Shown here in pieces: positions 1-64,000 of a stretch of 64,000 nt of DNA. This stretch comes from Methanoregula sp. (GTDB lineage Archaea; Halobacteriota; Methanomicrobia; Methanomicrobiales; Methanospirillaceae): contig NZ_JAQTQD010000002.1 in assembly GCF_028712425.1 (NCBI RefSeq), positions 124,001 through 188,000 of the forward strand, read 5' to 3'. The notes under the pieces are model-generated. The model worked only from the letters and a program-made list of their open reading frames with translations. It searched no databases and had not been told where the DNA came from. The number at the start of each line of letters is the position of its first letter. Positions within the stretch are counted from its first letter, which is position 1. Both the position numbers and the translations under genes were made by a program.

Positions 1-874
1 TCGAGAACATGCCGAAGCAGGCCGCGAACCGGAGCATCATGTTCCGGTTGTTGGACTTGAACCGGTACTGCCGCTCGCCGAACTTGTCCGCATGCTCGAA
101 GATCGCCTTGTCGCCGAGGTCGTACATGACAGGGGTCTCGACCGGTGTCCCGCCATATTCGAGCACCATCCGGAGCACGTAATCGGCAAGAAGGTCGCGG
201 ATGAGTTTGCCCTTCGGCATCCAGCGGAGGCATCCGACGTCGGATGCGGGCTCGTAGTCCACGAGTTCTTTTCCGCGCATCAGGTCGACATGTGCCGGGT
301 CTCCGCCGACCGGGGTCGCGATACCAAGTTCCTTCTTTACCATGCAGCCGAACGGGGAGTCATCGAGATATTCTTTAGTGTCGTGCTGTTTTCCGTCAGG
401 AGTCAGGACGAACCATTCGTGTGTGACCTCTTTCTTCGCCGGTTTTGCCGTTGTCTCACCGGGGATGATAGTCTTGGAGAGTTCCGAGAGCGGGTGGCCC
501 TTGCAGGAGAGCTTGAAGGACTTGTACCAGCCGAACGGGGCACGTTTGACGGTGAATCCTTCTTTCTCAAGGCCGGCCTTGAGTGCGTTGAGCACCGAGA
601 CTGCCGTCTCGGGAGTGGCAAGGTCGTTTGAGAGGTGGGCGTACGGGTAGACAACGATCTTATCTACAGTGACCTGTCCTGCGGTCTTCTTCACTTCCTC
701 GATACCCTGGAGTACCACGCCATCGAGATCCTCTTCATCGATCGATTCAACAGCGCAAAAAACAGTAAGTGCCTCGGTCTCCTTGTCTGAAAGGACAGAG
801 GCCTCCTCTGCCATCTTTGTCTTCTTTTTGGCTTCGTATTCTATGTAATCTGAATGAATGAGAAGAAGTCGCAT
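1..874 (-). CDS. thrS: Threonyl-tRNA synthetase, N-terminal part (cut by window edge)
   Basis: Charges tRNA-Thr with threonine in the cytoplasm. The 291 visible codons begin [19 protein letters not shown], the start of the archaeal editing domain (a D-aminoacyl-tRNA deacylase-like fold that removes misacylated serine), which spans about residues 1-145. Then follow linker sequence ([12 protein letters not shown]) and the beginning of the catalytic part ([28 protein letters not shown]). The remaining catalytic core and anticodon-binding domain lie beyond base 1. The ATG at 874 is preceded by a TATA-like element near 924-935, giving a leader of about 30 bases. The archaeal rather than bacterial N-terminal domain is what identifies the lineage. 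Confidence 0.93.
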
Positions 875-923
875 TGATTCATCTCCGATCCGGTAAGATC
901 ATCCGTATACAATGGGTTTTCTT

Positions 924-935
924 GGTATATTAAAG
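924..935 (-). promoter_or_regulatory. TATA box for thrS
   Basis: On the minus strand this reads CTTTAATATACC, about 50 bases upstream of the thrS ATG. That spacing puts transcription start near base 905. Assigned by sequence and position only. Confidence 0.5.
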
Positions 936-983
936 GCGTAACACTGAACGCGGGAAGGTACGCGGACTCACGGGGATGCAAGT

Positions 984-1205
984 AGTACACCGCCCGACCC
1001 CCTATAGGCAGGAAACCTTGCCGAGGACGATTTTCCGGGGTGGATTTGCCGGAAGATTACCGGATTTTGGGTGGGGGGAGGGGGGGTCGGGCGGTGTACT
1101 TAAACCGGATTGGTATTTGTGATGATAGGTGTGGAGTCGGTGTTACGACTGACATTTTCAGACTATCCCGTAGATCGGATCAAAGAAGTACACCGTCCGA
1201 CCCCC
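984..1205. repeat. Three copies of a 19-bp GC-rich repeat in the thrS-trmJ intergenic region
   Basis: The 875-1441 stretch has no convincing gene. It holds AGTACACCGCCCGACCCCC at 984-1002, its exact reverse complement at 1082-1100, and a direct copy with one change (C to T at position 10) at 1187-1205. The first two could pair as a long stem with a 79-base loop. A 75-codon frame over this region (1040-1267) looks like chance coding. Function unknown; could be a small dispersed element or a structured RNA. Confidence 0.75.
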
Positions 1206-1441
1206 CCTCATCAGGGTTGATCCGTTCCAATAAAATGAGAATTACTGTTAATAGCATTCCAGAATAGCGCCATGTTCGGCCTTCTTCTCCACCAAAAACG
1301 CATGTACCAGACTGATCCGAGGATCCGGACAAACCGGGCACCGATCAGAGCGACAGGAAAAAAATGGGACAGAGGAATCCGTAGAACTGTGAGAGTTTTA
1401 CCTTTCTCTGGTCGGGGTATTTCACTTCCCCCGTACGAGAC

Positions 1442-2209
1442 CTACATCTCTTCTTCGGTGTCTTCGTCCCTGAAATCCCGGAGGTTCCGTGCGCCCGTTT
1501 TGTCCCGGTCCAGCAGCTTCGGATCAATGTGCCACTCGCTCCGGCGCAGGAGCCCGTGGAGCGTGCTCGCCTCCCGCACCGTGAGGTTGCACCGCCCGAG
1601 TATCCGGCGGATGAGGATGAGCGTATTCTCGCGCTTGAACTTCGGGTGGTGGATGCCGTCGAGATACCGGTCGATGTGCTGGTAGAGATACTCCATATCC
1701 TGCGGCGGGCAGAGGGCGTAGCTCGGCAGCGGGAGGTTCGCGAGCTCATAACAGACCACGCCGACCGCGTGCGAGAGGTTGAGGATCGGGTAATCCTCGT
1801 TCGTGGGAATGGAGCAGATCATGTCGCTCCGTTTCACCTCCTCGTTATTGAGCCCCCAGTTCTCGCGCCCGAAGAGGATCGAGATCCGTCCGTCAATATC
1901 CTTCACCCGCTCGCGGAGTTCTTTTGGCGAATAGAACGGCATCCGCATAGCGTGGCAGATCGACTTGCTCACGGTTCCGGTTGTTGCGATGATGATGTTG
2001 CTACGGGCGAAGACGTCCTCTATTGTGCAGACTTCGGCATTCGCGAGAACGTCCTGTGCGTGCGATGCCCGGGCCTTTGCCTCATTGCCAAGCGGGCAGG
2101 CATCGATGAGTACGAGGCGGGAGAATCCGAAGTTCTTCATCACGCGGGCGGCAAATCCCACGTTTCCTTCATAGATGGGAGCAACGAGGACTATCTCGAT
2201 CTCGGGCAT
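1442..2209 (-). CDS. trmJ: tRNA 2'-O-methyltransferase, TrmJ family (SPOUT)
   Basis: Predicted SAM-dependent 2'-O-methyltransferase acting on tRNA position 32; archaeal TrmJ enzymes characterised so far methylate C32. The 255-residue protein opens with the SPOUT motif region (EIEIVLVAPIYEGNVGFAARVMKNFGF) and carries FGRENWGL at 113-120 and NLSHAVG at 144-150, the trefoil-knot SAM-binding signatures of this family. The C-terminal third (about 165-240) is helical as in TrmJ. It lies seven bases downstream of the GGGP synthase gene on the same strand, so the two are probably co-transcribed. The exact modified nucleotide is inferred from the family. Confidence 0.88.
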   Translation of the reverse strand: MPEIEIVLVAPIYEGNVGFAARVMKNFGFSRLVLIDACPLGNEAKARASHAQDVLANAEVCTIEDVFARSNIIIATTGTVSKSICHAMRMPFYSPKELRERVKDIDGRISILFGRENWGLNNEEVKRSDMICSIPTNEDYPILNLSHAVGVVCYELANLPLPSYALCPPQDMEYLYQHIDRYLDGIHHPKFKRENTLILIRRILGRCNLTVREASTLHGLLRRSEWHIDPKLLDRDKTGARNLRDFRDEDTEEEM

Positions 2210-2216
2210 AAAAAAG

Positions 2217-2906
2217 TTACTGGACAGCGTCCACGGTTGCCTTCAGTACGGCAGGTCCCTGGTCGTACACGGCATTCCCGACAACGATGGTGTCAGCGTA
2301 CTTACTCATCTGCTCAGCCTTCTCCGCGGAATTGATCCCGCCGCCATAGTAGAGGATGGATTTGTCAATGGCATCGGATGCGGCCTTCACCACTGTCGGG
2401 TCGCCAAAGGTGCCGCTGTATTCTATGTACACGATAGGGAAATGGAAGTAATGGTCAGCCACGGAGGTATACGCGGCAACCTCATCCGGTTTCAGGTCGC
2501 AAACGGCTTTTGTCACCCGGCCTACCGAAGAATTCGGGTTGAGTACGATATACGCCTCCGGGACAATGGCATCGCCCCAGGGGATCCTGCCCTTGTGCAT
2601 CTGGACCCATGCCTTGTGTTTCCCCACGATCCAGGTAACCTCGGTCGTATTCATCACGCTCGGGACAAAAACGTAATCGATCCCCTGCATGAGGACCGCT
2701 TCGGGCCCGGCAGGCTCCATGACCAGGGGGAGGTTGTAGGCTTTCACCTCTTTCAAGAGTGCGGAAAGGTTCTCCTTCGTGACGTTGAGGGTGCCCGAGA
2801 GCATCAGGGCGTCCGTGCCGCTGGCAGCGATCGCTTCGATATCGCCCGCCTTGAGCTGTTTGTCGGGATCGAGTTTCGTCACGTGGACCCAGTCTTTCCA
2901 TTTCAT
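2217..2906 (-). CDS. Geranylgeranylglyceryl phosphate synthase (PcrB/GGGPS family)
   Basis: Catalyses the first ether bond of archaeal lipids, joining geranylgeranyl diphosphate to sn-glycerol-1-phosphate. The protein starts MKWKDWVHVTKLDPDK, typical of the family, and forms a TIM barrel with phosphate-binding elements YYGGGINS and VVGNAVYD near the C terminus and YIEYSGTFGDP in the middle. I chose the ATG at 2906 (229 aa). A frame extension to a TTG at 2939 is less likely, because a TATA-like element (2938-2948) would place transcription start inside that extension. With carS and the radical SAM gene at 21.6-23.8 kb this is the third lipid-pathway gene in the window. Confidence 0.92.
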   Translation of the reverse strand: MKWKDWVHVTKLDPDKQLKAGDIEAIAASGTDALMLSGTLNVTKENLSALLKEVKAYNLPLVMEPAGPEAVLMQGIDYVFVPSVMNTTEVTWIVGKHKAWVQMHKGRIPWGDAIVPEAYIVLNPNSSVGRVTKAVCDLKPDEVAAYTSVADHYFHFPIVYIEYSGTFGDPTVVKAASDAIDKSILYYGGGINSAEKAEQMSKYADTIVVGNAVYDQGPAVLKATVDAVQ

Positions 2907-2937
2907 GTTGATCTGCTGTAGTATTGGCGCTCCACCC

Positions 2938-2948
2938 AAATATACCGG
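2938..2948 (-). promoter_or_regulatory. TATA-like element for the GGGP synthase-trmJ operon
   Basis: Minus strand reads GGTATATTTGG. A transcript starting about 25 bases on would begin around 2913, just ahead of the ATG at 2906. This argues for a short leader and against the upstream TTG. Confidence 0.45.
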
Positions 2949-2988
2949 TATCCCTGCATGCCTGAAAAGAACATCCGGGCACAGAACA

Positions 2989-2998
2989 GTTTATATCC
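2989..2998 (+). promoter_or_regulatory. TATA box for the histidine kinase gene
   Basis: GTTTATATCC lies about 40 bases before the ATG at 3035, the spacing expected for an archaeal promoter with a short leader. It is divergent from the GGGP synthase promoter. Confidence 0.5.
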
Positions 2999-3034
2999 CG
3001 CCAATAAAAACGGGAGAATGATCGGACGATTAAC

Positions 3035-5872
3035 ATGAAACTCCAGGAAAAGACCAGCGTCATTCTGATAACCCTGCTGATCGTTATCCTCGCGTTGATC
3101 GTCCTTTTTGTTGCAAACATCTCGCTTACCAGTTATAGCACCCTCGAGCAGCAGTATGTCATGCAGGACATCGACCTGGCCCTAAGCCGCCTGGATTCCG
3201 AATACCGTTCCCTCTCAACGATAACTGCGGACTGGGGCCAGTGGGACGATACCTATGAGTTCGTCAACGGAAAGGACCCGGCATATGAGTCCACAAATCT
3301 TTTGCCGGGGGTTTATCGCAACATGGAGGTCAGTTTCATTGTCATGACCAATGAGAAGGGGGAGATTGTCTATTCCGGTGCATATAATCCGGTGAACCAG
3401 ACCATTGGATCGATACCGCAATCCCTTGGCGGATTCCTTGTGCCTGGTAGTCCGCTGCTCGATATATCAGAACGGCTTATCACCACCACCGGGATTTTGG
3501 TACTTGACAGGCGCCCGGTCATTGTAGCCTCCTGCCCGATCATCCATTCGGATCTCACCGGTATACCCACGGGCAGCGTGATCATGGGCAGGTATCTGGA
3601 TGATACTGCGGCATTTGTCCCGGTCAATCCCGCGCAGCAGGTGGTTCGCTTCTTTTCAGCGGGCGACCCGGAAATCCCCGGTTCCGTACGGGAATCGATG
3701 GAGAGGGTGAAGGACGACAGTGCAAGGACTATCGAGATTATTGGGAATGACAAGATTGCCGGGTATGCTCTCATCCGTGATATCAATGGGGAGGGACGGC
3801 TTTTTTTGGAGGTGCAAAAACCCCGGACAATTTACCAGCAGGGTGTAACTACTACGACCCAGTATATCCTTATCGTTCTTGGGGCCGGGCTTATCCTCGG
3901 GGTTACATCACTTCTCCTTCTCGACCGGCTTGTCCTTTCCCGGATCACGTCGCTTGGCGCCCAGGTGCAGGGTATCAGCTCCCGGCCGGGTTCCTCACGG
4001 AGGATTCACGTGACCGGTAACGATGAGTTCGCGGAACTGGCGTGTGAGATTAATGGGATGCTGGACTCCCTTGACGAGGCGAACAAAGGACTTATCCGGA
4101 GCGAGGCCCGGTTCCATGAGCTTGCAGACTTGCTCCCGCTCCCTATATTTGAGATGGACGCCGGCTTACGGGTCCTCTATACCAACAAGGTCGGTGCTGA
4201 ATTGTTCGGGATCTCAGATGAGATGATCAGGAGCGGTGTGCATGCCACCGACTTCCTCATTGAAAAGGAGAGGGAGCGGATGCGTCGCGGGCTCACAGCA
4301 ATCCTCTCTGATGGAACCTCAACCGGTGAGATTTACACGTTCTGTAAAACCGATGGCACGCTGATGCGTGCAATCATCTCTACCTCTCTCGCACACCGGG
4401 ATGGGCAGGTTGTCGGCTTCCGCGGAGTCCTCATCGATGTCACGGAACGGATCACGCTTGAAGAAGCGCTCATCGAGAGCCAGGAGTACCTGCAGACCCT
4501 CCTCATGTCAGTCACTATCGGGATCCTTGTTATCGATGCCGGGACCCATACAATCATCGATGCCAATCCTGCCGCCCTGGAAATGATAGGAACGACCCTT
4601 GACGCGATTATTGGCAGGCCCTGTCACGATGTCGTCTGCCCTGCCGAGGCCGGGAAATGCCCGGTCACGGACCTTGGCATGCAGGTGGTCAATTCCCAGC
4701 GTATCCTTGTGCGCTCTGACGGGAGCCAGATCTCTATCATCAAGCACGTTGTTCCGGTCATGCTCCATGGGCGCTCGTGCCTGCTGGAGACCTTTATCGA
4801 CAACACAGCCCGCCTCCAGATGCAGGAGGAGCTCCAGAAGAGCCAGGAGCGTCTCTCGCACATCCTCAAGACCACACCCGTAGGGGTTTTCGAGAGCAAG
4901 GTGAACGGTTCCCTCACGTACGTCAATGAGCGGTGGGAGGAGATGACCGGCATGACCTTCCAGGACATGCGAAGCCGCGCGTGGAAAGAGATCCAGGAAC
5001 CGCTGAACCGTATGCGCATCTCCAAGGAGATGTGGAAAAAGTTCCAGTCGCGGCTCTTTCCGGATGGTGAAATCCGGTTCATGCGACCGGACGGGACGAT
5101 CATCTGGCTCTACGGGCAGTCGGCCCCGGTTTATGACAACGAGGGAGAGGTCCGTGGCTTCGTGGGCACGATTACCGACATGACCGACCGGAAACGCATC
5201 GAGGATGCCGTTCACCTGGCAAACCAGAAACTGAACCTTATGAACGATATCACGAGGCACGATATCTTGAACACCATCACCGGGATCTTCGGGCTGATTG
5301 ACATGGCCATAGCATCCGGGAACCGTGAGGAACTGGCCCGGCTGCTGGAACAGATCAAGGAGGAGGGCCGGCTCATCCAGCGGCAGATCACGTTCACGCG
5401 GGATTACCAGGGGGTGGGGGTGAATGCACCGGTCTGGCAGAATGTCCGGGACGTTGCCGCCCGTGCCGTTTCGGGCCTCAGCAGCCCCGGGGTCTCCATT
5501 GAAGTCGATCTCGAGGAGACAGAGATATTTGCGGATCCCCTGCTGGAGAAGGTCTTCTACAATCTCGTGGACAACGCGCTGCGATATGGTGAGCACCTCA
5601 CGAAGATACGGTTCTATTACCAGATATCCGATATCGGGCTGACTCTTATCTGCGAGGACGACGGTGTCGGGATACCCGACACCGCCAAGGCACGGGTCTT
5701 CGAGCGTGGCGTCGGAAAAAATACCGGGATGGGACTCTTCTTAGCCCGAGAGATCCTGCGAATCACGGGCATCTCGATCCGGGAGACCGGGGTGTACGGG
5801 AAGGGGTCCCGGTTCGAACTCATCATCCCGAACGGCACCTGGCGCTTCGTGAAAAATGAGGATAAAATGTAA
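3035..5872 (+). CDS. Membrane sensor histidine kinase (CHASE4-HAMP-PAS-PAS-PAS-HATPase)
   Basis: A 945-residue two-component sensor. TM1 spans about 8-30. An extracellular CHASE4-type domain covers about 45-270 (TADWGQWDDTYEFV near 63 is its signature). TM2 (about 275-300) leads to HAMP (300-350). Three PAS domains follow at about 358-475, 482-600 and 603-720. The dimerisation segment has RHDILN with the probable phospho-acceptor His742, the form common in methanogen kinases. The HATPase domain shows NLVDNALRYGE (N box, N843 on) and EDDGVGIP. PAS2 contains a cysteine-rich HDVVCPAEAGKCPVTD loop. The next gene, 45 bases on, is a lone receiver and the likely partner. Ligand unknown. Confidence 0.9.
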   Translation: MKLQEKTSVILITLLIVILALIVLFVANISLTSYSTLEQQYVMQDIDLALSRLDSEYRSLSTITADWGQWDDTYEFVNGKDPAYESTNLLPGVYRNMEVSFIVMTNEKGEIVYSGAYNPVNQTIGSIPQSLGGFLVPGSPLLDISERLITTTGILVLDRRPVIVASCPIIHSDLTGIPTGSVIMGRYLDDTAAFVPVNPAQQVVRFFSAGDPEIPGSVRESMERVKDDSARTIEIIGNDKIAGYALIRDINGEGRLFLEVQKPRTIYQQGVTTTTQYILIVLGAGLILGVTSLLLLDRLVLSRITSLGAQVQGISSRPGSSRRIHVTGNDEFAELACEINGMLDSLDEANKGLIRSEARFHELADLLPLPIFEMDAGLRVLYTNKVGAELFGISDEMIRSGVHATDFLIEKERERMRRGLTAILSDGTSTGEIYTFCKTDGTLMRAIISTSLAHRDGQVVGFRGVLIDVTERITLEEALIESQEYLQTLLMSVTIGILVIDAGTHTIIDANPAALEMIGTTLDAIIGRPCHDVVCPAEAGKCPVTDLGMQVVNSQRILVRSDGSQISIIKHVVPVMLHGRSCLLETFIDNTARLQMQEELQKSQERLSHILKTTPVGVFESKVNGSLTYVNERWEEMTGMTFQDMRSRAWKEIQEPLNRMRISKEMWKKFQSRLFPDGEIRFMRPDGTIIWLYGQSAPVYDNEGEVRGFVGTITDMTDRKRIEDAVHLANQKLNLMNDITRHDILNTITGIFGLIDMAIASGNREELARLLEQIKEEGRLIQRQITFTRDYQGVGVNAPVWQNVRDVAARAVSGLSSPGVSIEVDLEETEIFADPLLEKVFYNLVDNALRYGEHLTKIRFYYQISDIGLTLICEDDGVGIPDTAKARVFERGVGKNTGMGLFLAREILRITGISIRETGVYGKGSRFELIIPNGTWRFVKNEDKM

Positions 5873-5917
5873 ACATGAGAAGCGCCATACCTGAAATGTA
5901 AAGCGGAGGATTCTGTA

Positions 5918-6289
5918 TTGGCTCCACGAAAGATTCTCCTTGTTGAGGATGACGACATCATTGCAAAGGTCGAGGACTGGCGGCTGAAGAACATGGGGTA
6001 TGAGGTAGCCGGCAGGGCGGTTTCCGGTGCCGAGGCTATGGAACTCGTGGTGAAGACAAAACCGGATCTTGTCCTCATGGACATCAACATCCAGGGAGAG
6101 TTGGACGGTGTCGAAACGGCAAAAATGATCAAGAAGGGATTCTCTATTCCGGTTGTCTATGTCACGTCCCATTCTGACGGCCCGACACTTGACCGGGCGA
6201 AGGCCACGCAGCCGGACGGGTTCGTTGTCAAACCGTTTGAGGACAATGACCTGCGGGTTGCAATCGAACTTGCGTTGAAAAAAAAGTAA
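5918..6289 (+). CDS. Single-domain response regulator (CheY-like receiver)
   Basis: A 123-residue receiver with no output domain. The acidic pair is in LLVEDDD (residues 7-13), the phospho-acceptor is D55 in LVLMDINIQG, the switch residue lies in YVTSHSDG, and the conserved lysine is in GFVVKPFEDN. Translation starts at TTG 5918, placed seven bases after a strong GCGGAGGA ribosome site (5903-5910). It sits directly downstream of the membrane kinase and probably takes phosphate from it. With no effector domain it would act by protein contact or pass phosphate on. Confidence 0.9.
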   Translation: MAPRKILLVEDDDIIAKVEDWRLKNMGYEVAGRAVSGAEAMELVVKTKPDLVLMDINIQGELDGVETAKMIKKGFSIPVVYVTSHSDGPTLDRAKATQPDGFVVKPFEDNDLRVAIELALKKK

Positions 6290-6296
6290 ATTTTGC

Positions 6297-9125
6297 CTAC
6301 AGCTGAATGATGGCGGTGTCTTTCTTTCTTTTGAGGACCTTCTGGTAGTCGCGGATCTTCTGTTCGGGGATTCCCGCAGCGGCAGCAACAGAGACCGGGT
6401 CGGCGGCAAGGAGTGCGTCACCGTCAACAATCCCCACCTTGAATAGTTTTTCCACCTGGGGTGTGGAAAGCCCGCTTACCGCGAGAAGTTGTTTCTTCCC
6501 GCGCTCGATCTGGAGCTTCGAAAATTTCTTCGGGACCGGCTTTTTGAGGTAGGTACAGACCTTGCCGACGTGCTTCTGGACGGTTGATAAGGACATACCC
6601 GTCTTTTCGCTGAGTGAGGCGGGAGACTGCGTACAGAACGCTTCCGGTTCAACGATTCCCGCGGCAATGTACTTCTTCAGGCTTACGGCCGGTATCCCGA
6701 TCTCCTTTAGTATCTGGCTGTGGTACACGGTCTTTGCATCGGAGAGCAGCTGTTCTGTCTCTGCGTCGCTGACTCCCGCTTTCTTCAGGGTAGCCGGATC
6801 GGCCTTTGCAAGGAGCGAGAGGTCTGTTATCCCCGCATCCTTGAGTGCCGCGAGGATCTTTGCGTAACTCCGCCCTTTCCGGGGGATGAGCCGGTCCCGC
6901 ATGAACTTGCGGCACTCCGAGCGGCGGCGGAGTTTTTCCAGCACGACAGTAGCATCGCGGGTAAGGATTGCAGCTTTTTCCGAAGATATGCCCAGTTTCT
7001 TTGCAAGATCCTCCGTAGTACTGTGCGCAAGCTCGGCGACCGTGTAGATATGGCATGCCTGGATCCGGTCGACCAGTTCCTTGTCGGCAGACGGGATCTC
7101 CTCCAGCGACTCGCGGTTGGAGTTGATCTGGTGGCAGAGCGGGCACCCGATGTCCCAGGGGCGGGCCCCTTTCCGCACGAGCCGGACAAAGTTCAGGCCA
7201 TGTTTCTCGCACTTCTCATCTGTTCTGATGGCAAATCCCCACTGCGCTGCCGGCAGGCCGATGTTGAAACTGCACTCCGGGTAGCGCGAGCAGCCGATGA
7301 ACTGCGTGTTGCCGCGGAGGTGCTTGATGGCAAGCGTTCCGCCGCAGACCGGGCATTTCCCGAGGTTCATCTCCTCGGCGGTCCGGTTCCGGATATCGTC
7401 GCCTATGACCTGCTCGTTTGCCTCGAGCTGGTCGAAGGCACGGTGCAGCATGTCCCGGGACTCACGGATCACGTCCTCGCGAGTCCGCTGGCTCTGCTTG
7501 ATCAGCTGCATATGCGATTCGAGCGTCCGGGTCATGTCCGGCTTTGTTATGGTGTCGGCGTGGTGTTCAAGTGACTCCGTGACAACCCTGCCGACCAGCG
7601 TGGGCCGGAGAGGTGCTCCTTCCACGTACTTCCGGGAAACAAGTTTTGCGATGACCTCATGCCTCGTGCTCTTTGTTCCAAGGCCCAGTTCCTCCATCCG
7701 CTGGATGAGCTTGCTCTGGGTGTACCGTGCGGGAGGCAGGGTCTCTTTCTCGTCAAGAGTAACTTTCTTTATGGGCAGCTTTTCACCCGTGACAAACTCC
7801 GGAAGGAGCGTCTCCCGCGCTTCCGAGAACGGGTACACCGCATGCCAGCCGGATTCCATGAGCTGGCCGCCGGTTGTGGTATATTCCTCACCATTTGCGT
7901 CGAAGAGGACCTTCATCGTCTTCCACTGGGCATCCGGCGCAAGGGTGGCAAGGAACCGCCGGAGCACGAGTTCGTACACCCGGAACGCATCGTCGCCAAG
8001 CATTTCCCTTGTTGCGGCGCCGGTAGGGTGGATTGGGGGGTGGTCGGTTGATGACTTCTTGCCCCGGGTTGGGACCGGCCGCCGGTGGGCGATCGTCCAT
8101 TCGACATCCTTTTTAAACGGGGAGTTTTTCAGGGTATTCAGGATCCCGCTAATATCCAGCGACGGGGGGTAGACGGTGTTGTCGGTCCTCGGGTACGAGA
8201 TGAAACCGTTCATGTACAGGTCTTCTGCGATCCGCATCGCGTTTGCCGCCGAGAGCCCGAGCCGGGCTGCGGCAACGATATAGGTTGTGGTATCGAATGG
8301 GGATGGGGACCGGTCCTGCTTGGTCCCGATCCTGACCTCTTTTACGATAAGGGGCGACTGGGTCCGGTCGCGGGCCTGCTCGGCTGCGGCCTTCTCGTGG
8401 AACCGGCCATTGGTGTGCCGGGCCTCGATCACCTCCCCCCGCTTCTCGAAGTCAAGGGCAAGCTGCCAGTACTTCTCCGGCACAAACGCCTCGATCTCTT
8501 TCTCCCTGTCGACAATCATGCTGAGAGTCGGGGTCTGGACCCGGCCTACCGAGAGGATGTTCTGGCCTCCCCTCCGCGCGGCAAGCGAGATAAACCGCGT
8601 CAGGGACGCGCCCCACATCAGGTCGATGGACTGGCGGGCCTCACCAGCTGCGGCAAGGGCAAAGTCGAGCTCGGTGGTGTTGGCAAAGGCGTGGCTGAGT
8701 TCCTGTGCCGTAATGGCAGAGAAGCGGGCACGGTCGATCGTGACCTTTTTGTTTGCGGCCCTGACCAGCTCGTAGGCCTCCTTGCCGATCAGCTCTCCTT
8801 CGGTATCAAAGTCCGTTGCAATGGTGACCCGGTCAGCTTTTTTCGCCAGTTTCTGGAGGAGGGAAACGATCTTCTTCTCTGTTGGCACCTTGATCGTCTT
8901 TGCATCGATGAGGCTTCTCGGGGTTGCAGTCTCGCTCCGCCAGTTCTGGTATCCCGGTTCGAAGTCGATCTCCACGACATGGCCACGGAGCCCGACAGTC
9001 ACGGTGTCCCCGAAATGATAGGTGGGGACGCCGGCGTCCTTCTGCTCGGAAACTCTCTTTCCACCGGCAAGGATCTCGGCAATGCGCCGGGCCGAGATGT
9101 TCTTCTCTGCAACGATCAGGTGCAC
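6297..9125 (-). CDS. topA: DNA topoisomerase I (type IA, archaeal)
   Basis: Relaxes negative supercoils through a transient 5'-phosphotyrosine break. The 942-residue protein starts with a TOPRIM domain (MHLIVAEKNISARRIAEIL; DFDTEGELIGKEAY at about 105-118). The catalytic tyrosine is Y311 in GFISYPRTDNT. A zinc ribbon has C591, C594, C612 and C618. The tail of about 250 residues is rich in helix-hairpin-helix-like repeats (for example LKDAGITDLSLLAKADPATLKKAGVSDAE), an extension seen in euryarchaeal enzymes. Five bases separate it from gatB upstream, so it probably ends the asnB-like/gatCAB operon. Confidence 0.95.
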   Translation of the reverse strand: MHLIVAEKNISARRIAEILAGGKRVSEQKDAGVPTYHFGDTVTVGLRGHVVEIDFEPGYQNWRSETATPRSLIDAKTIKVPTEKKIVSLLQKLAKKADRVTIATDFDTEGELIGKEAYELVRAANKKVTIDRARFSAITAQELSHAFANTTELDFALAAAGEARQSIDLMWGASLTRFISLAARRGGQNILSVGRVQTPTLSMIVDREKEIEAFVPEKYWQLALDFEKRGEVIEARHTNGRFHEKAAAEQARDRTQSPLIVKEVRIGTKQDRSPSPFDTTTYIVAAARLGLSAANAMRIAEDLYMNGFISYPRTDNTVYPPSLDISGILNTLKNSPFKKDVEWTIAHRRPVPTRGKKSSTDHPPIHPTGAATREMLGDDAFRVYELVLRRFLATLAPDAQWKTMKVLFDANGEEYTTTGGQLMESGWHAVYPFSEARETLLPEFVTGEKLPIKKVTLDEKETLPPARYTQSKLIQRMEELGLGTKSTRHEVIAKLVSRKYVEGAPLRPTLVGRVVTESLEHHADTITKPDMTRTLESHMQLIKQSQRTREDVIRESRDMLHRAFDQLEANEQVIGDDIRNRTAEEMNLGKCPVCGGTLAIKHLRGNTQFIGCSRYPECSFNIGLPAAQWGFAIRTDEKCEKHGLNFVRLVRKGARPWDIGCPLCHQINSNRESLEEIPSADKELVDRIQACHIYTVAELAHSTTEDLAKKLGISSEKAAILTRDATVVLEKLRRRSECRKFMRDRLIPRKGRSYAKILAALKDAGITDLSLLAKADPATLKKAGVSDAETEQLLSDAKTVYHSQILKEIGIPAVSLKKYIAAGIVEPEAFCTQSPASLSEKTGMSLSTVQKHVGKVCTYLKKPVPKKFSKLQIERGKKQLLAVSGLSTPQVEKLFKVGIVDGDALLAADPVSVAAAAGIPEQKIRDYQKVLKRKKDTAIIQL

Positions 9126-9130
9126 GGGTA

Positions 9131-10585
9131 TTACGCCCCCCTCTTTTTCAGCGCTTCATTGAGCATACGGTTCAGTTCGGCAGGGTCGGCCTTGCCCCGG
9201 GTCTTCTTCATGACCTGCCCGACCAGGAAGTTTATTGCCTTGCCCTCGCCGTTGCGGTAATCCTCAAGCGCTTTCGGGTTATCGTTAATTGCTTCTTCGA
9301 TGGCAGCTGCGATGGCCCCCGTGTCGCCGGTCGTCTTTGTCAGGCCAAGCCGGGTTACGATCGCATCGGGTGTCTCGGTCTTCTCCTTCTTCAGCCGCTG
9401 GTCAAGCATCACCCGGAGCACTTCGACACCGCTCTTGTCGGTGATGGTCCCGGCCTTCAGCAGCCGTACCAGGGCGGCAATGCTCTCCGGGTCAACGGGA
9501 TCCAGTCCCATGTCCCGGTAGTTCAGTTCGCCGATGAGCGTATCGGCAATCCATGTTGATGCAAGCGGGGAGAGCCCTTTGGGATCGGATGATACGACCT
9601 TCTCGAAGAAGTTGGCGAGTTTCAGGTCGCCGGTCAGGGTCCGGGCATGGTTGAGCGAACAGCCGTACTGCGCCATGAACCGCTCGCGGCGGGCATCCGG
9701 CAGTTCGGGGAGGACGATCCCGTCTACCCATGACTTCACCCGGAGCGGACGGAGGTCGGGCTCGGGGAAGTACCGGTAGTCGTGCTCCTGCTCCTTGCTG
9801 CGGGCGGACTGGGTGACTCCCCTTCCTTCAAGGAAGTGCCGGGTCTCGCGCTCGATCCTCTGTCCGCGCCGGATCAGGTTCTTCTGCCGGGTGACCTCGA
9901 ACGTGAGTGCCTTCTCCACGCCCTTGTAGGAGGTGATGTTCTTGACTTCAACGCGCTCGTGCCCCTTGATCGAGATGTTGGCATCGACACGGAGCGACCC
10001 CTCCTTCTCTGAGTCAAAGACGCTTAAGTATTCGAGCGTGGCGCGGAGCTTGTTCAAAAACTTCCGCGCTTCCTTGGGCGAGCGCATGTCCGGCTCGGAG
10101 ACGATCTCGATGAGCGGGACACCGGCACGGTTGTAGTCCACGAGCGAGTACTTCCCGCGCTCGACATTGCCCATGTGCACGAGCCGGCCGGGGTCCTCCT
10201 CGACATGAATCCGTGTTAACCGGATCTTCTTCTCTCCGCCCGCGTCGCTCTCGATCTCCAGGTAACCGCCTTCGGCAAGGGGCTTGTCGTACTGGGTGAT
10301 CTGGTAAGCCTTGTCCAGGTCAGGGTAGAAGTAGTTCTTCCGCGAGAACTCGGACTCGTTCACGATCTCGCAGTTGAGGGCTTTTGCCACCTTCATAGCA
10401 TACTCGATGGCCCGCTTGTTCAGCGCCGGCATAGCGCCGGGCAGGCCGAGGCAGATGGGGCAGACATGGGTGTTGGGGCCGTCGCTGCGGTAGTCGGTCG
10501 AACACCCGCAGAAGAGTTTGCTCTTCGTGTCCAGCTGGCAGTGTACTTCAAGACCGACAATGACCTGCGTCTCTTCTTCCGCCAT
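9131..10585 (-). CDS. gatB: Asp-tRNA(Asn)/Glu-tRNA(Gln) amidotransferase subunit B
   Basis: GatB binds misacylated tRNA and activates the acyl group with ATP, then receives ammonia from GatA. The 484-residue protein has the family N terminus (QVIVGLEVHCQLDTKSKLFCGC), the zinc-site cysteines CGC and HVCPICLGLPG, the RIHVEEDPGRLVH and DYNRAGVPLIEIVSEPD catalytic motifs, and the C-terminal YqeY-like tail (NFLVGQVMKKTRGKADP). The start lies 1 base from the gatA stop, so translation is probably coupled. In archaea GatCAB mainly makes Asn-tRNA, since GatDE makes Gln-tRNA. Confidence 0.96.
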   Translation of the reverse strand: MAEEETQVIVGLEVHCQLDTKSKLFCGCSTDYRSDGPNTHVCPICLGLPGAMPALNKRAIEYAMKVAKALNCEIVNESEFSRKNYFYPDLDKAYQITQYDKPLAEGGYLEIESDAGGEKKIRLTRIHVEEDPGRLVHMGNVERGKYSLVDYNRAGVPLIEIVSEPDMRSPKEARKFLNKLRATLEYLSVFDSEKEGSLRVDANISIKGHERVEVKNITSYKGVEKALTFEVTRQKNLIRRGQRIERETRHFLEGRGVTQSARSKEQEHDYRYFPEPDLRPLRVKSWVDGIVLPELPDARRERFMAQYGCSLNHARTLTGDLKLANFFEKVVSSDPKGLSPLASTWIADTLIGELNYRDMGLDPVDPESIAALVRLLKAGTITDKSGVEVLRVMLDQRLKKEKTETPDAIVTRLGLTKTTGDTGAIAAAIEEAINDNPKALEDYRNGEGKAINFLVGQVMKKTRGKADPAELNRMLNEALKKRGA

Positions 10586-10586
10586 A

Positions 10587-11888
10587 TCAGTTCACCGCCT
10601 GCTCGTAGGCATATGCCACATCGACAACACGCTCGTCCTCGAAGTGCCGGCCCATGATCTGGAGGCCGACCGGCATGCCTTCGGACTTCCCGCACGGGAC
10701 GGATATTGCCGGGATACCGGCAAGGTTCGCCGGCACCGTGAGGATATCGGCGAGATACATCGAGAGCGGGTCGCTCTTCTCCTTCAGCCGGAACGCGATA
10801 GTCGGCATGGTCGGGCCGGCAATGACATCGACTTCCTGGAAGATCCGCTGGAAGTCCTTCCTGACATTCTCGCGGGCGACCTGTGCCTTGGAATAGTATT
10901 TCCCGTAATACCCGCTCGAAAGGGCGAATGTCCCGAGCATGATCCGGCGCCGGACCTCGGTGCCGAACGCGGCGCTCCGGACTTCCTGGTACGCGTCATG
11001 CCAGGACTTCTTCGTGTCCGCAGCCGGGCCGTACCTTACCCCATCGAACCGTGCAAGGTTGGAGCTCGCTTCGCACGTGCAGGTCACGTAGTATGCTGCA
11101 AGGGCGTATTCCATGGAGGGGATGCTGCACGGGACGGTGGATGCCCCGAGTTCCTCCAGCCGGCCAATCGCCTTCTTTACAACAGCGGCGACCTGCGGGT
11201 CAACGCCCTTGCCGAAATACTCTGCCGGTATACCGATTTTCAGGCCTTTGATGTCGGCACGGGGGATATGGTCGTACGGCTTGTTCTGCGAGGTCGAATC
11301 ATGGCGGTCGTAACCGGCAATGACGCCCATGAGGGTGGAGACATCAGAGACGGTCTTTCCCATCGGCCCGATCTGTTCGAGCGAGTTGGCGTAGGCAATG
11401 AGGCCGTACCGCGAGACGCGGCCATAGGTGGGTTTCAGGCCGACAATGCCGCAGAATGCTGCGGGACACCGGATCGAACCGCCGGTGTCCGTCCCGAGGG
11501 CCATCCGGACCATGCCGGCAGCAACTGCCGCAGCGCTCCCTCCGCTGGAGCCGCCCGGGACACGCCCGGTGTCACGGGGGTTGAGGGTGGGGCCGAACGC
11601 TGAGTTCTCGGTGGTGGTGCCCATGCCGAACTCGTCCATGTTAGTCTTGCCCGCGATTGCGGCGCCGGCCTGCTTTACGAGCCCGACAACATGGGCATCG
11701 TAGGGTGGGACATAGCCTTTGAGGATCTTCGAGGCGCAGGTTGTCTCGATGCCGCTAGTCGAGATATTGTCCTTGACGGCAACCGTGATACCGGCCAGCT
11801 TCCCGTTGGTATGCGATGGTTTGTTGCAGACCTTGAGGAATGCATTGTATTTGTCATCGGGCTCGAAGATGATCGTCTGTGCCGGCAC
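10587..11888 (-). CDS. gatA: Asp-tRNA(Asn)/Glu-tRNA(Gln) amidotransferase subunit A
   Basis: Amidase-signature subunit that releases ammonia from glutamine or asparagine for transfer to the aminoacyl-tRNA on GatB. The Ser-cisSer-Lys triad is intact: K39 (AGITVAVKDN), S114 (GRVPGGSSGGSAAA) and S138 (GTDTGGSIR), with the same 75- and 24-residue spacings as studied GatA enzymes. At 433 residues it is somewhat short but complete. The start codon touches the gatC stop. Confidence 0.96.
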   Translation of the reverse strand: MPAQTIIFEPDDKYNAFLKVCNKPSHTNGKLAGITVAVKDNISTSGIETTCASKILKGYVPPYDAHVVGLVKQAGAAIAGKTNMDEFGMGTTTENSAFGPTLNPRDTGRVPGGSSGGSAAAVAAGMVRMALGTDTGGSIRCPAAFCGIVGLKPTYGRVSRYGLIAYANSLEQIGPMGKTVSDVSTLMGVIAGYDRHDSTSQNKPYDHIPRADIKGLKIGIPAEYFGKGVDPQVAAVVKKAIGRLEELGASTVPCSIPSMEYALAAYYVTCTCEASSNLARFDGVRYGPAADTKKSWHDAYQEVRSAAFGTEVRRRIMLGTFALSSGYYGKYYSKAQVARENVRKDFQRIFQEVDVIAGPTMPTIAFRLKEKSDPLSMYLADILTVPANLAGIPAISVPCGKSEGMPVGLQIMGRHFEDERVVDVAYAYEQAVN

Positions 11889-12157
11889 TACATCACCCTC
11901 GGGGCCTTGATGAAACCGTCTTCCTGGGCCGGTGCATTGCGGAGCACTTCTTCCTGCGGGAGCGAGGGCTCGACTTCGTCCTCGCGCAGGACATTATAGA
12001 GATCGCGCGCTGCCGCACCCTGCCCCTCGACACGATCGAGGATATCGAAATATTCGAGAATAGCGTTGAACTGGTGGGTAAAATCTTCCAGTTCTTCCTT
12101 ACCAATGCCGACATCGGCCAGTTCCGCGATATGTTGTACGTCTTGTTCAGTGACCAT
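11888..12157 (-). CDS. gatC: Asp-tRNA(Asn)/Glu-tRNA(Gln) amidotransferase subunit C
   Basis: Small 89-residue clamp that wraps around the GatA-GatB interface. The N-terminal helical pair (VTEQDVQHIAELADVGIGKEELEDFTHQFNAILEYFDILDRV) and the C-terminal LREDEVEPSLPQEEVLRNAPAQEDGFIKAPRV are the classic GatC pattern. It overlaps the upstream asparagine-synthase-like gene by 11 bases and the gatA start by one, completing an asnB-like-gatC-gatA-gatB order. Confidence 0.95.
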   Translation of the reverse strand: MVTEQDVQHIAELADVGIGKEELEDFTHQFNAILEYFDILDRVEGQGAAARDLYNVLREDEVEPSLPQEEVLRNAPAQEDGFIKAPRVM

Positions 12158-13151
12158 GTTCCACCCTGCTGATGTGGTCTATGTAATCTTGCATGGACGT
12201 TTTATAACCATTTTTACGGGCAAGCTTCCGGAGGGTTGCCCAGACCCCGCTCCCGTATTGCATGGCTTTCTTCTCGTACCCTGCGAGATCCGGGGGAATG
12301 TGGCGTTCTGCGACCGTTCTTAAGGGGATCTTACGGCGGCCGCCCTGCACCTTCTCCGCGGCAGGGATGGCCCGGGCGGCGCGCACAACGCGGAAGTCCA
12401 TGTACGGCATCGAGAAGTACGCCCCGTGCAGTGCCGCAACGGCTTGATCGCGCCGGACCTGCGCCTCAAGACGGGCAAAGTCCCGCACAAGATCTTCTTC
12501 CAGCGTTTCCGTGGTAAGGTACCGTGAATATCCCCCGAAGAGTTCGTCTGCGCCCTGCCCGGTGATGATGCGGCGGTACCCGTGTTCACCAGCCCAGCGG
12601 GCAACGAAGTACAGGGTGAGGGCGATGCCCGCGTTGACCGGGTTTTTCTCCGGAATAGTCCTGACAACGACTGGAAGGGCCATGGCGATCTCCTCCTCAC
12701 AGATCGTCACGAATGTGCAGGTAAGCCCGAGGGACTCTGCTGCAACCTTGGCCCGTTTCAGGTCATGCGATCCTTCAACGCCCACGGCAACGCATTCCCG
12801 CCGGGCAAGGGCGGCAACGAGTGCCGAGTCCACTCCACCCGATAATGCCACGACACCCTCGTTACTGCGGAGCTCCACGGCTGTACGGATCGCTGCCTCC
12901 AGGGACATCTCCGGTGCAGTGGGAGTGATCGTCCCGGTGGCTTTCCCGTTGCAGAGGATAGTGCCTTTCGGGCCGGTGCCCTCAATGATCCCGTACAGGT
13001 CGCGGGCACTGCAGGTGTCCCGGGAAAGGAAGAACTCTCCGCCACATTGCGACAGTTCATCAGGGTGGTTTTGTAACAGTCGTTCGATCTCGGGAATGCT
13101 GAGCCGGTGGCCCCCCTGTTCTATCCAGCCGTTCAGCGTCAGGGCACTCAT
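12147..13151 (-). CDS. Asparagine-synthase-like protein lacking the glutaminase domain
   Basis: A 334-residue AsnB-type synthetase domain. It keeps the pyrophosphatase loop VVALSGGVDSALVAALA and the GQGADELFGGYSRYL motif. The N-terminal ~95 residues are short and have no Cys2 nucleophile, so it cannot hydrolyse glutamine as full AsnB does. It overlaps gatC by 11 bases. It may make asparagine from free ammonia, or have another amide-forming role linked to Asn-tRNA synthesis. The ATG at 13151 fits a TATA box near 13191-13199; a GTG at 13160 is an alternative start. Confidence 0.82.
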   Translation of the reverse strand: MSALTLNGWIEQGGHRLSIPEIERLLQNHPDELSQCGGEFFLSRDTCSARDLYGIIEGTGPKGTILCNGKATGTITPTAPEMSLEAAIRTAVELRSNEGVVALSGGVDSALVAALARRECVAVGVEGSHDLKRAKVAAESLGLTCTFVTICEEEIAMALPVVVRTIPEKNPVNAGIALTLYFVARWAGEHGYRRIITGQGADELFGGYSRYLTTETLEEDLVRDFARLEAQVRRDQAVAALHGAYFSMPYMDFRVVRAARAIPAAEKVQGGRRKIPLRTVAERHIPPDLAGYEKKAMQYGSGVWATLRKLARKNGYKTSMQDYIDHISRVEHGH

Positions 13152-13273
13152 GAAAGTCACATGCGGTTGTTCACACTCAGTACCCCGGCTATCCTATAAA
13201 ACATAGCTTTTTTACCACCCTTCATGCCACTGCCATCATCCATCATTATTCCAGAACAATCAGGGAATCTTTT

Positions 13274-13283
13274 TTTTATATCC
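13274..13283 (+). promoter_or_regulatory. TATA box ahead of tRNA-Leu and its structured leader
   Basis: TTTTATATCC follows a run of T. The tRNA begins about 90 bases later. Between them are two inverted repeats: GGCACC/GGTGCC (13309-13332) and TATCCTG/CAGGATA (13341-13364). These could fold in a precursor transcript. Confidence 0.4.
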
Positions 13284-13373
13284 AAGGGCCAAGTACTGGA
13301 GAGCACACGGCACCCGTTTAACCGGTGGTGCCGCGCTCATTATCCTGACAGGACAAACAGGATATTCGTGTGC

Positions 13374-13456
13374 GGGAGGATAGGAAAGCTGGCCAACTCC
13401 GCCGGACTTAAGATCCGGTCCTTAGTGGTTCTTGGGTTCGAATCCCAATCCTCCCA
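13374..13456 (+). tRNA. tRNA-Leu (anticodon TAA)
   Basis: Acceptor stem GGGAGGA (13374-13380) pairs with TCCTCCC (13449-13455), discriminator A at 13456, and CCA is not encoded. The anticodon arm CCGGA-CTTAAGA-TCCGG shows TAA, followed by the long variable arm expected for leucine and a T arm TTGGG-TTCGAAT-CCCAA. Length 83 bases. Confidence 0.93.
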
Positions 13457-13480
13457 TTCTTTTTCGTGCGGTTGTGCGCT

Positions 13481-14488
13481 TCAGGAACCCTTCCGGGGAC
13501 GTGACTGCAGGTATTCTTTCTCTTCTGCCCGTGCCTGCGTTTCCCATGCACTGACCGATTCATTATACCCCTCGAACCGGGGATTGATCACAATGCCCGT
13601 TACGCCCTCCGTAAGCCCGGCAGTGACATTCCCCCCGGTGAATGTCCCGTCAAGGGTATCCCCGATACCAACAGAAACGACACGGTCCGCACGTTTCACC
13701 GCAGATGCAAGAATGAATTCCGGGCCGTGCGGGGACTGGTCGGAGTCTGTACCGATCACAAACCGGCCCGGGGAGTTTTCCGCTGCCCCAAATACTCCCG
13801 TGTTGGTGTACCCGGCACAGGCAAAGATCACATCGGTACCATTGCGGTACATTGCCTCCGCACTCTTTTGGGCAGCCGGGGCATCGGTGAACCCCTCCGT
13901 TGAATGATGGCGGACATAGGTATGGTCAACAGCAATGGTTGCATTGACTGCCCGGGCACCATCAGTATACCCGTCAAAGAATGTGTCAAGCACTTCCGAC
14001 TCCGTTCCCATGATGATGCCAACATGCTGCGTTCGCGAAGCCGATGCTGCAAGCACTCCGGCAAGGTAACTGTCCCCGTATGAAGTGATCTCGTATGCCC
14101 TGAGGTTGTCCGATCCGATCCCTGCCTGGTCGATGGCAAGGAACCTGATATCCTTGTGCTGATCCGCAAGTTCCCTTGTGAATCCGGCATACTGGAAACC
14201 GACCGTGATGATGAGAGCCGGCCTGGCCGCCCCCGTCGTTGCGTTCAGGACTGCAGGAAGTGTTTCGAAGTCCCGAGGCACGAACTCACGGATTACGAGG
14301 GGCTGTTTCTGCTGTGCTGCCAGAAGACCCTGGTACGCGGCGTCAGTATAGGAGAGATCACCTTTCTCCGACCCGTACACGATCCAGACAACCGGGGTGC
14401 CTGCGGGTGCGGGCTGGGAACAGCCGGCTGCGATAAGCAGCAATGCCAGGAGGGTGAGGACAGCGAGGATATATAGGCACGGTTTCAT
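13481..14488 (-). CDS. BMP/PnrA-type ABC substrate-binding lipoprotein
   Basis: A 335-residue exported lipoprotein: N-terminal hydrophobic segment and lipobox LLIAAGC (Cys23). The body fits the basic-membrane-protein (PnrA-like) periplasmic-binding family, whose studied members bind purine nucleosides. Motifs include VYGSEKGDLSYTDAAYQGL, FLAIDQAG, AYEITSYGDSYLAGVLAA, VGIIMGTESEVLDTFFDGYTDGA and VIFACAGYTNTGVFGAA. No permease or ATPase gene is next to it, so the transporter partner must be encoded elsewhere, or the protein may act as a sensor. Substrate unproven. Confidence 0.82.
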   Translation of the reverse strand: MKPCLYILAVLTLLALLLIAAGCSQPAPAGTPVVWIVYGSEKGDLSYTDAAYQGLLAAQQKQPLVIREFVPRDFETLPAVLNATTGAARPALIITVGFQYAGFTRELADQHKDIRFLAIDQAGIGSDNLRAYEITSYGDSYLAGVLAASASRTQHVGIIMGTESEVLDTFFDGYTDGARAVNATIAVDHTYVRHHSTEGFTDAPAAQKSAEAMYRNGTDVIFACAGYTNTGVFGAAENSPGRFVIGTDSDQSPHGPEFILASAVKRADRVVSVGIGDTLDGTFTGGNVTAGLTEGVTGIVINPRFEGYNESVSAWETQARAEEKEYLQSRPRKGS

Positions 14489-14631
14489 GGGAAAAATGGT
14501 TTTTCCGGAGCGGTATTAAACACAAACGATCCTGTTCTTCGGTGGTGTACCGGAACGGATGCGATGCAAGTGGATGGGCAATTACATGAGGAAAACTACA
14601 CTCCAAAAAAACAGGGATGAGAATAGCGCGT

Positions 14632-15156
14632 TTACCATTCCACCGCGGTCAGTGTCTTAATGAAGGTCTCCGCAAAGGCTTTCGAAGCGGACGGGCCGTT
14701 CGCGGTAACGATCCGGTTATCGACAACCACCGGCTGGCTGACAAGGACTGCGCCACCCGCTTTCATCTCCCGGAATGCTTGCGGATTTTCATTATATGTG
14801 GCCTTCTTCTCCTTCAGGATGCCGGCTCGTGCAAAGACGACCGGGGCAAGACAGATCGCCCCGACCACCTTCCCGGACTCCCGGAAGTACCGCACCAGCA
14901 CGGGCAGGATCTCGTCGTCCCAGAGATGGGCAGGGGTGCCGTTCCCCCCGACAATGATCAGCCCGTCATAGGGTTTGGGCTCAACTTCCTCGAACGAGAG
15001 CGTTGCTGTTGCTTTTGCTCCAAGCATGCCCGTGCAGGTGCCGCGCCGCGTGGATGCGATATCGCAGGCGATTCCCGCTTTTGCGAGCGCGGCAACGGGC
15101 TCGGCGAGTTCCTCGTCACGGAATTTTTCCGGAGATATTGCGATGAGCACCTTCAT
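14632..15156 (-). CDS. DJ-1/PfpI family protein
   Basis: A 174-residue class I glutamine amidotransferase-like fold. The nucleophile elbow is GAICLAPVVFARAGIL (Cys near 101) and the conserved upstream acidic and glycine motif is YDGLIIVGGNGTPAHLW. Relatives include intracellular proteases, deglycases and stress proteins. The histidine seen after the elbow cysteine in PfpI is here Leu, so a protease role is doubtful. It stands alone between unrelated genes. Confidence 0.82.
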   Translation of the reverse strand: MKVLIAISPEKFRDEELAEPVAALAKAGIACDIASTRRGTCTGMLGAKATATLSFEEVEPKPYDGLIIVGGNGTPAHLWDDEILPVLVRYFRESGKVVGAICLAPVVFARAGILKEKKATYNENPQAFREMKAGGAVLVSQPVVVDNRIVTANGPSASKAFAETFIKTLTAVEW

Positions 15157-15226
15157 GGTATCACGATCATGTTCTGGTTGCCGCGGGATAAGGTTATTGC
15201 GAAAGGGGGGGGAAATGCGGAATCTT

Positions 15227-15847
15227 TCACCGGCCCGGGGGAACCCTGACCATCTCGGCTAAGCGTTCCTCAACTTTCTTTAACGTGTTGATCTCGAGGA
15301 AGATGAGGATATTACCGGCAATATTATGCTCCACGGACTTGAGTTCAACACGGAAGAGGATGACGTCGTCGACATCGATCGTCATCTGGGCAATCAGCGA
15401 GGTTATCGCCGCATGTGCCATGTCGACAATAAGCACGGGCGGGGAGGGGAGCATGTTGAATCCCAGGAGATCGGAAGTTGCGGAGAGGAACGAGGAGATC
15501 ATGATGTTGCCAACCTCGACAATCGTACTCTGGTCCATCTCATCGAAGGAATGGATGGCTCCCGCCGATCCCTGCATGATGCCCGCGGTCCTGATGGCAG
15601 AATCGCGGGGAAAATGCAGGACCAGAAAACCGCCGTGGGGGATATCCCCCTGGAGCTCGAAGATGACCATCGTAGTCAGCTCGTCGCTCAAAAACTCCCC
15701 TGCCCGTGAAATATCCACGATATTGATTTCAGGCACGCTCATCCCGATCTGAGTTTCAAGCATCTGCGAGAGGGTTGTTGCGGAGTGCGCAGCCCCGATA
15801 TTTGCCATCTCCTTCAGGGCATCCATCTGCCAGGCGGAAAATTCCAT
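15227..15847 (-). CDS. cheC: Chemotaxis phosphatase CheC-like protein
   Basis: Predicted CheY-P phosphatase. The protein has the two CheC active-site helices: ALKEMANIGAAHSATTLSQML near the N terminus and DQSTIVEVGNIMISSFLSATSDLL in the middle, each with the conserved acidic or polar residue plus Asn. The ATG at 15847 (MEFSAWQMDALKEM, 206 aa) matches family starts; a frame extension of ten codons to 15877 is possible. No other chemotaxis gene lies nearby, so its receiver target could be any CheY-like protein in the cell. Confidence 0.87.
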   Translation of the reverse strand: MEFSAWQMDALKEMANIGAAHSATTLSQMLETQIGMSVPEINIVDISRAGEFLSDELTTMVIFELQGDIPHGGFLVLHFPRDSAIRTAGIMQGSAGAIHSFDEMDQSTIVEVGNIMISSFLSATSDLLGFNMLPSPPVLIVDMAHAAITSLIAQMTIDVDDVILFRVELKSVEHNIAGNILIFLEINTLKKVEERLAEMVRVPPGR

Positions 15848-16020
15848 GGAAACCAGTCCTTGGCGAGGATACCGCACCAGCGCGGGATTTTTCTTTGCGC
15901 CTGCCGGAACATGGCACTGCCCGCAGTGAACCGGTCATCCTTGCGGATAGTGAAATGGTGGGAATCCAAAGACTTATACCTTTGTAACGGATTCCAGCTC
16001 CCTGCCGGAAGGCGGTTCGG

Positions 16021-16248
16021 TCAGTCCTTCCCGGTGGTGTCGGGAGAAAGGATTGAAACAACCCTTCCGACGCGCCCGTCAGCCAGGCGGACCTTGATTC
16101 CATGCGGGTGAAACGCGGAGTTCGTCAGGATCTCCAGTACCGTGCCCCGCGTCCTCTTCCCGGTGCGCTGGTCGCACTTCTGGATAATTTCGACAGAAAG
16201 GCCGGCGCGTACGGCCGATCGGTTATGTGGGTTTTGAGGAGCGTTCAT
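16021..16248 (-). CDS. YwbE-like protein (DUF2196)
   Basis: A 75-residue basic protein. The core VRAGLSVEIIQKCDQRTGKRTRGTVLEILTNSAFHPHGIKVRLADGRVGRVV matches the small YwbE family nearly end to end. The fold is predicted to be a small beta barrel resembling KOW or OB domains, so RNA binding has been suggested, but the function is unknown. It is followed on the same strand by the cheC gene at some distance. Confidence 0.85.
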   Translation of the reverse strand: MNAPQNPHNRSAVRAGLSVEIIQKCDQRTGKRTRGTVLEILTNSAFHPHGIKVRLADGRVGRVVSILSPDTTGKD

Positions 16249-16313
16249 GACTAGGAAACAGGGATGCAGTGCCGTGGAAGATCTGGAAACAGGGCAAAAG
16301 AAAAACGGGGAGG

Positions 16314-17054
16314 TCAGAGATCCACGACCGGTGCGTCGTAGGAACCAATCCCCGATTCAAGGTATCCGGCAACCGGTGTCCATCCTGCCTGTTCCCCGAA
16401 CATCAGGAGGTAGACCGATGAATGGTACTCATTAGTTTTCGGCTCGAAGACTGTCCATGAATTCTTCCCTTTAAGTTCCGACCGGTAGGTTACCTCGGCA
16501 TTCGGGTCTGCCTCATACTTTGCGTACAGGTTTGTCAGGTAGGTGGAGCACTGGCCGCCTGCTGCACTTGCTGCCCCGTCACGACATGCAGCGGGTTTGA
16601 GGTCCTGGACCGGCCGGAACAGCGGGCTCTCTGTCACCGGGTCACGGGTATCGATCACGCGCCTTGACGGGATCTCAGCCGACAGGGTAATGGTGTACGG
16701 GTCATTTGTGGTAGTCCCGGCTGGGGGGATGATCTCCGGGGCCGTCACTTTGACAAATGTCCCTTTTCCCGTCTCGTACAGTTCCGTTTTCCATGTGTCC
16801 GGGATACCGGGGATCTGCCGTGCACTCATGCGTTCAATGACCGGGGAGTTGCCGGTGGGATCTGCCGGGACGGGAAGGAAGAGCGTCACGTTCGTGAGCG
16901 GGGCATCAGTCGAGAGGGTGCAGGAATACGAATACGTACTGGAAAGTGTTGACCGGTAAGCCTGCCCGACATAGCCATTGTACGCCGTTACTGCAACAAA
17001 CGATACCAGGAGAACAACAAAAAGGCCGAGCGTGAGTTTTATGATCCTGTCCAT
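16314..17054 (-). CDS. Exported protein of unknown function
   Basis: A 246-residue protein with one N-terminal membrane anchor (IIKLTLGLFVVLLVSFVAVTAY, residues 4-25) and the rest predicted outside the membrane. Hydrophilic beta-type sequence follows (SYSCTLSTDAPLTNVTLFLPVP, YTITLSAEIPSRRVIDTRDP). Four cysteines outside the anchor could form disulfides. I do not recognise the family. It is preceded and followed by noncoding gaps, so it is probably a single-gene unit. Confidence 0.7.
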   Translation of the reverse strand: MDRIIKLTLGLFVVLLVSFVAVTAYNGYVGQAYRSTLSSTYSYSCTLSTDAPLTNVTLFLPVPADPTGNSPVIERMSARQIPGIPDTWKTELYETGKGTFVKVTAPEIIPPAGTTTNDPYTITLSAEIPSRRVIDTRDPVTESPLFRPVQDLKPAACRDGAASAAGGQCSTYLTNLYAKYEADPNAEVTYRSELKGKNSWTVFEPKTNEYHSSVYLLMFGEQAGWTPVAGYLESGIGSYDAPVVDL

Positions 17055-17221
17055 AGCCAGTCACATCCCCGGTACACACGGGGAGCAGGGCACCTCATAG
17101 AGATTGTCCACACCGTGCAGCCGGATTGTTATACGGATCATTGAACCATCAGGATTGAATACTTATTGCCTGATTCCCCTCTCATCTCAAAAGATTCGCG
17201 ATCACGACTGGTGCCAACACT

Positions 17222-18520
17222 ATGCCTATATGTCCGGAAATTGAATTCTCTTGTATGACTGCTCCTGCGCTAGTGCTGCGCAATGTCCTGCTTCTTGGGG
17301 GCAGGACCGCTGATATTACCGTGCAGGAGGGAAAAGTCCTGCATACGGGGGCAGGAGCCAGCGGGAAGGCCGACAGGACGATCGACTGCAACGGCTTGTA
17401 TGTCCTTCCGGCAGCTGTTGACATGCATGTCCACATGCGGGGTGGCCCCCAGTCGGCTAAGGAGGACTGGGCAACCGGGAGCAGGAGCGCCCTTGCCGGA
17501 GGTGTGACGGTTGTCCTCGACCAGCCCAACACAATCCCGCCTATCATAACACCCGGTGTACTCGGGGCCCGCATCCTTGAGGGAAAAACGCATTCGCTCT
17601 GCAATTTTGCCATCAACAGCGGGGTTACTCACGACACGCCGATCCGTTCGATGTGGCGTGCCGGGGCGATGGCATTTGGCGAGACATTCTTTGCCCCATC
17701 CAGCTATGGAAAGGCGATAACACCGGGCGAGCTTGAACCTGCGCTTGGGGAGATTTCCGCCTGCGGTGCGCTTGCAACCATCCATGCCGAGGAGGTTGGG
17801 CAGGGAGATGATAGTGACCTGGCGTCCCATGACCGGATCCGGTCTGCGGCAGGTGAACTCAGGGCAGTAGGCGAGGTGGGCCGGTGCAACACAACCGGGT
17901 GCCGGCTTCACTTCTGCCACATGAGTACGCGGGATTCCGTGCTTGCGGCATCTGCGCTGGGGAGCGTGGAGGTGACGCCCCACCACCTTTTCCTCTCACG
18001 GGAGGACTTTGTTGAAGCCGAAACGCTGGGAAAGGTGAATCCGCCCCTGCGGTCTGAGGATGAGCGGAAGAAGTTGTGGGAAGCGTGGGACAAGATTACT
18101 GTCGTTGCTTCTGACCATGCCCCGCACACGCCCGCGGAAAAGCAGGCAGTTTTTAAGGATGCCCCCGCTGGTATCCCGGGTGTCGAGACCATGCTCCCGC
18201 TTCTTATGGCTGCAGTTCTGGAAAAGAGGATCTCACTCTCCGATGTGATCCGGAAGACATCGCATGCACCGGCCGAGCTCCTCGGTATCCGGTGCGCGGG
18301 ATTCAATCCGGGTGACCGGGCGGATTTTACCCTGTACCCGAAAAATGCAGTCTCGATCGATCCCGATTCACTCCACAGCAAGTGCGGATTCTCACCATAT
18401 TCCGGTCTGCCCGCGATCTTTCCGCGCATGGTAATCCTTGGCGGAGAGGTAGTCTATGATATGGGGGAGTTCACCCGCGGTTCCCCGCAATGGTTTGCCG
18501 GGAAAGGGTACTGCCCGTAA
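17222..18520 (+). CDS. pyrC: Dihydroorotase
   Basis: Third step of pyrimidine synthesis, closing N-carbamoyl-aspartate to dihydroorotate. Metal ligands are present: VDMHVHMRGGP (HxH), ATIHAEE, LHFCHMST and VASDHAPHT. At the position where class I enzymes carry a carboxylated lysine this protein has a glutamate (AMAFGETFFAPSSYG), see findings. Length 432 residues from the ATG at 17222, or 421 from the ATG at 17255 (MTAPALVLRN), which better fits the family; neither has a strong ribosome site. Other pyrimidine genes here are carAB, pyrE and pyrH. Confidence 0.9.
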   Translation: MPICPEIEFSCMTAPALVLRNVLLLGGRTADITVQEGKVLHTGAGASGKADRTIDCNGLYVLPAAVDMHVHMRGGPQSAKEDWATGSRSALAGGVTVVLDQPNTIPPIITPGVLGARILEGKTHSLCNFAINSGVTHDTPIRSMWRAGAMAFGETFFAPSSYGKAITPGELEPALGEISACGALATIHAEEVGQGDDSDLASHDRIRSAAGELRAVGEVGRCNTTGCRLHFCHMSTRDSVLAASALGSVEVTPHHLFLSREDFVEAETLGKVNPPLRSEDERKKLWEAWDKITVVASDHAPHTPAEKQAVFKDAPAGIPGVETMLPLLMAAVLEKRISLSDVIRKTSHAPAELLGIRCAGFNPGDRADFTLYPKNAVSIDPDSLHSKCGFSPYSGLPAIFPRMVILGGEVVYDMGEFTRGSPQWFAGKGYCP

Positions 18521-18798
18521 GACCCTTTCTTCCTCATCTCCTATCCACTCTACCCGATCTTCATCCCAAATCCTCATTATCCAGAAGTGCCGATGTACTG
18601 GTGCCGATACCTGCGCATCCATAGGTCCCCGGGTGATCGATTGACAAGCGTCTGGAAGTGATCCATGGGACAACCCGGATGCGCGACAGGCAAACAGCCC
18701 GGCATGGGTTTAAACACCGGTGAAGGATGGCAGCAGCCACTGGTGATCCGCGTGCGTTAATGCCGGGCGACATTTCTTCTCAAGACGGGTGTACCGAT

Positions 18799-19113
18799 AT
18801 GACGGGGATTGCCGATGCCCTCTCTTCAGAAAAGAACGGGATTGTCATTGCCATTGAGGTGACAGCAGGGGGGAAGAAAGATGCTTTTCCTGCCGGTTAC
18901 AACGAATGGCGCAAGATGATCGGGTGCCGCGTCTCTGCCCCGGCGCTGGAAGGCAGGGCGAACAAGGCCGTCATCGAACTTGTCGCTCGGACGCTGAACC
19001 GGCCGGTTGCCATGGTCAGTCTTTTATCGGGCGCCACATCGCCCCAGAAACGCGTCCGGGTTGAGGGGATATCCGTGAACGAGGCTCTCTCGATTCTGGA
19101 AGAGAGTGGATAA
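18799..19113 (+). CDS. DUF167/YggU family protein
   Basis: A 104-residue protein of the DUF167 fold, with the conserved pattern IEVTAGGKKDAFPAG, CRVSAPALEGRANKAVIELVARTLNRP and VSLLSGATSPQKRVRVEG. Function is unknown; the fold binds neither known cofactor nor metal. I prefer the ATG at 18799. The frame reaches back to an ATG at 18727, but a TATA-like TTTAAACACC at 18710-18719 would start transcription after it. Confidence 0.85.
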   Translation: MTGIADALSSEKNGIVIAIEVTAGGKKDAFPAGYNEWRKMIGCRVSAPALEGRANKAVIELVARTLNRPVAMVSLLSGATSPQKRVRVEGISVNEALSILEESG

Positions 19114-19239
19114 CCGGAATATCTGACTGAATCGCTGTTAAATCGCTATCGCCTTTTCAACTGCACTATAAAAAACAGTTTCTGGCGGCATACGGCATGA
19201 TTTCACGCTTTGGGCGCAACCTTAACTTTAAGTAATTAC

Positions 19240-19260
19240 GCGTGATATATATAATTTATA
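19240..19260 (+). promoter_or_regulatory. TATA box of dnaG
   Basis: An AT-only stretch (TGATATATATAATTTATA within it) lies 50-70 bases before the TTG start at 19311. It overlaps an in-frame ATG at 19242, which rules that ATG out as a start. Confidence 0.6.
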
Positions 19261-19310
19261 CCTATGATCACACGATACATACAGTGCATGATACATGGGG
19301 GTGCATTTAC

Positions 19311-20540
19311 TTGTATTCACCGGATACTACCAAGTACCTTATTCACATCAGCCTCACCGCAGAGGGGGTGGTCGAGAAACCTGACGTAGTCGGTGCCATA
19401 TTCGGCCAGACTGAAGGGTTGCTCGGTGAAGACCTTGACCTGCGGGATCTCCAGAGAACAGGGCGTGTAGGACGCATTGACGTCCAGATAGCAAGCAAAA
19501 AAGGCGAGACCACGGGAGAGATCCTGATCTCTTCCTCCCTTGACCGTGCAGAGACGGCCATCCTTGCCGCTTCCCTTGAGACGATCGACCGCGTGGGCCC
19601 ATGCGTTGCACGCGTGAAGGTTGACTCCATCGAAGATATCCGCGTCAGCAAACGGAAGAAGATCGTTGAACGGGCAAAGGAGATCTTAATCGAACGTTTC
19701 GATGACGGGACGATCGATTCCGATGAGCTTCTGGACGATGTCCGGCAGACGCTCCGCGTGGAGAAGATAGGATCCATAGGAGAAGAACGCGTACCGGCCG
19801 GCCCGAATGTCCTCGAATCGGACGCCATCATCATTGTTGAGGGGCGTGCGGATGTCTTAAACCTCCTGCGCTATGGCATCAAGAACGCGGTAGCGGTCGA
19901 GGGGACGAACATCCCCGGGAGTGTCGTGGATCTCTGCGCAAAGAAGACCACGACTGCGTTTTTCGACGGCGACCGCGGCGGGGAACTGATCCTGCGGGAA
20001 CTCATGCAGGTTGCTGACATCGATTTCGTTGCATTCTCCCCCAAAGGAAAAAGCGTAGAAGACATGACCCGGAAAGAGGTCATCAAGACCCTCAGGAACA
20101 AAGTGCCGGTCGAGTATGTACGGGACCAGTACTTCGAGAGCTCTGCAGAACTCCCCCCGGAGTTGCGGATCGGCCGCCCGATCCCCGACACCGATGAAGG
20201 ATCCGAGAGGAAACGGGGATCGGCGGTTGCAAAACGCTCTCGTGATGCTTCCGGTGGCCCCTTAAGCCTCCGGGAGCACATCGAGGATGTGAAAGGGCAG
20301 AACACGGCGCGGTTCTTAAACGATGACCTCTCGGTTGTCCGCGAAGCCCGGTCGGATGAGGTGGAGAAGGTGATCGAGACGATCGATGCTTCGGCAACCG
20401 GCCTTGTCCTCGACCGTCCTGTGGACCAGAAACTCCTTGACCGGCTGGTCTGGAAGGGCCTCTCCTGGGTGGCTGCGCGGGACTTCCGGGGGATCATCAA
20501 GCGTCCGATCTCCATCCGGCTCCTGAAGATGGGAGCGTGA
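19311..20540 (+). CDS. dnaG: Archaeal DnaG protein (TOPRIM-domain)
   Basis: Archaeal DnaG homologues associate with the exosome and have some primase activity. The protein begins (L/M)[38 protein letters not shown], the canonical start. The TOPRIM domain has [18 protein letters not shown] and [11 protein letters not shown], giving the acidic metal-binding residues. Start is TTG 19311 with GGGGTG eight bases upstream; 409 residues. The frame extends back to an ATG at 19242, but that lies in the TATA box. The C-terminal part ([32 protein letters not shown]) is the typical archaeal tail. Confidence 0.93.
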
Positions 20541-20603
20541 TTTAGAGCAGGTATTTGCGGTAATTTTCCTTTGAATGGGAAATTGGTGCATACCATCTTC
20601 ATA

Positions 20604-20617
20604 CAAATTTATTTATC
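20604..20617 (+). promoter_or_regulatory. TATA box for UPF0058 gene
   Basis: CAAATTTATTTATC lies about 40-50 bases before the ATG at 20653, a normal archaeal promoter distance. Confidence 0.5.
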
Positions 20618-20652
20618 CTGCATAGATCCATTGTTGTGTCTGGAGTGGTAGC

Positions 20653-20934
20653 ATGCACAAAGAGGAACTGATCCATCTCCACCAGATGCTCTCAGAGGTC
20701 AAGCAATATTTTGAGGAGATCAATCCCGATCTCAAATTCACCCAGTATAATGCCCTCAAGATAACGCCCTCCCAGCAGCACAAGAGCAAGATGGAGCACA
20801 AGTATGCAATCTTCGTGCTCGGTACCGAGATTGCTAACGCCATGAAGGACATGGACTACAATTCGTCCAGCCGCATTTCAGCCCGGATGAAGGAACTTGC
20901 CGACAAGGCATTGAAAGAGATCGATTACCAGTAA
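20653..20934 (+). CDS. UPF0058 family protein
   Basis: A 93-residue all-helical protein found across euryarchaea. MHKEELIHLHQMLSEVKQYFE and the C-terminal helix ISARMKELADKALKEI are family hallmarks. Function unknown. It has its own TATA box, and a run of seven T (20937-20943) right after the stop codon probably ends the transcript. Confidence 0.88.
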   Translation: MHKEELIHLHQMLSEVKQYFEEINPDLKFTQYNALKITPSQQHKSKMEHKYAIFVLGTEIANAMKDMDYNSSSRISARMKELADKALKEIDYQ

Positions 20935-20936
20935 CA

Positions 20937-20943
20937 TTTTTTT
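20937..20943 (+). terminator. Oligo-T terminator after UPF0058 gene
   Basis: Seven consecutive T begin two bases after the stop codon. Archaeal RNA polymerase terminates at such runs without needing a stem-loop. Confidence 0.5.
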
Positions 20944-21002
20944 AGTTCTTTAGGTTCCTGTCCCGGCAAGCTCGCTTACCGCATCGCGGCCTTAACATTT
21001 CC

Positions 21003-21189
21003 ATGCAGTTCATCTCCGTTCAGGGAGTACTGTAATGACATCAGCCGAGAGCTGGATACCGGGCGTGTCGACCGGGTCGTTGAAGCGGTGTTTGCGGATC
21101 GTGGCGGGGATATCCGGTATACCCCCCAATGGCCGGGTTTTCAGGTGGAGTACCCTCCTTCAGGCATGCTACTGCCAGTATCGGCCTGA
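21003..21189 (+). pseudogene. Possible frameshifted small gene
   Basis: An ATG at 21003 reads MQFISVQGVL and stops. In the adjacent frame, from 21031, the sequence continues NDISRELDTGRVDRVVEAVFADRG and then GDIRYTPQWPGFQVEYPPSG to a stop at 21187-21189. The composition is protein-like, with charged amphipathic then beta-type sequence. A single one-base change would join them into about 60 residues. I do not recognise the product. Confidence 0.35.
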
Positions 21190-21528
21190 TGAAATGAATA
21201 GCATCATCACGCCAAATAGGCAGAGGCTCAGGAGCACCCCCTCGATATCGGAATAGGCCCTGCTGACAGCAACGTCCAGAAACCATGAGAGGGCAAGACC
21301 GGCGGTCAGAAAGGCAAGGCTCAGGAACAGTTCACTGAGTGCGGGCGACCTGACAACACGAAGGGTGAACGGTACAGTCCACTCCCGGAAACGGGCATCG
21401 AAATAGAGCAGGGTGAAGAGAACCACGAGTGCGATGATCCAGCCCAGTGGCCGCCGACGCCCTGAAGCAGGGTGCCGGCTAGAGGAGAGCAGCGAGGATT
21501 GAGAGGAAGATGAGAATGCAGTCAGCAA
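21169..21528 (-). CDS. Small membrane protein of unknown function
   Basis: A 119-residue frame with three predicted membrane helices: PLGWIIALVVLFTLLYF, LSELFLSLAFLTAGLALSWFL and EGVLLSLCLFGVMMLFIS. The first ~28 residues are Ser/Arg-rich and may be untranslated, with an internal start. No family recognised and no clear ribosome site, so moderate confidence only. It overlaps by 21 bases the possible broken gene on the other strand. Confidence 0.5.
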   Translation of the reverse strand: MLTAFSSSSQSSLLSSSRHPASGRRRPLGWIIALVVLFTLLYFDARFREWTVPFTLRVVRSPALSELFLSLAFLTAGLALSWFLDVAVSRAYSDIEGVLLSLCLFGVMMLFISSGRYWQ

Positions 21529-21642
21529 CGTGTTCTTTGAATCCCATAAAAATCTGTGATGGGGATATCCTGATAAACGTATGGATGAATAACGGCAGTT
21601 CTTTGTCTTCTGATGATCACGGGACTGCCAGATAAAAGGGAA

Positions 21643-23109
21643 TTACTTTTCCGGCTGTTTCGCGTACTTCTTCCAGACCTGCTCGCGGTATACCGGCCCG
21701 CTGTTGTACGTGCAGAACGGGATCAGTTTCCCGTCGGGAGTGGCGTAGTGGATGCAGCACCGCTGGACGCGTTCGATATCATAGTTGTACTTGTCCATGA
21801 AATGCATGGTGCCGATGAAGAGGGCGTTCCAGTGGAACTCGCGGAGGGCATCAAAGTTCTGGCCGATTAAGCCCTTGCTGATCAGCTTCCAGAACTCCGT
21901 GGTGTTGCTCTGCTCGCTCTTCTTTACGGAATTGTGCATGTTCTTGACGCCTTCGAGCAGCGCCTTGTACTTGTTAATAGCCCCGCCTTTTTTCAGGGTC
22001 TCTGCCATATGCTGGACCGACTCAAAGAAGCTGTCAACGTCAACCATACGGTTGACCGGGACAATCCCTTCCGGCCGGACAAAGACATAGGTGGCTGCGC
22101 CGCAGTGCTGGTGGGCGGTGAACCGGACCTGCGGCCGGCCGGTATAGGCTTCGACCAGGTCGGAGAACGGGAGCACGCACGGGACCGGGTAGAAATCGTC
22201 CTTTTTCAGGACGCCACCCATCTGCTCTTCGATCTCGCCGAGAACATCGGGAATCGTGATACGCGATTTCTGGAGGTCCTCGTCGCTTGCGGCACCCGTG
22301 AATGCTACCGGCTGGAAGTTGACCCCGCGGACAACGGCGATGTTGTCGATGGCAAACCGGATGATGTCCCCGACTTCCTTGTCGTTCCGCCCGCGGATCA
22401 CGGTCGGCACAAGCACAGTTCCGAGTCCGACCTTCTTCAGGTTCTCGATGGCTTTCTTGTGGATAGCAAGGAACGGATTCGTCTCCGGGCTGATCCCGTC
22501 GAAATGGAGGTAGACCGTGTTCAGCCCGGCGTCCTTGAGCTGTTGCGCAAGGCCCGTTTCCTTTGCCAGCTTGACCCCGTTCGTCGCGATCTGGACCTGC
22601 GGGAATCCCATGGACTTGGCTTTCCTGATGATCTCGATGAGATCGTCCCGCATCGTGGGTTCGCCACCTGAAAACTGGACTGCCGGTGTCGGCACTGGCT
22701 TCTCATCACGGAGCATCTGGAGCATCTTCATGACTTCATCGAAGCTGGGCTCATACACAAACCCGCATGCCCGGGCATTGGCAAAACAGAAATCGCAGTC
22801 CAGGTTGCAGCGGTTGGTGAGGTCGACATTTGCCAGCAGCGTCTGGGAGTGGTGGTTGTTGCAGATCCCGCATGCCGTCGGGCAGCTGTCTGGCGGTGCA
22901 GTGTTCTGGGGGTTGGATATCCCGTTTCCTACAGCATCGTATTCCTGGAACCGGTGATACATTGCGGCATCGGACCAGTAGAGATGCTGAGAATTCCCAT
23001 GTGTCGGGCATGTCCGTTTCAGCCAGACCTTACCGCCCTCTTCGACAATCTCTGCATCCACAACAGAGCTGCATGTGGGACAGAGACTCCTTGTTTTCTT
23101 GATCAGCAT
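21643..23109 (-). CDS. tes: Radical SAM protein, probable tetraether lipid synthase (COG1964)
   Basis: A 488-residue radical SAM enzyme with the SAM-cluster motif C101-x3-C105-x2-C108 (NRCNLDCDFCFA). The N terminus carries a rubredoxin/zinc-like site (C10, C13, C34: SLCPTCSSVVDAEI and RTCPTHG) and another cysteine group (C76, C80, C83: SCPTACGIC). The C terminus has more cysteines (HQHCGAATY, RCCIHYATPDGKLIPFC). This is the layout of COG1964 proteins such as MJ0619, shown to join two archaeol chains tail to tail into tetraether lipid. It is divergent from the CDP-archaeol synthase gene 93 bases away, which supports a lipid role. Family assignment is from recall; other COG1964 activities are possible. 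Confidence 0.75.
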   Translation of the reverse strand: MLIKKTRSLCPTCSSVVDAEIVEEGGKVWLKRTCPTHGNSQHLYWSDAAMYHRFQEYDAVGNGISNPQNTAPPDSCPTACGICNNHHSQTLLANVDLTNRCNLDCDFCFANARACGFVYEPSFDEVMKMLQMLRDEKPVPTPAVQFSGGEPTMRDDLIEIIRKAKSMGFPQVQIATNGVKLAKETGLAQQLKDAGLNTVYLHFDGISPETNPFLAIHKKAIENLKKVGLGTVLVPTVIRGRNDKEVGDIIRFAIDNIAVVRGVNFQPVAFTGAASDEDLQKSRITIPDVLGEIEEQMGGVLKKDDFYPVPCVLPFSDLVEAYTGRPQVRFTAHQHCGAATYVFVRPEGIVPVNRMVDVDSFFESVQHMAETLKKGGAINKYKALLEGVKNMHNSVKKSEQSNTTEFWKLISKGLIGQNFDALREFHWNALFIGTMHFMDKYNYDIERVQRCCIHYATPDGKLIPFCTYNSGPVYREQVWKKYAKQPEK

Positions 23110-23202
23110 TAATGTCCACCCAAAGGATGTTATCGAAAGGTTCCGTTAGAGAATTCCTGTTTTCGCAACCTTAATCTTTCTATCTGCTCTTTATTACAGG
23201 TA

Positions 23203-23766
23203 TTGGAGTGCTACATTATTAGCGTTGATTCCTTCATAATACCATTGCTGTCAGCCCTGTGGATCATGCTGCCGGCCTACGTCCCCAACCCCATAGCCGC
23301 GCTGTGCGGGGGAGGTACACCCATCGATGGCGGGAAGATGTATAAGGACGGCAGGCGGTTTTTTGGCGATGGGAAAACCTGGAGGGGGCTTTTTGCCGGC
23401 ATTATGGCCGGGATCGCAATAGGTGCCCTCCAGATCTGGGCTTACGGGGCTTATGATCTCAGCATGCTCCCGAAACAGACACTCCTCTCTGTGGCACTTC
23501 TGTCCGTTGGTGCCCTTCTCGGCGATCTGGCCAAGAGCTTCTTCAAGCGCAGGCTCGGGAAGGAGCGGGGGGCGAAATGGCCAATTGCCGACCAGTATGA
23601 CCTGGTTGCAGGCGCATTCCTGCTCCTGCTGGTGTTCAACCCGGCGTGGCTCTTTTCCGAGGTCACGCTGCCCGCGTTCATCTGCATCCTGATCCTCACG
23701 CCGCTTCTCCACCGGATCACCAATATCATTGGCTATGCCCTGAAAGTCAAGGAGGTTCCATGGTAA
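23203..23766 (+). CDS. carS: CDP-archaeol synthase
   Basis: Membrane CTP transferase that converts unsaturated digeranylgeranylglyceryl phosphate to CDP-archaeol, the branch point for polar head groups. The signature is in PAYVPNPIAALCGGGTPIDGG and RRFFGDGKTWRGLFAG; the C-terminal segment keeps KRRLGKERGAKWPIADQYD. About five hydrophobic segments. The 187-residue frame opens at TTG 23203 (LECYIIS); no good ribosome site decides the start, and family N termini resemble LLSALWIMLPAYVPN, so the true start could be a few codons on. It overlaps pyrE by seven bases. Confidence 0.88.
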   Translation: MECYIISVDSFIIPLLSALWIMLPAYVPNPIAALCGGGTPIDGGKMYKDGRRFFGDGKTWRGLFAGIMAGIAIGALQIWAYGAYDLSMLPKQTLLSVALLSVGALLGDLAKSFFKRRLGKERGAKWPIADQYDLVAGAFLLLLVFNPAWLFSEVTLPAFICILILTPLLHRITNIIGYALKVKEVPW

Positions 23767-24275
23767 CTAACGCCCTTGCAGAAATGCTTGTACAATTCAA
23801 GGCGATCGAGTTTGGTGACTTCACTCTCGCGTCCGGTGCAAAGAGCACGTATTATGTTGATGTGAAGACTGCAGTCACCCGGCCCGAACTCCTCACTGCG
23901 GTTGCCACAGCCGTTGCATCTGCACACGAATTCGATGTTGTTGCCGGGGTGGCAGTCGGGGGAGTCCCGCTCTGCGTTGCCACGGCCATTGCCAAAAAGA
24001 AACCCTACGCAATCATCCGTGCAGCGGAGAAGGACCACGGGAAAAAGAGCCTTGTCATCGGGAACGTGAAGGATAAAAACGTCCTCCTTGTTGAGGATGT
24101 GACCACCTCAGGTGGCTCTGCTCTGTACGGGATCAACGTTCTGCGTGCTGCCGGTGCGAGAGCAGACTGCGTAGTAACGGTGGTTGACCGTGAACAGGGT
24201 GCCGGGGCCCTGCTCGCAGCGCATGGCGTAACAATCCTCCCTCTTGTCCGGATCTCCGAACTCCTGAACAGATGA
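23760..24275 (+). CDS. pyrE: Orotate phosphoribosyltransferase
   Basis: Transfers phosphoribose from PRPP to orotate, giving OMP. The 171-residue protein has the type I PRTase PRPP loop NVLLVEDVTTSGGSALYGI and the orotate-side motifs SGAKSTYYVDVKTA and VVAGVAVGGVPLCVATA. The ATG at 23760 follows AAGGAGG by a few bases; the frame runs further back inside carS, which I reject. Overlap with carS suggests coupled translation. Confidence 0.94.
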   Translation: MVTNALAEMLVQFKAIEFGDFTLASGAKSTYYVDVKTAVTRPELLTAVATAVASAHEFDVVAGVAVGGVPLCVATAIAKKKPYAIIRAAEKDHGKKSLVIGNVKDKNVLLVEDVTTSGGSALYGINVLRAAGARADCVVTVVDREQGAGALLAAHGVTILPLVRISELLNR

Positions 24276-24318
24276 AAGAGAAGACATTTTTAATCCGGGC
24301 GTAAACTAGGAAGGTACT

Positions 24319-25605
24319 ATGAAGATCCTTGTTGTAGGCGGGGGTGGAAGGGAGCACGCGATAGCTGCCGCCCTTGCCCGCAACACGACCACCGAAGTCT
24401 TCTCGGTCATGGCAAAACGCAATCCCGGCATTGAAACCATTGCAAAAGACATCCTCTCGGCAAAGGAGACCGATGTCGGGCGGATCGTCTCCTATGCACA
24501 GGAGAAAGGGCTGGAGTATGCTTTCATCGGCCCCGAATCCCCTTTAGAGGCCGGGATCGTGGACGCTCTCGAAGAAGCGGGGATTCCCTGCGTGGGGCCG
24601 ATGAAGTCCGCTGCCCGGATCGAGACAGACAAGGCCTTCTGCCGCGAGATGATGGAACGTAATTCCATCGAAGGGTGCCCGAAGTACCGGGTCTTCCATA
24701 ACACGGATGAAGCCGTGGAATTCATCCGGTCCTTCGATGGCGATCTCGTTGTCAAACCCATCGGACTGACCGGTGGAAAGGGCGTTCGGATCATGGGAGA
24801 ACAGGTTGACCGGGAAGGCGCCATCGAATACGTGAAGTCCTTAAACGGAGAGGCCGTGCTGGAGGAACGCCTCCTTGGCGAGGAATTCACCCTCCAGGCA
24901 TTTGTCGACGGCACCCACCTCGTCCCGATGCCGCTCGTGCAGGACCATAAGCGGGCGTTCGAGGGGGACATCGGCCTGAATACCGGGGGAATGGGTTCGT
25001 ACTCGATGCCGGATCATATGCTCCCGTTTGTCACGGAGAAGGACTACCATAAGGCTATCGGGATCATGAAATCCGCGGTTGCCGCCATGGAACGTACGGG
25101 CCGGCCTTACAAAGGAATCCTGTACGGCCAGTTCATGAACTCCTGTGATGGCCCCAAGGTGATCGAGTTCAATGCACGGTTTGGCGACCCTGAGGCGATG
25201 AACGTCCTCTCCCTCCTGACATCGGACTTAACAGAGATCGTGCACCACATTGCCGATGGCACGCTCCTGCCCTCACACGTGACGTTCGATCAGCAGGCAA
25301 CTGTCTGCAAGTACCTTGTCCCGGAGGGCTATCCCGAGGCGCCTCACGCAGGGAATGTCATCACCCTCGGGCCCCATGACAATGCCCTCCTCTATTATGC
25401 CAATGTCGAGAAGCAGGATGGCGCACTGGTCACCCTGACTTCCCGGACTCTTGCCTTTGTCGGCACCGGGGAGACTCTGGAACAGGCAGAACAGGCGGCT
25501 GAGCAGGCCGCATCTGGTGTTAAAGGCAAAGTCCGGCATCGCAGGGACATCGGGACAAAGGAACTACTGGAGAAACGCATTGCCCACATGAGGGAGCTTC
25601 GATGA
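24319..25605 (+). CDS. purD: Phosphoribosylamine-glycine ligase
   Basis: ATP-grasp enzyme for the second step of purine synthesis (GAR synthetase). At 428 residues it has the family start [20 protein letters not shown], the [15 protein letters not shown] stretch, ATP-grasp lysine in [16 protein letters not shown], and metal site [20 protein letters not shown] lies just before the ATG. It overlaps argF by four bases (ATGA). Confidence 0.96.
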
Positions 25606-26513
25606 ACAAGGACTTCATATCCATTCTCGATATCAGCGAGCCCGAGCTTGAGCAGCTGCTCAGCGAAGCACACGAGCTCAAGCGCCAGAAGAAAGCCGGC
25701 ACCACCCACCCGCTCCTTTCCGGAAAAACTCTCGCGATGATCTTCGAGAAATCCTCGACCCGGACCCATATCTCGTTTGAGGTCGGGATGAACGAACTGG
25801 GCGGACATGCCCTCTTCCTGAACGCCCGCGACATGCAAATCTGGCGGGGCGAGGAGATCCGCGATACCGCACGGGCGGCTTCCCGGTATGTCTCCGCCCT
25901 GATGATCCGGGCCTACAAGCACAGTACCATCGAGGAGTTCGCACGGTATGCGACGATCCCGGTCATCAACGGCCTCTCGGATATGGAACACCCGTGCCAG
26001 CTCCTTGCCGATATCATGACCATGCAGGAACATTTCGGCTCCACCCGCGACCTGCGGGTCACCTGGGTGGGCGATGGGAACAATGTCTGCCACTCCCTGA
26101 TCCTCGCAACAGTTCTTACTGGCCTTGAAGTGACGGTATCTACCCCGGTCGGGTACGAACCTGCCCCTGAATACGTGAAGAAGGCACAGGAACTCGGCGG
26201 GAAGGTGACCCTCATCCGCGAGCCGGAGAAGGCCGTGAAGGATGCAGAGGTCATTGTCACGGATACCTGGGTTTCGATGGGTGACGAGAATGAGCGCGAG
26301 GAGCGCCTGAAACTCTTTGGCGATTATACGGTCGATGCCGACCTGATGAAACTGGCATCCCCAAATGCCCGCGTCCTCCACTGCCTCCCCGCCCACCGCG
26401 GCGAGGAGATCACCGATGAAGTGATGGAAGGCGGCCAGAGCCTGGTATGGGACGAGGCGGAAAACCGGCTCCATGCGCAGAAAGCGCTGCTTGTCCGGCT
26501 GCTGAAAAAATAA
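25602..26513 (+). CDS. argF: Ornithine carbamoyltransferase
   Basis: Makes citrulline from ornithine and carbamoyl phosphate. Motifs: carbamoyl-phosphate site [25 protein letters not shown], ornithine-side DTWVSMGDE and [11 protein letters not shown]. Length 303 residues, full. It starts inside the purD stop (ATGA). Carbamoyl phosphate comes from carAB, also in this window; argG, which uses the product citrulline, is 3 kb away. Confidence 0.96.
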
Positions 26514-26517
26514 TATC

Positions 26518-26763
26518 CTATTTCTCTTCTACAAACGCTTTCAGCTGGTCGAGCATATACTTCTCGACCTTTTTTACCTCTTCAAGAGATCCCCGGAACG
26601 CAAGGAGGTTGCGCTTGTCACCTTCCATGTTGGCAAACTTCAGGGGCTCGAGGCGTTCCACGATCTTAACAGGGAATTTTTTGGGGATCTCGATAATGAG
26701 TTTCTGAGGTACGCCGGGGGGAATGAGGACATCGAATAACTGTTCTTCTTCTGTTTCGGTCAT
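26518..26763 (-). CDS. Small conserved-looking protein linked to marker 14
   Basis: An 81-residue acidic protein with no membrane segment: a beta-type first half (LIPPGVPQKLIIEIPKKFPVKIVERLEPLKFAN) and a helical C-terminal half (SLEEVKKVEKYMLDQLKAFVEE). I do not recognise a family. It lies 15 bases downstream of the methanogenesis marker 14 gene on the same strand, so it is probably co-transcribed and may work with it. It converges on argF with four bases between stops. Confidence 0.72.
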   Translation of the reverse strand: MTETEEEQLFDVLIPPGVPQKLIIEIPKKFPVKIVERLEPLKFANMEGDKRNLLAFRGSLEEVKKVEKYMLDQLKAFVEEK

Positions 26764-26778
26764 GACTGTTCACCAGTG

Positions 26779-28278
26779 TTATTTACCTATCTTGATCCGG
26801 CGGCTCATAATACATGGGCCCCCGCGGACGCCGCCGATGGGATTCTTGGGCTTCCCGAGCGAGTTCATGCACCTTCCCATCAGGGCCGCGCCCCGGGCAA
26901 GGCCGTCATCGACAAAGACAACGTGGTCGTTTGGTTTGTCAAAGAGGTTCCGTTCCGTGATCCCCTCAAGGATATATTCCGGTTTCCTCCCCGATATGGC
27001 AGCACGGCCGGTAAATCCGATAGAGGAGTTCTTCAATACAAGCCCCTCTTCAATGGCAACATCGATCAGGCGCAGTGCCATCCGGGTGCAGACCCGGTCC
27101 ACTACCTCGTTTAAGGTTGCAAGCGAGTGGGTCTTGTGGATCTCGGCACCGATCTCGATCAGTTTAGGAAGGTCGCTGGAATTCACCCCGCAGTCACAGC
27201 CAATCATGGCGACACCTGATTCATAGGCAACCCGTGCATTGACCGGGACACGCCCGAAACGGTCCCGTTCCGGTGGTACGATCCGGATATCGATGTGCTC
27301 ATGACACCGGTTTACAAGGTCGTCCACGATCCTGCGATTGCTCCCGGAAAACAACCCCCCGGTGATGCTATGCTCGCCAAAGATATCCAGCGCCGTTCCC
27401 GTGCGTTCGTGGACAAGCCCGGTGCCCCTCACAATCGCGTCCGGGATCGCCCCGGCAAGGCCGCAGAAGTTCCCCACAGTCTTGGCAAAGGGATTCTCCG
27501 CATCAGGGGCGACATCGCTTGTGATCCTCCCATCCAGGGTTGTCCCGAAGTCTATCGTTACGCAGGGATTGCGGAAGTCGACCGGGGTCCATTTCGCACC
27601 TTCCTTGATCCCCGCCATGGCAAGCTCCCCTTCCATCTCGTTTGCCACCATCTCGACACCGGTCGAGCCAACCGGGGGGATAACACCGGCCACTGCCCCG
27701 ACAAAGACCACCTTGTCCGCAAAACTGTAGGGCTGGAGTTTCTGGGACTGGTTCTCTTTTGACATCGGGGGCGTCATCTTCCGTGGGGGGACGCCTGCGA
27801 CAAGGCAGCCATTTGCAAGGGAGATGACAAAGTCCCCGACCTGGTCCGGGGAATCCATCTCGGCAACGACACCGGTGCTCCTGACAACAAAATCCAGTTC
27901 GTTTTTAATGTCCAGATGGGCGTCCCGGTGGCACTTGAGAAGCGTGTCCCGCACGAGTTCTGTCACCGCCTCGCGGGTCAGTTCGGTCCCGTCAAGCGTT
28001 GCGCCAAAGATCGTCTCACCGGGTTTCGGGGGACGGATATCCCGGCTCATGCTGACGGTTTTGTTGATCACGTATGACATACCGGTATCGAGGTTCACGC
28101 CGGTGAGAATGCATTTTGTTGTGGTATTGCCCATCTCCACGGAGCCGACGATGAAGTAGGGTTTGTTCTTGTATTCGGGAATATTCATTCCTGCGCCATG
28201 GGTTATTGACGGCGGGGACGGGCTCTCGACAATATGGGGTTTTGGTCTTATAAAACGGGAGAAAAAACCGGCACTCAT
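26779..28278 (-). CDS. Methanogenesis marker protein 14
   Basis: A 499-residue member of the methanogen-restricted marker 14 family, annotated for co-occurrence with methanogenesis; the activity is unknown. The sequence has actin/Hsp70-like ATPase features: VGSVEMGNTTTKCILTG (phosphate-1-like loop), CVTIDFGTTLDGRIT (phosphate-2-like) and FVDDGLARGAALMGR (adenosine-like). ASKHA proteins that activate corrinoid or radical enzymes share these. I chose the ATG at 28278 with GGAG five bases before. The frame runs on to 28527 but that part overlaps argG in another frame. Confidence 0.9.
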   Translation of the reverse strand: MSAGFFSRFIRPKPHIVESPSPPSITHGAGMNIPEYKNKPYFIVGSVEMGNTTTKCILTGVNLDTGMSYVINKTVSMSRDIRPPKPGETIFGATLDGTELTREAVTELVRDTLLKCHRDAHLDIKNELDFVVRSTGVVAEMDSPDQVGDFVISLANGCLVAGVPPRKMTPPMSKENQSQKLQPYSFADKVVFVGAVAGVIPPVGSTGVEMVANEMEGELAMAGIKEGAKWTPVDFRNPCVTIDFGTTLDGRITSDVAPDAENPFAKTVGNFCGLAGAIPDAIVRGTGLVHERTGTALDIFGEHSITGGLFSGSNRRIVDDLVNRCHEHIDIRIVPPERDRFGRVPVNARVAYESGVAMIGCDCGVNSSDLPKLIEIGAEIHKTHSLATLNEVVDRVCTRMALRLIDVAIEEGLVLKNSSIGFTGRAAISGRKPEYILEGITERNLFDKPNDHVVFVDDGLARGAALMGRCMNSLGKPKNPIGGVRGGPCIMSRRIKIGK

Positions 28279-28396
28279 GTACTCCGATTCTTGTCTGTAT
28301 CTCCATATACGTTTCGCTTTCTCCACATGGAAACACCCCGGGAAGAGTGGTGAGATGCGGGAACGGGTCGTTGACGGTACCGGTGAAAAAAAAGGA

Positions 28397-29590
28397 TTAT
28401 CGTGTTTTGTTCTGCATCTGCCTGACCATGCGGGCCTGGATGCCAAAATACTGGGACACGCCGATCGCATGGCACTGGTCGATGGAGTCGCTGTCGAAGG
28501 ATACCATATCGCTTGAGTAAATTGCATCCGGTGACGACCGTCCCAGGATCCTCACGCTGCCCTTGTAGAGCTCCATGTCCACGGTCCCGTTGACCCGTTT
28601 CTGCGTGGTCTCGATGAACGCGTTGAGGGCATGATACAGGGGTTCGTAGACAAGTCCCTTGTAGGCGAGCTCTGACCACTTGTCATCAACCATCCGCTTG
28701 AATGCAAGTTCCTGGCATGTCAGAGTCAGGCCTTCGAGATCGCGGTGGGCTGCAAGGATGACGGTTGCTGCCGGGTGCTCGTAATTCTCGCGGGCCTTGA
28801 GGCCAAGGATGCGGTCCTCGATCATATCGTTGCGCCCAATCCCGTGTTTTCCGGCGAGGATATTGAGTTTCTGGATCAGGTCATACCCGGAGAGTTTTTT
28901 CTTGTTCAGGGCAACCGGTACGCCGTTTTTGAAGGTCAGCGTGATCTTCTCTGGTTTTGCAGGAGCTTTTTCCGGTGAGACTGTCCAGAGGTAGATCTCC
29001 TCGGGCGGGTGGAATGCCGGATCTTCGAGCCGACCCCCCTCGATGCTCCTGCTCCAGCAGTTTTCGTCCATGCTCCAGGGCTTGTCCTTCTTCACCGGCA
29101 CGGGGATGTTATGCTTCTTTGCATAGTCGATCTCCCAGTCCCGTGTAAGGTTGAGTTCCCGGATTGGTGCAACAACCTCGAGGCCGGCACTCCTGATGAT
29201 GAAGTCAAACCGGAGCTGGTCGTTGCCTTTCCCGGTACACCCATGGCCGATTGCAGTTGCCTTCTCTTTCTTTGCGATCCGGACAACCTCTTCAGCAATG
29301 AGCGGCCGGGCAAGAGACGTCCCCATCGGGTATCCCTCGTAGGAACCATTGGCCCGAATGGCCGGGAAGATATGGTCGGCAACGAACTTTTCCCGGACAT
29401 CAATGGTATAGTGGCGGTCAGCGAGTTTTTTGCCTTTTTTGGTGGCAACATCGATCTCCTCGTCCCGCTGGCCGACATTCACGGCAACCGTGACCACGCG
29501 GTCATAGTCATACTTCTCTTTTAAGAGCGGGATGCAGATCGAGGTGTCGAGCCCGCCGGAATATGCAAGGACAATCGTGCCTTTCCCCAT
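28397..29590 (-). CDS. argG: Argininosuccinate synthase
   Basis: Joins citrulline and aspartate with ATP. The 397-residue protein has the ATP loop [17 protein letters not shown], the [14 protein letters not shown] motif, and the [16 protein letters not shown] segment. It is followed, after 118 bases, by the marker 14 gene on the same strand. Upstream is a 170-base gap. Confidence 0.97.
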
Positions 29591-29761
29591 TTTACACCTG
29601 TGTTCTCATTGATGCTGTATTACTTGGAAGTACCAGCATATATGTTCAGGGGGCAGTTTTGCAGGAACACGGAGCGGGAGCACCGCATGAAGGAAAGGGA
29701 TTACCTGAAGAAGAACAAAAAAGGTTGTTCAGGCTGGAATTCCTGAACCCAAGTATCGTGG

Positions 29762-30268
29762 TTACGCCGTCACTACGATCTTTGCTTCCATCTGTGGCTG
29801 GAAGGGTCCGGTCGTGTAGTCATAGGAACCGGCCTTGTCGAAGACTACCGAGTAGCTTTCGCCGTACGGGATATTGATGGGGTTCATACTACCAAAATAC
29901 TGGCCAAGTACAACATCATTTGCCTGGATGGTGTGGGGCTTGTAAGGGTCAGTGTTCTGCCAGATGACCTTGGTTCCGACCTTAACATAGGCCGTTGCAT
30001 CGGGGACGATTGTCAGGTCCTGGGTGAAGGTGATTGTGTAGGTCGGGACCGGGGCTGGGGTAGCTGTGGCAGTTACCTCGGGGGTCGTCTTGTTGACAAC
30101 AACAACAACGACTTCCTTGGTGGGTTCAGCGGTCGGGACTGCAGTCAGGACTTCCGTGGGAACGGGCGTGGGTGTCGGGGTGGCCGCAGGTGCTGCCGGC
30201 TGGGATGTACATCCTGCAAGCAGAATCCCGATAAACAGGATCGCAAGAACAACGAATAATTTCTTCAT
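29762..30268 (-). CDS. Cupredoxin-fold lipoprotein with a degenerate copper site
   Basis: A 168-residue exported lipoprotein: signal segment KKLFVVLAILFIGILLAGC (lipobox Cys20), a Pro/Thr-rich linker (about 23-75), then a cupredoxin-like domain. The first copper histidine is present (H112 in YKPHTIQ) and the last methionine (M160), but the loop where plastocyanins have Cys and a second His reads YDYTTGPFQPQM, without either. It therefore probably does not form a blue copper site. The ATG at 30268 begins the signal peptide; an in-frame extension to 30307 is less likely. Confidence 0.78.
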   Translation of the reverse strand: MKKLFVVLAILFIGILLAGCTSQPAAPAATPTPTPVPTEVLTAVPTAEPTKEVVVVVVNKTTPEVTATATPAPVPTYTITFTQDLTIVPDATAYVKVGTKVIWQNTDPYKPHTIQANDVVLGQYFGSMNPINIPYGESYSVVFDKAGSYDYTTGPFQPQMEAKIVVTA

Positions 30269-30416
30269 GCATCTTTTTTTGTTATTTCGGTATATAAGGA
30301 TATTCAATTATTATGGTTTAAAAAAATCAGGGTAGCAGTCCGGTTCCCGGGCATGAGAACCAGGGGGATATGTGAAAAAACTCTAAAAAATGGGGATTTC
30401 TCCAATCCGGGTCATC

Positions 30417-33400
30417 TTATTTGAGATAATGGCCGATTGGTTCAAGCGTTACTTTCTCGCGCTTGATGGCATCGATGGCGAGTGCAGCTGCCCGCGCTGC
30501 CTGGAGGGTCGTGATATAGGGGATCTGGAAGTCCACTGCCGCCCGCATGATCTGGTAGTGGTCCTGGCGAGACTGTTTGTCCTGCGGGGTGTTGATGATG
30601 AGCCGGATCTCCCCGTGCCGCATCATGTCGAGGACATTGGGTGATCCTTCCTGGACTTTCCGCACAAGGTGTGCCTCGATACCTGCATCATGGAGATAAT
30701 CGACCGTGCCCTCGGTCCCGTACAGGGTAAGGCCGAGTTCCTGCAGTTTCCGGGCAACCGGAATGACCTCTTCTTTCTGCTCCATGTTTACCGAGATGAA
30801 GATATTCCCCTTGAGCGGCAGCTCGTTGTCGGCCGAGATACAGGCCTTGTAGAACGCAAGGCCGAAATCATAGTCGATGCCCATGACCTCCCCCGTGCTC
30901 TTCATCTCGGGACCGAGCATGGTATCGACACCGTTCAGCTTATTGAAGGGGAGCAGCACTTCCTTCACTGCAACATGCCCGATCTCCTTCTCCTTATACC
31001 CGAGGTCTCGCAGCTTCCTGCCGATCATGACTTTTGCAGCAATTTTCGCAATAGGGATGCCCGTTGCTTTCGATACAAACGGGACCGTCCTGCTCGCGCG
31101 GGGATTTGCTTCGAGAATGTAGACTGTATTGCCTTTCACGGCCATCTGGATGTTGACAAGCCCCACGACCCCAAGACCGATGGAAAGTTTCCTCGTGTAG
31201 TCCCTCACTGTGTTAATGATGTCCGGGGGAAGTGACTGGGTGGGGATCACGCAGGCAGAGTCCCCGGAGTGGATACCGGCTTGTTCGATGTGCTCCATGA
31301 TACCGCCGATAAGGACCTCTTCCCCGTCGCAGACTGCGTCGACATCCAGCTCAATGGCATTCTGGAGATACGAGTCGATAAGGACCGGATGGTTCCGGCT
31401 GACACGGACTGCTTCCTTCATGTACGTATCAAGTTCCCGCTCATCGTGGACGATCTCCATTGCCCGGCCCCCGAGAACATAGGACGGGCGGACGAGGACC
31501 GGGTATCCGATCTGGGCTGCTTTTGCTTTTGCCTCCGCCTCGGAATAGGCTGAGGAATTGGGCGGGCAGGGGATGCTGAGTTTCTTTAAGAGCACGCTGA
31601 ACCGGTCGCGGTCCTCGGCAATATCCATGGCATCCGGGCTTGTCCCAAGGATCCGGGTGGAGAGGCCCAGCCTACGGATCTCGTTCTCGATCGGTACGGC
31701 CAGGTTGACAGCATTCTGCCCGCCGAACTGGACCATGACGCCATAATAGGCGTCGGATTTGAGGATGTTTACCACATCCTCGAGCTGCATGGGCTCGAAG
31801 AATAGCCTGTCCGAGGTGTCGAAATCTGTCGATACGGTCTCAGGGTTGTTGTTGACGATATGGACCCTAACTCCCTCTTCCTCCCGCAGGGCCTGCACTG
31901 CATGGACCGTACAATAATCGAACTCGATACCCTGGCCGATACGGATTGGCCCGGATCCGAGGATGAGGACTTTTTTGCCTTCGGTTGGTGTGATCTCGGA
32001 ATTCGGTTCGTACGTTGAGTAGAAATAGGGCGTGTTTGCCGGGAATTCGGCAGCGCACGTGTCCACCATCTTATAGGCCGGGGGGGCGACATGGGAATCG
32101 ATCTCAGCAGGGGACTTTCCACAGATCTGGGCGATCTCGGTAGTGGAGAACCCGTACTTCTTTGCTTGGATGATGTCTTCTTTTGCGCAGGCCTTTTCCG
32201 CAAGGCGTTTTTCCATGTCAACGATATTCTTGATCTTTTCCAAAAAGAACGGGGTGATCGAGGTCAGCTGGACGATCTCATCTACTGTGAAGCCCTGCCG
32301 GAATGCGTCGAAGAGGCAGTGGAACCGCTCGTCTGTTGGGCGGGTGAGGATCATCCGGATCTCGCTTGGGCTCGTGTGGCTCTGGACATCGGTATCGAGA
32401 GAACGCTTCGCCTTCATCAGCGCTTCCTCAATCGTCCTCCCGATCGCCATGACCTCCCCGGTGCTCTTCATTGCGGTTGAGAGCGTCCTGTCGGCACCCT
32501 TGAACTTGTCAAACGGCCAGCGGGGGACTTTCACGACAATGTAATCGATGGCAGGTTCAAACGATGCGGGCGTGCAGCCGGTAACGGTGTTGGTGATCTC
32601 GTCCAGCCGGAGCCCGATTGCGATCTTTGCTGAAACCCGTGCGATCGGGTAGCCCGTTGCCTTGGATGCCAGGGCCGAGGATCGGGAAACCCGCGGGTTC
32701 ACTTCAATGACACGGTAGTCCCCGTTCCGGAACGCGAACTGGATATTACAGCCGCCCTGGACATCGAGCGCCCGGATGATCTTGATTGCAGCACTGCGCA
32801 TCATCTGGAACTCGTCGTCGCGGAGGGTAAGGATGGGGGCAACGACAACGCTCTCCCCGGTATGGATACCCATCGGGTCCACGTTCTCCATACCGCAGAT
32901 GATGATACAGGTGTCGGCCGAGTCCCGCATCACCTCGAACTCGATCTCTTTCCAGCCAAGCACGCTCTCCTCGATCAGGACCTGGTGGATCCGCGAGCGC
33001 GAGAGCCCGAGTTCAACGATCCTCGTGAGTTCTTCGCGGGTATGGGCAATGCCACCCCCGGCGCCTCCGAGCGTATACGCCGGCCGGACAACTGCCGGAA
33101 GGCCGATGGCGGAGATGGCCTCGTCGATCTGGTTGAGCCCGGTGAGAATGACACTTTTTGGCACCGGCTCGCCGATCTCCTGCATGAGGGACCGGAACTT
33201 CTCCCGGTCCTCGCCCTTGTAGATTGCTTCGAGAGGAGTCCCCAGCACCTCGACATCCTTCAGCGCGCCTTTCTCCGCGAGCTCTGCGGTCATGTTGAGG
33301 CCGGTCTGCCCGCCCATACCGGAGAGGATCCCATCCGGTTTCTCTTTCTCGATGATCTTTGCGATGATGTCGGCGCGGAGCGGTTCGATGTAGATTGCAT

Positions 33401-33584
33401 CGGCCATGCCCGGGTCGGTCTGGATGGTTGCGGGATTGGAGTTGACGAGGACGACCTTGACGCCCTCCTCCTTCATGGCCCGGCACGCCTGGCTTCCCGA
33501 GAAGTCAAACTCTGCGGCCTGCCCGATCTGGATGGGGCCCGACCCGATGATCAGGACCTTTTTGATATGCTGCTTCCGGGGCAT
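30417..33584 (-). CDS. carB: Carbamoyl phosphate synthase large subunit
   Basis: Makes carbamoyl phosphate from bicarbonate, ammonia from CarA and two ATP. The 1055-residue chain has both halves: N-terminal ATP-grasp (KVLIIGSGPIQIGQAAEFDFSG; AYTLGGAGGGIA; CNIQFAF), the central helical domain, a second ATP-grasp (KVLILGSGPIRIGQGIEFDY; SYVLGGRAMEIV; NIQMAVKGN) and a C-terminal MGS-like domain (KEEVIPVARKLQELGLTLYGTEGT). Start ATG overlaps the carA stop by one base. Carbamoyl phosphate feeds both arginine and pyrimidine synthesis, whose genes lie nearby. Confidence 0.97.
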   Translation of the reverse strand: MPRKQHIKKVLIIGSGPIQIGQAAEFDFSGSQACRAMKEEGVKVVLVNSNPATIQTDPGMADAIYIEPLRADIIAKIIEKEKPDGILSGMGGQTGLNMTAELAEKGALKDVEVLGTPLEAIYKGEDREKFRSLMQEIGEPVPKSVILTGLNQIDEAISAIGLPAVVRPAYTLGGAGGGIAHTREELTRIVELGLSRSRIHQVLIEESVLGWKEIEFEVMRDSADTCIIICGMENVDPMGIHTGESVVVAPILTLRDDEFQMMRSAAIKIIRALDVQGGCNIQFAFRNGDYRVIEVNPRVSRSSALASKATGYPIARVSAKIAIGLRLDEITNTVTGCTPASFEPAIDYIVVKVPRWPFDKFKGADRTLSTAMKSTGEVMAIGRTIEEALMKAKRSLDTDVQSHTSPSEIRMILTRPTDERFHCLFDAFRQGFTVDEIVQLTSITPFFLEKIKNIVDMEKRLAEKACAKEDIIQAKKYGFSTTEIAQICGKSPAEIDSHVAPPAYKMVDTCAAEFPANTPYFYSTYEPNSEITPTEGKKVLILGSGPIRIGQGIEFDYCTVHAVQALREEEGVRVHIVNNNPETVSTDFDTSDRLFFEPMQLEDVVNILKSDAYYGVMVQFGGQNAVNLAVPIENEIRRLGLSTRILGTSPDAMDIAEDRDRFSVLLKKLSIPCPPNSSAYSEAEAKAKAAQIGYPVLVRPSYVLGGRAMEIVHDERELDTYMKEAVRVSRNHPVLIDSYLQNAIELDVDAVCDGEEVLIGGIMEHIEQAGIHSGDSACVIPTQSLPPDIINTVRDYTRKLSIGLGVVGLVNIQMAVKGNTVYILEANPRASRTVPFVSKATGIPIAKIAAKVMIGRKLRDLGYKEKEIGHVAVKEVLLPFNKLNGVDTMLGPEMKSTGEVMGIDYDFGLAFYKACISADNELPLKGNIFISVNMEQKEEVIPVARKLQELGLTLYGTEGTVDYLHDAGIEAHLVRKVQEGSPNVLDMMRHGEIRLIINTPQDKQSRQDHYQIMRAAVDFQIPYITTLQAARAAALAIDAIKREKVTLEPIGHYLK

Positions 33585-34639
33585 TATCCGAGCCTCCTGA
33601 ACATACCGTCAAAATAGTGACATTCCGTGTCCTGGGGACCGGCATGGGCCTCGGGATGGAACTGGACACAGTTGATCCGAAGGTCCCGGTTCTCGAACCC
33701 TTCAACAGAGCCATCGTTGGCATTGATGAAGGTGACTGCACATCCCTCCGGCAGCGATTCGGCGTCGACAGCAAATCCGTGGTTCTGGGTGGTGATGAAG
33801 ATCCTGCCGTCATGGTACCGGACCGGCTGGTTGGCCCCGCGGTGGCCGAACTTCATCTTGTAGGTGTTACCTCCAAGAGCGAGCGCCGAGATCTGGTTGC
33901 CCATGCAGATCCCGAAGATGGGGAGTTCACCGATGCATTTCTTGACAGTGGCAATCGTCTTGGTTGCAACTTTAGGATCACCGGGGCCGTTTGTTATGAA
34001 GAGGCAGTCCGGCTCGCACCCGAAGATATCGTCGTAGGAAGCATCATGGGGGAAGACATAGAGATCGCCTTTTCTCCGCGTAAGGCTGGTGAGGATGTTG
34101 GTCTTGAGGCCAAGATCGATAATGGCCACGCGTTTCCCTTTTCCGGGAATGCGGTAGGGGGCCTTGCAGGAAACCTCGGGGATCGGTGTGCACTCGGAGA
34201 TGGAAGGGGCCTTTTGTGCGAGTTTCACAGCATACGCGCCATCATCGCTGCCCACGACCAGCGCGGCACGCATGGTCCCATGGACACGGGTCTTGATGGT
34301 GAGGCTGCGGGTATCGACACCCGATATGCCGAATAGTTTCTTCTGTTCAAAGTATTCACGGATTGTCGGCCGTGAACCAGGGGCATCGCAGATCTCGCGG
34401 CAGACCGCCCCAAGGACCTTCGTGCTCTGGCTCTGCATATTCTGCACATCGACACCATAATTGCCGATTGTCGGGAACGTGAACATCAGAATCTGGCCAA
34501 AATAGCTGGGATCGGAGAGCGCCTCAATATATCCTGTCATGACGGTGTTGAAGACGAGTTCACCGGAACATTCGCCCTCAACACCGAATCCATCCCCAAC
34601 AACGAACTGACCATCCTCAAGACCCAGAACCGCTTTCAT
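33584..34639 (-). CDS. carA: Carbamoyl phosphate synthase small subunit
   Basis: Glutaminase subunit that feeds ammonia to CarB. The 351-residue protein has the N-terminal CPSase domain (LVFNTVMTGYIEALSDPSYFGQIL) and a class I GATase domain with nucleophile Cys in PIFGICMGNQISALALGG and catalytic His/Glu in NCVQFHPEAHAGPQDTE. Stop and start codons of carA and carB overlap (TAATG), so the two are translationally coupled. Confidence 0.97.
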   Translation of the reverse strand: MKAVLGLEDGQFVVGDGFGVEGECSGELVFNTVMTGYIEALSDPSYFGQILMFTFPTIGNYGVDVQNMQSQSTKVLGAVCREICDAPGSRPTIREYFEQKKLFGISGVDTRSLTIKTRVHGTMRAALVVGSDDGAYAVKLAQKAPSISECTPIPEVSCKAPYRIPGKGKRVAIIDLGLKTNILTSLTRRKGDLYVFPHDASYDDIFGCEPDCLFITNGPGDPKVATKTIATVKKCIGELPIFGICMGNQISALALGGNTYKMKFGHRGANQPVRYHDGRIFITTQNHGFAVDAESLPEGCAVTFINANDGSVEGFENRDLRINCVQFHPEAHAGPQDTECHYFDGMFRRLG

Positions 34640-34849
34640 GCTAGCCCCACCAAAATTTCCATACTAGATATGCCTGAAAGGTTATTAACGATAGTGCAGT
34701 GGCAGGGTGGTTCCTGTGGACACCTGTCCTCCCTGTCACCCCTAAACTGGAACCGGCTTGTGGGGATGCCAGATGCATGTTCGGATACCCATTTAAAGGA
34801 TGGCTTCCGATATTGGATAGTTTCCTCACAGGAACAGAGGTGAATTACC

Positions 34850-35347
34850 ATGGGAACGTTAGGACAGAAGATTGTCGGAAGCAACGTAAAAGAGATCGTA
34901 AACCTGCTCAACAAGGCCTATTGCGATGAATGGCTCGCCTACTACCAGTACTGGATAGGGTCCAAGGTTGTAAAAGGCCCCAACAAGGAAGCGGTCATCA
35001 GCGAACTCACCCTCCATGCAACCGAGGAACTGAACCACGCGACCCTGCTTACAACCCGCATCATCCAGCTCGGTGGGACTCCCATTACAAAGCCGCAGGA
35101 CTGGTACAAGTTCACCAATTGCGGGTACGATGCTCCGGATGACCCGTTCATCGTGAAGATATTAGAACAGAACATCAAGGGTGAGCAGTGCGCCATCAAG
35201 ACGTACAATTCCCTGATGAAGAAGACAAAGGACAAGGACCCCGTCACCTACAATATCCTCCTCACGATCCTCTCGCAGGAGGTCGAACACGAGGAAGACC
35301 TCCAGGCCCTCCTGGAGGATGTCGAGATCATCATGAAGAAAAAGTGA
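34850..35347 (+). CDS. Ferritin-like / Dps-like iron protein
   Basis: A 165-residue four-helix bundle. Iron ligand motifs: CDEWLAYYQYW (E27), ATEELNHA (E60, H63), KGEQCAIKTY (E112) and SQEVEHEEDL (E144, H147). It resembles Dps-like and bacterioferritin-type archaeal proteins that oxidise and store iron and detoxify peroxide. C91 and C114 lie close to the site, as do paired cysteines in Dps-like (DPSL) proteins; whether they are functional thiols is untested. It leads a redox gene group and has its own terminator. Confidence 0.84.
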   Translation: MGTLGQKIVGSNVKEIVNLLNKAYCDEWLAYYQYWIGSKVVKGPNKEAVISELTLHATEELNHATLLTTRIIQLGGTPITKPQDWYKFTNCGYDAPDDPFIVKILEQNIKGEQCAIKTYNSLMKKTKDKDPVTYNILLTILSQEVEHEEDLQALLEDVEIIMKKK

Positions 35348-35371
35348 AGACACTTCCTTCACCCTTTTTTT
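35344..35371 (+). terminator. Stem-loop and oligo-T terminator after ferritin-like gene
   Basis: GTGAAG (35344-35349) pairs with CTTCAC (35357-35362), followed by CC and seven T (35365-35371). Overlaps the stop codon TGA by two bases at 35345-35347. Confidence 0.6.
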
Positions 35372-35451
35372 AGGTGACCGGCGCACTATCCCCGGGTATA
35401 AATACTATCTGCCGCAACTTCCCATCATACAACGGAGGGAGACCAGGTTTC

Positions 35452-35727
35452 ATGGAACACGTTGACGGAAAGGACAAGGGAAACATTGTGCTGTACGCAC
35501 TTTCCACGTGCGGGTGGTGTGCAAAGACAAAAGATCTCCTCCGTGAGATGGGCATTGCGTTTGATTACACCTTTGTCGATCTTCTCGATGGCAGTGAGCA
35601 GGATGACGCGATAAGCACGGTGGAGAAGTTCAACCCGAGCGGGTCGTTTCCCACGCTCGTCATTAACAATAAAAAAACCATTGTCGGATTCCGTGAGCAG
35701 GAGATACGGGAGGCTCTTGGCCCATGA
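35452..35727 (+). CDS. Glutaredoxin-like thiol oxidoreductase
   Basis: A 91-residue thioredoxin-fold protein. The active site is STCGWCAKTKDLL (C20 and C23), with the cis-proline segment SGSFPTLVINN. It is of the short NrdH/glutaredoxin-like type used by methanogens, which lack glutathione. The ATG at 35452 follows GGAGGG by about a dozen bases; a frame extension to 35374 has no family support. Its stop overlaps the next gene (ATGA), so it is probably the substrate or partner of that reductase. Confidence 0.88.
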   Translation: MEHVDGKDKGNIVLYALSTCGWCAKTKDLLREMGIAFDYTFVDLLDGSEQDDAISTVEKFNPSGSFPTLVINNKKTIVGFREQEIREALGP

Positions 35728-36254
35728 CCTTTACCGGCATCAGCGAACAGGAGGTTGACCGGGCATACGATTCTCTCAAAAATGATGCCCTGGACGGGGG
35801 ATACCGCCTTAACCCGGATGCGGAGTTTGTAAAAAACCTTATCCGGGGTCTCCTGAAGAACGAACAGCGGTACGGGTATCGGGCCTGCCCCTGCCGGCTG
35901 GCTTCCGGGAAGATGGAGGTGGATCTTGACATCGTCTGCCCCTGCGATTACCGGGATTCGGATATCGAGGAGTACGGTGCCTGCTACTGTGCCTTGTACG
36001 TCAGCGAGGCGATCACAGATGGCACACGGAAGGTCGCCCCCGTTCCCGAACGCCGCCCGCCCCGTTCGCAGCGGGGAACGATGAAGGAGCGTGCTGTCCA
36101 GACAGTCGCAGTTGGAGGAGGGACAACTTTCGGGAGTCTCCCATTCCCGGTCTGGCGCTGCAAGGTGTGCGGCTACCTCTGTGCACGCGATCAGCCCCCG
36201 GGCATCTGCCCGGTCTGCAAGGCAAAGAAGGACCGGTTCGAGCGATTCCTGTAA
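35724..36254 (+). CDS. Ferredoxin:thioredoxin reductase catalytic subunit fused to rubredoxin
   Basis: A 176-residue protein in two parts. Residues 1-100 are the FTR catalytic subunit with the [4Fe-4S] and redox-active cysteines: C55-P-C57, C72-P-C74 and C87-Y-C89. Residues 143-176 are a rubredoxin domain (WRCKVCGYLC and GICPVCKA; ligands C146, C149, C162, C165). A 40-residue linker joins them. The arrangement is that of ferredoxin:disulfide reductase studied in Methanosarcina. It would reduce disulfides with electrons from ferredoxin. It is translationally coupled to the upstream glutaredoxin-like gene. Confidence 0.9.
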   Translation: MTFTGISEQEVDRAYDSLKNDALDGGYRLNPDAEFVKNLIRGLLKNEQRYGYRACPCRLASGKMEVDLDIVCPCDYRDSDIEEYGACYCALYVSEAITDGTRKVAPVPERRPPRSQRGTMKERAVQTVAVGGGTTFGSLPFPVWRCKVCGYLCARDQPPGICPVCKAKKDRFERFL

Positions 36255-36372
36255 TTTTTTGTCTCCGGGCTTCTCCGTTACAAAAGAGTGAAGATGGGGG
36301 TGCATCTCTTCCGCAGGTTCCCGGGGTATGATATCCTTTTGAACATTCTCTTATACTTTTCCCGCAAAGATC

Positions 36373-36720
36373 ATGGGCATGGCAGGAACCGTAACAGTCG
36401 AAGTTGTCGGCCTGAAGAACTCGGAATGCTCCCCCTTTCCCTGTGACGATGACCGTACCTGCGGCCTTGAAGAATGCTTCAAATCCGGAAAGCTGGTTGC
36501 GGCTTTCCAGGCGCTCACAAACGCTCTGAAAGCAGCGTACGGGGACCGCGTGGCGACGAAACTGACCCTCCTTGATGAGGGAACCCCGGCATATATCAAA
36601 GAAATTATCGAGCGCGATCACCCCCCCATCCCCATGATCCTAGTCAACGGCAAAGTAACGAAGATCGGCCGGATCGTCCTTGACCGGACAAAGGCAGAGA
36701 TTGAAAAAGCACTGGTATGA
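36373..36720 (+). CDS. Thioredoxin-fold protein of unknown function
   Basis: A 115-residue protein. The N-terminal half starts as a strand (TVTVEVVGLKNSECSPFPCDDDRTCGLEECF), rich in cysteines (four between about 19 and 35); a C-terminal part (PPIPMILVNGKVTKIGRIVLDRTKAEIEKALV) has the cis-proline-like and final helix of thioredoxin-fold proteins. There is no standard CxxC, so it may bind metal rather than exchange disulfides. It lies 118 bases downstream of the FTR-rubredoxin gene, same strand. Confidence 0.7.
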   Translation: MGMAGTVTVEVVGLKNSECSPFPCDDDRTCGLEECFKSGKLVAAFQALTNALKAAYGDRVATKLTLLDEGTPAYIKEIIERDHPPIPMILVNGKVTKIGRIVLDRTKAEIEKALV

Positions 36721-36737
36721 AAATCCCCGGGATTTTC
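36719..36737 (+). other. Near-palindrome at gene end
   Basis: GAAAATCCCCGGGATTTTC begins within the stop codon and can form a strong hairpin of eight pairs with a three-base loop. No T run follows, so it may be an RNA 3' end stabiliser or an operator rather than a standard terminator. The rest of 36738-37112 shows no gene; TATA-like sequence lies near 36935. Confidence 0.4.
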
Positions 36738-37112
36738 ATCATCATCTCCTGCTGCTTCGCATCATAGCGCGCCCTGATCCCGTCGGTGCCATGGCGCGCA
36801 CCTGATCAAACACTCTCATTTCTCCCTTTTTTTCACAAACGGGGCACAATTTTTTATTTTTGCTACACTTCCCGGTTATTCTTTGCCCCCATACCCAGCT
36901 AAATGAACGCATTTTTCCCGCCCGGATGCCCCCCAGTTATTTAATGTTTGAACAAGAAACGTGTTAAATTCATATCTGCGATGATTTTTATCCGCGATGA
37001 TCTCAATGGATCGGTACCAACAACTTCCTGAAATGTCCGGTGTTCTTTCTGGATCGTCCCCTGCCACACATGGGGGGAACGCAACAGCCCCAAGGGTTCC
37101 GGTGATCGTATC

Positions 37113-39050
37113 ATGATCGCAGGGCTCTTCATCATTTCCCTCGGTATCTTTGTTCTCGGGGTCCTCCTGCCCCTTGCCGGCACATGGCAGGACCGCCGTA
37201 TCTTTCGGGCCGGATCGCATCTCTGCACCATCGCCGGATCCATTCTCCTCGGGGCTCTCTCGCTCTTCCTCTTCCTTACCGGCAACGACATTGCCTGGAC
37301 TGCGTACCAGCCGGTTGCCGGCTTCTCCCTCTCGTTTGTTATCGACCGGCTCTCTGCCTTCTTCCTGCTCCTGATTTCCGTGGTGTCGATATGCGTTGCC
37401 CTCTATGCGGCAGAATATAACGAGCACCTTGAAGGGGGCTTGCGCAGGAATCTCCTCTCTGGCTGTACGAACCTGTTTATCCTCTCCATGGTGCTCGTGG
37501 TGGCTTCCGCCAACACCTTCTCCTTCCTGGTCTTCTGGGAACTCATGGCAGGGTGCTCGTTCCTTCTCGTGATGTACGATTACTCCCGTGCAACGACCCG
37601 GAAGGCCGGGCTCTTTTATTTCGTGATGACCCATCTCTCGACGCTCTTTGTCCTCTTGGGCATCGTCCTCCTGTTTTCTTCGACGGGCTCCTTTGTCCTG
37701 GCACCAGCCGGTGTCTCTCCCGTTTCGGCCATTGCTTTTGTTGCCCTTCTTATCGGTTTCTCCATAAAGGCAGGTATCATCCCGTTCCACAAGTGGCTTC
37801 CCTATGCCCATCCCGCGAGCCCGACGCCGATATCGGCCCTCATGTCCAGCGTGATGCTCAAGATCGCGGTATACGGTCTTCTCCGTTTCCTGCTGGATGT
37901 GTTCTCACCCGATGTCTGGTGGGGCATCCTTATCCTCATCATGGGCACGACAACCGCTGTCCTTGGGATCATCTACGCTTTAAAGGAGTATGACATCAAG
38001 GCCATGCTCGCGTACAGCAGCATCGAGAACACCGGCATCATCTTCATGGGTATCGGCCTGTATGTAATCTTCTCCAGTTACCAGCTTTTTGATCTTGCCC
38101 TGATCAGCCTGCTCTCCGCCCTCTTCCATACCCTCAATCATGCCATCTTCAAGAGTCTCCTCTTCCTGACGGCCGGCTCTGTTGTCCACGCCACGCACAC
38201 CCGGGACATTGAGCAGATGGGGGGGCTAATCCACAGGATGCCTTACACTGCGGGGCTCTTCTTTGTCGGCGCGCTTGCCATTGCCGCCCTCCCCCCGCTA
38301 AACGGGTTTGCGAGCGAAGTGTTGCTGTTCATCTCGTTCTTCTCCTCCATAGCGGTAGCAGACCCGCTCTTCAAGGTGCTGCTCTTCCTCTGCCTCGGCC
38401 TCTTTGCACTGACGAGCGCGCTCTCGGCTGCCTGTTTTGTCAAGGCGTTCGGGTCGGTCTTTTTAGCGCTCCCCCGCTCTCCTGAGAGTGGCAGGGCAGA
38501 AGAGGTTCCTTTTCTGATGCTGCTTGGCCCGGCGCTGCTTGCATCGGCCTGTATCGTCCTTGGCCTCTTTGCCGCCCAGATCTTTTTTATTGCCGGTTTT
38601 ACCGTGCCGATGCCCGATATGTTCCTTGTCGGCCTGCTTTTGCTTGCCATGCTCGTCCTCACGTTTGCGGTCCTTTTTTTTACGGCATCCCGTGACGTAC
38701 GGGTCACCGATACCTGGGGGTGCGGGACACTCTCGCAACAGCCGGCCATGGAATACTCCGGCCACGGATTCTCGGAACCCATTGACATCATCTTCTCCAC
38801 CGTGTACCGGACAAAGATGAAGAACGAACGCACGTTCTTTGACCAGAAGAACTGCATCTTTGCCGAAGGCAAGGCTGAAATCCGGCTCATCAAAGTATTC
38901 GAGGAATACCTGTACCTGCCTGTTGCGCGGGCCTCGTATGCGACCGCGGAGACGGTCTCCCGGTTCCAGAGCGGGTGCCTTGACACGTATCTCCTCTATG
39001 TCTTCTGCGCCGTGATTGCGGTTATCGTCTTCCTGGGGTGGCTGGCATGA
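37113..39050 (+). CDS. HyfB-like antiporter-type membrane subunit
   Basis: A 645-residue protein with about 16 membrane helices, of the NuoL/MrpA/HyfB superfamily that carries protons or sodium. Key charged residues are kept: glutamate in SFLVFWELMAG, lysine and histidines in GFSIKAGIIPFHKWLPYAHPASPTPISALMSS, and lysine in YDIKAMLAYSSIENTG. The C-terminal soluble tail (GHGFSEPIDIIFSTVYR) is as in HyfB. First gene of a six-gene operon; its stop overlaps the next start by 13 bases. Confidence 0.9.
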   Translation: MIAGLFIISLGIFVLGVLLPLAGTWQDRRIFRAGSHLCTIAGSILLGALSLFLFLTGNDIAWTAYQPVAGFSLSFVIDRLSAFFLLLISVVSICVALYAAEYNEHLEGGLRRNLLSGCTNLFILSMVLVVASANTFSFLVFWELMAGCSFLLVMYDYSRATTRKAGLFYFVMTHLSTLFVLLGIVLLFSSTGSFVLAPAGVSPVSAIAFVALLIGFSIKAGIIPFHKWLPYAHPASPTPISALMSSVMLKIAVYGLLRFLLDVFSPDVWWGILILIMGTTTAVLGIIYALKEYDIKAMLAYSSIENTGIIFMGIGLYVIFSSYQLFDLALISLLSALFHTLNHAIFKSLLFLTAGSVVHATHTRDIEQMGGLIHRMPYTAGLFFVGALAIAALPPLNGFASEVLLFISFFSSIAVADPLFKVLLFLCLGLFALTSALSAACFVKAFGSVFLALPRSPESGRAEEVPFLMLLGPALLASACIVLGLFAAQIFFIAGFTVPMPDMFLVGLLLLAMLVLTFAVLFFTASRDVRVTDTWGCGTLSQQPAMEYSGHGFSEPIDIIFSTVYRTKMKNERTFFDQKNCIFAEGKAEIRLIKVFEEYLYLPVARASYATAETVSRFQSGCLDTYLLYVFCAVIAVIVFLGWLA

Positions 39051-39988
39051 ACCTTTCTTTTGGCCTGTACTTAATCCTCAACACCGTCGCTGTGCTGCTC
39101 GTAGCACCACTGTTTGTGAGCATCATCAAGAAAGTGAAAGCCCGGGCACAGGGGAGGAGCGGACAGTCTGTCTTCCAGATCTACTTCACCCTCGCAAAAC
39201 TGCTGAAGAAGGAGACGGTCTACTCGTCGCACTCCTCGTGGGTCATGCGACTGACGCCCTACGTCAGCATTGCCGCCATGCTGGTCGCAGCCCTCTTCGT
39301 CCCCCTCGTCTTCGTTCCTGAGCCGGTCGGGGGGATTGGCAATATCATTCTTTTACTCTATCTCCTCGCGCTTGCCCGGTTCTTCATGGCGCTCGCCGGG
39401 CTTGACGCCGGCAGTCCGTTTGGCGGGATGGGCAGCTCACGGGAGATGAGCATCTCGGCCATTATCGAGCCAACGACCATCATCGTCTTTGCTGCGCTGG
39501 TCTTTGTCTTCAAATCCTTAAATGTCTTCGACATGTTTGCCGCATCCGCTGCTGCCGGTGCACCCTCCACTCCCACCTTAATCCTGCTTGCCATCTCGCT
39601 CTTCATCATCCTCGTGGTCGAGACTTCCCGGATCCCGGTCGACAATCCGGAGACGCACCTGGAACTGACCATGATCCACGAGGGGATGATCCTCGAGCAA
39701 TCCGGTAAAAACCTGGCACTCATGGAACTCTCGGCTGCCGTAAAGCTCACGCTCCTGATGGCGCTCCTGCTCAACCTCATCGTCCCCTTCGGCCTCACCA
39801 CGACGCTTGCAATCGGTACGATCGCGGTGGCGGCAGTCCTCTTTGTTCTCAAGGTCACGGTCCTTGCCGGGATCATCGGCCTCTTTGAGTCTTCGATGGC
39901 GAAGATGCGGTTCTTCCGCCTCCCGAGCCTTTTTGCCATGGCGTTCTTCTTCTCCACGCTTATCATCATCATCGAGGTGTTCGCATGA
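39038..39988 (+). CDS. HyfC-like membrane subunit (NuoH homologue)
   Basis: A 316-residue protein with about eight membrane helices, homologous to the subunit that anchors the catalytic part to the membrane (NuoH, HycD, EchB). Conserved loops are present: ARAQGRSGQSVFQIYFTLAKLLKKE, GLDAGSPFGGMGSSREMSISAIIEP and VETSRIPVDNPETHLELTMIHEGMILE. In working hydrogenases these acidic loops connect redox chemistry to ion channels. Overlaps hyfB-like and hyfE-like neighbours by a few bases. Confidence 0.92.
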   Translation: MAGMNLSFGLYLILNTVAVLLVAPLFVSIIKKVKARAQGRSGQSVFQIYFTLAKLLKKETVYSSHSSWVMRLTPYVSIAAMLVAALFVPLVFVPEPVGGIGNIILLLYLLALARFFMALAGLDAGSPFGGMGSSREMSISAIIEPTTIIVFAALVFVFKSLNVFDMFAASAAAGAPSTPTLILLAISLFIILVVETSRIPVDNPETHLELTMIHEGMILEQSGKNLALMELSAAVKLTLLMALLLNLIVPFGLTTTLAIGTIAVAAVLFVLKVTVLAGIIGLFESSMAKMRFFRLPSLFAMAFFFSTLIIIIEVFA

Positions 39989-40677
39989 TCGATCCCGCGC
40001 TCATCCAGTCAGTAATCCGGATCCTCTTTGCGGTTGTCATCGTCACGGCAGCCTACATCATCTCTACAAGGAACCTCATCTCGCTGGTATCGGTTTACGC
40101 CGTTCAGTCGCTCACCCTTGTTTTCATGGCGCTTGCTCTCTGGTCGCTTGAGGGTGTGACTGTCCTCCTTGGAATTGCCGTGGTAACATTTGTAAGCAAG
40201 GTGCTCGTCATCCCCTATTTCATCGCCAGCATCCAGGAGCGGATCCGGATCCGGCGCGACATCGAGTTCCATTTCCTGAGCCCTACAACCTCCCTTCTCC
40301 TCTCCATGGCGCTGATCCTCTTCATCTACATAGCGCTGGCAAATATCCTTGAAGGGACTCCGGCGAGGGAGAGCCTCTTCTTCTTTGGCGCCGTTATCGG
40401 CCTCTCCTTAATGCTCATGGGAATGATGGTCACGTTCTCGCGGAAACGGGCCATTACAAAGGTCCTTGGCTACCTCTCGATGGAGAACGGCGTGCTGCTC
40501 TTTGGGATGTTTGTCACCGAGCTCCCGTTCATCATCGAGTTTCTGATCATCATCGACCTTGTCATCCTTGTGATACTGACCACGATCTTAACCGTTGGCC
40601 TCGATTCCACGCTCGAAGAGTACCACCAGCGCCTCCACCGCTTCCATCTTGTGGGTGACACGGAGGACGGGCCATGA
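39985..40677 (+). CDS. HyfE-like membrane subunit (NuoK homologue)
   Basis: A 230-residue membrane protein with about six or seven helices. The MENGVLLFGMFVTELPFIIEFLIIIDLVI segment is the NuoK/MrpC-like motif with buried glutamate typical of HyfE. It overlaps both neighbours by four bases (ATGA), so all are translated as one unit. Confidence 0.88.
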   Translation: MIDPALIQSVIRILFAVVIVTAAYIISTRNLISLVSVYAVQSLTLVFMALALWSLEGVTVLLGIAVVTFVSKVLVIPYFIASIQERIRIRRDIEFHFLSPTTSLLLSMALILFIYIALANILEGTPARESLFFFGAVIGLSLMLMGMMVTFSRKRAITKVLGYLSMENGVLLFGMFVTELPFIIEFLIIIDLVILVILTTILTVGLDSTLEEYHQRLHRFHLVGDTEDGP

Positions 40678-42155
40678 TCCTCGCAGCCTTTGTCCTCGTC
40701 GCGGCAGCGGCGCTTGCCGTTATAACGCTGGGACGGACCCATCGTCAGATGAACTCGGCATGTATTGCAGAGGCCGCCATCTTCCTTGCACTCTCGGGCT
40801 GGCTCATCCTTTCCGCGCAGATCCCCGTGACCACACTGGCGATCGGGAACGAGTTTTTCTTCATTGACCATCTGGGCATCTACGAAGTGCTCATAGCCAC
40901 CATCATCTTCCTTCTCGCCGCGGTCTATGCGAGAGGGTATGTCGAGAACCTGATCGAGGCACGGGAACTTTCCCGGGGGAGCCTGAAGTTCTTCTATGGT
41001 GCCTGGGCCTTCCTCCTGCTGGTCATCGTCCTTGCATTCTTCTCGGACAACCTTGCCCTTTTCTGGATCTTCACCGAGCTGACAACGGTCATCTCTGCCA
41101 TGCTGGTCGCGATCCTGTACGCACGGGACAACATAGATGCAGCAATCAAGTACATCTTCATCGCGTCGGTCTCCATGCTCTTCTCGTTTGTCGGGCTCAT
41201 CTTCCTCTTCGAGGTCTCGCGGAGTGTCGTGGGTACCGGCACCCTCAACTGGACCGTCCTGATGCAGCAGGCCGGATCCTTCCCCCCTGAAATGATGATC
41301 GCGGCATTCGCCCTCATCTTCATCGGCTTTGCCGCAAAGTCGGGGATCTTCCCCTTCCACACCTGGCTCCCCGAAGCCCATGTACGGGCGCCGTCTGCCG
41401 TAAGCGCGATCCTCTCCGGTGTCCTCCTGAATGTGGGGATCTATGGCATCATCCGCGTCTTTGCCATCGTCCACCGGACAACCGCAGTCTCCACGGTTTC
41501 GCTCCTGCTCCTGGTTTTCGGCCTCCTGACGGTCTTCATCGCAGCCCTGTCCATGCTCCCCCAGAAGAAACTCAAGAAACTGATTGCGTTCTCCAGCATC
41601 GAGAACATGGGGATCCTGCTCATCGGGCTTGCGGTGGCAACTCCCCTTGCACTCTTCTGGGTGCTGTTCCATGTGATGGCCCACGCGTTCACGAAGGCCG
41701 GCCTCTTCTTCTCTGCCGGGATCCTCCACCGCCAGTACCACAGCACCCTCTCGCCGGATGCAGTGGACGATATGCGGGATGTCTTTGCCCTCCAGCCGGT
41801 TGCTGCATGGGGTATCATCCTTGGTGGCCTTGCCATCACCGGGATGCCGCTCTTTCCGGTCTTCCTCTCGAAGTTCTTCCTGCTCGTGCAGCTTGCGGGT
41901 TTCTTCCCTGTTGCCCTTGTCATCCTTCTCATCCTGCTCTTCATTGCGGCCGGGGCTTTCGGGTACTTCGTGATCCGCACGTTCACGCAGGTCTCCCCTG
42001 CCGGCACACTCCCCGAAATGATACGTTACCAGACCCCCGCTGGCATGAACATACCCGTCATCGTCCTCCTTGTCATAATCCTTATTCTCGGGACTGTTAT
42101 CACGACAGGAGAAGTGGCGTTCCTTGACCAGGTAATCGCGGAGCTGATGTTCTGA
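40674..42155 (+). CDS. HyfF-like antiporter-type membrane subunit
   Basis: A 493-residue protein with about 14 helices, second antiporter-like subunit in the operon (NuoM/NuoN/HyfF type). Key residues retained are glutamate in LALFWIFTELTTVISAM, lysine and histidine in GFAAKSGIFPFHTWLPEAHVRAPSAVSAILSG, and the KKLIAFSSIENMGIL segment. Start overlaps the hyfE-like stop by four bases and its own stop touches the next start. Confidence 0.9.
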   Translation: MILAAFVLVAAAALAVITLGRTHRQMNSACIAEAAIFLALSGWLILSAQIPVTTLAIGNEFFFIDHLGIYEVLIATIIFLLAAVYARGYVENLIEARELSRGSLKFFYGAWAFLLLVIVLAFFSDNLALFWIFTELTTVISAMLVAILYARDNIDAAIKYIFIASVSMLFSFVGLIFLFEVSRSVVGTGTLNWTVLMQQAGSFPPEMMIAAFALIFIGFAAKSGIFPFHTWLPEAHVRAPSAVSAILSGVLLNVGIYGIIRVFAIVHRTTAVSTVSLLLLVFGLLTVFIAALSMLPQKKLKKLIAFSSIENMGILLIGLAVATPLALFWVLFHVMAHAFTKAGLFFSAGILHRQYHSTLSPDAVDDMRDVFALQPVAAWGIILGGLAITGMPLFPVFLSKFFLLVQLAGFFPVALVILLILLFIAAGAFGYFVIRTFTQVSPAGTLPEMIRYQTPAGMNIPVIVLLVIILILGTVITTGEVAFLDQVIAELMF

Positions 42156-43735
42156 TGAATGCAGATGAGAGTACAGGAAAACACCTTGTACATGAACTGC
42201 TGGGACCTGGTCCGCTTGCAGAACAGGTCACCGAAGGATGTAATGGCGAATGGTATGTCCGGGTGAGCGGGACGGAGTTCCTGCCGCTTGTTACTGCCTT
42301 TGCATCTCGCGAGTGTGCATTGATTGGCCTCTTCTGCACAGAACGCTTCTCTCCCGGCGCACCGTTCTCGCTCCTGTATGTTTTTGAGAAGAAAGGCGTC
42401 CTCCTTGTCATTGTGCTGGACACTGCGCAGTCCGCCCCATCCATTGCCCGGCTCCTCCCCTCGGCCTGTTGGCCCGAACGGGAATGCCGCGATGGCTTTG
42501 GCATTGCATTTGAGGGATTGTTCGATGAACGAAGGCTCCTGCTCCATGAGACCTATCCCGATGATTACTACTCCTTAAAAAAGAGTGTCGCGAACGTTCC
42601 TCCCCTGATGAAACCTTCCGTGGACCCGTCAGAAGAGTATCCCTTCCGGAGCGTGCAGGGTGACGGCGTGTACCAGATCCCGGTTGGCCCGGTCCATGCC
42701 GGAATCATTGAGCCGGGACATTTCCGTTTCAGTGTTATCGGTGAGAAAATCTTCAATCTTGAGGTCCGGATGTTCTACAAGCACCGCGGGATCGAGAAGC
42801 TGGCGGAGAGAAGACTGCCAGAGGACGTTGTCCGCATTGCTGAATCCGTCAGCGGGGACGAATCCGTGGTAAACACCGTTGCCTTCTGTATTGCCGCGGA
42901 GAAGATTGCTGGAACACACGTGCCGGAACGGGCATGGGCCCTGCGGACCATTTTTATGGAGCTGGAGCGGATCGGTTCGCATCTCGGGGACCAGGCCGGC
43001 ATGCTCGTGGACGTGGCCTTCCCGCTGGGTGCAAGCCAGTTTGCGGTGATCCGTGAAGAGGTGTTCCGGATAAACGCCCTCCTTACGGGCTCGCGGTTCC
43101 TGCGGGGGATGGTTGTGCCCGGAGGGATCTCCCGCGACATCCGCACCGAAGACCTGGAGGCGCTCGCGCAGTTTGTCCGGCAGGTCCGGAAGCGGTACCG
43201 CACGGGCCTGAAGATCGTGCTCTCGACAGCATCCGTCATCGACCGGTTCTCGCCAACAGGTGTGGTCCGGAGATCGATCCTCCGGCCGCTCAACATCACC
43301 GGGCCGACGTCCCGGGCTTCCGGCGGGAATGGAGATGTAAGAGTCGACCATCCCTATGGCATCTACTCCCGTCATCCCCCGTCCGTCAGGACGCTGCATG
43401 ACGGCGATGTGCTCTCCCGGTTTACCGTCCGGGCATCCGAGATCCTGGATTCGCTCGACCTTATCGAGCGGCTGCTCACCACCCTTCCGGAAGGGACGGT
43501 AAAGGAGGCATATGATGCAAAGGACGGCTATACCCTCTCTCTCGTGGAATCTGCACGGGGGCAGAACCTCTGCTGGGTCTGGATCCGGGACGGTGTAGTT
43601 GAACGCTACAAGGTACGAACCGCCTCGTACTGCAACTGGCTGGCCATCGAGCATGCAGTCCAGGGGGAGATTGTTCCGGACTTCCCGCTCATCAACAAGA
43701 GCCTGAACCTGTCCTACGCGGGGACAGACCTGTGA
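42155..43735 (+). CDS. HyfG-like large subunit without NiFe-binding cysteines
   Basis: A 526-residue fusion of a NuoC-like part (about 1-165) and a NuoD/hydrogenase-large-subunit-like part. HyfG features are clear: GPVHAGIIEPGHFRFSVIGEKIFNLEVRMFYKHRGIEKLAERR at about 178-220 and MELERIGSHLGD. But the CxxC that binds NiFe at the N-terminal site is replaced by SGDESV (233-238), and the C-terminal CxxC is absent: the protein ends PLINKSLNLSYAGTDL. So it cannot hold a NiFe centre. Such proteins are known as energy-converting-hydrogenase-related (Ehr) subunits. Partners are the four membrane proteins upstream and the small subunit downstream. Confidence 0.9.
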   Translation: MNADESTGKHLVHELLGPGPLAEQVTEGCNGEWYVRVSGTEFLPLVTAFASRECALIGLFCTERFSPGAPFSLLYVFEKKGVLLVIVLDTAQSAPSIARLLPSACWPERECRDGFGIAFEGLFDERRLLLHETYPDDYYSLKKSVANVPPLMKPSVDPSEEYPFRSVQGDGVYQIPVGPVHAGIIEPGHFRFSVIGEKIFNLEVRMFYKHRGIEKLAERRLPEDVVRIAESVSGDESVVNTVAFCIAAEKIAGTHVPERAWALRTIFMELERIGSHLGDQAGMLVDVAFPLGASQFAVIREEVFRINALLTGSRFLRGMVVPGGISRDIRTEDLEALAQFVRQVRKRYRTGLKIVLSTASVIDRFSPTGVVRRSILRPLNITGPTSRASGGNGDVRVDHPYGIYSRHPPSVRTLHDGDVLSRFTVRASEILDSLDLIERLLTTLPEGTVKEAYDAKDGYTLSLVESARGQNLCWVWIRDGVVERYKVRTASYCNWLAIEHAVQGEIVPDFPLINKSLNLSYAGTDL

Positions 43736-43747
43736 GGTGACGTAATA

Positions 43748-44266
43748 ATGGTGAACGTGCTTTCCTGCCTGCTGAAGAGAAAAGTGACCGCCGATGTCAC
43801 GGTGCGGGATGAAGAGATCGAGGCACTGGGCCGGGAGATCCGGCGTGAAGTCGACGCAGTGTTTGGTGGGAGTCTCGCGATCCGCGAACTTGATACGGGG
43901 AGCGACAATTCTGCCGAGATCGAGATCAACAATCTCACGAATCCGTATTACGATATAGAGCGGTTCGGCATCACGTTCGCGGCCTCGCCACGCCACGCCG
44001 ACGTGCTCCTGGTGACCGGGGCAGTGACCCACAACATGGTGGCAGCGGCAAAAAAAACGTACGATGCCATGCCGACGCCGAAGTTCGTGGTGGCCGTTGG
44101 CGACGATGCCTGCAACGGCGGGATCTTTGCCGGCTCCTACGCCGTGCTCGGCGGGGCAGAGAAGATCTTCCCGGTCGACTTGAAGATCATGGGTAATCCG
44201 CCAGCCCCAAAGGAGATCCTGGCCGGACTTCTTGCACTGATGAGACAAGCCGGCAGGGGACGTTGA
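43748..44266 (+). CDS. HyfI-like small subunit lacking all four [4Fe-4S] cysteines
   Basis: A 172-residue NuoB/HyfI homologue. The fold signatures are intact (ASPRHADVLLVTGAVTHNM; PTPKFVVAVGDDACNGGIFAGSYAV; FPVDLKIMGNPPAPKEIL). Each cysteine that holds the proximal or N2 [4Fe-4S] cluster is changed: GSCNxC is GSDNSA (D53, A56), GDCA is GDDA (D120) and GCPP is GNPP (N150). C122, two residues from the usual place, is unlikely to rescue a four-cysteine site. The frame is open and the neighbours intact, so this is not decay. It starts 12 bases after the large subunit stop. Confidence 0.9.
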   Translation: MVNVLSCLLKRKVTADVTVRDEEIEALGREIRREVDAVFGGSLAIRELDTGSDNSAEIEINNLTNPYYDIERFGITFAASPRHADVLLVTGAVTHNMVAAAKKTYDAMPTPKFVVAVGDDACNGGIFAGSYAVLGGAEKIFPVDLKIMGNPPAPKEILAGLLALMRQAGRGR

Positions 44267-44328
44267 CATCCCGCGACAGTCCTCTCCAAGGACATTTTAT
44301 TACGCCTGCACAATAACCGGTACGTGCA

Positions 44329-45108
44329 ATGAAGCCGGTACGGAAATGGGGGCCCGGTCCCTATACCGTGGCAGTGATCCACGGCGGGCCGGGAGCACCG
44401 GGCGAGATGGCGCCGGTTGCCCGCGAGCTGTCATCGGTAGCAGGTGTCCTCGAACCTTTCCAGACCGAGACAACGCTTGAAGGACAGGTGCAGGAGCTCC
44501 GGTCAGTCCTGTCGCAGCACGGCATGCTCCCTGTCACCCTGGTAGGCTTCTCGTGGGGGGCGTTCCTCTCGTGGATACTTGCTGCACGGTATCCCGATCA
44601 GGTGAAGAAACTGATCCTTGTGGGGTGTCCGCCGTTCGTTGAGGAGCATGCCGCGTCCATCAGCCGCACACGAATGGCCCGCCTCAAAAAAACAGACCGC
44701 GACCGGGTGAATATGATCATCGAAGGGCTCGATGGCACCACCGAAGCCGGCAAGAACGCGCTCCTTGCGGAACTTGGCATCCTCCTTGCCCGCGCTGATG
44801 CCTACGACCCGGCCAATGTGCCGGAGGAGGGCTTCCACTGCCAGTACGATGTCTTCCGGGGTGTCTGGGACGAGGCAGCCGAACTGCGGAGGAAGCAGGC
44901 GATCCTCCACATGTCCCGGGAGATCCGGTGCCCGGTTGTTGCGATCCACGGCGACTGGGATCCTCACCCTGCCGATGGCGTGAACGGCCCGCTAAAAAAA
45001 GCCCTCCCGGATTTCGAGTTCATCCTTTTGGAGAAGTGCGGCCACCGCCCGTGGATCGAGCGGGGCGCCTCCGAGAAGTTCTACAAGGTGCTGGTTGAAG
45101 CGATCTGA
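44329..45108 (+). CDS. Alpha/beta hydrolase
   Basis: A 259-residue alpha/beta hydrolase. The oxyanion region is VIHGGPGAPGEM, the nucleophile elbow GFSWGAFLSWILA (Ser), the acid is in VVAIHGDWDPHPADGVN and the base in LLEKCGHRPWIERGA. The HGGPG motif is shared with prolyl-iminopeptidases, but a cap domain of that group is not obvious. Substrate unknown. A short gap separates it from the hyf-like operon; a promoter in 44267-44328 is likely. Confidence 0.86.
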   Translation: MKPVRKWGPGPYTVAVIHGGPGAPGEMAPVARELSSVAGVLEPFQTETTLEGQVQELRSVLSQHGMLPVTLVGFSWGAFLSWILAARYPDQVKKLILVGCPPFVEEHAASISRTRMARLKKTDRDRVNMIIEGLDGTTEAGKNALLAELGILLARADAYDPANVPEEGFHCQYDVFRGVWDEAAELRRKQAILHMSREIRCPVVAIHGDWDPHPADGVNGPLKKALPDFEFILLEKCGHRPWIERGASEKFYKVLVEAI

Positions 45109-45119
45109 GGCCTGCGCAT

Positions 45120-45629
45120 TCAGGGTAGATTATTGGATTCTTCTTTTCTTTCTGTCCCGATCCTTGTTTCCAGCTGCTTCCCGTGCGAGCCGTTCCAGTA
45201 CAGCTTGTGGCACTGCTCGCACCAGTAGAACCTTGTGCTCCTCCAGTTGCGGGGGGCGTAATCGGTCCGTTCGATCTCGCAGGTGTTTGCTTCCCGGAGT
45301 TTCGTGTTGCAGAGCGAGCACCGGCTCAGGGTCAGCCGGCGCTCGATGACCCGGTAATCGATCAGCTGCTGGACCTGGTCCATGACATCCTCTGACCGGA
45401 GATAAATGGCCTGCTCCTGTGCTCGCCGTGCAAGTTCCGCGTCCCGGGTCAGGAGGATGCGGTGCTGCTCTTTTGCCATCCCGAGAAGGAGGGTGTCCTC
45501 TTTTGTATTCCCTTCCTCAAGGGAGTTTGCGCTCTCGGTGTCATAACCCATGAACCGGAGGTAGCGCGTCAGGGTGCCAAGCATCCTGTCTGCAATGAAC
45601 CGTGTATCGTTCTGACGTTCAATCGGCAT
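45120..45629 (-). CDS. Mut7-C RNase-domain protein (former DUF82)
   Basis: A 169-residue protein with a PIN-like Mut7-C domain: RFIADRMLGTLTRYLRFMGYDTE, ILLTRDAELARRA (acidic metal-binding residues) and a C-terminal zinc ribbon (RCSLCNTKL and WCEQCHKLYWNG). Proteins of this family are predicted ribonucleases. It overlaps the radical SAM gene upstream by 11 bases. Confidence 0.86.
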   Translation of the reverse strand: MPIERQNDTRFIADRMLGTLTRYLRFMGYDTESANSLEEGNTKEDTLLLGMAKEQHRILLTRDAELARRAQEQAIYLRSEDVMDQVQQLIDYRVIERRLTLSRCSLCNTKLREANTCEIERTDYAPRNWRSTRFYWCEQCHKLYWNGSHGKQLETRIGTERKEESNNLP

Positions 45630-46632
45630 GGGTCACGACCGCAATTGTCTCCCCGCAGTTCCTGCACCGGGTCCCGTCAAGGCCGATGGGCTGGCTGGAG
45701 AATCCCCGCCGCTCGATAAGCGTGGCCCCGCAGGACGGACAAAAGGTGTTTTCGTACCGGTGATGATAAACATTGCCGAGATACGGGTAGTGGAGCCCAA
45801 GCGCTTTTGCCTTCTCGTAGATCTTCTCAAGGGTTGCGACCGGTGTCCCGCCCCGGTCGGTCATCTGGTAGTCCGGGTGGAAAGCCGAGAAGTGCATCGG
45901 TGTGTCGGGGCCGAGATGTTCGATCACCCACCGGATGAGTGCCTCCTGCTCTTCCATGCTGTCGTTCAGGCCCGGGATGACAAGCGTCACGGTCTCGAGA
46001 TGCATGCCCAGTTCGCGGGCGAGCACTGCCGAATCGAGCACCGGCTGGAGATGAGCCCCGCAGACCTTTTTGTAAAAATCTTCAGTGAATGCCTTGAGGT
46101 CGACCCGGTATGCCCCGAGCATGGGCGCGAGTTCCCGCAGGGCCTCTTCCGTGATGTAGCCGTTGGTGACGTACACCGTGCCCAGCCCCCGGGCACGGGC
46201 GAGCGTACCCATGTCGAGCGCGTACTCGTGCCAGATGGTGGGTTCGTTGTAGGTCCAGGAGATGCTTGCACAACCACTGCCGACAGCCCGGCTCACGCCC
46301 TCTTCCGGTGACAGGGTGCGGAGGCGTGCCGTCTCAAGGTCAGCACGGGAAATGTGCCAGTTCTGGCAGTGCCTGCAGTGAAAGTTGCAGCCGATGCTCC
46401 CAAGGGAATAGGATGTCGTGCCCGGGAGGTAGTGGAAGAGCGGCTTCTTCTCAATCGGGTCGACTGCTTCAGCGCTGATCTTCCCGTAGGTTGCGGCATA
46501 CAGCGTCCCCTTTTCATTGATCCTGACCCCGCAGATCCCATGCTTCCCTTCGTTGATCGAGCACCGGTGGTTGCAGAGCGAGCACTTCACGGCATTGTTA
46601 TCGCGTTTTTCATACTGGCGTGCCTCATGCAT
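45619..46632 (-). CDS. amrS: AmmeMemoRadiSam system radical SAM enzyme
   Basis: A 337-residue radical SAM protein (AmmeMemoRadiSam family, widespread and of unknown product). The SAM cluster motif is C82-x3-C86-x2-C89 (GCNFHCRHCQNW). A cysteine-rich N terminus (KCSLCNHRCSINEGKHGICG) and C-terminal zinc ribbon (TFCPSCGATLIER, CRNCGE) are typical. The TWTYNEPT-like segment SWTYNEPTIWHEYALD is present. Its partners (AMMECR1 and Memo-like proteins) are not in this window. Confidence 0.9.
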   Translation of the reverse strand: MHEARQYEKRDNNAVKCSLCNHRCSINEGKHGICGVRINEKGTLYAATYGKISAEAVDPIEKKPLFHYLPGTTSYSLGSIGCNFHCRHCQNWHISRADLETARLRTLSPEEGVSRAVGSGCASISWTYNEPTIWHEYALDMGTLARARGLGTVYVTNGYITEEALRELAPMLGAYRVDLKAFTEDFYKKVCGAHLQPVLDSAVLARELGMHLETVTLVIPGLNDSMEEQEALIRWVIEHLGPDTPMHFSAFHPDYQMTDRGGTPVATLEKIYEKAKALGLHYPYLGNVYHHRYENTFCPSCGATLIERRGFSSQPIGLDGTRCRNCGETIAVVTHAD

Positions 46633-46638
46633 ACCCTG

Positions 46639-46839
46639 TTATCCTTGTTTTGTGTGTGAGCGGACGGGCTTTTTATGCTTCCGCTCCTCCCGTTCAACAT
46701 CCCTGATCCCTTCCGGCGAATCGACTTCAAGCACGAACGACCCGCGGTACCCGCAGTCCTTGCAGATATAGATCGAGCCGATATATCCTCCTGTTTCCGG
46801 GAACACTTCCTGGCTCTTGCAGCGGGGACAGTACAACAT
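46639..46839 (-). CDS. Small zinc-ribbon protein
   Basis: A 66-residue protein with a four-cysteine ribbon: MLYCPRCKSQEVFPETGG and YICKDCGYRGSFVLE, then a basic tail (EREERKHKKPVRSHTKQG). Fold similar to TFIIS or ribosomal zinc ribbons; function unknown. The ATG at 46839 starts at the ribbon; a frame extension overlaps pyrH and is rejected. Six bases separate it from amrS, same strand. Confidence 0.8.
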   Translation of the reverse strand: MLYCPRCKSQEVFPETGGYIGSIYICKDCGYRGSFVLEVDSPEGIRDVEREERKHKKPVRSHTKQG

Positions 46840-46882
46840 AGCAAATAACTCTTTATGAGCACCCGGTACAAAAACTAGTGCA

Positions 46883-47587
46883 ATGAAGAAGGTTGTCATC
46901 TCGCTGGGAGGCTCGATCCTCATCCCGTCGCTCGAAAACCACACCATCCGGGACTATGTCCCGGTGCTGCAGAAGATTGCGAAGAAGTGCCGGCTTTTCG
47001 TTGTTGTCGGTGGCGGCGGCGAGGCCCGGCGGTACATTAATATCGCCCGCGAGCTCGGGATCGATGAGGGCACCTCCGACGAAATAGGCATCCTGATCAC
47101 CCGGCTCAATGCCACCATGCTCATCGCGGCGCTGGGCGAGGCCGCGTACCCGAAAGTCGCGGAGAGCCACGCGGAGGCAAAAAAATTTTCCGAGCACGGC
47201 AAGATCGTGGTGATGGGGGGCATCACCCCGGGCCAGACCACCGATGCCGTGGCTGCCGTCCTTGCCGAGCGGGTCGGAGCCACGGCGTTCATCAACGCAA
47301 CCTCCGTTGACGGGATCTATTCCGAAGACCCGAAGAAGAACCCGAAGGCAACCCGCTTCGATGCGATCACGCCGCAGAAACTGCTAGAGATCGTGGGGAA
47401 GACCGCGCTTGGCGCAGGCTCCAACAACGTGCTCGACATCGTTGCAGCCCGCGTGGTCGAACGAAGCGGCATCCCACTCATCGTCCTCGACGGCCGCAAT
47501 CCCGGGAATCTTGCCGAGGCGATCCTGAAAGGGAAGTTCCGGGGCACGGTTGTATCCGAAGGTAAGAAGAAACCGCTGCCGGTGTAA
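46883..47587 (+). CDS. pyrH: UMP kinase (archaeal PyrH)
   Basis: Phosphorylates UMP to UDP. A 234-residue amino-acid-kinase fold: MKKVVISLGGSILIPS (N-terminal phosphate loop), FVVVGGGGEARRYI, GGITPGQTTDAVAAVLAE and FINATSVDGIYSEDPKKNPKATRFDAIT. The short length and the GGSIL pattern match archaeal enzymes. It is divergent from the zinc-ribbon gene 43 bases away. Confidence 0.94.
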   Translation: MKKVVISLGGSILIPSLENHTIRDYVPVLQKIAKKCRLFVVVGGGGEARRYINIARELGIDEGTSDEIGILITRLNATMLIAALGEAAYPKVAESHAEAKKFSEHGKIVVMGGITPGQTTDAVAAVLAERVGATAFINATSVDGIYSEDPKKNPKATRFDAITPQKLLEIVGKTALGAGSNNVLDIVAARVVERSGIPLIVLDGRNPGNLAEAILKGKFRGTVVSEGKKKPLPV

Positions 47588-47617
47588 TATCCTTTTTTAA
47601 AAGCGATCTTGGGGTCC

Positions 47618-47842
47618 CTATTCATCTTCTGAAGCAGGCCCGTCCTTATCATCTTCGTACGTGAACACATCGTTGATGTCCACGTTGAAGATCCGGGCGA
47701 TGCGGAACCCGAGTTTGAGCGAAGGACAGTACTTGTCCTTTTCGATGGAGATGATGGTATTGCGGGTAACCCCGACCAACTCGGCAAGTTGCTCCTGAGT
47801 CATCTCGTGTTCGGCCCGTAATACCCTGATCCGGTTCTTCAT
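47618..47842 (-). CDS. XRE-family transcriptional regulator
   Basis: A 74-residue helix-turn-helix protein (NRIRVLRAEHEMTQEQLAELVGVTRNTIISIEKDKYCPSLKLGFRIARIF). It belongs to the short Cro/C1 type often paired with DUF2178 membrane proteins. It lies 14 bases downstream of the DUF2178 gene, at the end of an operon with two exported repeat proteins. Confidence 0.9.
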   Translation of the reverse strand: MKNRIRVLRAEHEMTQEQLAELVGVTRNTIISIEKDKYCPSLKLGFRIARIFNVDINDVFTYEDDKDGPASEDE

Positions 47843-47856
47843 GACAAGCCTTGTGG

Positions 47857-48435
47857 TTAGTACTTTCTGCCGTAATAAAGATAAAACGCTCCGAAGACTG
47901 CGAGCATCACCGCAAGGGTGAAACCAAGCGTCAGTCCGGCAAGACCGCGCTCCTCATTCTCCCGAAATCCTTCCCGTACGTACGTGCAATAGGTCATTGC
48001 CTCGCTCTCGTTCATGGAGTTCAGGTCATCGATGGTTGTTGACCGGACCAGGGTACCCGGGCCCGGGACGCTCCCCGGCTGGTACTCGGTGATGGTCATG
48101 GATTGTCTGCTATCGTCATGGATAACCAGTTTTCCGGTAATAACCGGGGCGAGCGGGACGCTTACTACATAGGAATACAGGATGACCGCGGCGATTGCTC
48201 CGCCAATCGTGATGATCTCAAGCGTGCGGAGTGCGGCTTTGCTCCGGATCCTTGTCTCCCGTTCGTCTGCCATAACAACATCGACATGGGCCCGGCAGGC
48301 AAGTACGACAATAATACCAAGCGGGATGGCGATGACCACAACAAGGAAATTGCCGGCAGCCATCGACCACCCGACCATCGCGGCAACCATGCTGGCCACG
48401 ATGAGGGATGCGGCAAGATAGGTGGTGCGTTTCAT
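47857..48435 (-). CDS. DUF2178-like membrane protein
   Basis: A 192-residue protein with four hydrophobic segments: two near the N terminus (YLAASLIVASMVAAMVGWSMAAG; FLVVVIAIPLGIIVVLAC), one at about 75-97 and one near the C terminus (LGFTLAVMLAVFGAFYLYYG). The DERETRIRSKAALRTLEIITIG stretch is the DUF2178 mark, which often accompanies an XRE regulator as here. Function unknown. It overlaps the exported protein gene upstream by four bases. Confidence 0.78.
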   Translation of the reverse strand: MKRTTYLAASLIVASMVAAMVGWSMAAGNFLVVVIAIPLGIIVVLACRAHVDVVMADERETRIRSKAALRTLEIITIGGAIAAVILYSYVVSVPLAPVITGKLVIHDDSRQSMTITEYQPGSVPGPGTLVRSTTIDDLNSMNESEAMTYCTYVREGFRENEERGLAGLTLGFTLAVMLAVFGAFYLYYGRKY

Positions 48436-49370
48436 GATGATCGCTCCGTTACGGTGAATACCCGGGAAGAGGAGAGTCCCCCGGCAGGTTTTGTCATGTT
48501 CGCCTGATTATACTCATTGTTACTGACCTTCATGATGTACTGTCCCGGTGCCAGCAGGTAAGTCTCCAGCTCGAATGTCCAGTAGTCCGGGCCATAACTC
48601 CCGTCCGAAACAGACACCATGCCGGCTACCGATGAAAAGATCCCGGTCATCTGGGACTGACTTTTTGGGTCGATGACAAGATCGATTCCCGCGCCGGAAA
48701 CATACGGCAGGACCTCGACCAGCAGTTCCTCGCCCGGCGGGAGACTGGTTGTCCCGGAGAGGGTGTAGACATCATCGGTCTGTATTTCAGGAAGGGTATC
48801 GATGGTGATATAATCCTGCGTTCCCGGGGATTCTGTTGCATTGGGTGTATTGATCCGTTTGAAGGGAATATCTGCAATGGCGGTCTTTCGCAGGCTCCCG
48901 GGACCGGCTCTTTCATCTCCCAAGGTGAACGGGAGCGTGGCGAGAGGTTCGCTCTCCGTCCTTTTCGTGAAGTTTTCCGAATACGTGACTTTCACAAACG
49001 TGATGAGATAGTCTCCCGGGTCCAGCGATGAGATATCGGCATATCCCTTCCAGGGATTTCGTTCCCCGGTATCTGACAGCAACCGGGCAAATCCCCGCAC
49101 TTCTGTAGCCGGTGACCCGGCGCCCTGCACCGGCCCCGGGGAGCTGCGGACGATAGTGAGGTGAATCTGGTTCATGTCGGACAGGGTGGTCGTGCCCGTC
49201 AGGACCAGCCGGTTGTGCGTATCGATATTTGCGTTCGTTACCGGGTCGATTGCAATGGCCGGCAGGAAGAGCGACGGGAAGAATGCAGTCACGATGATGA
49301 ATAGGAACATGCCGGTCAGGATAATAGCCGACAGGACCCCGGCAAAGAAGAGATACTTCTTTTTGATCAT
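48432..49370 (-). CDS. Exported protein with two Ig-like GTT repeats
   Basis: A 312-residue surface-anchored protein with one N-terminal membrane segment (YLFFAGVLSAIILTGMFLFIIV). Two repeat units follow, each beginning with a strand and a GTT motif: IAIDPVTNANIDTHNRLVLTGTTTL near 40 and YITIDTLPEIQTDDVYTLSGTTSLP near 190. Each ends with a YxFxL/YIMKV-like strand (YLLAPGQYIMKVSN). The same unit recurs in three other proteins in this cluster. Its start overlaps the stop of the upstream gene (ATGA) and its stop the DUF2178 start. Confidence 0.85.
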   Translation of the reverse strand: MIKKKYLFFAGVLSAIILTGMFLFIIVTAFFPSLFLPAIAIDPVTNANIDTHNRLVLTGTTTLSDMNQIHLTIVRSSPGPVQGAGSPATEVRGFARLLSDTGERNPWKGYADISSLDPGDYLITFVKVTYSENFTKRTESEPLATLPFTLGDERAGPGSLRKTAIADIPFKRINTPNATESPGTQDYITIDTLPEIQTDDVYTLSGTTSLPPGEELLVEVLPYVSGAGIDLVIDPKSQSQMTGIFSSVAGMVSVSDGSYGPDYWTFELETYLLAPGQYIMKVSNNEYNQANMTKPAGGLSSSRVFTVTERSS

Positions 49371-50626
49371 GCGGCGTCTCCCGTGATGGTGATTCGCCGG
49401 GAACAGAAAGTGTTCCCGTACCGGGTCTCATACGTCCGGGAATCGATTCGGTCTTTGCTGACATTCACGAGATAATCCCTTGGCGGGAGCTGGGAAGGAT
49501 CAATATCCACGGACCAGGTGTTATTCCCGCCGGATCCCTGGATCACTTCAGCATATCCCGTTGCTCCCGTTATTGTTCCGTACATATTCCCGGTTGCCGG
49601 ATTCATGCCGACATCAAATTCCGCGGGCAGGACCTGGAACAACAGTTCTGTCCCGGCCGGAAGACTGGTCGTACCGGTGATTGTCTGTGCCCGGGCGGTC
49701 GGAATGCTCGGGAATGGGTTGATCCTGATGACCTGGCAGGACTCTGCTGCAGGCACCGTCCAGGGAGGAAGACTGATATCCGGTTCGAAAATGGTCATGG
49801 ATGCAGTTCCAAAAGTTCCCTCCTTCCCGATCTTCTCCGAGCTGACCGAATCCGTTGTTACGATAATCTCGTACTCGTCCTGGATGAACTCCGCGGTGTC
49901 GATGGCAAACGACCAGTGGTTGCCTTCGTATGCTCTTCCCAGGACCGGTGTCAGGCCTGAGCGCGTGAAACCCTGCTGGACCTCCCGCATTCCGGTCTTC
50001 GGATCGATCTTCAGGACAGAGGTATTGGATTGGGGGATCACGAGATACAATAATTCAGTCTCTGCCGGAAGGTTCGTTGTCCCGGTGATGAGGATCTTCT
50101 CTCCGCGGTACACCATTCCGATATGATCGATTTTTATGAACTCAATCTCATGCTGCTCGCCCCTTCGTGTGATCCTGTCCGGATCCGGTGTGGCGTTTGT
50201 CAGCGTGAAGCGGGATGTTGCGAGAAGGTCCCCCCTGCTGTAAGAGACATTGACGGTATTCGGGGGATAGGCTTTCACCCGGTATTCCCCCGACGGGATC
50301 GCCGAAGTATCGAGCGCACCCGACCAGGTATTCGTCATCCCGCCGCTCCTGACGATATATGCGTCCGTAGCCCCAACACGCGATTCTCTTTCGGGAAGGG
50401 GAGAAGCAGAAGTGATCTCCAGTTCCAGCCGGGTATTTCCCTTCAGGTTTGTTGTCCCCGTGATGATGACAAGATCCCCCGCTGCATGGTCCGGAATGGG
50501 ATCGATAGTTACGGCAGGAAAGATAGTGAAGGATCCGGTCATGAGGATACCTGCGAACATGATCGCCAGTATGATAGCAGAAACAATGCCGGCATATTTC
50601 AGGTAACTCTTCCTCATTCGGATCAC
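49367..50626 (-). CDS. Exported protein with three Ig-like GTT repeats
   Basis: A 419-residue protein with N-terminal membrane anchor (YLKYAGIVSAIILAIMFAGILMTG). Three repeat units: AVTIDPIPDHAAGDLVIITGTTNL (near 37), FIKIDHIGMVYRGEKILITGTTNLP (near 165) and VIRINPFPSIPTARAQTITGTTSLP (near 300), each closing with a WSxxxDTxxxxxxxYEI/V-type strand. It heads a four-gene operon; a TATA-like AAATTTTTAACC lies about 30 bases upstream (50650-50662). Confidence 0.86.
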   Translation of the reverse strand: MIRMRKSYLKYAGIVSAIILAIMFAGILMTGSFTIFPAVTIDPIPDHAAGDLVIITGTTNLKGNTRLELEITSASPLPERESRVGATDAYIVRSGGMTNTWSGALDTSAIPSGEYRVKAYPPNTVNVSYSRGDLLATSRFTLTNATPDPDRITRRGEQHEIEFIKIDHIGMVYRGEKILITGTTNLPAETELLYLVIPQSNTSVLKIDPKTGMREVQQGFTRSGLTPVLGRAYEGNHWSFAIDTAEFIQDEYEIIVTTDSVSSEKIGKEGTFGTASMTIFEPDISLPPWTVPAAESCQVIRINPFPSIPTARAQTITGTTSLPAGTELLFQVLPAEFDVGMNPATGNMYGTITGATGYAEVIQGSGGNNTWSVDIDPSQLPPRDYLVNVSKDRIDSRTYETRYGNTFCSRRITITGDAA

Positions 50627-50711
50627 ATGTAATGTTTTTTGTGCATCAGGTTAAAAATTTTTATCATTGTCAATAGATATTGGAAAAGTCCCGTGCCAAG
50701 GAAGTCGTTCC

Positions 50712-51563
50712 CTATCCCCTGCCTCGTAATTCATACGTGAAAAGCAATCCTTCCCTGGGATCATCGATCACAATTTTTACCGGTTCAGGAACAGCTGGGT
50801 CAATCCAGTACGTGAGGAGCGTCTCTTTTCCCGGAAAGGACTCATCGATATCCTTCCGGGTATATTTCATTGCGTCCGGGTAGTGCCCTGCCGGGACGGT
50901 AACCGGATCCTTCCCTACGAACGTGTACCGGAGAGCGAAGACGGTTCCGGAACAGTCCGGTGTCCCCCTGCTCATATTCACCGGAGGTCTGTCTGCATCT
51001 TCAAGAAACTCTCCGTTCCTGATAACCCGACGGTGCATGGAAATCATATTTCCGTACTCATCATAGTACATGTCATCCATCGTTGTATCGGCAAGCTCTT
51101 CTGACATGCCTTCTATTAGAAGGAAATATGTATGATTTTCATGGATTGCGGGCCGGCCCTGATGCATCTTTCGGGTTTTTTCCATTCTCGATATTCCATG
51201 TGAATCGGGAAGGCTGCGGATCTTCTGGAAATATGCATATTCTTCCCATTTAAGGGACGGCGTACCGAAAAGGTCTGCCTTGCTGACCATTGCACCGGGT
51301 TCAGGTGGAATCTTCGTTGTTGTCACCGGCTCGTACGATTCCGGCACCCACGTCCAGGGGTTCAGCGGAGGGTAGGCGCAGCCGGGCATTGTTGGTACGG
51401 GAGTTACTAATATAGTCTGGCGTATTGTAGCCTGGGTCACCTGCTGTGTTGCGGCCATACTTCCTGACCCGGTAATTGGGGGATTCTCACCTGTACACCC
51501 GGAGATAAGAACCGTGATTAGGATCGCGATTATTGCAACGGTGCCAAATATATCAGGTTTCAT
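50712..51563 (-). CDS. Lipoprotein of unknown function
   Basis: A 283-residue lipoprotein with lipobox ITVLISGC (Cys23) and a Thr/Gln-rich linker. No GTT repeat is present. The body contains TYFLLIEGMSEELADTTMDDMYYDEYGNMISMHRR and a late YTFVGKDPVTVPAGHYPDAMKYTR segment, like proteins that carry a beta-sheet with a folded pocket. I do not recognise the family. It follows the 308-residue repeat lipoprotein by 15 bases. Confidence 0.8.
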   Translation of the reverse strand: MKPDIFGTVAIIAILITVLISGCTGENPPITGSGSMAATQQVTQATIRQTILVTPVPTMPGCAYPPLNPWTWVPESYEPVTTTKIPPEPGAMVSKADLFGTPSLKWEEYAYFQKIRSLPDSHGISRMEKTRKMHQGRPAIHENHTYFLLIEGMSEELADTTMDDMYYDEYGNMISMHRRVIRNGEFLEDADRPPVNMSRGTPDCSGTVFALRYTFVGKDPVTVPAGHYPDAMKYTRKDIDESFPGKETLLTYWIDPAVPEPVKIVIDDPREGLLFTYELRGRG

Positions 51564-51578
51564 TCCCCGGGACTCCTG

Positions 51579-52505
51579 TTACTTGAGGGCGAATTGTGCT
51601 TTTCCGACAATCTCGCGGATCGTGAAATCCTCGCTGACTGTTGTGACGTTCACGACATACTCCGTCTTCTCGAACGCATTGGTGTCCAGGGCAAATGACC
51701 ACGTGTTGAGCCCTCCTGTCCCCCGGACCACGAGGGTGTCTCCGGCAGTACCCGAAGGGCCTTTATACACTGTTGCAGGTCTCTTTGATGCATCGTCAAA
51801 ATAGACCGGATGGATGTCGCACAACAGGAGCGTTCCTTCTTCAAGGCTGGACGTGCCCGTGATGAGGAATACGTCGCCCTGCTTATGGTCTGCGATGGAA
51901 TTCACCGTGATCGTGGGTGTGCCGGGGGAGGACTTCTTTGCCCCGGAATAGTATACCACGCTCTTTGGGCGGAGCGATGTCCCCGACAGGGTGAACTGTG
52001 CCGATCCTTTCACGTCTTTTTTCCCGTTCGTTACCGTCATGGAATACGAGCCCGGATCAAAACCGCTGGAATCGGAGACAAACCTCCACCGGTTAGTTCC
52101 GTCCGGTCCGGCAAAGACTTCGCGGTTGGAGACCAGTTTCTCTTCTCCCGTACTCCCGAAGGTCCGGTACAGGTACACTGCGGTCTTCTCCGGCAGGTTC
52201 GTTGTGCCGGAGAAGACCAGCAGGTCGCCAATGTTCTTGTCGCCAACCGGGTCGAACGTGATGTACGGAAGAGAAGTATCCGGTACAGAAGTACTCCGTA
52301 CTGGTGCAGGCTGGGCCGGGGCCCTCGTTGTAGGGTTGTTTTTCCCGGCAGCGGCCGGATTTTCGTGCGGCGTTTCACTCAGTGCCGGTGCCTGATCCTG
52401 CTGATCCGGTACGGCATCCGTGCATCCCGCGATTATGAGAATCGCGATGGCGGCGAGCAGGACGGGGCAGGCGAGCATAAGATCTGCTCTCTTGCGGGGT
52501 TTCAT
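51579..52505 (-). CDS. Lipoprotein with two Ig-like GTT repeats
   Basis: A 308-residue lipoprotein (lipobox IAILIIAGC, Cys28), a Pro/Thr linker (about 35-75) and two repeat units: YITFDPVGDKNIGDLLVFSGTTNLP (near 80) and TITVNSIADHKQGDVFLITGTSSL (near 197). Second gene family type of this cluster, lipid-anchored rather than helix-anchored. In an operon with the lipoprotein gene downstream. Confidence 0.86.
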   Translation of the reverse strand: MKPRKRADLMLACPVLLAAIAILIIAGCTDAVPDQQDQAPALSETPHENPAAAGKNNPTTRAPAQPAPVRSTSVPDTSLPYITFDPVGDKNIGDLLVFSGTTNLPEKTAVYLYRTFGSTGEEKLVSNREVFAGPDGTNRWRFVSDSSGFDPGSYSMTVTNGKKDVKGSAQFTLSGTSLRPKSVVYYSGAKKSSPGTPTITVNSIADHKQGDVFLITGTSSLEEGTLLLCDIHPVYFDDASKRPATVYKGPSGTAGDTLVVRGTGGLNTWSFALDTNAFEKTEYVVNVTTVSEDFTIREIVGKAQFALK

Positions 52506-52721
52506 GGGCCCTCCTGATCTGGTGTGGTGTCCTTCCCATCAGGGATGTGAAAAAGTGGTGGATCTTCTCCCGGATGCAGGTACACAGGGTTTCCGGCAGC
52601 GGTCCGGTTTCGGCCCGTTCCCGGGATCCGTGGCTGTGCGGCAGTCTGCCGGTAAAAACTGAATGGTGTCTTCTTCTGGCAAGCATACGGTTTCCTCGGG
52701 GTAAATACCGGCATACCGGTG

Positions 52722-53954
52722 TTATGGTGCAGTGATGGTAAAGCCGGAGGAGGCGGTCGGGTCTCCGCTGCTGATGCTGAAGTCAGTGGCTGACGGATCC
52801 TCCTTCATTACCCCCACGGTGACGAGGTACCTGCCCGGATTCATGCTGCCAAGGTCAACGGCAAACGATACGCGGTTTGCGGTACCTTCACCTTTCGTCA
52901 CGGGGGCGTTTGCCATAATGCCCGTCACACCCAGATCAGGGGACGTCGCGGCCGCGTCCGTGTCCGGCTGGATCTGCCAGAACAGCACGGTGCCTGCCGG
53001 CAGGCTGGAGGTCCCGGTGATGAGGAACTGGTCCCCGACAGTATGATCCCCGATGGCGTTCAGGCGGATATAATCGTCCCTGGTGACCTGGGCTTCTACC
53101 GGTGTATCCGTTGCCAGGAAGGGGCCGTTCAGCGTGAACCTGCCCGTTCCGGTGAGTGTCCCCGGACTGTAATCGCTGTTCATCTTGGTGACGGTAATTG
53201 TCAGGGTACCTGGTTTCAGGATGGCCGTATCAACCGGCGCAGAAAACCGGTTCGTGCCACCGGTGCCTTCCTGTACCATGGTATTCGTACCAAAACTGCC
53301 CGTCTGGACCATGACGAGGATCCCGGCCGGCAGGTCGGTGGATCCCGTGATAATCAGGAGATCGCCGGTTGTCTTGTCGGCAACCGGATCGATCCGGATG
53401 TACGTGCCGGTCCCTGAACCCTGCGAGTGGCTGCCCGCAGAACTCCCGGATGCCGGAAGGAGGGTGAATTCCTGTGTGCCGATGGGGCCGCTGGTTGAGA
53501 AGTCGCCCTTTTTCACGTTACCCGTGAACACCGACACGTTCACCAGCATCTTCACCGGGTTGAGCGTTGACGAATTGACCTCCATGGACCAAGTGTTGAT
53601 GCCCCCGGTCCCGGCCATGACGTCGACGCCGCCCGCGGCGCCAGCGAACTCACCGTTCACGCCACCCTCGGGTTCGAACGTGGCCGGCATAACCTCTACC
53701 AGGAGGTTGGTACCCGCCGGAAGGTTCGTGGTCCCGGTGACCGTGAAGATGTCGCCGACGGTCCTGTCGCCGACAGGGTCGACATGGATGTACTTTTCTT
53801 CGGACAGGCTTCCGGTATTCTGATTGCTCAACGAGCCAAGGGAGACAAACGAGTTTGTCATGGTGAATCCACTGGCCATGCCGACACATACGATGACGGC
53901 AGCGAATATCCCAACAGCGATGAGGCTGTTGGTTACAACGTGCTTCTGTTCCAT
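52722..53954 (-). CDS. Exported protein with three Ig-like GTT repeats
   Basis: A 410-residue protein with N-terminal membrane segment (VTNSLIAVGIFAAVIVCVGMASG). Three repeats: YIHVDPVGDRTVGDIFTVTGTTNLP, YIRIDPVADKTTGDLLIITGSTDLP and YIRLNAIGDHTVGDQFLITGTSSLP; each carries a WSMEV or RVSFAVDLGSMNPGRYLVTV-type closing strand. These are the best-preserved copies in the cluster. The ATG at 53954 was chosen: a 20-bp palindrome lies immediately upstream, and an extension to 54005 would lie over the TATA box. Confidence 0.87.
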   Translation of the reverse strand: MEQKHVVTNSLIAVGIFAAVIVCVGMASGFTMTNSFVSLGSLSNQNTGSLSEEKYIHVDPVGDRTVGDIFTVTGTTNLPAGTNLLVEVMPATFEPEGGVNGEFAGAAGGVDVMAGTGGINTWSMEVNSSTLNPVKMLVNVSVFTGNVKKGDFSTSGPIGTQEFTLLPASGSSAGSHSQGSGTGTYIRIDPVADKTTGDLLIITGSTDLPAGILVMVQTGSFGTNTMVQEGTGGTNRFSAPVDTAILKPGTLTITVTKMNSDYSPGTLTGTGRFTLNGPFLATDTPVEAQVTRDDYIRLNAIGDHTVGDQFLITGTSSLPAGTVLFWQIQPDTDAAATSPDLGVTGIMANAPVTKGEGTANRVSFAVDLGSMNPGRYLVTVGVMKEDPSATDFSISSGDPTASSGFTITAP

Positions 53955-53962
53955 GGTATGCA

Positions 53963-53982
53963 ATGCACAATATATTGTGCAT
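53963..53982 (-). promoter_or_regulatory. 20-bp perfect palindrome in promoter of repeat protein gene
   Basis: ATGCACAATATATTGTGCAT is its own reverse complement. It is between the TATA box (about 53985-53994, AGTTTATACA on the minus strand) and the ATG at 53954, the place where a bound repressor would block transcription start. No regulator gene is adjacent. Confidence 0.6.
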
Positions 53983-54156
53983 AGTGTATAAACTTTTTGG
54001 CACAAAGCAAAAAAAATTTAGCAATCAATAGTGGTTGCCCGGGTGTGGTGAACGGATCACCCGCCCCGCCATGGGCAATCGCGCGGGTGTTGTCCATTCC
54101 GGATACGTATGGCGCGCACGCTTCAGGAAAGATGCACGGGACACGACACCACCACC

Positions 54157-54168
54157 TATTTTTATTCA
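54157..54168 (+). promoter_or_regulatory. TATA box for tRNA-Pro
   Basis: CTATTTTTATTC lies about 25 bases before the tRNA 5' end at 54191. Confidence 0.5.
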
Positions 54169-54190
54169 CCCGCCCCATCTATGATGGCAC

Positions 54191-54265
54191 GGGGTAGTAG
54201 GGTAGCCTGGTCCATCCTAGAGCGTTTGGGACGCTTTGACGGCGGTTCGAATCCGCCCTACCTCA
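54191..54265 (+). tRNA. tRNA-Pro (anticodon TGG)
   Basis: Acceptor GGGGTAG (54191-54197) pairs with CTACCTC (54258-54264), with one G-T pair; discriminator A at 54265, CCA not encoded. Anticodon arm GAGCG-TTTGGGA-CGCTT gives TGG. T arm GGCGG-TTCGAAT-CCGCC. D loop GGTAGCCTGG is typical. Length 75 bases. Confidence 0.93.
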
Positions 54266-54271
54266 TTTGTC

Positions 54272-54919
54272 ATGAGAAAGCAGGACGCAGCCCGGATCTA
54301 TGCCACCCTTTTGAAACGCTATCCGGATGCCCGTGAACCTGCTGGCAAGATCTGCCGCGGCTCCCCGTTCGAGGTTATTATCCTCACCATCCTCTCGGCT
54401 CAGACAACCGACAAGGCTGTCCTGAAGGTAAAACCCGCCCTATTCTCGAAATACCCGACGCCCGCAAAACTTGCAAAAGCGAAGGCCGGAGATGTGGAGA
54501 CGATCATTCACAGCCTCGGCTACTACCACGCAAAGGCAAAGAACATCATCGCCGCATCGCAGGTACTGATCGACCAGTTCGGCGGTAGTGTGCCGGAGAC
54601 GATGGACGAACTGCTCACGATCCCGGGCGTTGGGCGAAAAACTGCAAACATCGTGCTCTACCATGCGCTTGGTAAAAACGAGGGCATCGCTGTTGATACC
54701 CACGTCCGTCGGCTCGCGCAGCGGATCGGGTTCTCGGATACGGACAATGTTGTGGTCATCGAGCGCGAACTCATGGCGCTTTTCCCGCGAAAGGACTGGG
54801 GCGATCTCACCGATGTCCTGATTGCACACGGGCGGGCTACGTGCGATGCGAAGAAGCCGCAGTGCGGGGAATGCGTGATCCGGGAGATGTGCCGGTGGTA
54901 CCGGGAGAAATCGGCCTGA
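54272..54919 (+). CDS. nth: Endonuclease III
   Basis: DNA glycosylase/AP lyase for oxidised pyrimidines. The 215-residue protein has the helix-hairpin-helix LLTIPGVGRKTANIVLYHA with catalytic K123, D142 in AVDTHVRR, and the [4Fe-4S] cluster C191-x6-C198-x2-C201-x5-C207. The ATG at 54272 lies six bases after the tRNA-Pro; an in-frame extension would overlap the tRNA, so this start is right. It may be co-transcribed with the tRNA. Confidence 0.94.
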   Translation: MRKQDAARIYATLLKRYPDAREPAGKICRGSPFEVIILTILSAQTTDKAVLKVKPALFSKYPTPAKLAKAKAGDVETIIHSLGYYHAKAKNIIAASQVLIDQFGGSVPETMDELLTIPGVGRKTANIVLYHALGKNEGIAVDTHVRRLAQRIGFSDTDNVVVIERELMALFPRKDWGDLTDVLIAHGRATCDAKKPQCGECVIREMCRWYREKSA

Positions 54920-55017
54920 AGCGCAGACGCTAATCGTCGGAGACAGGTACGGGATTTAACCGGAATCTCCTTCCGGTTCCTCCATGCGGCCTCATGTCCA
55001 GAAATTCCTCCCTTCTT

Positions 55018-55188
55018 TGAACCAAAAGGCACCAATTAGGCAATTTTTAGAGTTCGAATTACCCTCCATATCCTCAAAATCTCGCCAAAAATCCAATATT
55101 TCCAAAACCGTATGCTGTAATTCGCGAAAAAACGCGACTTCCCAAAAACCCGTTTTTCAAAATGGACTCCGATCCGAAAAATAAGCCC
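55018..55188 (-). repeat. Long intergenic repeat, copy A (inverted)
   Basis: About 170 bases of AT-rich noncoding sequence. Its reverse complement begins GGGCTTATTTTTCGGATC and matches copy B at 61687 closely over the first ~85 bases and again over the last ~35 (GCCTAATTGGTGC near the end); the middle has drifted. It covers the 54920-55374 intergenic stretch in part; the remainder of that stretch shows no gene. Confidence 0.85.
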
Positions 55189-55374
55189 ATACCGGGGAGA
55201 TAGTTTTCTGGCAGAGTGACTCTCGGATATGCCCGAAAAACACGGTTCTCTTGCTGCATTCCTCCTGCCACACACATTATCCCGGCCCTGTCAGAGCTTC
55301 CGCGGGTCTAGCCCCGGGACGACCACGCACACCATTATGAATCAGTGTGTGCCTTTCTGAGTTTGGTCCCCTGC

Positions 55375-55713
55375 TTACAGCAGCTTCGTCTCTTCCGTGG
55401 GCTTGGGCACTTTCACGACCAGCACGCGGAAGACCGCGTTGCTCTCGTTCGTCCACTTGTGAGGGATCTTTGCCGGGCTCTCGACCAGCATGTCTTTTCC
55501 CACGGTTTCCCTCTCGCTCCCGATCTCGACAACACCGGTCCCTTCCAGCACGTAGAAGAAGACATCGACAGGGGTGATGTGCTTTTTGAGCGCCTCGCCG
55601 GGATTGAGCGTGATGACGACGGCCATCGCGTGGGGGGAGTCGTATATTTTTCGTGCATCCACATGGTGCGGGTTCGGGCCCGACACGACCTTTGCTACAT
55701 CCGTGATCTTCAT
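55375..55713 (-). CDS. Cupin-domain protein
   Basis: A 112-residue single-domain cupin. The first motif region is HITPVDVFFYVLEGTGVVEIG (histidine plus acidic residues) and the second PAKIPHKWTNESNAVFRVLVVKVP. The set of metal ligands is incomplete compared with typical cupins. Substrate unknown. It starts immediately after the reductase-like remnant on the same strand. Confidence 0.86.
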   Translation of the reverse strand: MKITDVAKVVSGPNPHHVDARKIYDSPHAMAVVITLNPGEALKKHITPVDVFFYVLEGTGVVEIGSERETVGKDMLVESPAKIPHKWTNESNAVFRVLVVKVPKPTEETKLL

Positions 55714-55714
55714 C

Positions 55715-55933
55715 TCATCTCACCATTTCACCTGGTATACAGGGAAGTAATGATAACAGCTCGGATTTCAGTGTTTCCCTGCCAATGCGTTCCATGAACC
55801 GGGCAGTCCGCTCGTTCGGTTGCGCAGTGCGCCGGTAATACTCAAGGAGCCGGCCCGCACAGTCCATGGCCTCAGCGGCAATCAGGTCGCCTGTCACGAG
55901 ATCGCCTGTCTGCGGCAGCAGAATGGAAACGGA
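55715..55933 (-). pseudogene. C-terminal remnant of a nitrite/sulfite reductase-like protein
   Basis: About 73 in-frame residues read VSILLPQTGDLVTGDLIAAE, then a helical tail AMDCAGRLLEYYRRTAQPNE, RTARFMERIGRETLK and a stop. This resembles the extreme C terminus of siroheme nitrite/sulfite reductases, where a helix precedes GERxGRxxxRxG. The body of the gene is missing: upstream lies the intact phoU-like gene, whose end touches it. A 50-residue product from an internal ATG (55867) cannot be ruled out. Confidence 0.45.
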
Positions 55934-55935
55934 AA

Positions 55936-56970
55936 TTACTTCCCGGCACGGGACTTGTGCGGGCCATGCTCGTGCTCGACCAGCAGGTTGATGACCGTTT
56001 CCGAGATGTCCCCGGCATATTCCCCTGAACGCCGGATGCTCTCTGCGATATAGCCAAGGTTGATCGCGACCGGCGTGTCCAGTTTCAGCACCATGTTGTT
56101 GATGTCCCCGCATATCTTTTCGAGCGCACTGATGGATTCGATATTCCGGTGAGCCTCTTTCATGTCGGCATCGAAGAACGAAACAATGCTCCGGTCGAAG
56201 GTTTCAAGCGACATGGCGCTGGCCTTACGGATTGCCGTGAGGACTTTTTTATCAACGTTGGCATCGATGATCGGGAGCGCGTGTTCGGCAATGCGGACCG
56301 CGTGGTCGCCGACCCGCTCGATGATCCGGCTCAGCATATAGTAATGCATCACCATGGAGGGCGAGATTGTCATCTTCCGCGAGAGCAACGCGTTCTGCAT
56401 GATCATGTTTGTCTGCCGGGCAACAAGCCAGTTGAGCCGGTCGGCATCCGTGTCCCGGTTGATAACATCATGGGCAAGGGTCTTGTTCCGTGTCTCAAGC
56501 GCCGTGATGGCATCCTCGTGCATGGCTCGTGCAACAACGTACATCCTCCTGATGGTATTCTCAAACGGCATCTCGGCCGGGTTGAGGAGGTCCTTGATGG
56601 CGATCGAAGTTGCCGTCTCTTCAACGACCTCCTGGCCGATCGTCATCTGGGTGAAGTCCCGGACAACGGTGCGGACAAAGGGGGGGAACCTGTCCTTTGT
56701 GGTGAGCCGGATCGTCGTAAATCCGGTGATGTAGGCGCCAATCAGCATCCGGAAGAGAAATGCCGGGTCCGAGAAAGATTTGCTGTCGATAACCTTCACC
56801 CGCTGGACCGGCTCGTCCGTGATCTTCTTTGTTACGAGAAGCGCCCCGTCCGGCTGAACCTCGAGCCCGACCGGATCGTTCTTTTTGATTTTCTGTTCAT
56901 CAGCCCATGCCTTCGGCAGGGTGACGACAAATGATGCCCCGCCGGTTACCTGCACTCTCCTGATCTCCAT
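55936..56970 (-). CDS. AbrB-PhoU type phosphate uptake regulator
   Basis: A 344-residue protein with an N-terminal SpoVT/AbrB-like DNA-binding domain (MEIRRVQVTGGASFVVTLPKAWADEQKIKKNDPVGLEV) followed by two PhoU-like helical repeats (NTIRRMYVVARAMHEDAITAL; RIIERVGDHAVRIAEHALPI; DINNMVLKLDTPVAINLGYIAESIRRSGEYAGDISE). The E/D-rich helices bind metal in PhoU. It is divergent from pstS, so probably a phosphate-responsive repressor of the pst operon. ATG 56970 has AAGGGGGGAA just upstream; an earlier GTG at 57006 is not needed. Confidence 0.9.
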   Translation of the reverse strand: MEIRRVQVTGGASFVVTLPKAWADEQKIKKNDPVGLEVQPDGALLVTKKITDEPVQRVKVIDSKSFSDPAFLFRMLIGAYITGFTTIRLTTKDRFPPFVRTVVRDFTQMTIGQEVVEETATSIAIKDLLNPAEMPFENTIRRMYVVARAMHEDAITALETRNKTLAHDVINRDTDADRLNWLVARQTNMIMQNALLSRKMTISPSMVMHYYMLSRIIERVGDHAVRIAEHALPIIDANVDKKVLTAIRKASAMSLETFDRSIVSFFDADMKEAHRNIESISALEKICGDINNMVLKLDTPVAINLGYIAESIRRSGEYAGDISETVINLLVEHEHGPHKSRAGK

Positions 56971-57104
56971 TGTTCCCCCCTTTGCGTCCCGGATAATCCG
57001 AGTCACCTATATGTCTCTATCTTCCTCTTTAGTGTATATATATCTTTATAGTTTATGTCGAAAATCAGTATATATGCTCCCGTGAAATTGCTGATAGAAC
57101 ATCC
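56971..57104. promoter_or_regulatory. Divergent promoter region between the AbrB-PhoU regulator and pstS
   Basis: An AT-rich region with TATA-like stretches for both directions: TATATATATC around 57035-57045 and GTATATATG at 57067-57076 on the plus strand, 30 bases before the pstS ATG. Binding sites for the divergent regulator would be expected here; no clear palindrome stands out. Confidence 0.5.
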
Positions 57105-58106
57105 ATGAATGCGAATCGGAGTTCCATCCTGATTGTTGCCGTAAGCCTCATTGCACTCGTCATGCTTGCAGTGGCTGCTGGCTGTACCGGTACCAGTACT
57201 GGTGCTGAAGCAAAGACCGTTGACCCCACCGCAGTTCCTGCTGCGGCCATGGACCAGATCCCGGCAGCGGCCCCTGCTTCGCCCGAAGCAACCGTTGCCG
57301 AAACACCGGCAGAAAAGCCCCTCTCTGCCCCCACCGGCCAGAAGCAGACTCTCAGGATCAGCGGCTCGACCACGGTCCTCCCGATCGTCCAGAAGGCTGC
57401 CGACCAGTACATGGCAACCCACCCGGACGCGGACATCCAGATATCCGGCGGCGGATCCGGCGTTGGTATCCAGGCCATCGGTGCAAAGACCGTTGACATC
57501 GGCATGTCCTCGCGTGACATCACCAGTGCCGAGATGACCAAGTACCCCTCGTTCGTTGTGACCACGGTTGCACAGGATGGTATTGCCGTTGTTGTCAACC
57601 CCGCAAACACGATCCCGTACATCACGCTCGACCAGATAAAGAACATCTACATGGGTAAGACTACCAAGTGGTCGGAGATCACCGGAGCCGGTGTCCCCGG
57701 CACCAACAACCAGATCGTGGTGATCGGCCGTGACAGCGCCTCGGGCACCCGCGCCTTCTTCGATGAGCACCTGCTGGCAAAGAAGACCCCGACGGCAAAG
57801 ATGCTTGAGAAGAACTCCAACGGCGCCGTTCTCCAGACCGTTGCCCAGACACCCGGTTCAATCGGTTATGTCTCGATTGGTTTCGTGAGCAAGGATGTCA
57901 CGGCACTTCCGATCTGGTATAATGCCGACAAGGTCATTGCGCCGAACCTTGAGAATGTCAAGTCCCGCGATTACCCGGTCTCCCGTAACCTCTATGTCAT
58001 AACAAATGGCCAGCCCTCCGGGCTTACCGGCGACTTCATCACCTACATCCTCAGCGCAGACGGCCAGAAGATCGTGGCTGACGAAGGATACGTGACCGTC
58101 GGTTGA
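57105..58106 (+). CDS. pstS: Phosphate-binding lipoprotein
   Basis: Extracellular phosphate receptor of the Pst ABC transporter. The 333-residue protein has a lipobox AVAAGC (Cys27), a Pro/Ala linker, and the phosphate-binding motifs LRISGSTTVLPIVQKAAD, ISGGGSGVGIQAIGAKTVDIGMSSRDI and VVIGRDSASGTRAFFDEHL. Next gene, 48 bases on, is the fused permease. Confidence 0.95.
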   Translation: MNANRSSILIVAVSLIALVMLAVAAGCTGTSTGAEAKTVDPTAVPAAAMDQIPAAAPASPEATVAETPAEKPLSAPTGQKQTLRISGSTTVLPIVQKAADQYMATHPDADIQISGGGSGVGIQAIGAKTVDIGMSSRDITSAEMTKYPSFVVTTVAQDGIAVVVNPANTIPYITLDQIKNIYMGKTTKWSEITGAGVPGTNNQIVVIGRDSASGTRAFFDEHLLAKKTPTAKMLEKNSNGAVLQTVAQTPGSIGYVSIGFVSKDVTALPIWYNADKVIAPNLENVKSRDYPVSRNLYVITNGQPSGLTGDFITYILSADGQKIVADEGYVTVG

Positions 58107-58154
58107 TGTGCGAGGGAAGAAACAACACATTTTCTTGAACGGAGGCTGGTTGCC

Positions 58155-60107
58155 TTGGACTTCACGGGAAAAACAAACGGTGTCACCCCACGATCCGGGA
58201 ACACTGCACGCCTCTTTGTTCTTAAGGAACGTTCTGTTAAATCCGTCTTCTTCTTCACAGCCGCTTTTGCCGTAATTGTCGTGTCATTCATCCTGCTCTT
58301 CTTGTTCCGGGACGCATCCCCGATCTTTGCCGATGTCGGCATCGCGAATTTCCTCTTCGGGCCTGTCTGGGCCCCGACCGCAGCAGAGCCGTTGTACGGC
58401 ATCTGGCCGCTCATTGTCGGGACGCTCCTCGTCACCCTGGGCGCGATGATCTTCTCCGTCCCGCTTTCCCTTGGCTGTGCAATCTACATCTCCGAACTCG
58501 CGTCGCCGAAAGTCAGGGCAGTCCTCAAGCCTGCGGTTGAACTGCTGGCCGGGATCCCGTCGGTCGTGTACGGGTTCTTCGGGCTCATCGTCCTCACGAA
58601 CTTCATCCGGGTGAGCTTCGATATCCCCTCGGGAGAGACTTGGCTTGCCGCATCGGTCCTGCTCGGGATCATGGCCCTCCCCACGATCATCAGCGTCTCG
58701 GAGGACGCGATCAGCTCCGTCCCCCACGAGTACAAGGAGGGGTCGCTTGCCATCGGGGCAACCCGGTGGCAGACCATCAGCCAGGTTCTCGTGCCGGCCG
58801 CGCTCTCCGGCATTGCCGCCGCCATCATCCTCGGCATCGGCCGGGTTGTCGGCGAGACCATGGCCGTGCTGATGGTTGCCGGGAATGCGGCCATCATCCC
58901 GGACCCGATCTGGAACCTCCTCTCGCCCCTCCGGACCCTGACCGCAACGCTCGGCATCGAGATGGGGGAGGTCCCGGTGGGCAGCGAACATTACAGCGCC
59001 CTCTTCGGGATCGCGGTCGTGCTGCTCATCATCACGCTCATCATCAACCTCTCTGCGGTCGCGATCCTCCACTGGCTGAAAGAACGGCGGACAACCACGG
59101 CCGGGAAACAACCCTTCCTCGCACCGGAGACCCGGCGGAAGGTTGTTTTCATCGCCGAGATGCTCGCGCTCGCGGTGCTGCTGGTCTTCCTGACATCGGT
59201 CTCCTGGTGGCTGGCACCGGTCATCCTCATGGCCTGCTGCCTGTGGCTGGCCGGAAGACCGTATCTTTCGGAGAAAAGGATCCAGACCCTGGCTTTCTGC
59301 CTGGTCGGCCTTGCAACGATCATCGTCCTTGCCATCCTCTTCATCATCCTCTCCGACATCGTTGTCCACGGCCTGCCGGCACTCAGCTGGGACTTCCTTA
59401 CCCAGCCCCCCCGGGACCTTGGCCGCGAGGGCGGGATCTTCCCGGCCATCATCGGGACGCTCTATCTCATTGCCGGCGCGATCGCCATTGCCCTGCCCCT
59501 TGGCGTAGGGGCCGCGGTCTACCTTGTCGAATATACCCGGGAAGGGAAGATCACGAAAGTCATCCGGACCGGGGTCGATCTGCTCAATGGCACACCCTCG
59601 ATCGTATTCGGCCTCTTCGGGTTCGCCTTCATCGTCCTTTATCTGAACCTGGGGGTCTCGCTCCTTGCCGGGCAGATCACGCTTGCCCTGATGGTCCTGC
59701 CGACCGTCATCCGGACAACAGAAGAATCGTTAAAAAACATCCCGCAGTCGCTCCGCGAGGGAAGCCTTGCGCTCGGGGCAACCAAGTGGCAGACCATCAG
59801 CCAGGTCGTCATACCCCCGGCCGTGCCGGGGATCGTGACCGGCGCCATCCTCTCCATCGGCCGGGCTGCCGGGGAGACTGCGCCGATCATGTTCACGGCG
59901 GTTGTCTTCTCGAGCCGGTTCCTGCCCGACTCGGTCTTCGACCCGGTCATGGCGCTGCCGTACCACCTCTTCATCCTGGCAACCAATGTGCCCGGGTCGT
60001 CGATGAACAAATACGGGACCGCACTCGTTCTGCTCCTGCTCGTCATCGGGTTCTATGCAGTCGCGATCCTGGTAAGAACGCATTTCCAGAACAAAGCACG
60101 GGGATAA
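58155..60107 (+). CDS. pstCA: Fused phosphate permease PstC-PstA
   Basis: A single 650-residue protein carrying both permease subunits. The first half (about 1-315) is PstC-like and the second (about 380-650) PstA-like; each has a complete EAA loop: EYKEGSLAIGATRWQTISQVLVP and SLREGSLALGATKWQTISQVVIP. Most organisms use two genes. The start is TTG 58155 with GGAGG (58141-58145) before it. It is followed three bases later by pstB. Confidence 0.92.
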   Translation: MDFTGKTNGVTPRSGNTARLFVLKERSVKSVFFFTAAFAVIVVSFILLFLFRDASPIFADVGIANFLFGPVWAPTAAEPLYGIWPLIVGTLLVTLGAMIFSVPLSLGCAIYISELASPKVRAVLKPAVELLAGIPSVVYGFFGLIVLTNFIRVSFDIPSGETWLAASVLLGIMALPTIISVSEDAISSVPHEYKEGSLAIGATRWQTISQVLVPAALSGIAAAIILGIGRVVGETMAVLMVAGNAAIIPDPIWNLLSPLRTLTATLGIEMGEVPVGSEHYSALFGIAVVLLIITLIINLSAVAILHWLKERRTTTAGKQPFLAPETRRKVVFIAEMLALAVLLVFLTSVSWWLAPVILMACCLWLAGRPYLSEKRIQTLAFCLVGLATIIVLAILFIILSDIVVHGLPALSWDFLTQPPRDLGREGGIFPAIIGTLYLIAGAIAIALPLGVGAAVYLVEYTREGKITKVIRTGVDLLNGTPSIVFGLFGFAFIVLYLNLGVSLLAGQITLALMVLPTVIRTTEESLKNIPQSLREGSLALGATKWQTISQVVIPPAVPGIVTGAILSIGRAAGETAPIMFTAVVFSSRFLPDSVFDPVMALPYHLFILATNVPGSSMNKYGTALVLLLLVIGFYAVAILVRTHFQNKARG

Positions 60108-60110
60108 ACC

Positions 60111-60872
60111 ATGTCCGAATCCGCAATTATCACTACAAACAACCTCAACCTCTGGTATAACGGGAAGCACGCCCTTGAGTCGGTCTCGATGAAGGTGCCG
60201 AAGAACCGGGTCACCGCCCTGATCGGCCCCTCGGGCTGCGGGAAGTCGACCCTGCTCCGGTGCTTCAACCGGCTGAACGATCTCATCGACCACGTGAAGA
60301 TCGCGGGGGAGATCACGCTCGATGACGAGAACATCCATGCTCCGTCCATCGATGTCGTGACCCTCCGGAAGAAGGTCGGCATGGTCTTCCAGAAGCCCAA
60401 CCCGTTCCCGAAGACCATCTACGACAACATTGCGTACGGCCCCCGGGTCCATGGCGTCCGGGACACGTGCGAGCTCGACCGGATCGTGGAGCAGAGCCTC
60501 CGCCATGCCGCACTCTGGGATGAAGTGAAGGACCGGCTGAACGACTCGGCTCTCGGCCTCTCGGGCGGCCAGCAGCAGCGGCTCTGTATTGCGCGGACGC
60601 TCGCGGTCGAGCCGGAAGTGATCCTGATGGATGAACCCTGCTCGGCGCTCGACCCGATCGCAACCGCGAAGATCGAGAACCTCATCGAGATGCTCAAGGC
60701 GGACTACACGGTCATCATCGTGACCCACAACATGCAGCAGGCAGCGCGGGTCAGCGATTACACGGGATTCATGTACCTCGGCAAGCTGATCGAGTGCGGA
60801 AAGACCAAGCAGATCTTCGAGCACCCGGCCGAAGAGCTGACGGAGAATTATATCACCGGGCGGTTCGGGTAG
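60111..60872 (+). CDS. pstB: Phosphate ABC transporter ATP-binding protein
   Basis: The 253-residue ATPase of the Pst system. Walker [10 protein letters not shown] (39-47), signature [18 protein letters not shown], Walker [16 protein letters not shown] and the switch histidine in [13 protein letters not shown]. Spaced seven bases from phoU downstream. Confidence 0.97.
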
Positions 60873-60879
60873 GTGAACC

Positions 60880-61530
60880 ATGGCAGAAAAATTCCACACG
60901 GAACTATCAGAACTCAGGAAGGAAGCAGTGGAGATGGCACACTTCGGGAGGTCCATGCTGCGGGATGCCGTGGATGCCCTCATCCGGCAGGATGAGGAGC
61001 TTGCCGTCTCCGTTGTCGAGAGGAAGGAAGAGATCCACAAAATGGAAGTCCGGCTCGAAGAGCGCTGCTACCAGCTCATTGCGCTCAACCAGCCGATGGC
61101 AAAGGACATGCGGATCATCGCGTGCACGCTCAAGGTGATTACCGCCTCGCTCCGCATCGGGCGCTACGGGAAAGTGATCGCAAACATTGTCCGGGACCTG
61201 TCCGACAACCCGCATATCGCACACCTCATGAGCCTCCCTCACATGGCCGAGCTCGTCATCGATATGGTAGACGACGCGATCGAGGCCTACGATACCGACA
61301 ATCTCCGGCTCATCGAATCCTTCTCATCCCGCGACGACACCATCGACGCCCTCCGTCACTCGATCTTCCGGCAGGGGATCACCTACATGATGGAGGACCC
61401 GCGGACCATCTCGCGGTGCACGCACTACATCATGGTTGCCCGGTACTTAGAACGCTGCGCCGACCATGCCTGCAAGATCGCCGAGAACGTCCAGTACATG
61501 GAGACCGGGGAGAGGGTGGAGATCCACTGA
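60880..61530 (+). CDS. phoU: PhoU phosphate-signalling protein
   Basis: A 216-residue protein of two three-helix PhoU repeats (ELRKEAVEMAHFGRSMLRDAVDALIRQDEELAVSVVERKEEIHKMEVRLEERC; RIGRYGKVIANIVRDL; YLERCADHACKIAENVQYM). It controls the activity of the Pst transporter. Last gene of the pst operon. An inverted repeat (TCGAAGAAC/GTTCTTCGA) lies 36 bases after its stop. Confidence 0.94.
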   Translation: MAEKFHTELSELRKEAVEMAHFGRSMLRDAVDALIRQDEELAVSVVERKEEIHKMEVRLEERCYQLIALNQPMAKDMRIIACTLKVITASLRIGRYGKVIANIVRDLSDNPHIAHLMSLPHMAELVIDMVDDAIEAYDTDNLRLIESFSSRDDTIDALRHSIFRQGITYMMEDPRTISRCTHYIMVARYLERCADHACKIAENVQYMETGERVEIH

Positions 61531-61565
61531 AGGGCGGCAGGGGGGATTTCAGAGAGACTCTTCGC

Positions 61566-61586
61566 TCGAAGAACTTCGTTCTTCGA
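61566..61586 (+). terminator. Stem-loop after phoU
   Basis: TCGAAGAAC (61566-61574), loop TTC, GTTCTTCGA (61578-61586): nine perfect pairs. Pyrimidine-rich sequence (AGACTTTCTTCTC) follows but no T run, so termination is likely but not certain. Confidence 0.4.
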
Positions 61587-61686
61587 AGACTTTCTTCTCA
61601 TGTCTCAAGTCTGATGCCTCTCGACATTCTCAAGCTCTTACTCTCTGTTCGGGAGTAATCGCACTATGGAATTATCTCTTTAATTT

Positions 61687-61856
61687 GGGCTTATTTTTCG
61701 GATCAGAGGCCATTTTGGAAAACGGGTTTTTGGGAACTCGCGTTTTTTGGTGAATTACAGGGGGCTGTTTTGGATCGGATGGCGAATTGGCGTTACTTTG
61801 TGCATTTTGGGGGCATTTCAGACTTCAAAAATAGCCTAATTGGTGCTTTTTGAATC
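61687..61856 (+). repeat. Long intergenic repeat, copy B
   Basis: Inverted relative to copy A at 55018-55188 and similar to its reverse complement: GGGCTTATTTTTCGGATC, an AACGGGTTTTTGGGAA block, GAATTACAG, and near the end GCCTAATTGGTGC. The segment between the two copies contains the cupin, reductase remnant, AbrB-PhoU, pst operon and phoU. Nothing coding seen in 61531-62019. Confidence 0.85.
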
Positions 61857-62019
61857 GATTTGGAGGATGGGTGTCAGGGAAGTGTGGGGCTGAAGGAACC
61901 GGGAGGGGGTGCCGGACCTCCGGATATCGGATCATCGTTCGTGGAACTCATCAGGTTTTTCGACGGAGGTCTGAATAGAGCCCAATAGTGCCGGGATTGC
62001 CGGAAGGTGACGATGGAGT

Positions 62020-63051
62020 TCAGTACCCTATCACTACCCGGATCATTGCAAACGCAGCAAATCCGATCAGGGCACTGATTGGGATCGTGAGGATCCACGC
62101 CCACATGATCGTCCGTGCAACGCCCCACTTCACCGTGCTCGTCCCCATGGTTGTCCCGACCCCCATGATGGACGTGCAGATGATGTGGGTCGTGCTCACC
62201 GGGATTCCGACAATTGATGCACCAATGATCGTTGATGCCCCGGCAGTTTCAGCTGCGAACCCGTGCACCGGGCGAAGCTTGGTGATTTTGTATCCCATGG
62301 TCTTCACAATCCGCCAGCCGCCCGAGAGCGTGCCAAGGGCAATGGCAGTATGGGCGATGAGGATCACCCAGAGCGGGACGGGGAGATGGTTCGGGTCGGC
62401 AGCTGCCCCGAAGTACCCGATAGAAAAGAGGAGCGGGACGATGATCCCCATGGTCTTCTGCGCATCGTTCGTGCCATGGCTGAAACTGTAGGCGGCCGCG
62501 GAAAAGAGCTGGAGCCGCTTGAAATGGGTCTCTGCGGAAAGTTTGTTTGCCTTCTTCGTGATGTTGAGGATGGCTGCCATAAAGAGGAATCCGCAGGTAA
62601 GGCCGATCAGCGGAGAAACGACCATGAAGAGGGCAACCTCCCCGACCGTTGACCATTTAATCGCAGCAATCCCGGCCGCGGACAGGCCCGCACCGGTCAT
62701 CCCACCAATGAGCGCGTGGGACGATGAGGTGGGAAGCCCGAAGAACCAGGTGATCAGGTTCCAGGATATGGCGCCGATAAGGGCACAGAGGATGATGTAC
62801 GGGACGGCGGCAGTCTCGACAACATTCAGCTGGATGATCTTGCTGATGGTGCTCGCCACCGCGACACCAAAGCCGAACGCGGCAACAAAGTTGAAGAAGG
62901 CTGCAAAGACCACGGCATTTCGGGGGGAGAGGACCTTGGTTGAAACAACCGTGGATATGGAATTTGGCGAATCGTGGAAGCCGTTCGTGAAGTCAAAAAC
63001 CAGTGCTACACCGATAATGAAGATGATCAGGCCCCACGAAGCTTCGATCAT
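62020..63051 (-). CDS. pitA: Pit-family inorganic phosphate transporter (1)
   Basis: A 343-residue phosphate:cation symporter with about ten membrane helices. The two half signatures are VFDFTNGFHDSPNSISTVVSTK and AAYSFSHGTNDAQKTMGIIVPL. Low-affinity constitutive uptake is the usual role, complementing the Pst system. A second, closely similar gene follows at 63203. Confidence 0.93.
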   Translation of the reverse strand: MIEASWGLIIFIIGVALVFDFTNGFHDSPNSISTVVSTKVLSPRNAVVFAAFFNFVAAFGFGVAVASTISKIIQLNVVETAAVPYIILCALIGAISWNLITWFFGLPTSSSHALIGGMTGAGLSAAGIAAIKWSTVGEVALFMVVSPLIGLTCGFLFMAAILNITKKANKLSAETHFKRLQLFSAAAYSFSHGTNDAQKTMGIIVPLLFSIGYFGAAADPNHLPVPLWVILIAHTAIALGTLSGGWRIVKTMGYKITKLRPVHGFAAETAGASTIIGASIVGIPVSTTHIICTSIMGVGTTMGTSTVKWGVARTIMWAWILTIPISALIGFAAFAMIRVVIGY

Positions 63052-63202
63052 ACCGTAGTACCCCTTATCACGTGAAGATCTTGTTAACCTGTCGGTAAGC
63101 GGGTAATTCTTTCCGGCCCAGACGGACTATTCCCGGAACGGGCGGGCACTCGCGTGAGAAGGGGGCGATCCGTGCAACATGAAAAGGATTTTCCAAATAA
63201 GA

Positions 63203-64000
63203 TTAGTACCCGATTGCGATCCGGATCAGGACGAACGCGGCAAATCCTATGACGGCGCTTATCGGGATCGTGAGGATCCATGCCCACATGATCGTCCGTG
63301 CCATCCCCCACTTCACTGAGCTCGACCCCATGGTGGTCCCTACACCCATGATGGACGAGCAGATGACATGGGTGGTGCTCACGGGGATACCGGCAATGGA
63401 TGCCCCGATGATGGTGGACGCGCTTGCAGCATTGGCGGCAAAACCGTGGACAGGCCGCATCTTGATAATATTATAACCCATCGTCTTGACAATCCTCCAT
63501 CCCCCGGCAAGTGTCCCGAGTGCGATTGCAGTATAGGCGAGAATGATGACCCAGAATGGTACCGGGAGATTGTTCGGATCAACAGACGCGCCATAATACC
63601 CGATGGCAAAAAGGAGGGGCAGGATGATGCCGATGGTCTTCTGGGCATCGTTCGTCCCGTGGCTGAAACAGTTCGCTGCCGCAGAGACGAGCTGGAGGTT
63701 CCGGAAATTTTTCTCGGCAGACTGCTTGTTTGATTTCCTTGTGAGCCAGAGGACGGCCGCCATGAATGCAAACCCGCAGGCAAGGCCGATGATCGGGGAG
63801 AGAATCATAAAGGCAACAACGATCTCGACTGTTGACCATTTGATCGCAGCAAGGCCCGCGGCCGAGATACCGGCACCGGCGAGCCCCCCGATAAGCGCAT
63901 GGGATGAAGAGGTGGGGAGGCCAAAGAACCAGGTGATCAGGTTCCAGGAGATAGCGCCGATAAGCGCAGCGAGAATGATATAGGGGACAACCGCGGTCTC
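63203..64000 (-). CDS. pitA: Pit-family inorganic phosphate transporter (2), cut by window edge
   Basis: 266 C-terminal codons are visible; the N-terminal part lies beyond 64000. It is nearly the same as the downstream copy across SWNLITWFFGLPTSSSHALIGG, CFSHGTNDAQKTIGIILPLLFAIGYYGASVD and SASTIIGASIAGIPVSTTHVI. The two are separated by 151 noncoding bases. A recent tandem duplication is likely. Confidence 0.92.
   Translation of the reverse strand, partial: ETAVVPYIILAALIGAISWNLITWFFGLPTSSSHALIGGLAGAGISAAGLAAIKWSTVEIVVAFMILSPIIGLACGFAFMAAVLWLTRKSNKQSAEKNFRNLQLVSAAANCFSHGTNDAQKTIGIILPLLFAIGYYGASVDPNNLPVPFWVIILAYTAIALGTLAGGWRIVKTMGYNIIKMRPVHGFAANAASASTIIGASIAGIPVSTTHVICSSIMGVGTTMGSSSVKWGMARTIMWAWILTIPISAVIGFAAFVLIRIAIGY

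Follow-up and report, generated by a model that had tools for sequence, protein, structure and literature searches.

The genes Mhun_1817-1822 of Methanospirillum hungatei encode a “putative membrane-bound hydrogenase” (Pmh), of which M. acetivorans and M. mazei have homologues; the large subunits do not have the NiFe cysteines (Anderson et al., 2009, PMC2686161). The loss in the large subunit has been known since 2009 for this M. hungatei/Methanosarcina version; the available text of that paper does not mention the small subunit, selection, or ion-path residues, and it keeps the name “hydrogenase.” Metal-binding cysteines of group 4 enzymes are also missing from the Ehr complexes of CPR, as described in the available part of Jaffe et al. 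(2020, PMC7304191). For the clade treated here, no published report of ligand loss in the small subunit was found in a literature search whose scope left Marreiros et al. (2013) outside.

The window, i.e., the whole stretch of DNA analyzed, is 64,000 nt of Methanoregula sp. (GCF_028712425.1, contig NZ_JAQTQD010000002.1, 124,001-188,000 of the forward strand). At positions 37113-44266, the + strand carries six intact ORFs in the order hyfB-C-E-F-G-I-like, and the arrangement of overlapping or nearly touching genes, first read from the letters alone, is borne out by the ORF list, Pfam, and NCBIfam. B (37113..39050, 645 aa) and F (40674..42155, 493 aa) are antiporter subunits of the HyfB/NuoL and HyfF/NuoN types, both with PF00361. 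They score 908.6 bits against NF006418 and 641 bits against NF006427, both named “hydrogenase membrane subunit,” and pass the curated cut-offs of 794 and 511, respectively; sampled B subunits of Ehr, NiFe, CPR, and micrarchaeal loci reach 515-602, under the NF006418 cut-off. C (39038..39988, 316 aa) is a HyfC/HycD/NuoH-type subunit (PF00146; FHL subunit 4, 7z0s_D, E 1.1e-43), and E (39985..40677, 230 aa) is a HyfE-type membrane subunit (NF008556, E 9.4e-16). G (42155..43735, 526 aa) is a HyfG/HycE-type large subunit with fused NuoC- and NuoD-like parts (PF00329, PF00346; FHL subunit 5, 7z0s_E, E 1.4e-74), and I (43748..44266, 172 aa) is a HyfI/NuoB-type small subunit (PF01058; AF2 model). Neighboring genes overlap by 13 nt (B/C), 4 nt (C/E), 4 nt (E/F), and 1 nt (F/G), and a 12-nt gap lies between G and I.

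Both peripheral subunits have lost their metal sites. When G is aligned to HycE of FHL (7z0s_E) and to cysteine-retaining loci, SGDESV (42851..42868, + strand) stands in place of CGxC, the first pair of NiFe ligands, and the C-terminal INKSLNLSYAGTDL (43691..43732, + strand) replaces the second pair, CxxC, with which LSYAGTD aligns. Thus, 0/4 NiFe ligands expected of a group 4 [NiFe] hydrogenase (FHL/Hyf/Ech/Mbh) are present, in agreement with the sequence-only reading, which had found neither CGxC nor the C-terminal CxxC; SGDES and LSYAG stand at those sites. The small subunit was mapped by alignment to NuoB, HycG, and MbhJ chains and to loci retaining the cysteines. There, the four ligands of the proximal [4Fe-4S] cluster, another mark of group 4 [NiFe] hydrogenases, are replaced as that reading had stated, by D53 (codon 43904..43906) at cysteine 1, A56 (43913..43915) at cysteine 2, D120 (44105..44107) at cysteine 3, and N150 (44195..44197) at cysteine 4, all on the + strand, so that 0/4 ligands remain in I and 0/8 in G and I together. 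A cysteine invariant in the clade, C122 (44111..44113, + strand), lies at a position that is not a ligand in homologues. Conservation of the substitutes among relatives, which had been proposed as a check, was found at three of the four positions: D53 is invariant, position 120 is D or E, and position 150 is N, once D, but position 56 varies among A, T, V, and P. Invariance of D53 and C122, and near invariance of D/E120 and N150, fits a repurposed site, not relaxed drift. The AF2 model of I has a pLDDT of 93.0 and matches MbhJ (6cfw_J) at 1.6 Å rmsd, and also HycG (7z0s_G).

The same pattern of ligand loss is found in about 60 orthologous loci of several Methanomicrobiales genera, Methanosarcina, Altiarchaeales, and Dehalococcoidia. 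In a tree whose root was not inferred, the clade of the window is monophyletic, spread over distant lineages, and placed among Ehr, not NiFe, large subunits. The four-cysteine site of the small subunit is kept in 56/56 other Ehr/NiFe loci and lost in this clade; it is the usual state in the other Ehr loci seen, and the Ehr definition in the available published text does not include it. Two observations had been named beforehand as refuting the sequence-only reading: a homologue set carrying the missing cysteines, and dN/dS near 1. No homologue in the clade has these cysteines, and dN/dS is 0.03-0.25 across all six genes, peripheral subunits included, i.e., far below 1, as expected if the intact reading frames are selected and not decaying. 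In some Methanoregula genomes, the operon is dispensable, a point against the favored reading given below.

The ion path is retained, as had been noticed for the antiporter-type subunits B and F and for the conserved loops of C. B keeps E143, K219, H226, H339, H343, K347, and E402, invariant in 28-29/28-29 clade loci, and C keeps D123, R135, E144, E195, R198, D202, H207, E209, E215, and E284 in 29/29. K72, E167, and D191 are kept in E, where K159 is specific to the clade, and E135, K222, H229, H337, and K341 are kept in F, where K400 stands at a position carrying E in most Ehr. Over the clade loci, the ion-path residues of the four subunits are 90-100% conserved. A ferredoxin motif, present in the small subunit in 9/14 NiFe loci, was found in or near the operon in 0/35 clade loci, which removes a nearby ferredoxin-like gene as a compensating entry for electrons in these loci. 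The lack of a ferredoxin-like subunit noted from the letters is therefore real but not peculiar to the clade, since most Ehr loci with four cysteines are likewise without a detectable one.

Judged from sequence, the operon is shown to encode a complete Ehr-type complex of the FHL/complex I superfamily, predicted to be without any bound metal redox centre. Because neither metal site is possible and no ferredoxin motif occurs in the 35 clade loci, an electron path appears to be missing, and the proposal of a complex with no redox chemistry gains support. Loss of all electron sites together with retention of the ion-moving parts points to ion movement, probably without electron chemistry. The favored reading, with a probability of roughly one half, is that the clade is a redox-silent Ehr subfamily acting as a ligand- or pmf-gated ion translocator or antiporter, in which the old cluster site would now be a polar gate. 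Such a complex would assemble in the manner of FHL/Mbh, and B and F would carry cations, exchanging H+ for Na+ or some other monovalent ion. In place of arriving electrons, the trigger may be the binding of a proton, metal ion, or small ligand to the old active site; D53, D120, C122, and N150 of I and H181, D235, and E236 of G would make up the putative switch site, whose conformational change would be relayed to the membrane arm via the acidic chain of C. Use of NuoL-like subunits without redox chemistry has a precedent in Mrp antiporters. DAB2, which is pmf-driven, is another precedent for a NuoL-like subunit without redox use (PMC13144422).

An unlikely alternative, based on gene neighborhoods, would couple the complex to CO2/bicarbonate or formate, with the ion gradient driving CO2 hydration or HCO3- movement together with a neighboring beta-carbonic anhydrase (beta-CA). 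The CA gene (Pro_CA) has the operon as its neighbor in 19 genomes of Methanomicrobiales, which belong to three lineages and differ in arrangement and CA type; no locus among L059-L130 shows this. The adjacency suggests a link to CO2. DAB and cyanobacterial NDH-1MS carry out CO2 hydration or HCO3- movement with other NuoL-like subunits. The Methanoregula CA type tracks the operon (25/2 vs 3/9, Fisher p 5e-5, uncorrected for kinship). Genes fdhA/fdhB adjoin the operon in genus g30 and in 3/5 g24 loci, and fdhC is about 3 kb off in three Methanoregula loci. However, the CA stands at the same trx-like neighbor in two operon-free genomes (L160, L161) and beside fdh in a third (L164), so the operon may simply have inserted there, and the CA near the operon is of the stand-alone soluble type. 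Moreover, the 64-kb window has no CA, the copy of this genome being on another contig (C18), and no CA is near the Methanosarcina, Altiarchaeales, Dehalococcoidia, and CPR copies, all of which weakens the CA as a fixed partner. A GNAT gene immediately precedes B in numerous copies from several genera (L035, L141-L143, L152); as a partner it was rejected, as in the genome of the window (L157) it is away from the operon and beside the CA. Gene surroundings vary, and no partner is consistent across the clade neighborhoods, which also counts against the gated translocator.

It is likewise improbable that the complex is still an oxidoreductase, in which electrons would pass via an unrecognized partner or organic cofactor at the large-subunit cavity and by-pass the small-subunit cluster. 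The large-subunit motifs GPVHAGIIEPGHF, SGDE, and NKSxxLSYxGxD are nearly identical to those of Ehr that keep the small-subunit cluster, and thus the cavity of G may do the same chemistry; conservation of the ion path would also be expected if an unrecognized electron carrier drove the complex. The genes upstream of the operon in Methanoregula encode ferritin and redox proteins (glutaredoxin, FTR-like), besides a trx-like protein, but they also occur in the operon-free L160 and L161 and are missing from other lineages, so they were rejected as partners, and no electron-carrying site or subunit was found in 35 loci. Still more doubtful is a regulatory or assembly dummy interacting with the true Ech/Mbh/Eha complexes of the cell. 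Pseudo-enzymes often regulate their paralogues, and two group-4 hydrogenases, Ech-like and Mbh-like, with every cysteine and ligand are encoded in the same genome; against this, selection maintains the full set of six subunits along with the ion path, and both antiporter subunits would be superfluous for a regulator. Assembly error or decay is a negligible prospect: in one relative (G003, L159), a remnant of G interrupted by a stop is all that is left, but identical residues recur in tens of independent genomes, error is excluded by the orthologues and the two intact paralogues, and decay by the low dN/dS.

With somewhat longer odds than the gated translocator itself, the clade may represent a whole complex I-type machine, with both arms, that works without electron transfer, its N2-type cluster site turned into an acid/cation-binding switch, and form one ancient redox-silent subfamily in methanogens, Altiarchaeota, Dehalococcoidia, and possibly CPR, perhaps tied to CO2/bicarbonate in methanogens. 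A central unsolved problem in bioenergetics is how the electron-carrying arm of complex I drives pumps over tens of angstroms, and a natural relative with arm, coupling chain, and pumps but no electron site would allow coupling to be studied minus redox chemistry. The complex is also a warning that methanogen genes of this type named “hydrogenase” do not encode hydrogenases; the same probably holds for the Dehalococcoides “Hyc hydrogenase.”

Among known systems, the operon agrees with Ehr in the subunit set B-C-E-F-G-I, a Hyf/complex I-like set with a large subunit without NiFe ligands, in placement among Ehr/Hyf large subunits, and in the shared motifs SGD(E/N/S) and LSYxG, in line with the earlier remark that loss of the NiFe site is known for Ehr. 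Beyond the clade, only a CPR group and one micrarchaeon (L081) among the Ehr loci seen are also without the small-subunit cysteines. In CPR, the ligands are replaced too (TCDD/DCDD), but Cys 2 is often kept, Ile is at the C122 position, and gene I is upstream; CPR Ehr are separate from the clade in the free tree, and the AU test of a joint clade (p 0.79) does not separate one loss from two independent losses. Structurally, B, C, and G are closest to E. coli FHL-1/Hyf (group 4a [NiFe], PDB 7z0s), but the NiFe site of that complex, its chain of clusters, and its formate dehydrogenase and ferredoxin subunits have no counterpart in the operon. Antiporter-type subunits with a Glu/Lys ion path are shared with Mrp-type antiporters, whose mrpA-G set is without NuoD/NuoB-like subunits, whereas G and I are present here. 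DAB (DabA/DabB) is similar in having a NuoL-type subunit without electron transfer and in the involvement of carbonic anhydrase (PMC13144422); DAB has two subunits, with the CA-fold partner on DabB, while the present type has six subunits, no DabA-type CA-fold ORF in the operon (ORFs, Pfam), and a separate beta-CA gene as neighbor of some copies only. In addition to what the sequence-only reading contained, the family is wide, its large-subunit loss was published in 2009, and a CA often adjoins it. By sequence comparison, Pmh very probably belongs to the same family, as Methanospirillum-like g24 and Methanosarcina loci sit in the clade with the same gene order.

The window, G000:C9:124001-188000, belongs to an archaeal draft genome 2.67 Mb in size. 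Its operon at 37113-44266 consists of six plus-strand ORFs, touching or overlapping, which Pfam and NCBIfam assign to the NuoL/HyfB type (B), NuoH/HyfC type (C), HyfE (E), NuoN/HyfF type (F), NuoC+NuoD of the HyfG type (G) and NuoB/HyfI type (I). The top PDB matches of B, C, and G are E. coli formate hydrogenlyase subunits, and those of I are complex I, HycG, and MbhJ chains. In G, residues 233-238 (SGDESV) and the C-terminus (NLSYAGTDL) lie at the first and second NiFe pair sites of HycE-type proteins, respectively, and in I, D53, A56, D120, and N150 occupy the four cysteine positions of the proximal cluster. The absence of all eight ligands (four for NiFe in G and four in I), already noticed in the sequence-only reading, is practically certain, and the complex very probably binds no metal redox centre. 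An AlphaFold2 model of I (65 sequences, pLDDT 93), in which the former ligand loops fall in well-predicted segments, is matched by Foldseek to NuoB chains of complex I, HycG (7z0s_G) and MbhJ (6cfw_J), the last with an rmsd of 1.6 Å over 138 columns.

The substitutes are conserved to different degrees. In 20 same-genus operons extracted and aligned, D53 and N150 are invariant wherever sequence is present and position 120 is D (once E); position 56 is either A or T. C122 of I, two residues past the third ligand position, is also invariant in these operons where sequence is present, and remains a cysteine throughout the clade, that is, the window operon and the orthologues sharing the ligand loss in the small subunit. 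The dN/dS values by the Nei-Gojobori method on nine pairs (one of them, with a fragmentary copy of B, unusable for that gene) are 0.03-0.25 in all six genes, with G and I constrained about equally to the membrane subunits; the operon is under selection and not decaying, as the sequence-only reading had proposed. Two further loci of this genome, L213 (SGACNACD, GACGAGG, AGCPP, CGIC, DPCLSC) and L214 (SSCNGCD, GICASSGG, PGCAA, CGIC, DPCISC), encode group-4 hydrogenases in which no ligand is missing. Sequencing error and decay are both rejected as causes of the ligand loss, given the same-genus alignments, the low dN/dS and these intact hydrogenases.

The clade extends beyond the genus. The operon is found in at least seven further Methanomicrobiales genera and in seven genomes of the Methanosarcina family in a phylum sample. 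Relatives of G with 53-56% identity occur in Methanosarcina and in four MAGs, one from Altiarchaeales, two from Dehalococcoidia/Dehalococcoidales and one euryarchaeal. Among 197 genomes of the class to which the Dehalococcoidia MAG belongs, 13 have scores like those of clade members, and all 12 loci fetched from them show the clade pattern. In all clade small subunits beyond the genus, position 53 is D, position 120 is D or E, position 150 is N (once D) and position 122 is C; position 56 is P in two genomes from another family (L185, L186). The six clade B subunits tested score 807-1153 against NCBIfam NF006418, above its cut-off of 794, and sampled Ehr, NiFe, CPR and micrarchaeal B subunits score 515-602, all below it. 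In one Altiarchaeales genome the complete operon is followed, 4 kb further downstream, by another set of genes, which in the stretch retrieved comprises B-C-E-F (L053:14820-19525).

All other Ehr or NiFe loci having a small subunit (56/56) retain C,C,C,C. The pattern is T/D,C,D,D in five CPR loci; an additional CPR sample gave T,C,D,D; T,E,D,D; D,A,D,N; and two C,C,C,C. In a micrarchaeal Ehr (L081:10525-11082), the small subunit has P,V,G,N at these positions. In a G+I tree built with the four ligand columns masked, the window clade is a single group (support 100), the micrarchaeon is its sister (support 99), and the CPR group is placed elsewhere. Constraining clade, micrarchaeon and CPR together gives p-AU of 0.79 and a log-likelihood 20 units above that of the quick free tree; since this grouping survives the AU test, a single loss may explain every cluster-less case, while two losses are possible.

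Parts of this family have very probably been named before. Anderson et al. (2009; PMC2686161) gave the name Pmh to an extra operon of Methanospirillum hungatei, Mhun_1817-1822, with counterparts in M. acetivorans and M. mazei. They noted that the NiFe cysteines are absent from the large subunits and that these operons “may not encode hydrogenases.” The missing large-subunit motif belongs to the general account of Ehr complexes (PMC6349859, PMC10432482, PMC4378227), and CPR Ehr without metal-binding cysteines were reported by Jaffe et al. (2020; PMC7304191). No description of small-subunit cluster loss in the archaeal/Dehalococcoidia family was found in the literature covered, to which Marreiros et al. 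(2013) did not belong. Dehalococcoides is credited with a membrane-bound “Hyc hydrogenase” (PMC8516407, PMC2930330). The Dehalococcoidia-class copies L187, L188, and L190, from 1.4-1.5 Mb genomes, probably correspond to it, and the complex so named in Dehalococcoides is probably the cluster-less one seen at L207:4658-11817, and no hydrogenase.

The charged residues that the clade conserves were compared with those of Ehr and NiFe loci. Retained in all or nearly all members are E143, K219, H226, H339, H343, K347, and E402 of B; E135, K222, H229, H337, and K341 of F; D123, R135, E144, E195, R198, D202, H207, E209, E215, and E284 of C; and K72, E167, and D191 of E. With these ion-path residues kept, neither the membrane arm nor C's acidic chain is impaired, judged from sequence. 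Clade-specific changes are K227 and K291 of B, K159 of E (elsewhere Q) and K400 of F (mostly E in Ehr). The electron wire was searched for by the motif CxxCxxCxxxC, a crude test, which is positive inside the small-subunit ORF in 9/14 NiFe loci. Of the cluster-keeping Ehr loci, 9/51 have the motif within the operon or close to it, and none of 35 clade or six CPR/micrarchaeal loci has it. The clade result agrees with the earlier claim that a ferredoxin-like subunit is missing, and the gradient from NiFe through Ehr to the clade is consistent with a stepwise loss.

The best-supported reading, with a probability of about one half, is that the complex translocates ions without redox chemistry. Electron transfer would no longer be part of its work, because the membrane arm and coupling chain are complete and the peripheral site is conserved but altered. 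Ion translocation could then be driven by the gradient of another ion or by a ligand; in methanogens, CO2/bicarbonate chemistry is a further candidate.

The gene neighbourhood touches on the last candidate. In Methanoregula, the genes upstream of the operon are often ferritin-like, glutaredoxin-like, FTR-like and trx-like, together with a GNAT gene and a divergently oriented one for beta-carbonic anhydrase (CA); an alpha/beta hydrolase gene lies downstream. The conserved upstream cluster at 34850-36720 of the window comprises ferritin-like, glutaredoxin-like, FTR beta-like (with a rubredoxin domain) and trx-like (without Pfam match) genes. The GNAT acetyltransferase gene is directly upstream of B on the same strand in several Methanomicrobiales genera (L035:3467-4129, L141:2807-3427, L142:3761-4417), and that of the window genome (L157:8578-9279) lies with a CA gene on another contig, C18. 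CA adjoins the operon in 19 genomes, from three Methanomicrobiales lineages with differing arrangements (L035:2467-3060, L144:3133-3711, L149:11901-12584 and 16 further loci); one copy (L047) is frame-broken, and two are in tandem at L050:1655-3065. None of the loci L059-L130 has CA beside the operon. In some of these CA loci, CA also adjoins fdhAB/fdhC. Genus g30 has the order fdhA-fdhB-CA-[operon reversed]-fdhC-fdhA, and genus g24 has CA on one side of the operon and, in 3/5 loci, fdhB/fdhA on the other. In genome G003, a stop-bearing piece of G (L159:8459-8632) flanked by CA and hydrolase genes is the sole remnant, and the operon is lost in this lineage.

Insertion of the operon beside CA is a sufficient explanation of the adjacency, because CA keeps the same neighbours where the operon is absent, the trx-like gene at L160 and L161 and fdh at L164. 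A link of the putative non-redox ion translocator to CO2 is doubtful; a precedent is DAB2, in which a NuoL-type subunit serves a pmf-driven carbonic anhydrase (PMC13144422).
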